NCBI GenBank assembly: GCA_949710005.1
Contig: OX453284.1
Span: 5,424,235-5,488,234, forward strand
Length of the DNA stretch: 64,000 nucleotides
Source of the DNA: Ricordea florida
Lineage: Eukaryota; Cnidaria; Anthozoa; Corallimorpharia; Ricordeidae
Direction: 5' to 3'
Below, in pieces: positions 1-64,000 of this stretch. The position numbers were made by a program, and so were the translations under genes. Positions within the stretch are counted from its first letter, which is position 1, and every line of letters starts with the position of its first letter. The notes under the pieces are model-generated. The model worked only from the letters and a program-made list of their open reading frames with translations. It searched no databases and was not told the origin of the DNA.

Positions 1-2569
1 ACAAAGCTTTGGACAGTTTAACGTCGTGGCCAGCCTAAAATACACCACCAAATATATCTCATTACTCTTCAAATTTTAGTTTTCATTCATTTTTCACACA
101 TCAATATTTCGCACCATCTATAGTATTATACCTTTCCAACAACTAATAATTTATGCAAATTTGGGGTCATATCAAGCCAGAGGTTCAGGACGGTCAGCGA
201 GTCAAGTTTTGCCTTCAGAAGACAGATTATATCTCCAACCAAGACAAGCCTTTCGCAATTTTCCTTCCCTCAAATCTACATGCTCTTCTAAAAATGATTA
301 CTGGACCTCTGATTTACTGAAGTCTCACACTAGAATGGTGACGCCTTTGTGCAACGACATGATAGAGTACTTGAAATACCTACCATCCTCGGGATACCGC
401 AGCTCGACGCACCCTCGACATGTGCCTTCACACTTTTTGTGCCGGCCATCTATATAGACACGTTCTCTTCCAGTAGCTAGCAATACGAACATACACTAGT
501 GCTGTAGAATTCCAAGGGTAACACGTAGTGAACACTGTTGCACCATCAAGAGCAGACTTTGCACGAGCCACTGAACATCGAATGACCCGCCTCGTCTCAG
601 GCCTCTGAAGAAGACATCGAAAATAATCTTGAGGGAGGAGAGGGCAAGATTTCCGCACGGGTCCCTACTTCATTATGTATGCAGCAGATGAATTGTTTAG
701 GGTACTGCACATGTAAACATTCTTGTTATTGTGCAGAATGAAACAGTATGGCTACAGCATGAATAATGAAGTAGGGACCTGTGTGGAAATCATTCCGAGG
801 AGAGGAAGTGTAACGGACTTTCGCTTTCAAACTTTTGTATATTGGATGAGCTTTGAAATATTTGTTGTGGATTTCTCGTCGTTTTTCTCTCCGCACTTCC
901 TCTATTTTAACATGTACAATTTCAACATTTTTAAGACCGAAACTCGAAGCTATAAATAACTTGGAGATGTATTTGTTTTAACTTTATTCAATTATTTCAT
1001 TTGTTTTAACACAGAAACCCCATTATTCCTGTAGTTTGTATCCCTATATCCCTACACTTCAAGTTAATACTGATGACGTCACTGCATGCGATAAGTCCGA
1101 TTACCAAATAATGCAAAACATTTTCCAGTGCGGTTTCATATTTTAAAATAGAACTCGAGTGCAAATAGGGTTTGAAGGATTGATTGGGGAAATACATTAA
1201 TTCGCATTTTCAAGTACTTTTTTTTACTTTTCCCGTCTTTCATATTGATCAATTAACCTGTTTTATTCTGTCAAAAAAGAAAACTTTGACGTTCGATATC
1301 CTACTATCTCTTTTCTAAATATCCCATATCCTTATAATTTTTCCCCGAAATATCCCGTATCCCTACAATTTTTTTCGCAAATATCCTTTATCCCTAAAAC
1401 CCCTAATGGGACCTCAACACAAATGTGTAAGTACCCTTGATGCGACATCACTCAAAATACCAACTTTTGATTATCTAGCATCTACAAGATTACAAAAGTA
1501 CAAGAGAACTTTTTTATCGATTGAAGGTGTGTAGAGGGCTTCAATGATTATATAATGACATCAATTGATCATCGCAGTTATGTACACAACTTAAGCAGCT
1601 GTGAAATTAATGCCTAAAAAAAAAAAAAAACTCAGGCCTCAACGGGATTCGAACCCAGCAGTGCTCCGGTATCGAAGAGGTCATGGGTTCGAATCCCGTT
1701 CAGGCCCGAGTTTTTTTTTTTTTTTTTTTTCAGGCATTAATTTCACAGCTGCTTAAGTTGTATACATAACTGCGACGATCAATTAATGTCATTACATATT
1801 ACTCCGCAGTTCAAATATATGGTCTTTCATATATTCCTTTGCATCATTCAAAGATTATATTAATAGCACTTGCATACACAGAGAACAATAATTTTATCTT
1901 TATTTTATGAATCACTTAATAGTTTTTCCTAACTACCTGGAGTTAAACCATTTCTCCCAATACACCGACCTGAAGTACCATTTGAAACTGTTCCACATGC
2001 TTCTACGTCAGAGGAAACCATGCAGTGACCGTTCCGTTTCCAGCCATGTAGGACAATAGTTTCGAACGGTGTGTAAATCCTTATATAACAACAAAGACTT
2101 TTTCCTTTCATTGTATTTCTGTTGGTTTCTTGGCGGACGAGTTTACCGTCGTCTCTATTTTTAATTTTTCTCAGCTACAGTCTCATGAGAGTAGTACTTG
2201 AGTCAGCCAATAAGTTACGTTCAAGTCTATTGATTCAGTTTTAGCAAGTTAAATAGTTGAATAGCGTCTACAGCATTGTCTAATGATTTGCATGATCAGG
2301 GCTTTTTAAGATGTGGTATGCACCCGCCATAGTTTATCCTAAGGAAGGCGAACAGTGCATCTGTAAGTGATCTGAAGATGTATACGCCTCTAAAACCTAC
2401 TCGACCAACAGGACAAAAAGGGAGGGATATAATCAGTACATACTAATGTGAATGCAGTTCTAGTTGTCATACAGCTATGGATAGCAAGCAGATGCGCTCT
2501 GAAAAAAAATAACCTCGTTTTTGCTTAAATCTTTCTAATAACACAGTGCGTGCCTCGCGTAGGTCTTCA
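1..2569. other. 3' flank of the PC gene, no gene recognised
   Basis: No frame here has an ATG start, splice-phase continuity and a recognisable family. Open frames are short and mostly start on non-ATG codons. The stretch at about 1030-1410 is low-complexity sequence built on TATCCC/ATATCC words. A palindromic SINE-like element lies at 1549-1800. The part next to 2570 is presumably the 3' UTR of PC on the minus strand; a minus-strand AATAAA at 1899-1904 could be its poly(A) signal, about 670 bases past the stop, but transcript data would be needed to place it. Confidence 0.5.
1549..1800. repeat. Palindromic tRNA-derived SINE-like element
   Basis: Two arms of about 70 bases (near 1550-1617 and 1730-1798) are inverted copies sharing the words ATCGCAGTTATGTACACAAC and AGCTGTGAAATTAATGCCT with few mismatches. 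Between them, poly(A) and poly(T) tracts flank a second inverted pair that looks like a tRNA T-arm / B box (GGTTCGAATCCCGTTCAGGC and its complement). This fits two copies of a tRNA-derived SINE joined head-to-head. The same tail words recur near 40.9 and 41.5 kb. Family assignment is inferred from the B-box-like motif and is not confirmed. Confidence 0.6.
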
Positions 2570-5500
2570 TTAACTTAGGGGTTCTATGTCGACCAACAAG
2601 TCTCCGGCCTGGAGATTCATGTTAAGATCCACAGAAATCTTGGTCACTGTGCCGTCAATCGGAGCAGTCACGTTTGTTTCCATCTTCATAGCGCTAAGAA
2701 CAACCAACGGAGCCCCCTTCTTCACAACTTCGTTCTCCTTAACACGGATACCCACAACTTTACCCGGCATGGGGGCCCCCACAGAGCCTTTGACAGACTT
2801 CTCAGCCCTGGGATGACGGGACAGTGTCTGAAAACAATACAGAACACATGAAAATCGAAACATTTCTAATAATTACCGGGGGAGGGGTGAGGTACAATGT
2901 CGACTACGTCGCCATGTGCCGCCATGCACAGTGGTAGTCTCCAAGCAGGGTTGACATTGTTGTAAGAAGAAACATGAGCTTATTTCCTGTCTCCTGTGGG
3001 GAGCACGTGTGCATAGTAGCACACAGACAGGGAGACCATTTAAGAGCTACAGTACAACTACCATTGACTACCTAGACTTTCACTCGACAAAACGAGCACT
3101 GTGATTGGTTGATTCTTGGTCACATGCCCTTGATCAAATTCAATTGTATCCCGATCGGAATACAATTTCGCAGTTGTTGCCCGCGCGCCAGTTGCACCGT
3201 CTTTGTTTGCGTGTTTTTGCTAAGGGAAAGTCTACATATGTAACAAAGCACTTAAAGTATGGTCCAGCGGGAAACAAGTTAGTTTTGTTTTCCCTCGGGA
3301 CCATACATATATTTTAAGTGTACACTACTTGTTATAAGAGCAATAATAAAAGTCTCGAAACAACTGTATATTATAGCCTCTATTAAGCGACTGCCTTGCC
3401 TAACTGGCCGCCGGGCAACCTTTTGGTCGTCCCGATAAGAGGCAACCCAATGCGACTACCAAGAGCTTATGAACTTAGTTCCGGTTGGTTCTTACGTCTG
3501 TTTCTGTTTCGCAAAAAGAAAAGCCTGGATGACTTTTGAGGATATGAAGGAAGTTTTAATTTGTCCAACCTAAATAAATGATCACAGCGACACAACAAGA
3601 AGGTTTTGTCGTTCATGAACAATGCAATCTCCATTAAGCTGCCAGTTGCCGTTATCTCGAGCGTGGTCACTTAATGGAGGTTTCACTGCAGATAGAAATT
3701 CTAATGGAGGACACACCCTGGAACTCCATGTGCTGATAATAATGGAAGACAGCGGTGCACTGGCACGCTGGCACGGCTTAAGGCCTTAACAAGTCTCCTC
3801 TCTTGGCATAAAGTAAGCAAGGTAAGTTGAGTACCTCTGTGACCGACTTATCATCCACCATAACAGATCTGAGTTGTCCATTCATCTCACAGAAAACCTC
3901 TCTTGTTCCATTCTTGTGCAGCTCGCTGATCGCTACAACTTTGATGTTCAACACTTTACCAGCCTCAATCTCAACTTCAAACTCCTCTCCAATCTCCGGA
4001 CCGGTAAAGAAAAGCCGAGTTGGTAAGCCGTCAACTGGGCCGAATTCCTCTCTGAATAACATGTAATCTTTGAAGACCTTAGGGTACAGGGCAGCGCTGA
4101 GAACATCCTCATCCCGAATGGAATGTTCACCTGTTTAGAACAAACAACGTTGCATCAGCAAACACGTTTCTTATTTGATTACCAAATGGTTTACACCACC
4201 ATAAACTTAAATACAGAGGACCTTCGCCTTACGGTCACCTCGATAATACGGTCACCTCGATAATACGGTCACCTCGATAATACGGTCACCTCGATAATAC
4301 GGTCACCTCGATAATACGGTCACCTCGATAATACGGTCACCTCGATAATACGGTCACCTCGTTATTATGGCCACTTTCTTTTGGCCTGGCAAAAAAAGCG
4401 GCCATTCATATATATATATTTTTTTTAATAAGAAAAACCGTTGTTAGTGCGCCGGTCATCCGTTAATACGGCCAGCGGCTACAGTTTTCAAATCCCAAAC
4501 AGTGAACTGATATACAATTTTGCCCGGTTCATATATGGCCACGCGGCTAAATTAAGAAAACTGAAATGCCTGTGACATGTCAATTTCGTCGATCTCTTTC
4601 AATTATTAATGATTATCATCAAATAGCCGATTTACTTTACAAAAAAGTGTAACACTCCTTTCTGTTTTACGACAGCCACTAAGCAGCTAGGTTTAAGACA
4701 CTAAGCTAGGTTTAAGACACTAAGCTAGGTGTAAGACACTAAGCTTGGTTTAAGATATTACGCTAGGTTTAAGACACTAAGTTAGGTTTAAGACACAAAG
4801 TTAAGTTTAAGATGGCTTTCATTTTCTCTCTCTCCCTTGCGGATTTCTCCTTGCTCCGTGGTTCTGTTGTACATTCCTCTTGTTTTAACAATGTTTCAGT
4901 GAGTGAAAATGCGATGCATTCTTCATTACGGCCCTTGAGTCTTAAAATTTGACGCTCCTCGGTAAAACGGCCACATTGTTGATAAGGTCATTTTTTTCTC
5001 ACAAGTTGGTGACCGTATCTACGAGGTTCCAATGTAGAAACATCCTCAATACAATTTCAGTAGCTACTTACAGTACGAATTAGCTCAATAGGAATGTAAC
5101 AGTATAAATCATCCTACAAATATTAAAGCAATAACCTACTCAATACACCAGTAGAGACGCGGTAGTGTAGTGGTTTGAGTGTCGGACTTCCGAGCAGGAG
5201 GCTTGGAGTTCGAGCCCTGGTGGGTATCCCGAGTACCAGCGATAAGCTGTGGGTAAGCCTGCGTGGACTTGCATTCCATCCAGAGGGGAATAACAATATC
5301 CCCGAGTGCTTCATGCTACTGAAACAGGGATACGCTCCTGCCATATGGGTTTTTAAGGCTCGTGTGCACCTTTACGCACCTACCTACTCAATGATTGTAA
5401 ATTAAAGTTTCCTACAAATGAGTTCCAGGTTGCTCTGAATATGAAGACATTCTTTAGTGGACTGATACCCTGAACTTCCTAATAGAACTGCTATGCTTAA

Positions 5501-8500
5501 TGCTGTTATCTAGACTACGTGATTCTATAAATCGTGTCCGCCGCGGCTCTATAATTTAATACATGGTGAACAGAAACTGAGTCAACAGGGTCAATCCTCA
5601 CCAAATTCGTTTTGCAGTTTCTTTTTAAGTGCATCAAAGTCGAGATCTTCTAAGGATTCTCCCGGTCTGCCATCAATAGTGGGACGACCCTTTATAATCT
5701 GATGATTAGTATATAGAAAGAGTAAACAACAAGAACACCAACAACAACAATAATAATGATGATGATGATAATAATTAAAAAACTATACACAACGCAATGT
5801 ATGAATGGCTTTGGATCGTCGGCTGGTTGCCAACAACGTTCCCTGTGGTAGGAAACTCTTGCAATCTGGTTGACTACTACAAGACGACGTTTTCACACCA
5901 TCACCAATCGTTTCGTGCTCTTTTCTAGCAGCAGCAGATTTTTACATTGCAGTTTTCGTATTTCCTACTCTGTTCGTTGTTGGCGCATTATTACTGCACT
6001 GTTCTTCGTGCTATGAACGCATTATTTCGTCTTTTCACAATTTCCTATCACACGTCTCCGCTCCACATCTGAGATAATTCCTAGACTAGTGAATTCGAAA
6101 ATCAATTGACAGCTAAAGCATTAAACCACAAACTCTAGTAGCTGGTCTGCATAAAAAATCCGTATAGTTGTAAACTGAAGAAGTCGACAATAAGGTCATT
6201 TTGACTTGAGATCGTCTTCCTAAATTCTCACCACTCGTTCCACAGTGGTGGATTGCTTTTACAAGGATATTTCATGTGTTAATCACGTGTGACCTAACCT
6301 TAGTTCTAAGTGGTTCAGGAAATCCCCCATGAGGCTGTCCCAGGTAACCTTGCATGAACTCCACCACAGACGACGGGAAGTCCAGTTCATCCGCCTTCAT
6401 CAACACATCGCGGTCATCGAGTTTGTTTTGCACCATGAACTGCGCCAAATCTCCGACCACCTTGGAGGTGGGTGTCACCTACAATCAAGAGAGTACACAA
6501 AGGGAATGTGAATTCTCCCTGATGATCTCGATAGATTATTACCCATTTTATAACGAGTTTTTCCAAAATATATTACATAGATTTAGGCAAGCCTAAAAGC
6601 GGAGCTCCTCACACAGACCCTCGCACATTGAAAATGCTGTCACTAAAGCTATTAAATACGCCTGGTGTACGCAACTACTTAAAGAAGATTCGATAGCTGA
6701 AATAAATCGTCCAAAAAAAAAACATCTAGCTCGCGACTCAACGGAAGAACCATTGCGCGAAAAACAAAGCCTCATTTCGGTTTAAGACCTTCTAAATATC
6801 CCGGATGACTATGGCCGCCATGTTGGGGCAACGTCGTCGTCGCAAGGCGCACGCGCCCGCGAGCCATGCCACTAGCCACGATGACCATGAAAACTCAAAC
6901 GCATGGTTTTCTCAATTTCTATCCTCGCACGGTAGTTATGGGGCTTCGCTCTGAGGTTCTTCGAGCCGCTGTGGAGCTCCGCTATAGATCCGAATAATTG
7001 CTTGGTTAGTGATTATTTAGATGGCGTTAGACTAAACATTGCAAAGACACTAAACTATACCCGCCACACCAACAAATACGAGCAACAGACGGTCCTCAGA
7101 GCTGGAGCAGCTTTGCAAATGACAGTATTTCGAATTCGGTCCGAAAAACTTTGGGCCCTTTAAGAAACAAACCCAATGGCCGTGTAGTTGGAAAGGTAAT
7201 TGGCAATTGAGCAGGTAAATTGTTTACAGTTCCCTACTCCTCCAACGCAAAGGTATCGAAACATCAGAGATATCGCGAGATGTTTTCCTTTTACTCTGCT
7301 GCCGAAGAACAATACAACAGAATAGGGATGCAAGCAATCTAAAAAGGTTAACCCTTCAAGACCCGTGTTAAGTGTTTAGTTTCTCTTGGGTGTAACAATA
7401 CACAGTTCTTAGGATAGGTAATGAGAGTATTGAGAAATGATCACCAAAAATAAACTGCACTGATATTCGAACCCATTCTCCTTACTGATGGTGTATGAAA
7501 TGAATTAGTAACAATGGGGAGAATTTGGATCGTGTCTTTGGAGCCCAAAGGGTTAAAAGCGTTTGGTTCTGTTACTGTTTTTTGGATTCACTCCAAGGAT
7601 TAAAATTAACTAAGGATTAAAATTAAGGATGAAGGATTAAAAGCGTTTGGTTCTGTTATTGTTCTTGGGTTCACTTTGGAGCATAAAGGGTTAAAAGCCT
7701 TTGGTTCTGTTTAAATCTGTTCCTGGATTCACTTTTGAGCCTGAAGGGTTAAAAGCGTTTGGTTCTGTTACTGTTCTTGGATTTGTACGAATCGACTTTC
7801 CAGAAAGCCGACTACGGCTTACTTTAAGTTTCATCTGGTACAAAAGGGAGATATCACATGCTGGCCCTTACCGAAGGCTCACAATTTATATGTACACATA
7901 GTCAGTACTGTAAGGTAAAGGCACAACTGTCACCTTGACTAGGTCCCCAAGGAGTGCATTAGCCATGGCGTAGGTTTTCTTGATTTCTGCAAACTGATCA
8001 GCAAGCCCAAGTGAGTAGGCCTGGAAATGAAGGTTGGTGTACTGACCGCCGGGAATCTCGTTTTCGTACACGTCAGAGTTTCCAGTTTTCATGGTGACGG
8101 TGCTTTCAAACGGAGCGTACAGTTGACGAGCTCGTTCCCAGTACTCGCTGTACTCGTGGACACTTTCAAGTGGAATACCTATACACGTGATACAAAATAA
8201 TGACAATCATTACGACAGGTTTAAACACATAGGCCAAAGGCAATTCCAAAAAACAACTGCAGGTTCTGTCAGGGAAGCATTGCTTGCCATCAAAATGCTG
8301 TCTGCTGGCTTGCCGTTTTCACACCGACTAAGCTAGCTTAAGTCAAAACATATTTGAAACAAACCTGTTCACTTGGAACATGTCAACATACATTAAAACC
8401 GGTTCAAAACTTGTTTAGTTCGGGACGCGCGATGTGAACAGTACAAATCTACACCATACGTCTCAAGACGTAGTCACTTTCATAGAGATTGCGACATATG

Positions 8501-11500
8501 ACTGCAACATGATACTTTACTTTAGAGCGCACCTCGTATAACAGCCACAGAAAGGCAACAAACCTGTGTCTTTTTCAGTGTTTTGTAGAGAGGCCACAAC
8601 GGCGCCCATGCTAGGCTGTGACGTCATGCCAGAAAGAGAGTCGACAGCGACATCCACCACATCGGCACCAGCCTCCGCAGCGGCCAACATGGAAGCGACT
8701 CCTGCTCCTGCGGTATCATGGGTATGTACGTGGATTGGCAGCTTGGGGAAGTGAGCTCTCAGGGAACCAATCAGCAGTTTAGCAGCCTCAGGCTTCAGCA
8801 CACCGGCCATGTCCTGCAAGATGACAACAAAAAGTAGGCACGTAAAAAATGTTTGAAAATAAATTCCATCTTTCCATGTTTAAGACCGCAAATAGAATAA
8901 CAGGTGAAGCGAGTTGCTTCGCTAAAATTGTCGAACAGTAAGTGAACAGACAAGGGCAAAAGAGCACGCCATTCGTTTTTTCTGTACAAAAAAACGCTCG
9001 TTTTTTCTGTACAAAGAAGCGCTCGTTTTTTCTGTACAAAGAAGCGCTCGTTTTTTCTGTACAAAGAGGCGCATGTTTTCCCTTCTCGCTTCTGCATCAC
9101 TAACAATATCTCTAACGCCTTCATCACAGATAGGGCCAGAACTCATTTATTTCGGTTCCTTCACACTTTTTTTCTTGACAAAGAAGTTCACTATCCCTTC
9201 AATACATCAGAAAAACGGTTTCGCGTTCCGGATCTCCAAAAAATCTTTCTACGCGAGAAAAATCTTACAAGCAAAAGTTGTTCATGTCAGCATCGTGTGT
9301 CTGTAGTTTTACTGATAAAACTTCGGTAGCTCACGACAAACACGAATTTTGACTGAATTTTGAACATATTTACAGACTTAATCCTGCTAGAATAGAAGAA
9401 AGAGCCAGAACTAAACAAACCTTAATGCAGAGAACATGAGCGCCAGACCTGGCCAGTTCAGAAGCAAGATTCATGTAGTAATCGATGTTGTACTTTGTCT
9501 TCTTGGGATCAGCCACGTCGCCTGTATAAGATATAGCTGCTTCGACCACACCCCCAGCCTGACCGGCTGCTTCAATACCCAACTGAAATGAGAGATGTCA
9601 ACATTTTAAGGTATCAACACTGGTAGATTGGTAAAAAATGAGGTTTATTATACGGCTGGTTGAACGAGCGGGAAATATGAGGCGAATCCCGAGTTCTGAT
9701 TGGCTAACCAGACGGGCATGCTGGGAGAATCTTACCCGTTCGGGATTTCCGCGTTGTCCCGCGAAACAAAACAAAATTGTTATACAATAAATGCTGCATT
9801 GTTGTTCAGCCGGTCAAAAAGACGATGTTTTTCTTTGTTTGTTCCTTTGTCTTTACTTTGCTTATGTTTGGTCTTATGTCGATGTCTTGTGCTTATGTCG
9901 ATGTCTTAGGGACGGACCATTAGAAAAGTGATGGGGGAGGGGGGTGGGGAATTTTCAGCTTGCACGAATTTTTTTTTTTTCGCTCACTGCTTGTGCAGGA
10001 ATTTTTTTTTTAGGTGAACCCCTCTGCACGAAATTTTTTTTACTACGTGTGAAAAAGTCACAATTGGACCTTCCTTCTGCATTAATTTTTTTTACCTTCT
10101 TCTTTGAATGAATTTTTTTACTTGGCATTTTCCCTTGCATGAATTTTTTTTTGTTTTTTTCCCCCACCCCCCCCCCCCATCACTTTTCTAATGGTCCGTC
10201 CCTTATGTCGCACGCTTGACTTCATTCCTTTGTGTTCTCCTTTGTTTTCTGCTAATCCTTAGGCGTGCGTCGCAGTGAAAACCAGGCTTAACACATGAAA
10301 AAGTGTCCTACTGGCATAAGTAAGCAAAACCTGTTTAAACACGGGAGCAAATTTTTACCTGTAGGTTAGGCAAGTAATTCAGGGAGTCGAACACTCTGAA
10401 TATGTCCATGCCATTTTCGAAAGCCTTGTCACAGAATTTAAACACCACGTTATCAGGATAACTAGTGTAACCCACTGCATTGGCGCCTCTCAACAGCATC
10501 TGGAAAGGAATGTTGGGAATTGCCTCTCGCAATCGAGCCAGTCGCTCCCAGGGACACTCGTACAGGAAACGAAGAGCGACATCAAAAGTAGCGCCTTGAC
10601 AGGGGAAAAAGATTGCTATGTCAGAATTTGTGGAGAAAAAAGTTAATTAGAAGAAAAAAATCTGCAAGACGCACAACTGGAGGGAACGATAACTGTTCCG
10701 CTGACATCTGGATAAAGCCAACTATCACTTACTACGACAAAGCAACCGACATATTATCACGAATCCAGCAATCTGAGTGGCTAACGTACTCACTGTCTAT
10801 TCTGTGATAGAAAGTGAGTAGCGAAAATACTCATGCTGGGAAGAGGACAATGCACTTTGTAAGTGAGAAATTGGTAAATATTGGTATAAAATCGATGGTA
10901 GTATGCAAGATGGGTACCACTAAAACCGTCTTAAACCACTTGCCCTCATTTTCTGCGAGTTGATTAGTCAGTTGGACGTTTCAAACCTCTACGTCGACTG
11001 TTGACACAAAAAACTCAAACAAGTGGTATAATCTAGACTTTTGTTGTATGATAAAGATTCTTCATTTTTGTAAGGTAAATTTTTTAAGAAAATAAAAAAA
11101 AAGTTGCATAATTGTTAAATGGAATAGAATTAACTCTCCGTTCGTACCTCCCCAGCATTCCAAACTGTACGCACTTGCGAGGAGGTGAGACACAAAAGGT
11201 GCAACTTTGAGCATGTCGTGAGTGCGAACCCGGGTGGCCAGCAAGGACTGATGGGCATCTCTGAATGTGGTGTCAGTCAGCAGTAGCTGGTCCATTTTAC
11301 GTACACAGTGAGCAAACCCCTCAGGGCCCTTTTGCAGTAACACATCTCGCCACCCACTGGGCCGTGGCATCACACAACTTCCACTGCTTGGCACCTGAGG
11401 AAGAAACCACGAGTGGCTACATGGGAATGCCCGGCTCTTTCAATTAACCGATGGCAGGTAACAAAAGCACGGAAATTTTTTTGCACCAATTTGGCGCAAA

Positions 11501-14500
11501 AAAGAGGAGCTGTACCTTCTTATTAACCAGAATCATATTGTCCGGATTTAATATAGAATGGACAGTGTCCCTCGAACTCCAGGTGCTAATATAAAATAAA
11601 TACTTCAGAGAGTCCTTCAGCACCGTAACAGGTGCAATGAAGGAAACAGGAGGCGAACTGAACATTCTTCGTGTTAGCGGGAAAAAGTTAGCTGTTCACT
11701 CAGATGACAGGCATTTAAATGCAATTCCATTTTGCTATAATTATATTAGAGACAAAGTTAACACAGCCAAGTTGCCCAAAAGGCTTGTTTGCTAGCAAAA
11801 AAGTTTAGATTACGGATATGGATAGTAATTTCCACTAATGAAACAAGTTCGCAAAAACTCTTCAAAGGCGACTATGTTTTTGGCCCCTAAAGACGCTGGT
11901 TCGCATTCTTTCACTGACTCTCAAATAAAACTGAAAACTTCCACGTTCACAACTGATAACGATAAGGATAAAACCCTACAAGCTGTAAAACATAATGATA
12001 AATAAATAAAAATATCGTTGAAATTGAAAGCGTTTACCGGGGGAGGGGCGGGTGCATCTTTTGAAGGTTTCAATCCTGTTGCCAAAGGGGTGCATGGTCC
12101 GTTCACCATCACATTTCCAAGGTACTGTAGAAGTTTTTGAGCGCGGTTTTGACCACGTTCAACACTCAACAAGTGTGGTCTCTGTAATATAAAATCCGTG
12201 GTGACGGCGCCACCTAAGAACTCTTCCTCGTTCAGTACATTTATCAAGAAGGGAATGTTTGTCTGCAAAAGAGAACATCAAAGATAGTTAGTACTTACAG
12301 TTTCCATTAATATATTTTTGTGTCATATAAAGAAGATTTCAAGACCTTTTCGTATGGTAAAAGCAAAACCAACAAATTTTATTGTCCAATCACAAAAGAT
12401 GTACATGTGCACAGCACAATGAACCAATCAATGACTAGATTTAGCCTGTGTGATTTAATTTGAATCGTTAGATTGCTACTGAACTGTGTGGGGTGCAGTT
12501 TGGCCTGAAATCAAATTCACGAGTTAAAAATTTAACAAGCACACAGAGCATGCAGGTCTGATATGAAATCACAAGTATGAAATCAGACCAAATTTTTTTA
12601 CAATAAATCATTGATACTACATGTAGATTAATTGTTTCTCTGAAAAAATAGGTGATTTAGAGCCTGTACCAAAGTGCTTGCACAGCACACAAAAAGATAC
12701 ACTGTGATTCTCTAAAATGGTTTGCTTTCCTTTCTGTTTCACAATACATGCTTCTCCCTCTTAAGTCTCTAGCTGAATAAATTTCTGTTTTCTAATTGCG
12801 CTTTATTTTACTGCTCTCACATTTCTAGTATTTGTTAATCACTTACTGTCACATCCAGTTTGCAGCAAATTGTCACTTCTGTTCAAGCCATCACAATGTG
12901 ACTGGGCATAAAATTACACTTTGTAGATCAAACCAATAAGATTGCACAGATCATAAGTGATTTCAAATGTAATAAAGACCAACAACCAATTACGACACAC
13001 CTTGACTCCTCTGACCCTAAACTCTCGCAGAGCTCTCAGTAGTTTTGTGGCAGCTTCCCGATGGCTAGAGGCATGGCTAATGACCTTAGTCAGAAGTGAA
13101 TCATAATGAGGAGAGATAACAGCACCAGGAAACATTGAAGTACCATCAAGACGAATTCCCATACCCTCGCCAGTACGGAAGACCTGCAGAAAAAAAAAAA
13201 CAACACATAGAATTCTAAGAAAACGATGCAATCTACTCAGTCTAATAAAAATGAATACTTGAAAGTAACTCAATTTTACTTTAAATTTCAGATGTATTAT
13301 TATTTTCAGTTTTAACCAATTATTTATTCCAGGCAAACAACAATCCATTTTCAAGCATACCATTCAAACTTAAGAGCTAAAAATTCCTTTGTTTATACTG
13401 CAGTTTAGTCTTTAAAGAAAAGGGTTTAGGAGTATAATACAATGCAGTTAGTGAGTCAACAGTTACCTCAATCCTTCCAGTGTCAGGGGTAAAGTCATTG
13501 GCAGGGTCCTCTGTGGTGATACGTGCCTGAATCGCAGCACCAGTTACTTTAATAGTATCCTGCTCCAATCCCAGCTCATCCAAAGATTTTCCCTCAGCAA
13601 CACCAATCTGGGCTCTAACTAGATCAATACTGCAAATGTAACATTTAAAAAGTTATTAAACAATATTTCTCTCCTACCATTGTCAGTTCAGCAGGGTTTT
13701 CTTTAAGGTTTTAAGTAGCCGGACTTTTTTGAAAAGTAGACGGTTGTGGGTCCGAAGAACCCATACCATGGGCTTTAGCCCATCATTTCTAGGGGGTCCG
13801 GGGGCATGCTCCCTCAGAAAACACATTTACTGGCATTTTGTGCCCTGAAATTCAGACATTAGAGGGATGAATTAAGCTGCAGTTATACCTTGAAAACCAT
13901 GTTACTCAAAGAAAGACGAAGTGACATTTCAACAATTAAACAGTATAAACAAAAAGTGGAATGATATTTTTTGTACCTTCTTGGTCGATTTGCTGGCGAA
14001 TTAATATTAATTTTCTTGGACATTTTTTCAAAGGTGAGTACACACCTTCACTTACAGTTGTCTCTTTAGGTTTTCGTTTTCCTTGGCAAAAAAGATCTAA
14101 GGTTGATTGCTTTCGTTTTTGACCTCGCTGGTCGGTCATTTTTGCAATTTCGTACTGATAGTCACGCACGAAGAGTACTCTTTCCCAGGTTATGCATTCA
14201 TGAAACGAAATCCAATATGGCGGACAACAAATCACATTGTTCGTACTTTCCCGCCACCGCAGCAAGATTTGTTCAAAATGACAGTCTCAGCCATAACGTT
14301 TTTAAACTGCCCTTGAGTCAGAAGTCTTTTATATGTTTTCAGAAAAGATAGGCACTGCAATTTTTTATTTTTATTGAGCCTAAGTAGTTTAGACCTGATA
14401 AACATCATCTCCTCGACATATCTTGACTCTTCAAGCAATGAAAGTAGCCGGCGAAACCTGACAGAGAAGCCGGCGAACTTCGCCGGCTGCCGGCTCTTAT

Positions 14501-17010
14501 TTTCAACCCTAGTTCAGTAGTATAAGGACACACTAATTGTGAGGTTAACGATAACAGGGAAGGTTTGAAATTCCGCTACAACAGAATAAAATGTCTGTTT
14601 TCAGGAGGTGTCCTGTTAGTAGTAATGGAAATTAATAAATACTCTTAGAATATTTTTTTCACATACTAAAAAAATCCACAGAATCAGAAAGGCAATCATG
14701 GAGGTAATTTAAAGCCTTTCAGAATAAACTGTTCTATTGTCGTTCAGTATTTTGGGATAGCACTATGTCGTTTCCTTAGACAAAAAACTTACTCCACACT
14801 GTATCTCTCCACCCAGGTGTATAGATAGGTACCAGCGATATAATGCTGGGGGACACGCATCCCACTCAGGGAGGCAGGGAGTGCAGGGGGGTGGGGGGTT
14901 AGTAAGAACACTCCCAGGTGCTCCATGCTTCTGAAATTGTCTGCACCTATACCTTTCACCTACCTTGACAGTACACTATGCCATAAGCCAAATCACAGGG
15001 TTTGGTTAATTCAGTGTTGAATAGTCACAATGTAATCTGTCTAGAGAACCCCATCTCCCCACAAATATTGAAGGCAAAATTGTTTACCCCTCTTTGGCCT
15101 ACAATATGCAACCTAACTGTATACCCCATACTTTGCCAACAAATACAGATTACTTGGCAAATTTTGTAATTGCAAAATATGCTACTGTCTTGCAATGTAA
15201 ATTCATTACATGTACTTGTAACTGACCTATATCTGTAATTCAGTCTTTGGCTGTGAAAGGCGTCAATAAACATATTAAATTATCCATCTAACAACGCACC
15301 CTGTAACTTCTTCTGTCACTGTATGCTCCACCTGTAATCTGGCATTCACCTCCATAAAGAAATGGTTTCCTTCCGTATCTAACAAGAACTCGACAGTGCC
15401 AGCATTTTCATAGCCAACTGTCTTGCACAACTTTATGGCATCATCTGCCATTTTCTGTCGAATGACAGGATCCAGCTGAGGAGCAGGTGCAATCTCAACA
15501 ATCTTCTGGTGACGCCTCTGAACTGAACAGTCTCTTTCATACAGATGAACAACATTGCCATAAGAGTCACCCATAACTTGCACTTCAATATGCCTTGGTT
15601 TATCTGTAGAAATTAGAATTCAATGGAGAAAAAAAGGTCAGACAATGATGAAACATTGAATAAAAGTGAAAAGTGAAATGTTACGTTGACATCATTGTAA
15701 ATATCATTCACCATACAAATTACAATCACTGGGCTTGATATCTACAGGAGTAAGAGTATTAAACAATAAAATGAAATGGTCAATAACAATTCTGTGCTCA
15801 AGCAATAAATGCTTACCAACAAATTTTTCAATGAACATTGAACCATCACCAAAGGCAGCATGTGCTTCATTACTCGCCAACTTAAAGAACTCCTCTACAT
15901 CTTCCAAGTTGTGGATGACCCTCATGCCACGCCCACCTCCCCCATATGCCGCCTTAGTAATAACTGGTAAACCATGCTCCAGGCAGAATGCTTTCGCCTC
16001 TTCTGGTGTTTTGATTGGATTTTCCGTACCAGGAACAACAGGTACCCCAGCATTCATAGCCACTCTTCGAGCCTCCACCTTGTCCCCCATCAGCTTTACA
16101 ATTGCTGGAGAAGGACCAATAAACAGAACACCATTCTTGACACAGGCTTCTGCAAAGTTTGCTCTTTCTGAGAGGAATCCGTAGCCAGGATGAATAGCAT
16201 CACACTCAGTTTCCTAAAGAGAAGGCAGCAAAATGGAACAATCATAATGCATAGAACTAAATGCTTCAAGTGTTTGCTCACAGGTTAAATCATACAAATT
16301 ATACTGTGCTTGCAATGTATATAATTTCATACCTTTTACCCTCTAGTTCTTCTTTATAGACAACCATTTCAATACCAAAGTTGATCAGTATGCAAATTCT
16401 CCTTTCAGTATCAAAATGACATCAACCATACTGTCTCTAATATTAACTGAGGTATTTCATTAGATGCTTGTTGAATAAGGACTGTACCTTACCAGTGTCA
16501 GGGGGTCTGAGGCAGCTAACTATTGTCTTCATTATCCAAATTATCAAAACTGTTTCATGCTGGGCATTTCACAATTTTGCTTTGGGCTTCAGACTCACAA
16601 CAATAATTTTTACTATAGAGCAACTTTGTCCCAGACTTACAATCACACACCTTTGCTATCTTGATGATTTCTGGAATATTTAGATACGCAGCCACTGGGG
16701 GCATTCCCTTGCCAATGAGATAAGCCTCATCAGCTTTCTGTCTGTGCATAAGATGGGCATCCTGCTCAGAATAAATAGCTACTGTTCTGATCTGAGCCTC
16801 AGCAGCTGCGCGGAAAACTCTGATGGCAATTTCCCCTCGATTAGCTACCAGTAACTTCTTAATCTCAGATCTTCTGGGCTCAGCTGATTTGTGCTCCTGG
16901 AAAAGTTTGTTGCCTGCATGGAGATAGCGACACGTGGACCATACTCCAGTGGAGGAGCTAAACTGCTGCTGAATAACTGTCTTAAGACGGGATGCATTTA
17001 CTCGAAACAT
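2570..17010 (-). CDS. PC: Pyruvate carboxylase, mitochondrial (complete, 15 coding exons)
   Basis: Biotin-dependent enzyme that makes oxaloacetate from pyruvate, bicarbonate and ATP in the mitochondrial matrix. Coding exons: 17010-16651, 16213-15817, 15603-15300, 13629-13467, 13183-13001, 12262-12038, 11394-11148, 10594-10359, 9582-9421, 8813-8564, 8178-7934, 6478-6299, 5698-5602, 4130-3835, 2827-2570. All introns are GT-AG, phases agree, and the joined frame is 1200 residues (human about 1178). An Arg/Ser-rich N-terminus suits a transit peptide. Biotin carboxylase: ATP-grasp loop [10 protein letters not shown] near 210-219. Carboxyltransferase: TTFRDAHQS with metal Asp590, carbamylated-type Lys759, metal His789/His791 in HVHTHDT, and [13 protein letters not shown]. 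The C-terminal biotinyl domain has AMKM with Lys1163. Active-site residues keep a constant +18 offset from human numbering, so nothing is missing. A 5' UTR acceptor lies at 17058-17059. Introns carry many repeats. Identity is essentially certain. Confidence 0.97.
4231..4366. repeat. 17-bp tandem repeat, 8 copies
   Basis: Unit ACGGTCACCTCGATAAT repeats head-to-tail eight times almost without change; the last copy is degenerate. The unit matches the subterminal sequence of the Tigger-like element that holds it, so the array probably grew from the element's own end. Confidence 0.9.
4678..4812. repeat. 19-bp tandem repeat, about 7 copies
   Basis: Degenerate head-to-tail copies of GACACTAAGCTAGGTTTAA inside the same Tigger-like element. 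Single-base differences between units show it is older than the 17-bp array. Confidence 0.8.
5145..5381 (+). mobile_element. tRNA-derived SINE with 11-bp target duplication
   Basis: Begins with a tRNA-like head carrying an A-box-like GTAGTGTAGTGG and a B-box-like GAGTTCGAGCC about 45 bases later. It is flanked by ACCTACTCAAT at 5134-5144 and 5382-5392, a clean duplication. There is no open frame. A 3' fragment of the same family lies at about 14800-14960. It sits in the PC intron between exons 13 and 14. Confidence 0.75.
6586..6985. repeat. Dispersed repeat, copy 1 (PC intron 11)
   Basis: Shares long near-identical stretches with 63175-63608, including the ends (AAAAGCGGAGCTCCTCACAC and GCTGTGGAGCTCCGCTA) and a middle segment containing TATGGCCGCCATGTTGGGGC. 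The terminal AGCGGAGCTCC is inverted at the other end, suggesting a MITE. Copy 2 differs in a central part and carries an expanded GTC run. No coding capacity. Confidence 0.7.
7352..7552. mobile_element. MITE with TTAA flanks (piggyBac-like)
   Basis: A 201-bp segment bounded by TTAA at 7348-7351 and 7553-7556. It starts CCCTTCAAGACCC and ends GGAGCCCAAAGGG, so the outermost CCCTT/AAGGG are inverted. TTAA duplication with CCC...GGG ends is the piggyBac signature, and the right end resembles the ends of the intact element at 51574-54113. It is non-coding. Downstream to about 7790 there are three more diverged copies of its right end with the following GTTTGGTTCTGTT words, as a loose tandem array. 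Confidence 0.55.
8971..9072. repeat. 25-bp tandem repeat, 4 copies
   Basis: CTGTAC words occur at 8982, 9007, 9032 and 9057, giving a 25-bp period with unit CGCTCGTTTTTTCTGTAC plus seven bases. Intronic (PC intron 9). The open frames across it are repeat artefacts. Confidence 0.9.
9909..10202. mobile_element. Harbinger-like MITE, copy A
   Basis: Terminal inverted repeat GGGACGGACCATTAGAAAAG plus further matching bases at both ends, flanked by TTA at 9906-9908 and 10203-10205. A 3-bp TTA duplication is typical of PIF/Harbinger elements. The interior is a run of T-rich copies of GCATGAATTTTTTT-type words. Near-identical copy at 54466-54746; a diverged relative at 49508-49701. Confidence 0.75.
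13977..14139 (-). CDS. Possible first exon of a transposon-derived protein
   Basis: An ATG at 14139 opens a basic frame starting [17 protein letters not shown], ending at a GTACAA donor after 13977. [10 protein letters not shown] resembles the N-termini of hAT/ZMYM-type transposon proteins in animals and fits a PCNA-interacting box (Q-x-x-L-x-x-F). It lies inside PC intron 3 on the sense strand, within repeat-like sequence (about 13690-14515) whose two ends share GTAGCCGG words. No following exon was found, so it is probably a remnant. Confidence 0.25.
14800..14960 (+). repeat. SINE 3' fragment
   Basis: Carries ACCAGCGATA and CCAGGTGCTCCATGCTTCTG words in the same order as the 3' half of the SINE at 5145-5381, with a G-run insertion. 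The tRNA-like head is not recognisable. PC intron 3. Confidence 0.45.
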
Positions 17011-18738
17011 TTTTGACAAACTATGTGATCAAGAGAGGTTCCACATCAATTTTCAATCTGAAAAAGAAATTCAATTTGAGAGATGAATACACAGCAAGAA
17101 AAAAGTCAAAGCATTGGTTTGAAAATTTTAAAGGAGTTCCCACTGTTATGGCAAAATCTCAGACTGCAAGGATGTGACTCGTTCTTTAGTTAACATGATG
17201 ACAGCTTTTCTATGACAGGGTTCTTCACATGATCTTCCCATCTTACCATAGTGTTTAACCATGAGGGAAACAACAAAGCAGTCGAATGTTTCAGTCTGTT
17301 ATATAGACTTGTAAAAGGAGTAGAAAATAATCCTCTTAAAAGCAGTATAAAAGAGTCTTGTTTACATTTGAGTGCAGATGGATTACACCTAATCAAAATG
17401 CCTGCCAAAACCAGAAGCCAAGGCATTGTCTAGTCAAATGTCTAGACTACCATATTGACTGCAAAAATTATCCACATTTAGAAACTTGTTAAGAATTTCT
17501 TGTCAGCTTTTGATTCTCAAAACTTTCAAAATGAATAGGAAATTAGCCAGCTGAAAACCTGTTTCTCTTTAACTTATAAGCCAGTGTTCACCTTGAAGTT
17601 ACAACTACTGCACTACAATTTAACAACAAGAAACATACAAAGTAAGATCAACTCATTGACAGCTTTCTAGCCGTACATTTACTCTCTGAATGTCAAATTT
17701 CACAATTTCAAAAAAAAAAACAGCATAAAATCAAAACAAAACCAAAACCCATAAAACAGCTCTACATCTTTTATACAATAAATACCAGAGGTTTATAGAA
17801 ATAATAACTGTGGTGTTAAATTTAGAGAAATTTATTGCATCTCTACCTGCTGAACAGAACACAATGTTGAGGTCGGATTCTAAGATTAAGTGAAACTGAA
17901 TCGTGGAATATTAGGTCAAACGTTAATCGATGTTTGATTCCAAACAGATATAAAGTACAGTTCAGTTTATGATGCTAACAAGGCCCAGTGATATGTTGGG
18001 GGTCATACATAAAATATGAAACTCAAAGTCAATTACCTCATGAAACCAATGAAGTTTGCCCTGAGAGAATCGAAAACAATAGAGAGACTTTTATTTTCGT
18101 CCTTCTATTTTCATTAATTTTACTAAAGGAAAACATAAAACAGGTTTTTAGTCTCAACATGCACGGATGGGCCAAAACACAACGCCCTTTCATTGCCAAA
18201 ATTGCCAGCTGTGTCAAAATTTGCCGTGGGTCCCAAATAAGAAAATGGTTATAAACTATGACGACAATAATTTTACATCTTAAGGTCCCAAGACCAAAAC
18301 ATATCTGTTTTGCAATATGTTTTGAACACGTGTAAGGCTAGAAATAGTCTAAAAAAACAATCATACCAAATTAATATGTATATAAGCTCTCATGAGGGAT
18401 CAGCTGAAATCTAGCTTATTAGACCTCAGCAGCCTAGCTACTAGCTCGAAAAGGTTCCTTTGAGCGATAACCACACCCTAAAAACACTGAAACAGGACGA
18501 CTCCAAAATAAACTGGATTCAAGGCATGGAAAATCAAAGAGAGAATTAAGTTACGCTACGTTATTTAGCAAACTGCGTTAAGTTTTGTAGTTTTGAGCGA
18601 AAGGCAGAAACATCCAAGCGCTAAAATTTCATAAAGAAACCCACTGCGGAAACAAAAAATCGGCGACGCTTATTCCTACATGGAAAGGTCGACATTCACC
18701 AAAAGCTTGAAGTAAATAAAATATTATAAAAACTTACC

Positions 18739-18968
18739 ACGGTACTCCACCGTACCGTTGTGTACAGTACAGAAGCACTGCTCGCAGTATGGAAGAAATG
18801 ATCACACGCACGCAAATCGTCTTGTGAGCCCGCAAGAGGTTGTTGATGACTGTATACGGAGACACCTGGAACCAGTCAACATGGACATGGACACGGAATC
18901 CAATATGGCGGATACGCGCAGTTCGTGGAAGTCTTCAGGAAATTCTTCAATAGAGAATATGATGTAGA
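18739..18968. promoter_or_regulatory. Shared head-to-head promoter region of PC and TAF6L
   Basis: A minus-strand GTGGTAAGTT donor at 18738/18737 marks the end of a 5' non-coding PC exon. The matching acceptor (TTTCTTTTTCAG) lies just before 17057, 47 bases upstream of the PC start codon. On the other strand the TAF6L start codon is at 18969. Both transcripts must therefore start within roughly 230 bases of each other, a bidirectional promoter. CCAATATGGCGG at about 18900 resembles the YY1-type ATGGCGG motif often near start sites. No TATA box is evident. Start sites are inferred. Confidence 0.55.
18881..18967 (+). CDS. Upstream ORF in the TAF6L leader (28 codons)
   Basis: An ATG in good context (AAC before, G after) opens a 28-residue frame ending in TAG at 18965-18967, one base before the TAF6L ATG and in a different frame. 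If the transcript starts upstream of 18881, this uORF would control TAF6L translation by re-initiation. The transcription start is unknown, and the peptide itself is not recognised. Confidence 0.35.
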   Translation: MDMDTESNMADTRSSWKSSGNSSIENMM

Positions 18969-21900
18969 ATGGCTGAAGATAGTAAATTTGCTATTGTCTG
19001 CCCGAAGTCTGTTAAGTTATATGCTGAAGCTGTTGGCACACAGGGTTTGACCGACAACCTTGCCATTTCATTGGCTGAAGATGTGACATACAGACTTCGC
19101 GAGGTTCTTCAGGTATACAAGAACAAACTGAATTCTCGGTAGAATTGCAAGTGCACAGTTCTCTTGATTAATTGATTTGTAGTAATTATGTCAGCAACAG
19201 TGCCGTATTATTTTATTGATCGCGCTCACTAGGGTTGGTGCCCGTTAGTCGATGTCAGTTTTAATTTAATAACAAATAGATTTCGAATAATAAAAATACC
19301 CTCTTTTCCAGCATGCTAGCCAGTTTATGAAGCATGCCAAAAGACGACGGCTCACCACTGAAGATTTTAACAAAGCCTTGCTACGCACTAGTACAGAGGT
19401 TTGGGAACATTTGTTACTACTATATTGTTGCCTTTTTACTGATTTTGATTGTAACAGTATTGTGGTAGGTGTCTTAGGCTGAACCAAGGAATCCAGAGAC
19501 AGGGGGGGTGGTATGCAACCCTTACATCATTCTATATATCACTAGTAAAAAAAAAGAAATTGAATGCACCTCAGTAAACCACACAAGCAATGACACTACA
19601 ATAATGGAGAGGGAGAATCACAAGGGCTTGTTTCTAAGAGTGACTGAAAGGAAACAAGGTTGCTTTTTACTCAGTGTCTCAACAATTTATTTTGGAACTT
19701 CTTGTAGCACTTAACAAAGGAACTGTGATATATAGAGACTGAATGAAATTAAAGGCTTTAAAGAGTTGTTTGGTATCCCAAGCAGACTGTCAAAGGAGTG
19801 GTTGCAGTTGGGTAGATGCATGTGGATGTAACATATATGTGGGATGAAAGAGGCAGTGCAGGGCAACTGTAGACCCATCCTTTTTTTACTCTTGCAGCCT
19901 ATCTATGGCTATGGGTCTTTGGATGATACAACATTTCGTAGTGTTTCAACTAGAGAAGGGGAAATTTTTTACATAGAAGAGAAAGAAATTGGAACAAGGG
20001 AGCTGGCAATGAGCTCAGCAATACCAACTGATCCTGGAAAGATAACAGTTAAAGGTAATCAACTTGTGAATTAAATATAGTGTATTGTTGATCAATAGCA
20101 TAATTTTATAAAGTATCTTGTACTGCTTGTAACTAAACATTGACCTACTTAATCTGGTTTTACCCACTAAACATTAAGTCATGCAAAAATTTTACAATAA
20201 TAATAATAATCAAATAATAATAATATTATATCTCTCAGTTAATATGCGCACTGTGATTGGTCAATTTAGTGGGCTGTACGTAACTGTACGGCCTGCTAAA
20301 TTCAAAAGTTTGTTTTGAGATATAATAAATATCTTACAAACCTCGTTTTCTCGGTCCGTACTGTAAGTTACGGATCCTTATTTTCCGCTTGTATTTATGG
20401 CCTGTGTGCTTCGTGCTTGGGCCATAAATCAGAGCGGAAAAACTGAGTCCATAACTTACAGTACGGACCTCAAATTTGGTTAGTCAGAGTCATTTATTGT
20501 TCATGCTACAAAGGTTGAGCATCTTTCCTTGATATCAATTTACAGAAACATAATCTTCACTTGCAGCATATTGGCTCTCTTTAGAGGGTTCTCAGCCACC
20601 AGGAAACCAGATTCAGCAAATGTCCGGTAAGAAGTAGTTGTCAGTAATAAAGTTACGTTACATTATTGTAATATTATTACATTATTATATGGCTACACAA
20701 TGCTCTGATTGGCTGCTGAGCAGACAAGATTTTCTTGTAATGACCAGGCATTATGAAAATTTTTTTTGATATAGATAAGAGTTGTCACATTTTCACAGAA
20801 ATGTTTTTTCTGTCAATTCTGGTTTCAATTGTATGTTCAGGTTAGTTTCAGTTCAGTGAACATGACTTCAAATGACCTTTTGCAAGTGCAAGCAGATATT
20901 GAAAAACCCTTTCAGTTTTTTTGCCAGTGCTAAAAAGGCCATGTAATAAATAACTTATTTATCTCGTCAGTTTGGTCATTGCAAGGAAATCTTAGGCCTT
21001 GGTCCAGGCTTTCCTTGTCATGACCTCAGTCTTGGTTAATAAGTAGTATATGTTAATTGAATACCCATCCTATTACCTAATAATTCTCTTTGTTATACTG
21101 CAGGTAGAGTCAGTAATACTAGTGATAGTGGAGCTGTGCCACAGCCCCTTTCAGAAGTAAGTACAAAATTACCTAATAGTTACCTGTAAGTGACAACATT
21201 CTGTGGATGAGTAGCAACAAGAACAAGAACGGCTATTTGCTACCTCATTGTTGACAAACAAAACAAATTCATCAAATTTGTTTGCGCTGCTTTTGCACAA
21301 TATTCTGTATAAATCATTTTACGGAAATCGAATAGGGAGGAAAAGTGACAGTTCCAAAGCAGTACCACATTAGAAAATTGCTCTTTCTTTCTTTCATATA
21401 GGCCAGTCTGAGCTATTATGAACAGATTACAAAGGCTGTTATGGGGAATGAGGAACAGTGTCGCAAAGTGAGTAACACAAAAACCTTAAGGTTAAAATGT
21501 TTTTCAAACCTCTGATTTAATAGTAACAGTGTGAAATGTGTATTATGGTCCTGCATTTCAGGTCGCACTAAGTGATCTTAAGACAAATCCAAAGATATCA
21601 ACCCTGTTGGCATATTTTGTGAACTTCATCGCTTCAGGTGTAAGTAAAAGAAATATGTTGTGGTGCGCATTTCAAATTTGATTGTTTTATGATTATTATA
21701 ATTGTTATTACTATGATTATGATTGTTTATTATTATTATTTAAAATTATCATTATTGCTTTGTTGGCTTTGCAACATCTGTGTGTTTATGTTACTTACCT
21801 GTAGTAGTAGTTTTGTTGGTAAAATATAATATTGTTTATTTTTTATATTAGGTAAAGTTGTATAGCCACGACTTGGCCCAGCTTAGCAAACTCTTGAGCA

Positions 21901-24900
21901 TGGTTCAATCCCTGATTGACAATCACTCTCTCTTTCTGGAGCCTTATGTGAGTAAGGATGAAACTAACAGCCTGTATGTAATGGAAAAGATTATTATTCA
22001 TAGTGGTAACTTCAATGATAATATAAATTAGTTCTATGGTCTCATGATGGAGTCACTTGGGTGGCGATCCTGACGTTTTGACTGCTTACTGCTAGTTTTC
22101 TTCAGGCGATGGGGTCAACTGTTCCCGGTGCAGCATTATATATCACATTGGTCTGCTGTGATTGGTTCATGTACATTGAGAGGTTAATACTTGAGAGCTA
22201 CTATAGACTATTGAAACTTAGGACATACATAGTTTTAAGCTCCATTTTTCTGACTTACACATTGCAACAAATTTGAATTTACACATACCAATATTTTTGT
22301 GAAATATTCATGATGGAAAACACTGCTTTGAAGGAGCTTTGTCATAAATTTGCTTTTTAATTTAGATTATTGAGAAACCAGATCAAATTGATTAAAAGCA
22401 AAAAATATATTGCTCAATGAATTTTCCCTTGAGTGTCATTGATCATGCTCCTTTATTCATAAAGTTCAGTTTTGAAACAGCACTGACCAATCTACGTCAG
22501 AAACCCTTTTGATTTTTCATTCCAAAATAACATGATGACAACCCACATATTTGTAATGTTTAGTTAACTTTTTTTTTTCAGGTAATCCAGCTTGTAACAT
22601 CAGTCATGTATTGTCTCCTTGAATCACTGGCGGCTTCACTAAACCCAGCCAATGACCACTGGAGACTTAGAGATGAAGCAGCATATATACTTGCTCATAC
22701 CAGCAGGTACAGTGAGGATGCTTTGCAGAACTACCTACATTTCAATGATCAAACTCAACCAACTTCTGGGTTCAAACCAATTTCAGTGCTAGTGGTCTCT
22801 ACAACAGTATTGAAAACTTATGCTGGATTCACAACAACTAAACTTGTTTAGTTAAACTAGGTTTTGAAATTTCACAACAGCCTCCCAAGTGATTAAACTG
22901 AGAAGTTACTTACGTCACTACAACATTACACTACTGACAACACAAAAACTTACAGTACTTACTGTTTACTTACACAAAACCTACATACAGCTAAAATCCT
23001 TTACTTACAATACGGATTACTTACTCTGCGGTTCTTGTTTGAACATTTTAACAGAAAATGCAGCAATCCTGTGAACTACTTGAGGCAGCAGCTTCTAATG
23101 ACACTGCAAGAGGTGCTGCTAGACGACGGGCGGCCATACTGTTCTCATTATGGAGCAATAGTTGGTCTCACTGAGCTGGGAACAGAGGTATCCTCCCTTA
23201 TAAGAAAAAAAAAACATTGAGAAATTCTACATGGATATACCCCTGTCAATGCCTATTTATTTGTATAGAATATTACTGGTAACCTCTATATGCATACTAG
23301 AGGATTTGTCCCTTGCAGTATAAATGCAAATTTGGAAAGTGCAATTTGTATAGGTAATCACATGATTTCAAGTGCAATTTGGGATAAATCAGCACGAGTA
23401 AATTTTTCAAAGGCTAACCAAATTGCACGAGCCTGTAGGGCGAGTGCAATTTGTAGTCTTTGAAAAATTTACGAGTGCTGATTTATCCCAAATTGCACGA
23501 GACAAATCATGTGATTACTTGTTAATAATATACATGCAAAAATTTAATTTCAACTTTCTGCACTCAATTTCAATTTTCTGCACTGTTTGGGATTAATTGA
23601 CGTGCTCTCAGCCAATGAGCATGCTGAAATGTTTGCATGTATATTATTAAGCCTGAAAAAGAACAGCAGGGTTCTCCAGAAGCTCCCTCACGAACAACTA
23701 GTTTAAGAAATGAGTTCCTAAGAGGGATATCAAATATAAATCCACGCTAGTTTATTCAATAAAAGCAACTCCTTGACAGTGGCAAGATAAAAAATCAAAT
23801 AAAACAAAAACATACTGATATCTTTGGGACAGGAGATTCATTTCAATAATTTCTTAGTGGTATGCTTATTTAGCACCCTCCAAATTAATATTTTCTCAAT
23901 GTAGCCCCCCCCCCCCCTCCATCAGAGGGGTTTGCCCCCTCCCATATCTGCACCAAGTGAAAGGCACTCAATGCCTCTTAAATAAACCCAATGCTATCTA
24001 CATGTACTTTCATTCCTTCTCTGTCTACTAGAAATTTTCAGAAGAACCCTGAGAATAGGCTGGAGGAGGATTGAAATCTGCAGCCTTGCAAATACTGGTG
24101 TGCGCTCTACCAGCTGAGCTAAATCAGCCATCTACACTGGGAGCAGGTCAATAAAGGGTTCATATACCGGTGTGCCTCTGTAAAGATTCAAGTATGTATG
24201 AAATAAATCAGTAAGAAATTGTCTTTCATATTGTTTTTTCAGGCTCTGGAACAGTACATCATGCCACATCTGAGGTCATACTGGACCCAGTTGCAGCAGA
24301 TTCTGGAGGACAACAGCCATTCAAACGCTCTTCTTCAAGAGGAGGCATACCAAGTTTATGGAGCTCTTCTGGTATAGATAACTCTCCTGCATTTCTTATT
24401 GATAATATATTCTTATTACCAATGGAATAGGGATATTTCTATTTCTGAAAATTAACCTTGTGATCACACTCACATGTGCATGCATGTAGAACAATGTGCA
24501 TAGGTCTCAGCACTCCACAGAGATTCACTTTTCAATCAACTCTATTTTTTAATTCTGAGTTCAAAACCTGAAAAAATGTAAACATTATCTCAACCTCATG
24601 TCAAAATCGAGAGGAACCAAATTCTGTCAACCCCCCACCTCTCTCTTGACTGCATTTTTAAATAGCCAACTGGTTTGGCTCCAGGAAACTGGCATTCTTA
24701 ACCTTGTTCTGTTTCATTTCACTTATTTGTTTATTTGTGCACTAGTCACTGATAAGGGTAAATAAAAGGCTAATTCCAATTTCATATTTTCAGCAAGCTG
24801 CAGGGTCTCTTTTGAAGTCCAAACAACATGGTCTCCCCATACCCTCCATCGGTTTCCAGGTGAACAATTCTCACCCAGTCCTTCGCAGCAACTTGTCACC

Positions 24901-25579
24901 ATGGGCTGGGCCCAGCATGATGCAACATCAGGCTCCTGTGGCATCATCTCGATCCCGTTCCAGTTCTACCAATCATTCGTCCAATCCCCTTCAGATGTAC
25001 CAACAACTCTACGAAGTCTTTGGCGATGGCCTCGGACCCAGGATTGCACATAACAACTGGCAAGATGCAGCTGTCACAAAAAGCAATATGCTGAGAATAC
25101 AACCATTTGCGCATGCGTATTTCCCACTGCGCCCACTGCAACGAGATGCTAATACTCTGAGGGAACTTATTTGTAAAGCTAAGGAAAAGTTACCACCCCC
25201 AACTACTCAAATAGGGTTCACGAGCACGAAGAAGCGTAGAACTGAACTGTCAACTTATTGTAAAGAGATTGATAGCCAGAGAGATCAGTGTGAACCAAAA
25301 AGGTTTCGTTTGACATTTCAGCCTGTGGTGGAGTCTCTGACAGAGCCTATGCAATTGGATGTCTTTATTAGGAAGCAGCAGTCTTTCACTCGTAGTCCCC
25401 CGCAACGAGGAATCAGTCAAACTGCTAAGACAAACGTTGACCAGGAAGCCAGACAGTGGAAATCAAAGGCAGCTAATACTCCTGTTGCTACTGGGAGTAT
25501 CCGCAGAAGGTTTAGGAAAACAAACACTCCATTTAATAACAGAACAAAATACGATTTTCATTTGGGTGTTTTTCTATAA
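18969..25579 (+). CDS. TAF6L: TAF6-like subunit (TAF6L), complete, 12 coding exons
   Basis: Subunit of SAGA/PCAF-type histone acetyltransferase co-activators. Coding exons: 18969-19112, 19312-19398, 19898-20054, 20567-20626, 21104-21156, 21402-21467, 21562-21639, 21852-21947, 22582-22706, 23055-23187, 24243-24371, 24794-25579; all GT-AG and in phase. The product is 637 residues (human TAF6L about 622). Residues about 8-77 form the TAF6-type histone fold (SLAEDVTYRLREVL, then KHAKRRRLTTEDFNKAL), expected to pair with TAF9. Residues about 160-375 are the helical HEAT-like TAF6 C domain (KVALSDLKTNPKISTLLAYF; LAASLNPANDHWRLRD; HYGAIVGLTELG). The last exon is polar and Ser/Arg-rich with a conserved YQQLYEVFGDGL near 445-456. 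That motif and the HEAT wording favour TAF6L over TAF6. The start has A at -3 and G at +4. Confidence 0.95.
20222..20490. repeat. Palindromic MITE (GGTCCGTACTGTA family), copy 1
   Basis: The words TATATCTCTCAGTTA, TCGGTCCGTACTGTAA and a long inverted pair (TTTATGGCC...GGCCATAAAT; TACTGTAAGTTACGGA and its complement) match the element at 48395-48632 in the same order. TAF6L intron 3. Related inverted elements lie at about 33285-33530 and 37425-37690. Confidence 0.65.
20685..21060. repeat. Dispersed repeat shared with 31413-31735, copy 1
   Basis: GCTCTGATTGGCTGCTGAG, AAGATTTTCTTGTAATGAC, AGTGCTAAAAAGGCCAT and GGTTAATAAGTAGTAT words occur in the same order in both places. TAF6L intron 4. Non-coding. 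Confidence 0.7.
23352..23518. repeat. Long palindrome, MITE-like
   Basis: Arms of about 60 bases at 23352-23413 and 23459-23518 are near-perfect inverted copies (AGTGCAATTTGGGATAAATC and its complement; TTTTTCAAAG and complement). The repeat probably extends beyond these arms in both directions. TAF6L intron 10. Confidence 0.75.
24058..24129 (-). repeat. tRNA-like sequence, probably SINE or tRNA pseudogene
   Basis: Read on the minus strand it has an intact-looking D arm (TTAGCTCAGCTGGTAGAGC) and a 72-base span with complementary GGCTG/CAGCC ends. The anticodon stem does not pair and the T arm is degenerate, so a working tRNA is unlikely. TAF6L intron 10. Confidence 0.45.
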
Positions 25580-25583
25580 TGGA

Positions 25584-25870
25584 CAAAGTACCATTTGCTT
25601 TAGTATACAGAGTGGTTTTCGTTTGTTCATGTTTGGATCATACCATGCAGTGTGAACATTCTTTAGGTACTACTGAACAGTACTAGTGTACTGTGGTACT
25701 GTTTGTTTTTCTATGCAGTGTGGTTCTAACTTCTTCATCTGTGGACCAAACCATGCAGTGTAACCATTCTTTGGAAAGCTACTGAACAGTACTGTACTGT
25801 GGTACTGTTTGTTTTACTATACAGGGTGACTAATTTTTTCATCTGTAGACTAGCCAGTCAATCCTGACCA
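25584..25870 (+). repeat. About 107-bp tandem repeat, array 1 (TAF6L 3' UTR)
   Basis: Starts within five bases of the TAF6L stop codon and contains about 2.5 diverged units with the words CAGTACTGTACTGTGGTACT, GTTTGTTTTACTATACAG and CCATGCAGTGT. The same unit forms arrays at 54841-55120 (reverse orientation), about 61800-62040 and 63620-64000. Most of the presumed TAF6L 3' UTR consists of it. Confidence 0.75.
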
Positions 25871-27136
25871 TTCACAATACGTATTTACATATGTAGATAT
25901 AAAATATAAACAGCCAGCAATGCAAACCATAAATAACATTACAAGTAAAGCTAATAATACCTGAAACGAGAATGTTCAAAAGAAATCTAAACCATGTACA
26001 AAATAGTAGCTCGGTCAAGAAAAATATTTTCAATGTAGAGTTAAACAAAGCGATAGAAAGATTAGCGTTTTTGATGTCAATATCACTGCAAGTGTTGAAA
26101 AATCAGTTCATTCCATCGCCATATACTTTTTTAAAACTTGATCGCCCGTTAAATTTCGCGTTTGGGAAAATACCCATCATCGGAGAAAACAATTGATAAA
26201 TGTAAACCGCCAGTTATGGGGAATACCCTTCTTCTAAGAAAATAACCTAAAAACGTGCACAGTGTGTCCCCCACCCAAAAGGGAAACTCCCACAGAATAT
26301 TATAGCTAATATTCAATGTGTTGGCTAACACGTTTTAAGTGATTTTGGTCTCGTGCATTTCATAAGGACCCGAAATAAACAAAAATGAAGTCTGAGCTCA
26401 CTTTCTTCATGATTTTTTGAGAGCTGTTCAAGGATAGCGTGACCTTGGAAACGTTCACTCTTAGGTTGCGTTCGATTGACCCTATTCCGGAATAAGAATT
26501 CATTCCGGATTATTCCAGAATAGCCATTTTGTCCGCACGTCAATGAAACGATTATTCCGTTTCTGGAATGATGGCCCGCGATATAACGATGAGACAGCGG
26601 CTATCCGTAGGAAAATACAAATTGTTGCAGAATTTGCAACAAACATGGCCGAAACATTAGATGTTGTTGTTTTCTGTATTTTGGCAGCTGTGGTAGAATT
26701 TTTTGTTGACTAGCTTCTGTACCGCTTGCAGCCGCCATTTTTGTTCAGTTGCTGTGCAGATGTTGCGAAGTGAAGAGGATGTGACGTCATTATTCCGGAT
26801 TATTCCAAACATTCTGCTACCTGAAGCAGAATGCTTGGAATACATTCTGCGTATTCCGGAATCGGAATAGTGACTCAATCGAACGGACATTCTATTTTAT
26901 TCTGTTTATTCCCATTCCGGAATAGGGTCAATCGAACGCAACCTTAGCTATGTGCAAGATCGGCAGATAGCGTGACTGTGACGATTTTTAACCATGACGG
27001 AATTGATATCAATTTCATCTACTTCCGGTCTCGCATTCTGGGAAATTCCCGTAGTCTTAAAAAATGTTTGTAGTTCATTTCTGCTACTATTCTTATTGAG
27101 TGGTGCGTCAGTGAAAACGATTGAAAGAAATCTGAA
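25871..27136. other. Intergenic region between TAF6L and the peptidase gene
   Basis: Holds the MITE at 26464-26943 and otherwise AT-rich sequence without a supported frame. The segment from about 27020 up to the peptidase ATG at 27137 is a likely promoter / 5' UTR and has a diverged copy at 62290-62415. Confidence 0.5.
26464..26943. mobile_element. 480-bp MITE with TTA duplication
   Basis: Ends are inverted copies beginning GGTTGCGTTCGATTGACCC and continuing into CTATTCCGGAAT (about 31 matching bases), flanked by TTA at 26461-26463 and 26944-26946. The interior is rich in ATTCCGGA words in both directions. The TTA duplication suggests a PIF/Harbinger relationship. No coding frame. Confidence 0.75.
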
Positions 27137-30100
27137 ATGTCGGGCGATACATCTTCACGTACAGGTACGTATTCTTTTCGATTTTTTCACTGCAATGTCG
27201 GAAAAGGCAAAGCAAGTTTTTACGTCTCATTGGATTCGGCGCTGTGACCAAAACAAACTCGAGCTTCGCACATCGTGAAATCTCGCGCTTCGACTGACGC
27301 GAGGCAAGCGTACAGTACTATGCTTAACCTACAAGCAACACCTCGAGTTCGCACGTTCTGTGAAATGCTCGGTAAGGTCTTGCACATTTACAAGGAAGAC
27401 AGCAATAGCCGAGGGGTCTAAACATATTTACAGTTCTAAGTGAAGGGGTGGCGAATGGTAAATGCGAGACGGCGAGACTAGCGTTATTCACTGCGATCCC
27501 GAGACATTTTGACTTTTTAGGTTGCGAGACCAAGACTTCAAAGTGTTTTGAGTGCGAGAAACTCTTTCTTAGAAAAATTGAGAGATTTCCGCACAGGTCC
27601 CTACTTCATTCCAAATCGAGGCCGAGGTTGTTTACCATTTACCACAAATTCCCGGAAATTTCGGTTCAGAATTTTCGTTCGGAAAGAACGGTACGTGTCG
27701 TTTATCATTTGCCCCCAAATTTCCGGATTGTCGCGACGCGCTGGACTGGATTCATATTTCTTGTTGTTGTTGAAGCGATTGCGCTGGGAGAGGCCTGAAA
27801 CTAGTACGAAACTCGAGGAACTTGTAAATGGTAAACGAATTTCCATTCGGAACTCCTCTGGCGTTCCAACCGGGGAAACGGGACTACCTTTTCAGAATTT
27901 CCGTTTGTCCCGGGAATTTTCCAGTGGGACGAACCGAAAAAACGTTTACCATTTACATCCCAACCGGAATGGTAAACAACCCGAGAGACCCGTGAAATTC
28001 GACTAAAATTTTGTGAGTTTTTGCAGGACCATTCGCGGTTGCCAGTCGTTTCGTATCCATGGATCTCTCGTACCCAGGTTCAGACGTTTCGTACCCAACA
28101 CTAGGGACTCCTCCGGGAAAACCCAAATCTCATAATGCGCATGTCTGCCGGAAAATATCTTGCCGTTGCCGTCACGTCGGAACGTGAATAAAGGCAATCT
28201 CCGGTTGTGTGAAAACGTGAGTACTAAAATCCTATTTTCTTTGCTATTTTGTCGTACGTAATGACATTTAAGCAATGAGTGACTACTAAAAAGTCTAAAT
28301 ATACTTTATAATCATTTTTTATCAGAAAAGTTTGTCCCCTTGGTAAAGGGGAAAGCGCAACTGAAGACCAAAGCAAAGCAAATTAAGCTCTTTGTTTGAA
28401 AATGAAATTACCCGTAGAGAATTTTTCTCGTTTGTTTGGCCTAGCTACATAACTGAAGTTATATGAAGTAAGCAGTCATTAATTGATTAAAATGATTTTA
28501 CATAAAAGCCAGAACCTTTCTGTAGTCTTTTCTGTCGCTGTCTAGACCAAGTTCCAAGGTGATAACAGCGTCGCTTGGCCCATTTTATTTTCAGTTAATG
28601 TGCAATCGTAGGAATTCAATACACTGAAGCGTCTTTGAAAAATTTCTGATCTAACTTTATAATATGTGCTACGAATACATGTTACATTTGACAACGGACC
28701 TGATCTAAAAATATAACTTCGATAATTCTCACGTGAGAACTCGTGTTGTTGTTGTTTGTAAACTTTATATTTCGCTGTTATTTATTTCGTGTATGTGTAG
28801 ATGTGATTGAAATAAGGACCGAAAGAATTCTCTGTTCTCTAAAATGGAATTCGGAAACACATTCATCATCCTCAAGAACATCGAAATCAAAATACTTGAA
28901 TGAATTGTATGGTAAATCCAAATTTTCCGAACTGTTTGGGTCGTACAGCAAGAGAATATCGTCATCGCTAATCAAAAGCTGGTTTCTTGCCGATTTAAGC
29001 GAAAAACAAGACAGACAAACTTAACTGGTTAACTGGCGTGCCATGACTGCCGTCCCAGTTTCGCGGTAGCGTGCTTAACTGCTTTAAAGCTCGCCCCACG
29101 ACCGCGTTCTCTCCCCAGTCTTTTCGCTGTTCCGACGTCGCCGTTCCCGTTCCGGTTCTCGTTGCTTAAAGTCCCTACTCTTTCGATTCGTACCCGCGAA
29201 AAATTGACAAAATGTTTAAAACAAACATTCATATCATTTATCCTAGTAATCGCAAAAAAGCTAATTTTTAATCACAGATACATTGAAAAGTTATCTTTTA
29301 GTTAATACTCTTGAGAACTCGTGACCAAGTTGACCTATCCTAACATATTTTACCAGGTGATGGGCTCCTGATTTTACCTACTGCCACGCAACGCCTACGA
29401 CCCGGGGGGTACTCCCTTATATGGGCTATATGGGTATGTGCGGCCTCAAAGGGTATGGTTTATCAGCCGTTTTGGTCATAAATAGGGTATCGATTTTAGC
29501 CATTTTGCCGCCATTTTAGTAATAAATGGGTGTCGATTTTTGCACTCGCGTTATAGTGTGGAATTCTGAGCTCGAAATTTTGCACATGCAGTCTTGTAAC
29601 CTATGAAGCAGATAAACACTGACTTTAACATTGTAAATAATTATGAAACAGGTTATTTATTTAAGGTTCAGGTCATAAATAGGGTAGGGAAATCGCAGAT
29701 TTTGGTCATAAATAGGGTAAGGGTTTTAAGAAGCGGGCCGCACACCCCCACCCAATTTTTATGGTAGTACCCCCCCTCCCCCCAGGGGGGGCCTACGCCT
29801 AAACATACGTATTCTACTTAGTAAAAAAGCTTATTTCTAAATCATAGTAACGTTAAAAAGTTATCTTACTCTTGAACAATCATAACCTAGTTGCCCTAGC
29901 TGACCTTAATGTTTATGTTTGTTTTAAACATTTTGTGTCATAATTTGTTGGGTGAGAGTAGACCAGAGGGTTGGGTACGAACCTGATCGAAAGTGGGTAC
30001 GAAACGTTTGAGCCTGGGTACGAAAGATCCATGGAGACGAAACGACTGGATACCCCATTCGCCACCTAAGTGAGGAACACAAAGCACGTTGTCAAGGGTT

Positions 30101-30983
30101 TGCCAAAAATAAAAACACTTGTCTACGGACCTATGGAATGGAACGCCAGAATACTCTTTCCTTTGAATTTCAAATCGGATAATACAAGATGCTTCCTTGA
30201 TTAAAAGAGTTTGCACCTGATACCACTTACAAAATATACATTCATATATCAGTAAAAAATATTCAGATGTTTTAATACTTTGCTCAAGACCGGCATCTAC
30301 TAACTATGCCTGCATGTGAACCGCACTTAATTATGGTACTTATGTCAGATTTTGCATGACCTTCAGGAAATCGAGCGAGCCAAGATGAAACTGATGCAAT
30401 AATAAGGTGAGCAATTAAAGTAACTAAGATGTCATCTCAAGTTAATAGTGAAAGGGCCCAGCTTAAGGACCCTTCAATAGGACAGTGAGTGAGTACGTAC
30501 ATGAGTGGTGACAGTGAATCAAGAAAATTTCTTTGTCCAATTTAGTTGTCGCTGTGGTCTACATGTCCTATTAAATGTGGAATGTACATTCCATTTTATT
30601 CAGTTTCCTTTATTACAAGTAGAAAGAGAGAACATTGTAGGGGATGTAGTTCCTGATGTCATGGTCTGGCCTTTGGGTTGGTGCTTCACATTGGGATAAC
30701 CTATTATTATTATTGTCTCTATTATCACAGTCTTTGCTGGAGTTCTTTTTGTGCATCAGCCAGGCGCAAGCCAAGCACCTAGAGCGTCAGTCACTCAAGT
30801 CAATCATTCTGTTCATACACTGACCACCTTTCTAAGGATTCGTGCAGATCCCAGCATGCAGATCTTTTGAATCTCTGTCATAGTAGCTCTCTCTGATACT
30901 TTCTTGATGTTTTCTACCATACCCTTCTTCACTGTACCAAGCGCACCAACAACCATTACTATTATTATTATTATTATTATTAC

Positions 30984-31032
<49 letters not shown>

Positions 31033-32902
31033 TACAACCTCATTGCACCTTTCCCCAAGAAAAATAAGTATGATATATGTATGACAATTATGATATAGCT
31101 GAAGGGGCTTGGAGTAATATAAACTTCCTCATTTGTCTAACGACAAAGTCACTTTGATATTGATTGCAATGTTTCAACTGTTTACTGCTGCCCTTCTTTA
31201 GGTGATTGAGTCCACTTATTACGGCTCACCATTATGTAGCCTGGAAAAAAAAACAAGCAAGTGGTTGAAATATCACACTGCATATCAAAGTGACTATGTC
31301 ATGAGGCAAATGCATAGTTTATATCACCTTTACAACCCCATTATATATAAGAACCTACTTCATAAACAGTTAGATTTATGAGTATTTTTGGGTATGTTTG
31401 ATTGTACTTTGTTATATGGCTACAATAGTATGCACGCTCTGATTGGCTGCTGAGTGGGAAAGATTTTCTTGTAATGACTGGGCATTATGAAAATTTGACG
31501 TGTATTTTGGTTCAGTGAACATGACCTCGAATGACCTCTTGCGCATGCAAGCATATATTGAAAAACCCTTCCATTTTTCTTTTTCCAGTGCTAAAAAGGC
31601 CATATAATAAATAACTTATTAACCTCATCTGTTCGGTCATTACAAAGAAATCTCAGACCTCAGCCTTAACTGTACTGACCTCCCTCGGTCCGAGATTTCC
31701 CTGTAATGACCTCACTCTCGGCTAATAAGTAGTATTTACCTCAGTAAGAAGTGGTGTCAGTCACAATATTAACAATGAGAATAACAACAATAAGGAATAG
31801 AAGAAGAAATAAAAGGCAAATAATCATCATCACAATACCAGAATAACAATAATGATGATACCTAATCTAGTTGTGATTGACAAAAATCAATGTTGTCCAT
31901 TCTCTTGCCTACAACACATCCTACAGGCACGAAAGAACTAGATGGCGGTATGAAGAGGCACACACCGACCTCATGAAAGAACTATATAATCTGGTCAGGC
32001 CAGAAAACGAAGAAACAGAAGAAGAGGCTGAATTCAGTGGAGAGCTGCAGAACACATTATTCCTCTATCACGGTTTTGAAATCTGCAGGTTTGTTGGAAA
32101 GATAATATTACAAAGAGGAAATACTGTCTATGGGACAGGTGTAATGGTCTCCAAACGTCTGATGCTTACAAGTTTGCACACATTCAGAGATGGTAAAAAG
32201 GGTGTGGTGCGATTTGGAGAAATCGAATGCATAAACTCAAGTTTCCAGCCCACAGTTGCAACCTTTGATTTGGAACCAGAGACACTTTTCTTCTCTGATC
32301 ATTTTCTTGATGTGGCAATCATAGCAGTGGCTGAGCATTCAAGAGAGGGGCATTCTCTTGAAAATATTGGTTTCTGTAAAGACATAAACTGGGATGTGAA
32401 AGCAGGAGAGCATATTAACATCATTCAGTATCCAAAAGGCGGGTACCAGAAGATGACTCTACGACAGAACCAGGTCCTACATCAGGATGATACATACGTC
32501 AAGTTCCCTGAAAAACGTTTCAAGGAACACATCCACCAAGATATCGCAAGAAGGCAGTACCACTGTATGCTGGTAAGAAGGTTTTGGAAAAGACCAAAAT
32601 ACATCTACAATGTGCCAGTGTTCCAGCACACTGGAGACACAGATCACGGGTCTTCTGGTAGTCCATGTTTCGATGATTCATGGAACTTGGTTGGTACTCA
32701 CCATGCAGCCATTCAAATCACTGAAGGAAGAAAACATCCAATGAGAAAGACTTTCATTGCAAATGAAGGAGTTAAAATTGATGTCATAATTAAAAGCTGG
32801 GAGCAAGGAAAGCAAAGTGCAAATTACGATCCTGAAAAACATGGTAAACTCTTTGGTCGGAACCTAGAAACACTGGTACCTGATGACTTATCTGAGATAT
32901 GA
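27137..32902 (+). CDS. Trypsin-like (PA clan) serine peptidase, FAM111/V8-like, 3 coding exons
   Basis: Exons 27137-27164, 30367-30406 and 31927-32902 join in phase through GTACGT, GTGAGC and CTACAG splice sites to give 347 residues. The two short exons encode a polar start (MSGDTSSRTG) followed by a charged, probably helical segment. The peptidase part begins near residue 80. His107 in LTSLHTF, Asp151 in FLDVAII and Ser266 in GSSGSPCF form a complete catalytic triad; TDHGSSGSP replaces the GDSGGP of secreted trypsins. There is no signal peptide and few cysteines, so an intracellular enzyme is inferred. Layout resembles FAM111-type and bacterial V8/HtrA-type peptidases. The substrate is unknown. 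Exon 3 is solid; exons 1 and 2 rest on splice sites and phase only. A poly(A) signal AATAAA lies at 33286-33291. Confidence 0.75.
28778..28975 (-). pseudogene. N-terminal fragment of a Harbinger-type transposase-like protein
   Basis: An acidic frame on the strand opposite the peptidase gene, inside its first intron. The pattern DVLEDDECVSEFHF, then hydrophobics at three-to-four spacing, resembles the D-[DE]-EC-x-x-EFRF...I...L start of cnidarian HARBI1-like nuclease proteins. The frame lacks an ATG, and no catalytic DDE exon was found nearby. Possible remnant; family assignment is from memory of the motif only. Confidence 0.3.
29399..29795. repeat. MITE-like repeat with GGGGGGTACTCCC ends
   Basis: Left CCGGGGGGTACTCCCTTATA and right GGTAGTACCCCCC are inverted. 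The interior repeats GGTCATAAATAGGGTA three times. A related fragment (GGGGGACTTCCATGTATTCT, AAAGATACC words) lies at about 34650-35105. Peptidase gene intron 1. Confidence 0.6.
30955..31030. repeat. (ATT)n microsatellite
   Basis: Nearly uninterrupted ATT triplets in intron 2 of the peptidase gene. The poly-isoleucine open frame across it is an artefact. Confidence 0.95.
31413..31735. repeat. Dispersed repeat shared with 20685-21060, copy 2
   Basis: Same ordered words as copy 1 (GCTCTGATTGGCTGCTGAG; TTTTCTTGTAATGAC; AGTGCTAAAAAGGCCATA; GGCTAATAAGTAGTAT). Ends about 190 bases upstream of the last peptidase exon. Confidence 0.7.
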
Positions 32903-33284
32903 GAACTTATTTCTGTGTTCTATGCAATGTTATCTGTTCACTTTCAATGCCTTTACAAACATCCTTTTACTCCAACAGTAGCGAGGATAAACCAGACAAG
33001 ACTATGAAGATCTAATATATAGAATATGATGAGCACAGTTACATGAGTAATGCTTCCAGTTTGTTATTCTCACTTCCAATTATTTTCATCTTGGATAGGA
33101 GGGGGGGGAGGGTCATGAGTCTTGCATTAATCCATTCCAGGAAGTAGGTGGACCACAACTTTTTTTGCAAAAAAATCTACATATACCCGGCCCACCCCCC
33201 CTTCCCCTGATAAAAAAGTACCTTCCCTAACTGCACTATTGATTTAATTTTCCTTAACCTTTTTTGACATCTGAAAACATTTCT

Positions 33285-33530
33285 TAATAAAACATAACTT
33301 TTTGGTCTCTGTACAATAATACAAGGTAAATAGTTTACCTCTTACAAACTGACTTTCAGGTCCTTACTGTAACTCATATTTTCATTTTTTTCCCATTTTG
33401 ATTATGGCTGAGACCTGAAGAACAAGGGCCATAATTCCACTGTGGTTACATAAACCCATTTCATAAATCCATAGTTTCCAGGTTCCATAACTTACAGAAA
33501 GAAATACAGACACAGAGTTTGTAAGATATT
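33285..33530. repeat. Diverged relative of the palindromic GGTCCGTACTGTA MITE
   Basis: Carries CAGGTCCTTACTGTAACTCA, a GATTATGG...CCATAATT inverted pair and TCCATAACTTACAGAAAG. It lies between the peptidase stop and the FIBP 3' end and would form part of the peptidase 3' UTR. Confidence 0.45.
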
Positions 33531-33978
33531 TTTTTATTACACAGCACATGTATGCAAAAGTTCTTGAAAGAGTAGAAATTGCAACACACCTGTTAATCCT
33601 GATACATTCTGATGATGCACTTCTGAAGGACGGACATGTATCGAATGTACACAGGGATTAATCTTTCCAAATTGTTTCTGTATCAAACAATAACAATGAC
33701 TCACAAGAAAGTAAGAGTTACCATAAAAATCAGAAAAGTAACATTTAAACTGCATTCAGGATTTCAAGGTTGCACAGGAAATGGAGTAACCTTTGTGAAA
33801 GATCCAATATTCTGGGACTGGCTTAGGGGATTTGACCACTAAAGATCATTTCCAGTACCTGTAGATCTTACTGTTTTGAAGTCTACATTACTATCGAGTT
33901 ATTGCATGTTTGTTATGATTATTTAAAAGATAGGCACAAACTCTGGTGTAGGACACAAATAAGTTGGAATAGAATACT

Positions 33979-33984
33979 TTTATT
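33979..33984 (-). other. Candidate FIBP poly(A) signal
   Basis: AATAAA on the minus strand, about 100 bases past the FIBP stop codon, the nearest canonical signal. Confidence 0.5.
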
Positions 33985-34081
33985 AATCCATCTCAGTAAG
34001 GAATCATAAATGTAGGGCTCAATAAATTCAGGCTGCATATAATAGTGTGTTAGCTTTTTACTGCAACATTATCTATGAGTA

Positions 34082-37000
34082 TCATACTTTCCATGCCATA
34101 TCCTCAATCACATCCAGCTCCTCTAAAATGCTCTGATTAACCCAAATACTGTTGTTATTAAACTGTAGTTTGCTATTAAAAAAGGAATTACAAAAAAATA
34201 ATTGTTAATTATTTTAAGTTATTATTATTACCCCATGACATCTACCTGTGCAGTGAGTCCAGTTTGCTGCTTGTTTCCAAAAGGGAGCCAAAAAAAATAT
34301 CAACTTCTTTTGAGTCCCACTCTAGCTGCTTACAAGGCTCAATGAACTGTTGAAGGTTAAATTTTGATCATGACTGATAATACTCTGGGCTCTTTCATGC
34401 CTTCAGACAATGGTGTTATAAATGCATGTTGAAGTCAAAAACAAGTGATGTGAAACCTAAAGCTTCAGTAACTAACACAAATCACGGTCTTACTAATTCT
34501 CAATATCACCCATGCTTAACCTCATTCAATAATTGGTATAACTTCTGTGTAGGGTCCATTACTCATTGATAATTTATTGTACATTCATAGGTTGGATTGA
34601 ACTTTACACAGAATACCACCTTCAATTTTATACCTGTAGTTACAGGCCGGGGGGGGGGGGACTTCCATGTATTCTAGGGCAGTGATGATCATCACAAATT
34701 TTCAATAATACCCCTAAAAGATACCAAAGTCTTACGAAGGTGGGCGTGGCAACATAAGATTTTTAGCCCAAAAAGATACCAGATAAAAATGCACAAATTT
34801 ATCATTTTAAGCATTTTCAATAGTTACAGAGATGCCAACTTCAAACACCTTCTGCTTGAAAAGTTAAGGAAAGCATTGTTATAATTCTCAGATTTATTAA
34901 TAATTATCAAGAACAATAGCAAATGAAACAAAAAGATTATCACGATGTATATGCTGGTAAGATATGAAAAAGTGATTTGCATTAATACATGCAAGATACC
35001 CTAAAAGATACCAGCTTAGACTTTGGTGGCCCAAAAACCTTTTAGACACCCTAAAAGATACCAGATCCCTGATTTTGACCTCTGAAAGATACAAAAATCA
35101 TCCCTGCTGGATGCCAACTGGAGTCCATGTACATGTACATTGTATAAAGTAATATGTTTTTGTGTTAACAAAGCACAGCGGGAGTACTACTGAATCAACT
35201 GTAGGATTTATGATTGTACATGGTTTGAACCAGGGAGTCTCTGTACTAGTTGTTTGTGAAGTTCAATTGTTCAGGTGTAAGAAGTTCTCAAAAGGACTGT
35301 TGTTGATGATGGTGACTGACATTTCAGCAACAGATTGAGATAATCAAACAAGTTGACAAAGTAAGTTGTACCACCATAAGACGCGCGAGGGCACATTTTC
35401 GTATTAGGCCGCCATCTTGGATTTAGTAACTGTGGAGGATTTGGGCAAGGAAATATTTGCCGAAAAAAAGGCAATGGTGGAGTGCAACACCCCCTCCCCC
35501 CCCCCCCCCCCTCACTGCAACCTGCCTCTACACCAAACCTCTACCGGTCAAGCAGCCAATTACAATCCAAGACAGCGGCATCAAAAACCTGGTTTATCTA
35601 ACGCTCTGCTCCAAAATAACACCTACAATGCAGGCTAGTGCTGACATTTCGAACACAAGCCCTTTATCAGACCAATTCGCATTTGCTCTGACTTAGGGTT
35701 AACACTTGAAATGACAGCACCTCCCTTTTCACTTTACAATAATATGACTTACTTTATCGACTTGTTTGATTATCCCTATTTCCTGTGTTTCAATTCCCCA
35801 CCAACAGAGCACCAGTTTCTTAAGAAAAAACCCACAATACTTGACATTTCAACAACCTGAGCGGATGTCACCATGATAGAGTCAAGTGATTTACATGTTA
35901 CATCATATCATGTGGTTGGGCTCTTTTTCATAGTAAAAATTGAATTAAAGGTTTAAAGTGATGACTTTTAAACATTGCTGAAACTTTACAATATACCAAC
36001 CTTCTCAACAAAGTCACTGAATATATCTTTCATTTCTTTACTATGAATCAGGCCAGCAGCAATATTCAACAAAACACGTGATAAATTCTAGAAATAATGA
36101 ACATAACATCAATTATATATACATGTTTGTCAGCAAGATTAATTGCAGTTAATTCTCAGAAAAAGTGTACTCAAAGTTGTTCAGCTCAGGTCAACCATTG
36201 CAGATTGAAACTATTAAACACCAAAATAACAACTATACCAGTTATCTTATATTATCACATGATGCATATATATGCCTGTGCATGCTTCTACTGAAAAACA
36301 TTGTGTGTGGATCCAGGAGATGCATCCAGTGCAAACTGGGTAAAAGAGAAGAAAATAGGTGGCCATATGATCAAATGCTTATTGGCTGGGTTAGGTCAGG
36401 CCAGACAGGAAAATATTAATTTTGTCTCTCAATCATAAAGTGCTGATTTTGCCCATTGTGCTCAGTCTTTATGCCATGACCTCAAACCAACTATTTGTTC
36501 ATCCAGCCCTTCCACTCAGTCAGTAAACTTGAACAATTAACATTCATCCTTTCTCTCGTGGATGAAAGTATACTTGCCTTAAAGTTGGAATCAACAGACT
36601 TTGTTAACTTCTTGGTAAACCTCTTGGCAATATCATTGCAAACAAGACTAAAAAAAATTGAGCATGGACAGTGTTCCATTGGTAACTGACATAGAAGTGG
36701 GCCTGGTTATAGGATTAAATATTTGGGTTAGAAGGTTATATTGGTCTATATGCTGTGGTTCAATTTTATCCTTGGTTCAAAGTTGGTTTTCTTATATTTT
36801 GGTACATACATACATTACTTTATTTACCCTCAGATCTCAGAGTAGCTTATGCAGCTAATATCTCTGAGCATTTAACCATGGTTATGGTAATTTGATGATA
36901 ATGACTTTGAAACAAAGGGAAATAAAATTTGAACCAAAGATAATATTGAACCACAACATATACACTGTGCATAAACTGAAGCTCCCACTAAGAACAGATT

Positions 37001-40000
37001 ATGGTTAGTATGTACATTGTAGTTCAATTTTTTCCTTGGTTCAAATTTTATTTTCCTTTGTTTTCTGGTATGGTAATGTGTGATAATGAGTTTGAAACAA
37101 AGGAAAATAAAATTTGAACCAAGGATAAAATTGAACTACAACATGTATCTCAAATTACAGTGTAAAGTTAACTAAACTTGAATGCATCAAACCAACATTA
37201 CTATGCTAAGTCAATGCCTGTAAAAACAGACCAGCAACAATGTACCTTTTATGCTCCTCAACAGTGTCTCTGTCATTGACAAACACTTTGAGATCTCTCA
37301 ACTCTTGTAGAAACACTCTGTCAAACTCTGCCCCAGTATCACCAATATCTGCTGCTACAATCACAAACAGAAAAGAACTACGTATTTTTTTCTGAAGCAT
37401 CTCAGCGGGCCAGAATCCCAAATCCTCGAATCTGATTGGCTAATCGCGCGCTCGTAACCGGTCCAGCTTTTTACGATACGGACCACGGTCCGGATTTTAT
37501 ATCCGCGCTATTCGTGGCAAATTGAAAAAAAAAGCAAACAAACAGAAAAAATAAATAAGTTATTTACCGGTCTAGGTCGGTCCGTATGGGAAAAAACTGT
37601 GCCCTTGGTCTTGAGTACTCGGGCCGTACTCAAGACCTCGGGCACAGTTTTTTTCCCATACGGACCGACCTAGACCAGTAAATAACATATATGTATTCAA
37701 GTGACATCATCATCATCATTAGCATCATCATTGTCTCCGTCGCTGTTACTGTCATTATTAACTGTATTATTTTTAGAACATGAGGCAGAACAGACCCACC
37801 CATGGAGCCTTCAACTGATCCAACTGTCCACAGATCAATCATCTGTTCTGAACAGAAGGCCAAGTCATCAAATGAAAGATAAGAGAGTCTGTCAAAAAAC
37901 GAATAATGGATCAAAGTTGACCACACACACTCTGCTCATTTTAGTTGGATCTATACAGCATTGAGTAGTACATGTACATGTCTTTTGCCAGTGCCATTAT
38001 TCTTTATTCTTTGTTTCACCAAAAGCCACACACACAAGAAAAACAATGTAACATGGGAAGTACAGTGCACAAAATTAATTATTATAAAAATACTAATTAA
38101 CAATTAGATATGTAAGATAATGGCTATAATATTATCTAGAAGTCAAGTTGTTATGGACTATAGGCTTCCCGAGAATAAGGAGTAAATAATGTGAATTTTG
38201 AATACTGAATATCTAACTAAAATATGATGTATGTTTTTAAAAAAAAGAAAAAAAGGAGCTATAGAACCCAATGCCTACTTAAACAGTCAAATAGAAATAA
38301 CCCTCCAAGCTCAGGCTATTCATAGGATAAAATTATCTCTATCTTGCCCAGTGGATAAAATTTGATACATGTATTTTTACCTTCAATGCTTATTCTGACA
38401 GGTCAGTTGTTAACTCAAGTGAATTAAGCAAGAATAGCATTATCTAAAGCATACAGAGGATCTCTGTCCAGTAGATAAACGCTATTCTTTGACAGATCTA
38501 AGTATTCACTATGAAATACACCACTTGAAAAGAGCAGTAAGTATCCCCAAAAGTTTAGATATTGATGAGGTTATTTCTGCATAAAATAATTTTCGTCTTT
38601 TTAGTGGATCTCATGGATTTATGAGGTACTGGGATGGTGGGCGAGAAACATCATGGATACGGGTAACAAAAGAAGCATGGGTGCAAATAGTATTCTTGGA
38701 TTACCCATGTAATTAACTATCGTCAATCATGCTCAAGACAGATAGCCCAAACCATGTTGCACTAAATGCCTGCAAGACACTTGCGCATTTAAGAAAATAC
38801 TATAATTATACATTCCTTAACATTGCTAACTTTTAACTTAACATTTTATCCACAAACTCATCATTGGGCAACTTTGATTTTTATTACAATCAGCCAATCA
38901 GTTGGACCAAAGTGTAATAAATCAATATTGTTCTTTGGGCAAACTGACAAGCCAGTTATAATATTAGCACCCAGTAGACAGAGAATTCATCACTTATCTC
39001 CATGTACCAACCAACACAAAATGACAGCCATATAATACATTGCAGCATACAGGCAATTTAAAAATTGTTGGATATAAACAAATATAAAAATGTATATGTA
39101 TTTTGAAGTCTTTTGCTCAAAACAAACCTCTTCTTTCCAGTTTCAAATTTATTGATAGCCATGAAGATGATGCTTGCATACTGCCTGTCGAAAGTATCAT
39201 AGCAAATGTACACCAAGAGTAAAAAACTGCTGTTGAAATAAAATCTACCTGGAAATGTATCTGCAAAAACACACCACATTCTGATCTTTCAGTATGTTTT
39301 TGTGAGATTCTAACAGTCACAAAACTACAAACTGACTGCAAGGTCCATGCAAATGCAACACACGAACTCTAAGTCCAGTATCTAGCCACGAAGACTAAAC
39401 AAGTTTTGCTTTCCTTTGTTTTGCCAGACAAGGTGGGAAATCCAGAGCAGGCAAAATGGTGGGCAGCCAATAACAACCCAGGATTATACTCATGTTACAC
39501 AGTTGCAGTACCTCCTATATAAAAAGTTTAATATTTTAAGCATTTCTATGGCTATACAGTCTCTCTGAACACTGAAATGGCATCCACCCATCCTGCTACA
39601 AAAGCCGTCAAGTGCTCTGGCCACACAGACCTCACAGTTTGGATGCACCTTTTCTACTTACTGTGCATCCACTACTCATAATACCGGTAATTACCTCCGC
39701 CAAGGAGGTTATGTTTTCACGCCTGTCTGTTTGTTTGTTAGTCTGTCTGTTAATCATTTTACGCAAAAACTAATCAACGGATTTGCACCAAATTTGGTGG
39801 AAAGGTCGCAAATATACCCAGGATCAATCAATTAAAATTTGGGATTTATCCGGATTAAACCCCGGATCTCAGGTCCAGATGAGTGTAATATGATGTGTAC
39901 ATATGTGGCGGGGCGGAGGTATTCGCTCTACTGAGTGCCCTTCTAGTTATTATTGTAACCATTACAACACAACCATTACTTTACCTTGCTAACGATTCTG

Positions 40001-42503
40001 ACAGCATGAAATGTCTCTTTACATTGTCAGGAAGTTTGCCTCCTTCAGTTTCCTCTATTGCTCTTAGCACATTCTTGATGTTGTCAAACTTAATTCATTT
40101 AGATAAAAATAGTTTTAAGATCATTGAATTACCAGTACCGCACGGAAAAGAAAGGTTCCCTCTGACAGACTCTAAACACAAACAGGATTTCCTTTAATTA
40201 ATCACATCTTGTTTGCATTAATTCTGTTGCATACTGGAGGATGCAACTCATGAACATTTTGCCTTCCTTATCATTTTAATGTATCAAAAACACAAAATCC
40301 AGGGATAAAAAATCTACTCTAAACACAATGTTGAAAACCAAACTAACCTGCCGTCTACAGCTCTTGAGGGGAATGTTAGTTTTTTCACTCACATCATCCA
40401 AGTCTTTTCTTAGACGGCCAGTCAGCTTCTTTCCTAGAAGCTCTCGAACCACATCTTTGTCAAACTGGTAATACCTACCAATGGGGGAAGAGTCTGTACA
40501 TTTAATATTCTTAAATTGTAGTTTTGAAAGTACAGCATAATAATTTTATTGTGTTATTGACCAAGTGTGAGGTGAAGATAAATGAAGATTGGCCTAGTCC
40601 TTCTTTGGGATTTTATTGACCCAAATGAAATTGAGTTCAAAGAAAAAGCCAAAAGTAAAAAAAGGGGGAAGAACAAAGAAAATAAGTAGCCATGTTGACC
40701 CTCAAGCTCAGTCAATAAAGGACTGAATATATGGCTAAGTGTGGAACAAAGTGGAAAATCCCAAGCAGGAAAGATCTATAGGCGCATTTTGACCACTCGG
40801 GTAGCTTATCAGGAACCAGCCATATAACAAAAACAGATTGTGAATGTGAATATACTAAAATTTCTTATAAGTAAACTGTAGAAGAAAGATTTATGAAGTG
40901 AAAGATCATTGCAGTTATGTCAGCAACTTAAACGGGTGCAAAGACCTAAAAAAAATTCAGGCTTGAATTAATAAATAAATAGTCTTTATTCAATCAAAGA
41001 ATAAAAATGCATATCCTAAGTTACAGTGAAAAAGTATTAAAAAATACACGATAAAATACAATAGTAATATAAGATAGAATAATATTATACTAAACTATAT
41101 TTAAAAATAAGTCTATTTACAAAAGTTTTCTTTTATCTCTCCACTTTTATCCGAGGAAGGTGACACCTTGAATGGGATATGAACCAGTGATTTTTCAATA
41201 CCGTTGCAATGCTCTGCCCAACTGAGCTATCAAACCAACTGGCAGCAGCTTCAATACTTCAGATGGTTAGAGCATTGCACCAGTATCACAAAGTCACAGG
41301 TTCAATACCACTCAAGCCTGAACTTCTTGGATCAATATCAGTTTCTGGGCAACTGTGCACCCACCCCTCCCCTAATCCAACAAGTTATAAGATAAAAAGT
41401 TAGCGTTAATGTTGGTTTGGGGGAGGGGTAGGTGCACGGTTGCCCAGAAACTGATATTGATCCAACTTCTTTCAGGTCTTATCTTTGCAACCGTCTAAGT
41501 TGCTCACATAAGTGCGATGATCTTTTACTTATTAAAAATAGATTCTGCCAGACCTACTTTGTTATTACGTAATATTGTATGGTACTCAAATCATCCTTCT
41601 CCTTATTTTTAACAAGATTTTCCTTTCACAAAAATGTTACATTACAATAATATTATTATTACAAATTTAATGAATATCTTGTTTTATACCAGTACATCTT
41701 GTTTATAACATTATTTCTGCTCACTTTTCAATAAGCTGGTCTTGTACATCTAGTGGGATCTGCAACAGCATCTGTTTGGCAAGCATCGGTGGTGACTGAA
41801 GAAACCGTTCCAACATATGGAACAAGCGAAACTGGTCATATGTGTCACTCATAACGATAGCATGAGAGGCACTAAGATTCTTTATAGCTTCATCACAGTG
41901 ACGTCTCTGTGTTGCTTCAGTTTCTAGATCAGGTGTCAAAAAACAATTATCAAAACTTCAGATTCTCAGATACAGAATATTGTAAAACAACCTATTTTAT
42001 GTCGTCCTCAATCATGTCTATAGAAATTACCAGTAATAGTCACTGATACTCATTTTTTTCAGTTTCAGAATAAAATTTATCAATTTTTGATTGCTTTATC
42101 AAGAATGGGTTCAGGATTTAAGACCCTTTAAAGCACTTATCCAAACTCAACACATATAAAATATTTGAAAAGCTTCTGTTGTTTAGTTACTCAACTGTGA
42201 TTAGATAATTTGTATGAAAATTTGTTTGGGCGCTAGGCCATGGTTCGAATAGTCGCACGGTACTTGTTTGACAACAGAATACTCTTCCACTTAACAGCAC
42301 CTCATTGCATAGCAAAGGCCCTTGTTGTTGTATCTCTCGTTCTACAAAGGGTTTCGACACGTGTTAATGAAGTCGCAAGGTATTCTTCAGAACTTTGAGG
42401 GTTTAAAATTTTGATCCTTACCAGAGAAACCCTGCAACCACAAGTCGTAAACATGAAGGTCGATAAAGGTTGGGTCCACAAAAAAGACATCTATATCCTC
42501 CAT
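34082..42503 (-). CDS. FIBP: Acidic FGF intracellular-binding protein (FIBP), complete, 11 coding exons
   Basis: FIBP binds internalised acidic FGF and acts in growth-factor signalling; its biochemical activity is poorly defined. Exons: 42503-42422, 41923-41725, 40474-40348, 40088-39985, 39184-39128, 37888-37800, 37351-37246, 36647-36578, 36087-36001, 34346-34246, 34148-34082. They join in phase to 362 residues, matching human (about 364). Family segments appear in order: [15 protein letters not shown] at the N-terminus, [28 protein letters not shown]...[93 protein letters not shown]. The intron after exon 8 uses a GC donor (AAG|GCAAGT). Exon 7 has tandem NAG acceptors three bases apart. The last exon is the least conserved. 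Introns carry SINE, MITE and a CCTCCGCC-type repeat. Identity is very secure. Confidence 0.95.
37425..37690. repeat. Palindromic repeat in FIBP intron 6
   Basis: Long inverted arms: TTTACCGGTCTAGGTCGGTC with CCGTATGGGAAAAAACTGTG and GTCTTGAGTACTCGGG on the left, with complements on the right around a centre near 37623. A GGTCCGTA-type word ties it loosely to the elements at 20222 and 48395. Confidence 0.7.
39690..39948. mobile_element. CCTCCGCCAAGGAGG-type dispersed element
   Basis: Contains CCTCCGCCAAGGAGGTTATG, a TCTGTTTGTTTGTTAGTCTG run, AACGGATTTGCACCAAATTT and a closing GCGGAGGTATTCGCTCTACT...AGTGCCCTTCTAG. I recognise this arrangement as a repeat found in many unrelated marine animals; that is from memory. 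Non-coding, FIBP intron 4. Confidence 0.5.
40905..41530. repeat. Inverted pair of tRNA-derived SINE-like repeats
   Basis: The left end (ATCATTGCAGTTATGTCAGC, AACTTAAACGGGTGCAAAG) and right end (CTTTGCAACCGTCTAAGTTG, AAGTGCGATGATC) are inverted. In the middle, tRNA-like heads face both ways (a minus-strand GATAGCTCAGTTGGGCAGAG; a plus-strand GATGGTTAGAGCATTGCACC with GGTTCAATACC). A second inverted pair (GATCAATATCAGTTTCTGGG and complement) lies at about 41331-41375 and 41415-41462. FIBP intron 2. Confidence 0.6.
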
Positions 42504-43603
42504 TTGGAAGTTCACCGTCTAGCATTGGTTACCTAAGGTTGGCATACTATCCTTGCTGTAAAAAATCTACCGCAGTTTGCAACAAACATTCTACATTCCA
42601 TAACCATATGCCGGGTGGAGTTCACGGGGCGAGGCCATATTGCGTTTTATAATGTTGAAAAGACCCTGGTAACCATATTTGGAAACAGAGCAGGGGGGAG
42701 TAGCAATACAGGAAACACGGTGGCACGCTAACAATTGGCTTGGACACGGCTGTGAGCGGCTTTTTCGGAGGGAGGAGAAAAAAAAAATGATTTGGAAAAA
42801 AGTGTTGGTTTCCTCCTTCCTTGCACCTCTTACCCGGCCAAACTATCAAGAATACAGAAAAAGCGTCAGGTAAAAAAAATAATGCGTATGCATTACCAAA
42901 GGAGAGGGATTTGGTTCTTTTTTTTTTTGGTTCTTTTTTTTTTTGGTTCCTTTTTTTTTTTTGAATTTTTGTAATACTTTGAAGTATTTTACTTTGAAAT
43001 CGCTCAACGTGAACAACAAAGCGACATAACGCGTTCGAGAATTCACGACTGCCGACCACACCCACCGTTCTTGGTGTCTTAATCCAATATTTAACCAGGT
43101 TGCCGCTCTTTCACCGATTCTATCATCATCACCATGAGAATTATTTTCATTGCTATGGATTTCATTACTACTTATTTTTCTTTTTCGATTCTAACTTATC
43201 ACATTTCTAAGCACAAACCCAGAGCTCTACCCAGTAGGAACAAGACAGAAATGCTTAGCCACAGGAGTCAAGAATGATCACTCTCGAACTGGTACATAAA
43301 ACACTTAGTTTGCATAACATACTGCATGACACCATGTCGAGCCATTGTGTGAATAATAAATGCAAAGAGGAAATGATTTACATTTTCATCTAGTCAACTT
43401 TATTTACATGTTTACTTTTTGCCTTAACTTAGCTTCGCTAAACAAATGGGACCGTGACTTACTACAAAGTAGAAAATAATTATACAGCGGTACAGGAAAC
43501 TGAAAAAAAAAAACTCAAAATTGATTCCACGCTGATTGAAAGTTGATATGACAAATGAATTGTGTCCAAATGTTTAACGATACATGTTACAACGTCCTGT
43601 AGA
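42504..43603. other. Intergenic region between FIBP and the GPCR gene
   Basis: Contains the FIBP 5' flank, a run of T-rich TTGGTTC words near 42915-42965, and the GPCR 3' flank. A minus-strand AATAAA at 43399-43404, about 200 bases past the GPCR stop, is a candidate poly(A) signal. No supported coding frame. Confidence 0.5.
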
Positions 43604-44767
43604 TTATGATACAGTGGACATTGAAAGTGTCTCCACGGTCCCTTCCCTGTTCAAAAAAGCCATCACAGGTGTGTTACTCGATGTCCTTTGTCGCTCCATC
43701 TGAACTGGCAGAGCAAGTGAGGAACCGGGCAAGAAACGAAGCCTTCCGCCCTCAGCCAACCTCCTGTGCAAACCAGATGTACTCCGCCGGATAAACCTCT
43801 GCAGCGGAAAGCACCTTCGAGCAATTCCTTGCATGGTCCGTCTCATTTCAGGGTTGCGGTAGCCGTAAACGATAGGATTGAGCCCCGAGTTTGCGTAGTG
43901 AAGCGCTTTGACTAAGGATGTCAAGCGGTAGAGAGCTGGAGGCTCCGGTAAGCGTTCCACATCGTAAGTGGCGACGACAGTCACAACAAAGAATGGAAAC
44001 CAAGCCAACATAAACAGTCCTGTGACCAGTCCTACCGTGCTGGCCACTCTTATCTCCCTATGTACTGTGGCATTGCTTTGCTCCGGACACACTCTCGATC
44101 TAGAGTTAATTGCAGTCCTGTAAATGAGCGAGTAGACCACGAACATTACCAAAAGAGGTCCAGAGAAACACAAGATAAAGATGAATGCAGAGTAGGTCTG
44201 TTCCCAATGCTCCAACTGAATAGGATAGAGTCCCGCTACAAAGGCAGAACAGCCCCATGCGATAAAGATCATAGCATGGAAAACTCCCTCGTGAATTACT
44301 CTGTGCTTCAAAGGCCAAACGATCGCGATGCACCTTTCAAGGCTAATAGCCGTGAGCTGAAAGATCGACGCACACCCCAGGAAAATGTCAAACGTTATGT
44401 AAAATTCGTAGACGAACGGGTGTAGAAGGAGTTTGAAATAATGGCAACAGTAGACATATTGCCAACATGGGATTGATATGAAACCAACCATTAAATCTGC
44501 CAAAGCAAGTCCCAGAATGAACGTGTTCGTTGTCGTCTGAAGTCTCCAGTTTTTCTCGAAAGCAGAAATAACGAGTATGTTCCCAGCAACAATAGCGACA
44601 AATGCTAAAGCATAAAACACGATACTAAGCACGACTTCAGCTGTTGTAAAATACCTGAGGCTTTGAGGCTGGGAAGAGTGTGCAACGTAAAGCGTTGTTG
44701 ACAGAGCTTCCATAGAGGAATAGTTGAGGAATGTACTTGATGCTAAAGTGGATTCTGTTTGAGACAT
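43604..44767 (-). CDS. Rhodopsin-family (class A) GPCR with amine-receptor-like binding Asp
   Basis: Intronless 387-residue receptor. The ATG at 44767-44765 is chosen over an upstream in-frame TTG. Short N-terminus with NYS. TM1 GNILVISA; TM2 LGLALADLMVG (D2.50); TM3 FDIFLGCASIFQLTAISLER with Asp at 3.32; ERC instead of DRY; TM5 ends with P5.50 and Y5.58; TM6 LAWFPFF (W6.48, P6.50); TM7 HYANSGLNPIVYGY (Y7.43, NPxxY); then a cysteine-containing basic tail (RRCF), a likely palmitoylation site. Asp3.32 with Tyr7.43 suggests a biogenic amine or related cationic ligand, but the usual W7.40 is Ala and the family is greatly expanded in corals, so the ligand is unknown. Plasma membrane protein. Confidence 0.85.
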   Translation of the reverse strand: MSQTESTLASSTFLNYSSMEALSTTLYVAHSSQPQSLRYFTTAEVVLSIVFYALAFVAIVAGNILVISAFEKNWRLQTTTNTFILGLALADLMVGFISIPCWQYVYCCHYFKLLLHPFVYEFYITFDIFLGCASIFQLTAISLERCIAIVWPLKHRVIHEGVFHAMIFIAWGCSAFVAGLYPIQLEHWEQTYSAFIFILCFSGPLLVMFVVYSLIYRTAINSRSRVCPEQSNATVHREIRVASTVGLVTGLFMLAWFPFFVVTVVATYDVERLPEPPALYRLTSLVKALHYANSGLNPIVYGYRNPEMRRTMQGIARRCFPLQRFIRRSTSGLHRRLAEGGRLRFLPGSSLALPVQMERQRTSSNTPVMAFLNREGTVETLSMSTVS

Positions 44768-45579
44768 TGTATATATCAATCAATAACCCACGCCGTCTGT
44801 ACTGCAGATAGCGTTCGTGGACCACAAGTATTTTATCTCCTCTCCTTGTCTTTCGCTTTAAGTCGCGCTACCTGAGGACGATTCACAAAACAGCTGCGCA
44901 TAAATTTTCGACAAATTCACGCTGCTGAAACATTCCGTGACTATCGCGCGGATCTGTTTTCGCCCAGCTAGTTTAACCCCCCCCCCCCCCCCCCCACCTA
45001 ATTATTTGCAGAAACCTCATTCGTTAGTCATGCGTAACACCGAAAAACAACACAAACCTCCCTTTATGGCTGTACAACGCTCCAACTTAAATTGTACTGC
45101 AGATATGAATGACATTTGACCGGCACGGTTTAATGTGGTTATCACTTTTAACTTTGAAAACGTATTGAGTAACGCATCTCACCAGTCAGGGCATTTAACG
45201 AGGTGGCCTTCCAAATGATAAAAGTTGCGTCGCGTTGAACGACGAGGTCTCGTCACATCGCCGGGATGAAGGGAGACAGAGTCAACGCTGTACTTTTCCT
45301 CAACCTGCATAAGGTTCAATTTCCCCTTTGACAAATAGCTGACTTGAAATACATCCTATTCGGTTTCCAATCCTTGACCAGCCAGGCTCTTGTTACATGC
45401 TAAATAGTCAACCACTTGCCAAGTCGTTAGGAGAAAATGTATAGGGAAAAGTTGTTTCCACGTTGAAGAAAACGATTTCCCTATACATTTTCTCCTAACG
45501 ACTTGCAAAGTTTGCCCCCTGGCGATCCCAGAAGCCATGGAGCGTAAAACGGGATCCGATTACTGCAAATCATCCATTC
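44768..45579. other. GPCR 5' flank
   Basis: No coding frame. Holds a poly-C run at about 44977-44996 and the perfect hairpin at 45420-45505. The foldback element begins immediately after. Confidence 0.5.
45420..45505. repeat. Perfect 30-bp hairpin with 26-base loop
   Basis: Bases 45420-45449 (starting CAAGTCGTTAGGAGAAAATG) are exactly complementary to 45476-45505. The size would allow a small-RNA precursor, or it may be a short palindromic transposon remnant. No target-site duplication is visible. Confidence 0.8.
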
Positions 45580-45588
45580 GTCATGAAT
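45580..45588 (+). repeat. 9-bp target-site duplication, left copy
   Basis: GTCATGAAT directly abuts the left end of the foldback element; an identical copy abuts the right end at 48275-48283. Confidence 0.85.
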
Positions 45589-45639
45589 GGGCGACCCTAA
45601 AACGCGGAACGACGGAATGGCGGAACGGCGGAATGGCGG

Positions 45640-45955
45640 AAAATAACCCCGAATCCTAAAAGACGGAACGGCGGAAAATTACTGCAAACCCTAAAAGACG
45701 GAATGGCGGAAAATTGCCGCGAATCCTAAAAGACGGAACGGCGGAAAATTACTGCAAACCCTAAAAGACGGAATGGCGGAAAATTACTGCAAACCCTAAA
45801 AGACGGAACGGCGGAAAATAACCCCGAATCCTAAAAGATGGAACGGCGGAAAATTACTGCAAACCCTAAAAGACGGAATGGCGGAAAATTGCTGCGAATC
45901 CTAAAAGACGGAACGGCGGAAAATTACTGCAAACCCTAAAAGGCGGAATAGCAAA
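45640..45955. repeat. 35-bp tandem array in the left arm
   Basis: About nine units of ACCCTAAAAGACGGAATGGC plus GGAAAATTACTGCAA, alternating A(C/T)GGCGG variants with AAACCC or GAATCC joints. The mirrored array in the right arm lies at about 47910-48225. Confidence 0.9.
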
Positions 45956-45987
45956 AAAAATGACAAAAGAATAAAATAATAATAGTA

Positions 45988-46041
<54 letters not shown>

Positions 46042-46389
46042 GAGGAATAAAATTACACTTAACAACTTCATGTATGTGTTAATCGTCAATTGGAATTTTA
46101 AACTTGCTCACTCCAAAGATCTGATTCTTCACCCGAAATCTCACCTGCTTGGAACAAAAAAAAAATCATGCATCCTCTCATAAGAAAACAAAATATGCAT
46201 TTTTAACACAGAGCGAAATGATTCAATAAAACCCCTGGGGCTGCGGCATTAAATGTAAAATGTAAATGTGGCTGTGACGTATGAAGGAGGGAAATCCAAA
46301 TGAAGACGGTGGGACTCAAACAATGTTTTTACAGCTTATATTTTCACTTTCTAAAGTGGAGGAAATTAACTGGAGGAAAAGCAAACGAA

Positions 46390-47247
46390 TCAAGCCTCCA
46401 TGCAATAGCCTGTTCGCGTGACAACGGAAGTGCTATCATTTAAATCCGGATTTATTAGCACAAATAAGAGCATACCTAGGGCCCAAACATCCACAGCTTT
46501 TAGGTCCTCTAAGGACAGCGATGATCCGCTTTGACGGAAAAGTTCCGGTGCTCGATAAGCGGGAGTTCCCCGGACAATATTTCTTGTCACCATGCGGCAG
46601 ACACTGTTAGTCTGGTTTATGGCTGAGCGGCTTTCTCCAAAATCTGCAAGCTTGCAAATTATTGGCCTTGTCTGGAACATCTGCTCAACTTCTTGTTCGT
46701 CCTTTAAAGCACAATAGTGTTGGTTGGAGACAAGCACATTGGCTGGCTTGATGTCACGGTGGACGATCTCAAGGGCATGCAGATGTGCAAGTCCTGCCGC
46801 CGTTTCTCGGGCGATCCTTTCTTGAAAGGCAAACTGTTCGACTGCCTTATTGGAATGGATGTACTGAAGAAATTTATCAAGGCTGCTCACCTTTTGTGAT
46901 ACTCCGAATGGAGCAAAGTCGAAGTACAAATATTCGAGCATCATTGCGCACGGTTCGATGCTAGCGGCTTTGAACTTAACGACATGTTCACTTGTGATAC
47001 CTTGAAGAATCTTCGCTTCTTTAAGAAACAGTCGCTTTTCATTGTCCTCGTCACTCAATAATTTCTTGATCACGACCTTCTCCCCCTTCGCTTTTGCAAC
47101 AAAAACCAATCCAAAGGAGCCACGGCCGATTGTCTCCTCCTTGTCTTGTAGAAGACTCCAGTCAAACAGTGTTAGGCCCGTATAATCTTCGATAGAGGGT
47201 TTTTCGGAATTTACCCTCCCATTTAGGGAGGGCAATTTAAAAGCCAT
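46390..47247 (-). CDS. Truncated protein kinase captured in the foldback element
   Basis: A 285-residue frame from ATG at 47247 (an upstream TTG is ignored). It carries GRGSFG glycine loop, VVIKK lysine, HRDIKPANV catalytic loop, LADFGE metal site, RGTPAYRAPE activation end and VDVWALGM of helix F, so all catalytic residues are present. It stops soon after FVLINPDL: the C-lobe helices G-I are missing, and about the last 17 residues plus the stop codon are encoded by the inverted arm. Expected catalytic competence is therefore low. Alternatively a GGTATGCT donor after ALG (near 46474) could splice to a lost exon. It resembles TKL-like kinases expanded in cnidarians; subfamily uncertain. Confidence 0.7.
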   Translation of the reverse strand: MAFKLPSLNGRVNSEKPSIEDYTGLTLFDWSLLQDKEETIGRGSFGLVFVAKAKGEKVVIKKLLSDEDNEKRLFLKEAKILQGITSEHVVKFKAASIEPCAMMLEYLYFDFAPFGVSQKVSSLDKFLQYIHSNKAVEQFAFQERIARETAAGLAHLHALEIVHRDIKPANVLVSNQHYCALKDEQEVEQMFQTRPIICKLADFGESRSAINQTNSVCRMVTRNIVRGTPAYRAPELFRQSGSSLSLEDLKAVDVWALGMLLFVLINPDLNDSTSVVTRTGYCMEA

Positions 47248-47789
47248 AGAATTCAACAATTACGACAAGCTATAGTCTACTTAAATATCGAATACAAAAT
47301 TTCTCTGCACGTGGCGCGAGTGTAATTGCGACGTGGCGATTTCTATGCCAGCCGTCGGGTCAATTATCTTTGGTAAAACGTGTTAGTGTGAGTTAGTTAA
47401 TGATAGCACTTCCGTTGTCACGCGAACAGGCTATTGCATGGAGGCTTGATTCGTTTGCTTTTCCTCCAGTTAATTTCCTCCACTTTAGAAAGTGAAAATA
47501 TAAGCTGTAAAAACATTGTTTGAGTCCCACCGTCTTCATTTGGATTTCCCTCCTTCATACGTCACAGCCACATTTACATTTTACATTTAATGCCGCAGCC
47601 CCAGGGGTTTTATTGAATCATTTCGCTCTGTGTTAAAAATGCATATTTTGTTTTCTTATGAGAGGATGCATGATTTTTTTTTTGTTCCAAGCAGGTGAGA
47701 TTTCGGGTGAAGAATCAGATCTTTGGAGTGAGCAAGTTTAAAATTCCAATTGACGATTAACACATACATGAAGTTGTTAAGCGTAATTT

Positions 47790-47797
47790 TATTCCTC

Positions 47798-47875
<78 letters not shown>

Positions 47876-47890
47876 TACTATTATTATTTT
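47790..47890. repeat. (ATT)n microsatellite in the right arm
   Basis: The right arm has a longer ATT tract than the mirrored AAT tract in the left arm (about 45975-46040). The poly-tyrosine frames across both are artefacts. Confidence 0.9.
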
Positions 47891-48274
47891 ATTCTTTTGT
47901 CATTTTTTTTGCTATTCCGCCTTTTAGGGTTTGCAGTAATTTTCCGCCGTTCCGTCTTTTAGGATTCGCAGCAATTTTCCGCCATTCCGTCTTTTAGGGT
48001 TTGCAGTAATTTTCCGCCGTTCCATCTTTTAGGATTCGGGGTTATTTTCCGCCGTTCCGTCTTTTAGGGTTTGCAGTAATTTTCCGCCATTCCGTCTTTT
48101 AGGGTTTGCAGTAATTTTCCGCCGTTCCGTCTTTTAGGATTCGCGGCAATTTTCCGCCATTCCGTCTTTTAGGGTTTGCAGTAATTTTCCGCCGTTCCGT
48201 CTTTTAGGATTCGGGGTTATTTTCCGCCATTCCGCCGTTCCGCCATTCCGTCGTTCCGCGTTTTAGGGTCGCCC

Positions 48275-48283
48275 GTCATGAAT
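48275..48283 (+). repeat. 9-bp target-site duplication, right copy
   Basis: GTCATGAAT, identical to 45580-45588. Confidence 0.85.
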
Positions 48284-48394
48284 TCTAGTTTCATAGTGTT
48301 TTCAGAATTCGTTTCTCCGTTATAACTTTCACCAAAACTATTAATCTATTGCCACAAAAAAAAAACAAACATAGAGTATGAATATATATGAATT

Positions 48395-48632
48395 TATTAT
48401 ATCTCTCAGTTAGTACGCGCGCTGTTTGTTTTGGTCGCCAAAATGACTCCAGAGATATAATAAATATCTTATTAACCTCGTTTTCTCGGTCCGTACTGTA
48501 AAATACGGATCCTCGTTTTTTCCCGTCGATTTATGGCCCAAGCGCGAAGCGCGCGGGCCATAAATCGACGGGAAAAAAACTCGGTCCGTATTTTACAGTA
48601 CGGACCTCGAACTCGATTAATAAGAGGTATAT
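48395..48632. repeat. Palindromic MITE (GGTCCGTACTGTA family), copy 2
   Basis: TATATCTCTCAGTTAGTACG, TCGGTCCGTACTGTAAAATA and a very clean inverted pair around AAGCGCGAAGCGCGCGG (48503-48602, starting GGTCCGTACTGTAAAATACG). Same order of words as copy 1 at 20222. Confidence 0.75.
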
Positions 48633-48689
48633 ATACACGGGTATGTCCACAGTTTATTTCGTCTTTTCAGCTCTACGTCGACCCCTTCT

Positions 48690-48795
48690 CTTCTCATACT
48701 CCCGAACCCTCTGCAGGTTGTGTGCGTCGGAGACTGACTATCCTTATGAGTCTCTTCCATTCGGCCCTGTTGCTCACGGTTGAGAGCCATTGATC
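48690..48795 (-). pseudogene. 3' tail of the broken non-LTR retrotransposon
   Basis: On the minus strand the frame reads DQWLSTVSNRAEWKRLIR, which continues the C-terminal text of the reverse-transcriptase remnant at 49874-50850 after the intervening element is removed; the four bases GATC are present on both sides. Confidence 0.5.
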
Positions 48796-49869
48796 TGTAC
48801 AGGCCCGCAAATGATCCCGGCCCGCAAATGATCCCAGGACCGGAAATGATTATTACAAGTGCTAGCGCAGAAAAATAGAATGGCTTGGACTTGGACAGTA
48901 CATGTAACTATACCTTTGGGGGTGTCTCGCGTCTAAACGATATAGCGCAGTCGGAATAAATTGTACATAGCTAAAACCCTATATCAAATTAAAGGTTATT
49001 GAGCTAGCTTTCAATCTATAAAAACGATTTTGTAGTAAAATGAAATGTAAATCTTTTGGGAACCTGGAAACACGAGCGCCTAAGTCGCCTTTAGTGAAGG
49101 CTACAAATCAAAGTGAGCGAATTTAGTATTTCGCTAATTTGATTTGCTCTTTTCAAGCGCATAAAATTCTTGTCTTTTCCCGCTGTCATTTATCTTGCAC
49201 GTTTTTATTACTCCAAAGATGTACCGACTCCTGACCGACTAAAACACTCAGTTTTGGACTTTTGTTATCGTGGAGTTATTTATTACAAAAATCCGTGTTT
49301 GGTTGGACTGTTAAAACTTTATTTCTCGTTTAAAATCAGGGCATACTGAGGCGTTATAATAAAACTAGTAAGAAAAAGATATGTTACGGGTTTATTGTAA
49401 TCCCTGACGTTGGATGGAATTTAGGTTCAAATCGTTCAAATACTGTTTTATGTTTTGTAATTTTGCTCATTTTGCTTGCGTTATCTTTAATAACAGTTGT
49501 GTTTTAAGGGAAGGACCAATAGAAATTACCGGAGAGGGAGGAGTTAAACAATTTTTGATGCATGGATTTTTCACGAATATTTTTTACGCACAACCTCTTG
49601 TAGGAATTTTCTTAGACAAGTCTTTCTTGCAGGAATTGCTCTTGGGGAAAAGTCACCCCCCCCCCCACCCCTCCCTCTCCAGATATTTCTAATGGTCCGC
49701 CTTAAAGAAAATAAAATGGATTATGTCAATCCACTCAATCCACTCTCCAAATTCGTGAGTCCCCACTTTTCCTCCTTTTATGGGAAAGCCATCATTTCCG
49801 GTCCTGGGATCATTTGCGGTCCAATTTGGGGATCATTTACGGTCCAGGGATCATTTGCGGGCCTGTACA
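48796..49869. mobile_element. 1074-bp DNA element inserted in the reverse-transcriptase remnant
   Basis: Inverted ends TGTACAGGCCCGCAAATG and its complement, flanked by GATC at 48792-48795 and 49870-49873. Subterminal ATCATTTGCGG / ATCATTTCCGG words repeat near both ends. There is no transposase frame. It interrupts one retrotransposon and is itself interrupted by the MITE at 49508-49701. Confidence 0.65.
49508..49701. mobile_element. Harbinger-like MITE, diverged copy C
   Basis: GGGAAGGACCAATAGAAAT at the left and a complement of GGCGGACCATTAGAAATA at the right, with TTAA on both sides. Related to copies at 9909-10202 and 54466-54746 but older. Nested inside the 48796-49869 element. Confidence 0.6.
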
Positions 49870-49873
49870 GATC

Positions 49874-50850
49874 TAAGACATGGTCACACTTCAGTGCACT
49901 TTTGCGGGTGTCCTTGAACCGGAGCTTGGGTCGACCTACTGGGTGAGAACCATGAGCCAACTCACAGTAGTCACAGTACAGGAGCTCTTTTACCGGCCTG
50001 TCATCAGTCATCCAGTCGGCAAACATGTCCGAACCAGCGCAGACGACTCCTTACTAACTTCACCTCCATATCTTCAACGTCCACTCGCTGCAGCACCTCT
50101 TCATTGCTGATGTAGTCATCCCATTTGATGTTTAGTATGAGGCGTAGGTGACGCTGTTGTATTGTGCGGAGTTGCCTGCCTTCATGCCCAGTACAAGTTT
50201 CGCTGCCGTACATCAGAAGAAGCATTAAGCATTGGTTAAACACAGCAACTTTAGTCGAAACTGTGAGGTCATGTGAGTCGAACACTCTCTTACGCAATCG
50301 ACCAAATGCACAAGATGTTGCTTGAATACGAGATGCGAGTTCCTCCTTCAAAGAGCAGTCACTGCTGACATGGCTGCCGAGGTACTTCTGAGCGGGTGAC
50401 GTTAGCTAACTTAGTACCACCTATGAAGAACTCAGCTGTGTTGCCAATGCACGTAGTCTCTGTTTTAGCCGGGTTAATGCACAGACCCATCCTCTTAGCA
50501 ACGTCGTTGTGGGAGGTCAATAACGACTGCAGACCCTCTGGCGTGTCACTAACAATCGCAATGTCATCAGCGTACTGAGCTTCTCGATCTGATGAACTCT
50601 GTAACGATTCTGGATTTTGCTTTTAGTCGATAGCAAGTCTGGCGTGTACATCTGTATACAGCTTCTTGATGATCCTTATAAACTTTAGTTGACAGCTAAG
50701 TTTGCCGAGGGCAATTAAACGAAGCTCGCGATTGACGTTATCGAATGCCTTGCAAAGTCCTGGAAGGCCTATGTACTAGCATCTGCTGACCGAAAATTCC
50801 GTCTATTGTACTTCTTCCGTTTCGGTACCCTGAATGCGACTGGGGATATA
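49874..50850 (-). pseudogene. Non-LTR retrotransposon reverse transcriptase, broken
   Basis: The minus strand shows successive pieces of an endonuclease/reverse-transcriptase ORF2: HSGYRNGRSTIDGIF, the catalytic YADD box in AQYADDIAIVSDTPEGLQS, LMYGSETC, RLRLILNIKWDDYISNEEVL, RLRWFGHVCRLDD and GRPKLRFKDT. The pieces lie in different frames (shifts near 50395, 50000 and in the 50600-50850 part), so it is dead. The 5' portion is absent. These motifs belong to the class of non-LTR elements widespread in cnidarians. Confidence 0.8.
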
Positions 50851-51569
50851 TGAATTCCGCTAACAAACTGACAAAGAGTGCATCAGAGAAAGATAAGAGA
50901 TTGGAAGTTCCCTCGAGTCCCTTTTACATACATACATACATACACACACATACACACACACACACATACATACATACATACATACATACATACATACATA
51001 CATACATCATCATTCATACATACATAAACTTAATTTATTTAAGCTCGAATTTCAGAGTAGCTTGACAAGCTAATATTTCCGAGAACAAAATATTTGATAA
51101 CGAAAAATTAAAATAGAAATTGCTATTAAATATTTACAATTAACTTATGTTAACTAATTATAAAATTGTCATCTACATACTGTCTACATATTTTATGAAT
51201 TGGTTTTACTGATGTGCTTTTTTAAGTCTGAGAAGTTACATAACCTCAGTTATAAAATTGGGCAAAGAATTCCATTCTTTTCAGTGCCAGATAAGTAAAG
51301 GAGTAGAGACCAAAAGTTGTAGTTTTAGGTTTGGGCATTTCTAGTATATAGTTTCCACGCATGTTGTATGAAGTAGAACAGAACGAGAACATGTTTCTCA
51401 TATAGGCCGGATAGCTAGTGAAAAATAGACTTTTGTACAAAGTAGTAAGGAATTTACAGGTGCGTTGATCATGAAGTCAGTGGAGACAGTTTACCCTGTC
51501 TAGCAGCACATTATAAGGCGATTCAATTTTTTGCAATTGGTTTTGTTAGTTAAGAGGGACAAGTAGCTA
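50851..51569. other. Non-coding stretch with (CATA)n microsatellite
   Basis: A CATA/CACA microsatellite runs at about 50928-51029. The rest, up to the piggyBac element, is AT-rich without a supported frame. Confidence 0.6.
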
Positions 51570-51573
51570 TTAA

Positions 51574-54113
51574 CCCTTTGGAGCCCAGTGTCCGATATAT
51601 CGGACAGCAGAGTTGTCCGCAGTTATTTTAAGCAGCAGTCTCAAACAAAGTCGTTACCAGTCTCCAAACGATTATTTCAGCAAAAACACAAACACACGCC
51701 ATTTCGGTTAGATTGCCGCTATTTTCGTCAAATTTTTTCGATTTTGTGGGGGTTTGTTGAAAAGACAGGATTTAAAGTCCACTTGTAAACATGAGTAGAA
51801 GGCCTGTGACATATAGCACGCAGGATGTGCTCGATTATTTGGAAGGAAATTTTGCTATTCCCGAAGATGGTTTTGAGTCTGACATCGAGGGATTTGAAAG
51901 TGAAAGTGACGACGATTTGGAGCCAGAAATTATTCCGCATGCGGACCTTATGGAGCCAGATTATGAAATTGACTTGAGAAATGTTGTCATGGAAGACGAA
52001 GAAGCCGATGACACAGATAATTGTGAGTCTAGTGCAGCTATTGCTAAGTGCAACTATTCGTTCGAAGGTTTAGAATGGACAGATGCACCTGAAGAGGTAC
52101 CAGCTATTCCTGAGTTTAGAGAGAATGTTGGGCCAGCTGTAGCATGCTCTGCTGAAATGTCTCCATTGGGTTACTTTCTCGTCCTTGTTGACAACCACAT
52201 GTTGACTTCAATTGTTCGAGAAACAAACAGGTTTGCAATCCAATGCCTTACGGCGAATGGAAAAGATCCTAACTCATGGGTAGCAGTGACTTTAGAGGAG
52301 CTAAAAGCTTTTCTAGGTTTGATTATTGCCATGAGCATCCATTCTTTGCCTTCTCTGAGAGATTATTGGAAGGATGACTGGGTTTTAGGTGTCCCTGAAT
52401 TTGCAAAAGTGATGCCAAGGAACAGATTTCTGGATATAAATAGATATTTACATCTAAATGATAACTCGAAGATGCCAACACGTGAATCTCCTGATGTGGA
52501 TAAACTTTTCAAACTAAGGCCATTCCTGGAAAGCTTACAAGCTAATTTTACTCACTGCTATAATCCTCACAAGGAACAAGCCATTGATGAAGCAATGATT
52601 AAATACAAAGGTAGGACTTCTCTCAAACAGTATATGCCAATGAAACCCATCAAACGTGGTATAAAAGTGTGGTGTAGAGCAGATAGTCATTCAGGATACT
52701 TGTGTGACTTTGACATATACACTGGACGTCATCGTGATGGTATTCAGAGGGGGCTGGGCTACTCCGTTGTCACCTGCCTTTGCCGGGGAATAGAGGGAAA
52801 GTGGTACAATGTCTACTTTGACAATTTTTTCACATCATATCCTCTGCTAGAAGATCTTTATTGTAAGAAAATTCTAGCTTGTGGAACTGTTAGACAGGGA
52901 CGAAAAGAATTCCCTGCAGTTCTTTTTGACAAGAATACAATCAAAACAATGAAAAGGGGAGAGACGGTCTGGAGGATGAAGGTTCCTATCCTTGCTCTAA
53001 CATGGATAGACAACAAACCAGTGACCATTTCTGGCACAACAACTGGCATTCCTGAAGAGCAACTACCTGAAGTGCAAAGAAGGAAAAAAGATGGCACCCT
53101 TGAGAATGTTGCCTGTCCTCCCATTATTTCAACTTACAACTGCTACATGGGTGGAGTTGACAAAAATGATCAAATGAAGTCTTATTATGGCATTAACATA
53201 TCTGGAAAGAAATGGTGGACAATGGTTTTCTTTGACCTCATTGACAGGGCAATATTCAATGGAAAAGTATTGTTCAATGAATCCCCCCACACTTCAAGAA
53301 AAAGCTTGAAGGATTTCAAGGTTGATTTAGCGAAGTTGCTCATTGGTAACTTTTGTTCTCGACGAAAGCGTGGGAGGTCCTCTCTCGATAATCAACAAGC
53401 AAGGTTTGTGGAGAGGCATTTTCCTGACTTCCTGCCAATGAATGACAATGGGAGGAGGATGGAGAGAAGATGTGTCATTTGCTCTGGGGCCAACATCAGG
53501 AAAAAAACAAGCTATTATTGCCCTGACTGTGATGTTGGACTATGTGCCGCACCTTGCTTTCGCATGTATCATCAACGTTGAAAGTTATGTTGAGGTCATC
53601 AACTGAACTATTTTACTGATGTAATGCTTCTTTGTTCTTTGAACTTTAACCAATAGCATTAAATCCAGCTCATCTTAAGGAACAGTGAGATTTTGAGACA
53701 TTTTCTGAAACTTAGAGAATTATTGCGCAACTACCCAGTTGTCTGAAATCAGGCATAGAAAATCTTGAGGTTGAGTAAATTTCTTAAATGTAGAACCAAA
53801 AGAATCCCTGATAGTTAATCAATCAATCTGTGTGGTTATTGGAATTTTCATGTTTATTTTTTGACCTCCATGGCTATTTAATTATTTTATTTGAATATGA
53901 CGTAACACAGAAGTTAATAATTAAACTGTTATAATGGTATCATATCACATCAGATACCTTGCTAAAATCACTCAAAATAAATTGCAATTATTAAGGATCC
54001 TAATACTTTTTACAGAATGTGATTATACTAAAAAGCTAAAAAGATATGATAGTTTTATCTTGCTTCGTTTAAGTTTTAAAAAATCCTTTAAAATTAATTT
54101 GGGCTCCAAAGGG
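51574..54113 (+). mobile_element. Complete piggyBac-family transposon
   Basis: Inverted ends CCCTTTGGAGCCCA and TGGGCTCCAAAGGG, exact over 14 bases, flanked by TTAA at 51570-51573 and 54114-54117. A perfect 16-bp palindrome GTCCGATATATCGGAC lies just inside the left end (51590-51605). The only gene is the intact transposase. All parts needed for mobility appear present, so it may be active or recently active. Confidence 0.92.
51791..53581 (+). CDS. piggyBac (PGBD-type) transposase, intact
   Basis: 596 residues, uninterrupted, ATG at 51791. It has an acidic N-terminus (about 20-80), then the DDE_Tnp_1_7 core. Catalytic aspartates are Asp266 (QAIDEAMIKYKGR), Asp344 (VYFDNFFTS) and Asp457 with Asp460 (GGVDKNDQMKSYY), in the spacing of the founding piggyBac enzyme. 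Basic RRKRGRS near 520. The C-terminal cysteine-rich domain (CVICSG, CPDCDVGLC, C, H) is the end-binding zinc module. It excises and inserts at TTAA. A poly(A) signal AATAAA at 53976-53981 lies inside the element. No damage is seen. Confidence 0.95.
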   Translation: MSRRPVTYSTQDVLDYLEGNFAIPEDGFESDIEGFESESDDDLEPEIIPHADLMEPDYEIDLRNVVMEDEEADDTDNCESSAAIAKCNYSFEGLEWTDAPEEVPAIPEFRENVGPAVACSAEMSPLGYFLVLVDNHMLTSIVRETNRFAIQCLTANGKDPNSWVAVTLEELKAFLGLIIAMSIHSLPSLRDYWKDDWVLGVPEFAKVMPRNRFLDINRYLHLNDNSKMPTRESPDVDKLFKLRPFLESLQANFTHCYNPHKEQAIDEAMIKYKGRTSLKQYMPMKPIKRGIKVWCRADSHSGYLCDFDIYTGRHRDGIQRGLGYSVVTCLCRGIEGKWYNVYFDNFFTSYPLLEDLYCKKILACGTVRQGRKEFPAVLFDKNTIKTMKRGETVWRMKVPILALTWIDNKPVTISGTTTGIPEEQLPEVQRRKKDGTLENVACPPIISTYNCYMGGVDKNDQMKSYYGINISGKKWWTMVFFDLIDRAIFNGKVLFNESPHTSRKSLKDFKVDLAKLLIGNFCSRRKRGRSSLDNQQARFVERHFPDFLPMNDNGRRMERRCVICSGANIRKKTSYYCPDCDVGLCAAPCFRMYHQR

Positions 54114-54465
54114 TTAAAGTGTAGATAACAAAATCCAAGGTCGTGGAAGTAAACTGAACAAACTGACTGCAGCTGCGTTACAATGTTATTTTGTTTACGT
54201 CATTGCGTCTAAGTGGGTTTGGTAGCGCATGCGCAAGTGCATATCAAAAGGAAGTCAGTTTCAACGTGCTCGCTCTGATATAGTCAAAAATACGAAGTGA
54301 GAGAGGAATTTGACGGTAGCTTATCCTGATGATATTCAACAGTAAACAGCATCCAATGAGAACGCCGGATTTCTAACGAACGTTAAATCTGCATGACCTT
54401 CATCGTTGTATATTCTTCAAGTTAAAAGATTCCAAGTATTTCCGTATTAACACACGCAGTACTTA

Positions 54466-54746
54466 GGGACGGACCATTAGAAAAGTGATGGGGGGGTGGG
54501 GAATTTTCAGGTTGCACGAATTTTTTTTTTTCACTCACTGCTTGTGTAGGAATTTTTTTCAGGTGAACCCCTCTGCACGAATCTTTTTTACTACGTGTAA
54601 AAAAGTCACAATTGGACCTTCCTTCTGCATGTATTTTTTTTTTTACCTTCTTCTTTGCATGAATTTTTTTCTTGGCATTTTCCCTTGCATGAATTTTTTT
54701 TTGTTTTATCCCCCCCCCCCTCATCACTTTTCTAATGGTCCGTCCC
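54466..54746. mobile_element. Harbinger-like MITE, copy B
   Basis: Same GGGACGGACCATTAGAAAAG ends and TTA duplication (54463-54465, 54747-54749) as copy A, with almost the same interior. Lies about 350 bases beyond the piggyBac element. Confidence 0.8.
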
Positions 54747-54840
54747 TTATTGCACTACATTACGGTTACTGGCTTTAACACACTACATAAAATGGTCACA
54801 CTGCTTCGTACTATTCACAACTGAGCAACTCTGTATAAAA

Positions 54841-55120
54841 GTTAGAACCACACTGTATAGTAAAACAAACAGTAGCACAGTACAGTACTGTTCAGTAGCT
54901 TTACAAAGAATGGTCACACTGCATGAGTTTGATCCACAGATGAAGAAGTTAGAACCACACTGTATAGTAAAACAAACAGTAGCACAGTACAGTACTGTTC
55001 AGTAGCTTTACAAAGAATGGTCACACTGCATGAGTTTGATCCACAGATGAAGAAGTTAGAACCACACTGTATAGTAAAACAAACAGTACCACAGTACAGT
55101 ACTGTTCAGCAGCAATTTCT
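54841..55120 (-). repeat. 107-bp tandem repeat, array 2
   Basis: GTTAGAACCACAC starts at 54841, 54948 and 55055, an exact 107-base period with near-identical units. It is the reverse complement of the family in arrays 1, 3 and 4. Confidence 0.95.
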
Positions 55121-55969
55121 GAGTCAGTAGAAGACAGTTCTCTGACAATGTCGAAGTGAGAAGAGAACTGCCCGACCAGTAGTGTTTCAAAACTTTTATT
55201 TTGGGCTGTTTTTTCCTCTGTATGATACTACATTGCGGGCTTCAGTGTTGTGTGACAACGAAAAAAGGCCATTAATAGATCCTCATTATTGAGTCGTTCA
55301 TCGTCACTTTTTTGGCTATTTTTGAGGTATACTCCATGCCATTCAGTATTCAGATTTTAGATTTTTTTTGCGTTTTTTTTTTCTTGTTCCTCATTTTTTT
55401 AATTAGCGTGACTGAGCTGTTTGTTTGTAAGTGTTTGTTAAAATCACAAGCCACGGCTAGTTACAAAAGGCAAGTGCGGATGGTTCCTCATTCTAATTTC
55501 TTTCGGCCTTTCTTTCATCAATGAAATACTTTAATTAAAGACGCGTAGTCAATCGAACCGAAACCGAACCAAAAATCAACAGGGCAAAAAATTGGCGGTC
55601 GCACGGTCGCCAGTGGCGAGTTAAAACTGACCAGGGCTACCAAAAGTTAACTGAGGTTTGAATGCTGGATGTGCGACTATGCTACAGAATTTTGAAAAGT
55701 TGCAATGTAAATTATGCGAAGTACAAAGTTAAAAATAAAACTCAACATGTAGTTTACCACTGAGTTTTTAGTTCTGAAGTGGTAATTCCGAGCCGTTTTA
55801 ACAGTGATTTCACGAGCGATCCACATTCACAACATATAGACGCCATTTTGATTTTGTGATTGCCACGTGACTCTAACCAAAAAAAATCGCGGGCTACTTC
55901 ATTTTGGGATGGGCCACTAAGAATTCAAAGAAACTGGCCTGACTGACCACCAAGCACTGGAGTTAATTT

Positions 55970-56500
55970 TTAGCCCTGAAATTAATCGAACTTAATCGAA
56001 CTCAATCGTTCGATCATAGTTAGTCTCCTCTGGTTCGATTGGAGTTCGATTGCTTGGGTAATCGAACATAATCGAACTGGAACTCAGTTGGGTGAGTTCG
56101 ATTAATTTTGATTACCGAACTCAATCGACGCGTTTGGTTCGATTTTGTTCGGTTGAAAAGTAAAACGGCATACAACAACTGATAAGCATTCAGTCCCAAT
56201 AGAATTGGAAGGATTTCACTCTTTCACCGAGTTTTAGCTAGAGGAACAAGTGTGAGAGATATATAAACAGTTTAATTAACTAAAATCTTTATTGTCTAGG
56301 TGAGTCTGGTCTTATGTTCGATTGTTGAAGTGTTCGATGGCGTTCGATTGATAAGCCGCTTCAATTATCGAACGTTCCATTTTCTTCATTGCGTTCGATT
56401 GGTAAAATTTTGGGTGAGTTCGATTTAGCTCGATTGCCGAACCAAATCGAACTCAATCGAGCGATTGAGTTCGATTACCGAAAGTTCGATTGGTACACAG
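55970..56500. repeat. Cluster of TTCGATT / AATCGAA words in both orientations
   Basis: More than twenty copies of CGATT/AATCG-type words, mostly AATCGAAC or TTCGATTG, in both directions, grouped in two blocks (about 55975-56155 and 56320-56510) around a plain centre. An outlying AATCGAACCGAAACCGAACC lies near 55543. The arrangement could be subterminal motif arrays of a DNA transposon. Confidence 0.6.
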
Positions 56501-59500
56501 TAGTAAAAAAATCGAGAATCGACTTTGCACTTTGCATATTATGTGGATCTATAATCCCTATTGGGATGTGAATGCAAGAGAGCGAAACTGTTGCCAACAG
56601 CGTTGTTGTGAGCCCATAACATATCACATAGGCATTTAAACAATAGAATTAAGATGCCTCTAGAAAATAATTCATTCATAACCACAAATGCCCTGTGGGA
56701 GATGTTTCGGATGACCCAAATCGTCTTTTGCAGAAGTTTTACGGATCCGCAATAAACGAGCTCTCTCAACTACCTTTAATTTGGAGCAAAAGACGGGAAA
56801 GAAAAGGTTTGAATATCCAATTGAACAGTGCGAGCCATCATTGTTGTGTGTTGTCTAATGGCGCTTTGTATTCGGTTCAAATGAACATTCCCATGTCCGC
56901 CAACACCAACTGAGAGAACAGGTAAGGAAGTTCGACTTGATTTTGCGTTATTTTCGCTCCGCGCTCCATACGACTCTCATGAAAGCTAAGTTAAACAGTT
57001 TTGGGGACCATAGTTTTGGGAACTTCAAGGTAACTCATTCGGCTATGTTAGGAATGCCACACTTAAAATATTACCGTTTCTTCGTCAATTCCGACTCAGA
57101 GCTAAATTACACAACGAACCAGCAAAACATGCGAAATATTCAGTGGAAAGTTCCACAAAATTCATATTCCGACGTTGATAAGGCTAAATGATTCAGCTTT
57201 TATTAGTTTACTGTATTTGCTTGAAAACATCGGTCGAGATGTAGTTGCGTGTTGTTTCTTGCACAATAAAACAAATTCTTTAGAATGCAAATTTCTTTGA
57301 GGAAACGTTAGTCAATTAAGCTGGCAAACTGACCTAAAAATATTGAGTCAATATTTAGATTCCTCTGAAACTTTTAAAACATATTAAAACATCGTTTATT
57401 TTCGCATTTGTATTTTTGTAGAATGAGTAGAACCCGCGCAATAGTTTATTGAATCGCGCAGTCCACTTAAGGGTTTCGGAATTCAAAAATCTAATAGCTA
57501 TATGCATATTTGTGTGATTACGGCAATGTTATTGTAATCGCAAGTTTAATTTAAGAGTTTTTTCTTCTGTATGGGATGAACCGTCTTCTTTAATACGCAA
57601 CGATCTACGAGATTTTTTCTTGTTTGTTTTTATTTACGCCAAGGCATAATTTTGCGAGATGAAATGGTATGCTACTCAATTTGAAACGCGGTAACCCAAG
57701 AGGGAGGATCATGTGTTCATTTCCACGCACTTAGAACTTCGTTTTCTTCGCGCTCATCTGTGCTTTTATATCATTCTGGAAGAATTCAGTTTTTAACTTT
57801 CGTTTTCAGCTTTGGACTCAATCATGTGATTGGAAAACTAAACTCATAATCATTGAACATTTTAGCAAGCTGCTCAACTGAACCGCTCTGATTCGGAAGC
57901 CGGCATAATTTGGTTAACTAACTGTGGAGACTGTTCGACAAACAGCTTACACTTTAAAGTACATTTGTTTTCGACATCGGCATGTGTGTTTTGGAACAAA
58001 CAGCTGCGAATAAAGCTACCAACTTACTCCAGCTTGAGGGGGAAAATTGAATTAAGTTTGTTTGAAATCTCAAATATTTGAATTGCTTGAGCAATTAAAC
58101 CAACCTGTTTATCAACTTATTGTGACTTATTGCAAGTCAATATTTGCTTGGTATGGACAACGATAATTATTTAGACATGTCGTTTAGTAAATAGAAGAAT
58201 CATAAAAGGCTTCAAAAGGCTAGACATGAGAGAATTCACTTTAGGGATTAGTTCGTGCTTGTATCTGTCGCCAATTGAGGCAAACGTAACACAAGTATTT
58301 TCAGTTGCTTTAAAGTTAATAAAACCTAAAAAAACAGTTGGTAAAATTATTATAAAACTGTGATGAGGCTTTTGTCGTTGTCTTTGTTTGATGGCAAGAA
58401 TAGAACATGACGATAACACAGTATATTTAACAAGTACAACTTTGCAAGTATTTTGATATTGATAGGGCTGGGGAAGTATTGTACTGATCTATGATTTTTC
58501 TCCGTGATCGTCGAACCGTTCGCTGCAAGATATCCTTGTTTAGACAATTGAGTTCTTCAAAAGCAAAATTATTTGTATGCAAAATTTATTCGGAATAAAA
58601 AGCTACATAAGTAAACTTCGTTTGAGTTTGCGCCAAACTGAAGTAGTACTTGCATAGCCACCAATTCGAACTGATTTTCTGAGATTAACCAACGTATAAA
58701 TACATTAAAAATATGTTAAAATTGAGGATACCAGGGAAGATTATAAATATAAAAGCAAACCTGTACTTGCCAAGGCAAGAAGTCACAGTTTCAAATCAAG
58801 ATATAAAATAATCTAGCTACTATTACGTAAGTTTTGATTTACATTGTAAGGCGCTTAATGATCTGCTATTTAAAAAGCGCGGAGGACTGAGTAGATGAGA
58901 TTTTTTGCAACAGCAAGACCGGCTTGTTATCGCTTTTGATTTAAATTGTTGTCAGCTTAAGTACAAAGGTGAATTGCTAAGGCCATGTAAAACGTTTGTA
59001 AACTTTTTCACCCTGTGAAAAAGTTTCAAAGATTCTGAGAGCGAAATTATTTTCACTGAACTCATGATCTAGCGCACCAGTAAGGTTAACCTGTTTATCG
59101 CCCTTACAATGTTCGGAAAAAGCAAATGAACGAAAAAGGTTTTCCAGCGAAACAACAAGGGGAAGTTTTTATAATTTCAGTGACAATGACAACCTGAGAG
59201 AACTTCAGTTAGCAATGGAGAAGCAAGTGCTTTGTTGTAAAAAACAAATGGTGCATTCTCAGTCCTTCTCTCTACTTATGGATAAAGAATAACGCAAAAT
59301 GTTAAGAAGGGTGCAACGAAACCACTCGCTTTTCCTGCTGTTCTACTTTATATTTTATGGGGTCAACTGTTATGAATAAAACGAGAACGAGTATGCTGTT
59401 TGTTAAAAAAAACATTTAATGGGCTATTTCATGCGGTCTTTCATTCTCTAACGAACATAATCCAACGATTGCTATTGAGGTTGATGACGTGTCCATCAGT

Positions 59501-59965
59501 GTACCCAAGCCCTTTCCAGAATGAGTTTTAACTTCCTAAAATCACTCGCCAACCAAACTTACAAACAACGTATGATCGTCATAGGCTTAGAACGAACAAT
59601 CGAGAAACAAAACTGCCGAATCTAAACCTCTAAGAATCTAAAGCTTCATCTTCCAACACTGAATTGAAATAATCGTTGAGGAATTTGCGGAGTTCTGAAT
59701 ATGCAACTTTTGAGATTTATTGTTAGTGTTCTTTTATACTCGTCATGCGTATGATACCTGTGCTAATGGACTAACCGGCCCCCTGTGCTCAAGTTTGCAA
59801 GTCTCATAAGATTTCAATTTGCAGTGCGTCAGTGCATAGATTTGACAAACCCACACAATTTGTTTCAAACGCGGTTGCCGTTAAGCCAGATCTTATGACA
59901 GACAGAGAATATTTAAAAGTGCTAAATCAAAAACTGCCAGGTCCACTTGAAGAACAGATTTCTAA

Positions 59966-60433
59966 TTAAAAGAAATCATTCGGTAGTAATAAAGGATTTA
60001 TTTGTTTTATTGTAGAGAATTGGTCATAGGTCGCGTTATGACATATATGAAACACAGTCACCTTGGCTATGTGACCAACGGAGTAGCGTCGATGGTCTAA
60101 AATAAGCCTTAAAAATAACCCGCTGAATATGTTTACCGCTATTATGAACTTGTGATCAACCGAGAAAGCAGGTAAAAGGGAAACAGATTCACACATATAT
60201 TTATTTATTGTTTCGCAAGTGACAGATTTATCACCGAAGAACTGATGGTTCAGTAAAAAAGCCAGATCATGAAGGCTTTTATAACCAAACTTGCTACAAG
60301 CCACAGTTTCAGTTTCTCGTAACAGTTTAAGTGACCTTCGAGTATCTCTGTTCAATGCTAACGTGAAAAGTCTAGAATGTTTTGGTAGGTGCACACCTAA
60401 AATTTTCACTGAATGTTCGGGACTCGGAGTCAT
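59966..60433 (-). CDS. Orphan open frame, 155 residues
   Basis: ATG at 60433, no interruption, TTTTATAGC just upstream on the coding strand. The middle contains SKFGYKSLHDLAFLLNHQFF. No signal peptide, repeat or domain is recognised. It may be a single-exon gene, a transposon remnant or chance; nothing nearby helps. Confidence 0.25.
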   Translation of the reverse strand: MTPSPEHSVKILGVHLPKHSRLFTLALNRDTRRSLKLLRETETVACSKFGYKSLHDLAFLLNHQFFGDKSVTCETINKYMCESVSLLPAFSVDHKFIIAVNIFSGLFLRLILDHRRYSVGHIAKVTVFHICHNATYDQFSTIKQINPLLLPNDFF

Positions 60434-61799
60434 GCTATAAAAACTGACTTAAGCTTTTGTGTCGGTTTATTTTAAATATAACAGCGCTTTTCTCGTGATT
60501 TGCGAATGTAGTAATATTTATCAATTTTTAGGCGTGTCGGCATAATTAATGGTGTTTCCTTGCTTTAAAGGGAGTTATACCGATTTTGACATTTTCTTAG
60601 GCAAGGTTTTTATTATAGCTCACAACAGGAGATCCAGTACTACAGAGTCATCTATTAATCATTGGTGACTATTTTCTTGTCAAGCGCATCTTGTGATGAG
60701 GTCCTCAAGACAAAAAGCATAAGACTGTTGCACTAAATACGATAAGCCTTAATATTCCTTTACTTTGCTCATATCTCATTCCACCGATTCCACCATATTT
60801 ATCATGAGACTAACGAAATAAAAAGGTTAAGAACTAAAGTCCTGTATAAACAAATTTGTGCTGGATAATAAATCAAACAGATGAGCCCTCGCTCTAAGAC
60901 CTCTAATAGCAAATGCAAAAGGCAATTGTAGATAACTCCATACTTTGAAGTTTTCCTGCAGGACTTCTTAAGCTACATTCCAGTCCTCTTCAATAATGCG
61001 TGTATGGTTTACAGGCATTTAGAAGTCACTATAGATACTGTTGATCAAGAAATCTGTAAAAAAAACCTAGTTTACTTCAATGTCGTTTTGTATTGTGTGA
61101 CGTCCGCAACCCATCATAAGGAGCTTTCTTCTTCCTTATATTCTTGATGACGAGCGTTTTGACAGACTGAGTTTTTTTTTGGAGAAACGCCCAGTTCGCA
61201 AGAAACGATGGTATTTTCGCTGAAGTTTGCACATTTTGGCAAAAGCAATATACCATCTATACTGTAGCTGCCAAGTAAGCTGTGTGCAAAAAATATTTGT
61301 CCTCCATATTTCATTTTCCCGTAGTAAAGTACAATCAATTTGCAATCGCATAACGCCCTTCAGCAATCGCGAACATCATCGCACACTGCAAACAGGTTAG
61401 CGGTCTTGATGGAGGTGGGTTGGTTTTCAAAACGTCTGTTCCTAGCAAAGAAACCCCAACTTGACCAACCCTTTGCAATGATTTGAAGCAGTATTACAAA
61501 ACTAGACAAGCTCTCAGATGAGGCGAAGTGCCAAGAACCTGTTTCCAAAAAACGCCCGATGCACGAAGTGGTAATAGGGAAGAGGATACTCCTAGTAATG
61601 GACTCCTGCTGACGTTTAGTTTCACAAAACGAACAAAGGATGTTTCTTGTTTTAACCCTGGTTTAACTTCGACTTCGATCTGTGCATGCCTTCGTTGATC
61701 ACCTTTTTCTGGATGTTTGAAACCCCGATGAAGCCGAAAAGCTATTTTGATCAACGTAAAACATTGCATTGAGACAAGAATTCTCTTGAAACTCTTCTA

Positions 61800-62040
61800 A
61801 AACCATGGTAGTGTACTATACAGTGTGGTTCTACCTTTTACATCAGTGGACCAAACCATGCTGTGACCATTCTTTGTAAAGCTACTGAACATTACAGTAC
61901 TGTTTTACTGTCTGTTTTCCGATGCCTTACGTGATGTTAACCATGTTTTTCATTTGTGGATCAAACCAAGTAATGCCGGAGACCGTTTTTTGGAAAGATA
62001 TTAAAACGTTATGTATTATGATGTTGTCTATTTTACCTCT
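61800..62040 (+). repeat. About 107-bp tandem repeat, array 3
   Basis: About two diverged units (GTGTACTATACAGTGTGGTT; GACCATTCTTTGTAAAGCTA; TTACAGTACTGTTTTACTGT) ending about 150 bases before the discoidin-like gene start. Confidence 0.75.
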
Positions 62041-62190
62041 CAGTGATTCCATTTTTCTCATAACATTCTTTTTTATTTATTTATTTATTTATTTTTGATT
62101 TATTTATAATCTATTAATATATTTCAGCCTTTTGAAAACCTCTGGCTTTAGTGGAGTTAACTAATCCCGTTCGCTAAAGCAAATAGAAGA

Positions 62191-63052
62191 ATGAAGTCCT
62201 TTTGGCTGGCGACATTTACCGTGGTTCTGCATTTTTTGACTTTAACAAATGGTAAGTAAACAGTGGACTTGATGGAGCCGAGTTCCGTTAACGCCGGTCT
62301 CACCTTCTGTGAAATCCCCGTAGTTTTTAAAGGTGTTTGTAGTTCATTTCTACTACAATTCCACTTGAGCGGTGCGCGGTGCGTCAGTAAAAACGAATGA
62401 AAAAAAAACTGAAATTTCTTAAATAGTTGGTCTGCTTCTAAAGAAGAGGCAGGGAGCTAAATTTATTAGCGAGTAGGGGAGGAGTCACACTGTGTCACAC
62501 CAAGGGCTATGTTTTGATGAAAAACACTTTTCTTTCGGATAAGCCGTGAGCGAGGATGGGGGGGGGGGGGGGAGAGGGGAGGTAGCAAATATAAACCAGT
62601 ACGATTTTATGTTACCATGATACAAAAACAAAAGCTAAAATCACGGTGTAGGCAGGGTACACCTAACAGACTAATATTGGGTAGGAAACACTTCGACATT
62701 AATTCTTCATTCTCTTTGAAACTTTTTAGGTGCTTGCCTTGATTACCCAAGAAACCCAGTTGGGATATCCTACGAGCTTAGATTCACAGTTGCGTTCATA
62801 AGCGATTCCGAAATAAGTAACAGTACTAATAATGGCACAAACGAAGCAAAATCTGGCCGGTTACATCACGAGTCAGGCGCATGGTGTGCCTCCAATAATG
62901 ACGATGATCCATACCTTGAGATCGATCTTGGCATTGACTACGTAATTTGTGCTGTTGAAGTTCAAGGACTTACAGGGGACACTTCCACATTTACAAACTT
63001 CACATTATCTTACCACGCCAATGGAACCACAACCTTTACAGATTTGGACCAG
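62191..63052 (+). CDS. Secreted discoidin (F5/8 type C)-like protein, 5' part only
   Basis: Exon 1 (62191-62251) encodes a signal peptide (MKSFWLATFTVVLHFLTLTN) and joins through GTAAGT to exon 2 (62730-63052), which ends at a GTAATG donor; phases agree. Exon 2 reads ACLDYPRNPVG, SGRLHHESGAWCASNNDDDP, YLEIDLG, ICAVEVQG, which follows the F5/8 type C pattern (N-terminal Cys; W-x-A; YLQIDLG; V-x-VQG). It probably binds glycans or lipids outside the cell. The rest lies past the window, so length and other domains are unknown. No further exon was recognised up to 64000. Confidence 0.75.
62290..62415 (+). repeat. Diverged copy of the peptidase-gene leader (27020-27140)
   Basis: GTTTGTAGTTCATTTCT, CGGTGCGTCAGT and the CCCGTAGT words occur in the same order and spacing as just upstream of the ATG at 27137. 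In this copy it lies in intron 1 of the discoidin-like gene. Confidence 0.65.
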
Positions 63053-63174
63053 GTAATGAACAACAACAAACCCAATTTCTTGTACCAATCACAAATCATT
63101 AACTTGATTTACAGACTATAAACTTAATAAAGTAAATAAAGGAGTATCGACTTCCTAAAATAACTATTAAATAG

Positions 63175-63608
63175 ATTTAGGCAAACCTAAAAGCGGAGCT
63201 CCTCACACAGTCCCTCCAAAAACGCTTGAAAACTTGTAGGAAGAAAATCTTTCCTCCAAAACCGCTATGAATAATCCGCTTTTTCAGCAAAACATTGTAG
63301 ACTGCTGTAGACTGCTGGCTGTACTGTAGGTTGTGTAGCCGCGGCAAGCAGCTAAAAACGCCCGCGAAAAACAAAGCCTCGTTTCGGTTTAAGACCTTCT
63401 AAATATCCCGGATGACTATGGCCGCCATGTTGGGGCAACGTCGTCGTCGTCGTCGTCGTCGACGCTAGGCGCACGCGCCCGCGAGCCATGCTGGTACCCA
63501 CGATGACCATGGAAACTGAAACGCGTGGTTTTCTCAATTTATATCCTCGCACGGTAGTTATGGGGCTCCGCTCTGCGGCTCTTCGAGCCGCTGTGGAGCT
63601 CCGCTAAT
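63175..63608. repeat. Dispersed repeat, copy 2
   Basis: Second copy of 6586-6985 with the same ends and a (GTC)n expansion near 63440-63460. In the 3' side of the discoidin-like gene, presumably intron 2. Confidence 0.7.
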
Positions 63609-63619
63609 ATCCCAAATCC

Positions 63620-64000
63620 TGGCTAGACAATGAATGAAGGAGGTGACCATTTTATGGAAAGTTACTGAAACTGAAGTATTGTACTGTGGTACTGTATGCT
63701 TTACTATATAGTGTGGTTCTAACATTTTCATCCCTGGATCAAACCATGCAGAGTGACCATTTTTTGAAATGCTACTGAACAGTACTGTACTGTGGTACTG
63801 TTTGTTTTACTTTACAGTGTGGTTCTAGCTTTTTCATCTGTGGATAAAACCGTGCAGTGCGGTGACCATTCTTTGTAAAGCTACTGAACAGTGCTGTACT
63901 GTGATAAAGTTTGTTTTACTATACAGTGTGGTTCTAGCTTTTTCATCTGTGCATAAAACCGTGCAGTGCGGTGACCATTCTTTGTAAAGCTACTGAACCG
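63620..64000 (+). repeat. About 109-bp tandem repeat, array 4 (runs off the window)
   Basis: At least 3.5 units; GGTGACCATTCTTTGTAAAG recurs at 63861 and 63970 (period 109). Same family as arrays 1-3. The last two units are the most alike, so the array is probably still growing or being homogenised. Confidence 0.9.

Follow-up and report, generated by a model that had tools for sequence, protein, structure and literature searches.

A mobile foldback element in Ricordea florida, probably derived from a Mutator-like transposon with its own protein kinase gene

We report a foldback element in the genome of the corallimorpharian Ricordea florida that is best explained, with good though not full confidence, as a non-autonomous derivative of a Mutator-like DNA transposon, the full-length relatives of which code for a fusion of a protein kinase with a second domain and, after it, a DDE-type transposase. 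The kinase fragment held in the loop of the element is probably the transposon family's own gene, and not a recently stolen host gene. This interpretation draws on the structure of the element, on a second insertion of the same rearranged unit elsewhere in the genome, and on the recurrent arrangement of kinase, second domain and transposase at diverged loci.

Architecture of the element

The window, by which we mean the whole 64-kb stretch of DNA analysed, contains a transposed unit of 2686 bp (45589-48274) with termini GGGCGACCC/GGGTCGCCC. A previous reading, made from the sequence only, had proposed a complete unit with defined ends, a perfect 9-bp duplication on both sides and near-identical inverted arms of about 0.85 kb carrying 35-bp arrays, and all of these proposals were borne out. 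The flanking 9-mer GTCATGAAT occurs just twice in the window with both strands counted (45580-45588 and 48275-48283), and the first 17 bases of the unit (GGGCGACCCTAAAACGC, allowing up to three mismatches) match twice, at the two ends of the unit and with a chance mean of 0.01. The arms measure 852 bp (45589-46440) and 876 bp (47399-48274), each has an array of 9.1 units, and they differ by one substitution (46057/47782) and a 24-base indel in an AAT microsatellite, the other mismatch given by the aligner falling in the loop. The unit thus combines the long near-identical inverted arms, internal tandem repeats and short loop of a foldback element. Its features are as follows.

45580..45588, no strand: target-site duplication, left, 9 bp GTCATGAAT
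45589..46440, plus strand: left arm (852 bp), in which the 5' end of the element is repeated in inverted form at the position expected for the 3' end; in 25 of 27 copies this position is taken by a unique tail of at most 402 bases and a short 3' end
45629..45948, plus strand: 35-bp tandem array of the left arm, 9.1 units
45970..46041, plus strand: AAT microsatellite of the left arm, 24 bases less than that of the right arm
46440..46441, no strand: rearrangement junction, at which kinase codons ...NPDL pass into the inverted 5' arm; comparison with the unrearranged copy L049 shows an AA microhomology of 2 bases
46441..47398, minus strand: loop, made up of the kinase coding start and the 5' leader
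46390..47259, minus strand: kinase open frame (ATG at 47247); the kinase part is 46441-47247 (269 codons) and the remainder to the stop is arm sequence
47399..48274, minus strand: right arm (876 bp), formed by the original 5' end of the element with its leader region, in the same order as in L049 and other copies
47798..47893, minus strand: AAT microsatellite of the right arm
47915..48234, minus strand: 35-bp tandem array of the right arm, 9.1 units
48275..48283, no strand: target-site duplication, right, 9 bp GTCATGAAT

The units of the 35-bp arrays are likely candidates for transposase-binding repeats. A search of the genome with the joined flanks of the insertion (40 of 1257 candidates scored) returned the two flanks themselves and an abundant repeat starting about 100 bases to the right, and no empty paralogous site among them. 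A near-palindromic stretch (45414-45511; self-match to the opposite strand of 86%) ends about 70 bases to the left of the insertion and may be a small foldback repeat.

The minus-strand frame of the loop (46390-47259) matches the Pfam Pkinase profile (1.5e-32, positions 3-192 of 263), and its translation contains GRGSFG, VVIKK, a helix-C Glu, HRDIKPAN, DFG, APE and DVWALG, which we take to be the kinase motifs. The catalytic motifs are accordingly intact up to helix F and the loop holds no transposase, as judged from a Pfam search and from the open frames that reach 110 aa, both in agreement with the previous reading. Immediately after ...INPDL the frame enters arm sequence and reads on as NDSTSVVTRTGYCMEA until its stop, leaving the kinase without the C-lobe beyond helix F; a kinase truncated in this manner is probably inactive.

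Comparison of the window kinase with that of L049 revealed 13 synonymous and 21 non-synonymous changes (dN/dS 0.45), and values against other copies ranged from 0.27 to 0.54 where more than 15 changes were counted, ratios that rest on small numbers of changes. Since decay in dead copies raises dN/dS, these values suggest that the kinase was probably coding and under selection as the element's lineages diverged. A stop at codon 72 was present in 25 of the 32 kinase alignments longer than 100 bases among the fetched copies, and most copies are therefore dead.

The transposon family and its rearranged layout

When the opening bases of the arm (with a few flanking bases) were used as a query against the host genome of 538 Mb, as had been suggested from the window sequence, 149 matches were obtained (40 of 137 candidates scored), which established the existence of a family: identical 9-bp flanks were found in 21 of the 27 two-ended copies including the window (20 of 26 without it), and the kinase start is common to nearly all fetched copies. 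The six copies without identical 9-bp flanks comprise L024, with an 8-bp duplication; L058 and L051, matching at 8 and 7 of 9 positions; the two adjacent copies of L010, sharing their outer 9-bp flanks; and L054, with no duplication. Since selection favoured the strongest matches to either the arm end or the loop, the copies do not constitute a random sample. L049 was withdrawn from the two-ended count (reducing 27 fetched copies to 26) because its left 'end' is a chance match within a transposase remnant, which also rules it out as a complete 4.9-kb element. The 9-bp duplication falls within the 8-11 bp of Mutator-like elements (MULEs), and the terminal inverted repeats are long, with 106-382 aligned positions at 89-95% identity in 25 ordinary copies and about 850 in the two foldbacks.

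Two of the fetched loci have composite structures. At L010 (502-5153, C3) two family copies lie 20 bases apart within common outer 9-bp flanks (ACCAGAGAT), as if they had moved or formed as one unit. At L050 (545-3784, C11) a 1079-aa open frame, which by eye resembles a non-LTR reverse transcriptase, splits the 5' arm of a family copy that holds a longer kinase piece.

The ordinary layout, observed in 25 of the 27 copies, opens with the 5' end and a kinase-derived start; next come a unique tail, 402 bases at its longest, and finally a short 3' end. In the remaining two, the window unit and a copy on C4 (L009), the 3' end is replaced by the inverted 5' end. These two copies have a common junction and different target duplications (GTCATGAAT in the window and TTCTGAATA on C4). 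The rearranged unit must therefore itself have transposed, and the foldback element is mobile after rearrangement. The C4 copy lacks loop bases ~565-872 through an internal deletion. The near-identity of the arms had been ascribed either to recent movement or to active arm conversion. The first part of that proposal stands, in that the unit is recently formed, mobile and present as a second insertion; arm conversion was dropped as unneeded, because the unique parts of the arms are as alike between the window and C4 as they are within each copy.

Inverted pairs of the leader region were detected at three loci, in the window, on C4 and on C13 (40 scored of 65 candidate places). The members of the C13 pair lie 17 kb apart, have other breakpoints and enclose a provirus of Polinton/Maverick type; we infer that they belong to one copy. 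The corresponding region (L035/L036, C13:9058000-9077800) contains a DNA polymerase, an integrase and other long frames, named by eye, as in Polinton/Maverick-like proviruses.

Origin of the kinase gene

The kinase in the loop had been read as a case of gene capture, for which alignment to the host kinome should disclose a parent gene. Our results do not support a recent capture. All 40 scored loop-like places (of 59 candidates, the window included and two being halves of the C13 copy) adjoin the element's own arm sequence, so that no donor outside the family and no host parent was found among them. Because no donor was found and kinases lie upstream of transposases at several diverged loci, fresh capture of a host gene is improbable.

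The relationship between the kinase and the family is best seen in L049 (C8), a decayed longer copy in which the family's 5' end and leader are followed by a kinase that runs past the junction point of the window unit. The following frame of L049 matches the kinase C-lobe and beyond of an intact protein encoded at another locus, L064 (BLASTP 3e-15), the C-lobe piece alone going unrecognised by Pfam, and the next frame matches the L064 second domain (1e-30). Transposase remnants lie downstream of kinase and second domain, all on one strand; their match to PF10551 (E 0.036, positions 1-96 of 99), scores 14.9 bits against a Pfam cut-off of 27.6 and is thus weakly MULE-like, and the window copy has no transposase. 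L049 lacks a 3' end. A copy on C11 lacks the kinase N-lobe; its C-lobe and second domain are colinear with those of L049 (79-90%), and the 3' tail and 3' end typical of the family lie on that strand too, farther downstream and beyond a stretch of withheld sequence. The homology of this copy to L049 ends before the transposase. Combined, L049 and the C11 copy locate the kinase gene between the two ends of the family, although no single copy shows everything: among the copies examined, none has both ends together with an uninterrupted kinase and a transposase.

Querying the genome with the window kinase returned several full-length kinases 43-51% identical to it, in open frames of up to 600 aa, along with weaker matches. 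The L064 protein, an intact 600-aa frame of kinase and second domain, is 47% identical to the window kinase over 279 positions; the 6 kb around it contain no long terminal inverted repeat, though an element there could be longer. A query with the L049 transposase remnant matched 59 places. To quantify linkage, 89 kinase places (from 94 of 143 matches, those left out being mainly second and short N-terminal pieces) were compared with 58 transposase places. Seven kinase places, one of them L049 as the source of the query, have a transposase of the L049 type downstream on the same strand within 12 kb, at distances of 3.9-10.9 kb, and two pairs show other arrangements, giving a same-strand bias of 6 to 2 without L049. 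Random scatter yielded a mean of 0.06 downstream pairs and at most 2 in 2000 trials, against the 7 observed, in a uniform model that ignores transposon clustering and uses guessed sizes for C12 and C16. As a control, none of 48 PF10551 places lies within 15 kb of 65 kinase places or within 12 kb of the second domain; this set and the strand bias answer the concern over clustering in part only. The homologues of the L049 transposase overlap none of the 48 PF10551 places, and a 45-residue transposase query matched only itself.

In the six linked pairs other than L049, where linkage is known from match positions, the kinases are 43-48% identical to that of the window and two of the transposase matches are weak (8e-4 on C4 and 3e-5 on C1). 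Linked loci include C8:16867701-16873515, C8:19704488-19712481, C15:8252336-8264024 and C4:18804203-18811854. The second domain, with L064 as the query, lies 0.65-1.6 kb behind the kinase at 20 of 34 places (from 37 matches), and at seven places the transposase follows it within 12 kb on that strand; a matched kinase lies in front at six of these (L049 and five others). Searches with the second domain gave nothing credible in Pfam, PDB sequences or PHROGs, a 20-residue match to designed PPR proteins included; its motifs give the impression of a cysteine-protease-like pattern. NCBIfam yielded general kinase matches alone, far below cut-off. No relatives of the window kinase, the 35-bp repeat or the L064 protein were found in viral contigs. 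Open frames of 1118, 1155 and 1979 aa (C1:25436633, C5:19636513 and C8:11112538) have distant matches to kinase (31%) and second domain (27%) together, and are perhaps longer fusion proteins of the same kind.

The main competing explanation, which we regard as unlikely and yet the most serious of the alternatives, is that an older element captured a host gene for the kinase and second domain once, in the manner of a Pack-MULE, and then amplified it, the nearby transposase remnants belonging to other transposons. Capture by a foldback element has been published in Drosophila (Ssk-FB4, PMC8277862), and the intact 600-aa L064 frame without visible long inverted repeats in 6 kb could be read as such a host gene. 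The same explanation would account for the 82 of 89 kinase places, many of them dead family copies, that have no such transposase downstream within 12 kb, and for the 49 of 58 transposase places, including most of the best-scoring ones, for which neither strand has a kinase place within 12 kb; the pair is therefore not always together, or one partner is often lost or goes undetected. Against it, the 40 scored loop candidates (of 59) include no donor outside the family, the order of kinase, second domain and transposase on one strand recurs at several diverged loci, and in L049 the 5' end of the family itself is followed by the kinase, the second domain and a transposase remnant.

On the reading that we prefer, the foldback would have arisen when a parent element was cut short as copying switched from the kinase gene back to the element's own 5' leader at the AA microhomology, a switch that would have replaced the 3' end by the inverted 5' end. 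A transposase from another copy would then cut and insert the unit, giving rise to the 9-bp duplications; this is still possible because both termini keep the end motif and the 35-bp repeats. The kinase of intact relatives may modify the transposase or host factors. An evenly balanced proposition, to our minds, is that a transposon equipped with a kinase gene could use phosphorylation to switch its transposase or the host's factors for repair and silencing, with foldback derivatives arising upon its rearrangement.

The unit might also act as a silencer, transcription across its inverted 5' ends producing a long hairpin RNA that would feed small RNAs against the parent family. The 852-base arms are almost perfectly complementary and hold the leader region common to family copies, and the maize Mu killer locus reportedly provides a precedent for hairpin RNA of this kind; we consider this role, which is compatible with the derivation from a kinase-bearing transposon, highly improbable. 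Misassembly of the inverted arm, suggested by near-identical arms containing simple repeats, is hardly credible given the perfect 9-bp duplication of the window unit, the one base and 24 microsatellite bases by which the arms differ and, above all, the C4 insertion that contradicts it, which has this junction too, carries a duplication of its own (TTCTGAATA) and has undergone an internal deletion.

Relation to known elements

There are precedents for foldback elements that combine tandem repeats with duplications of 8-10 bp (PMC4079207, PMC8277862), and for MULEs with proteases or SET domains (PMC2528002, PMC6446971). The window unit resembles Drosophila FB4 and Ssk-FB4 (PMC8277862) in its long, repetitive terminal repeats (about 700 bp there), duplications of 9-10 bp and central gene. 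Ssk-FB4, a Pack-MULE, also has a 2-bp AA microhomology at one breakpoint and has moved after rearrangement, as here, but its central gene is the captured host gene Ssk, whereas the kinase appears native to full-length relatives. According to Tan and others, Pack-MULEs are absent from 100 animal reference genomes, with one found in fly populations (PMC8277862). Rehavkus (PMC6446971) likewise combines a 9-bp duplication with a minisatellite at the terminal repeat; it is described from arthropods and annelids only and has a PHD-finger transposase, while here arrays occur in both ends and the transposase was not seen whole. The Tetris foldback of Drosophila virilis (PMC4079207) has long arms with tandem repeats, 8-10 bp duplications and copies without transposase, but its units are of about 220 bp and its middle has no apparent coding capacity.

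An additional enzyme domain has parallels in the ULP1 protease of KI-MULE (PMC2528002) and in the OTU domain of MuDR-6_HM and SET domain of Phytophthora MULEs (PMC6446971). The word 'kinase' is absent from the main text of PMC2528002 and PMC6446971, and a literature search by title and abstract, with most subscription journals and Repbase outside its scope, found no report of a kinase-bearing transposon. If confirmed, our interpretation would add protein kinases to the proteases and other enzymes that Mutator-like transposons carry, and annotated kinases in the neighbourhood of such elements in related genomes would have to be reinterpreted as genes of the transposon. It also cautions against assuming that every gene within an element without transposase was captured from the host. 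The junction shared by the window and C4 copies offers a clean case of foldback formation, in which an inverted 5' end replaces the 3' end and the product then moves.

The window contains other repetitive sequences. A satellite-like unit of ~107-109 bp occurs at 54839-55113 and, in opposite orientation, at 63642-63998 (consensus units compared by eye). Between 51574 and 54113 lies a further, piggyBac-like element, with a 596-aa open transposase frame (DDE_Tnp_1_7, 6.4e-84) enclosed by perfect 18-base inverted repeats (TTAACCCTTTGGAGCCCA, TTAA target included); it looks intact.
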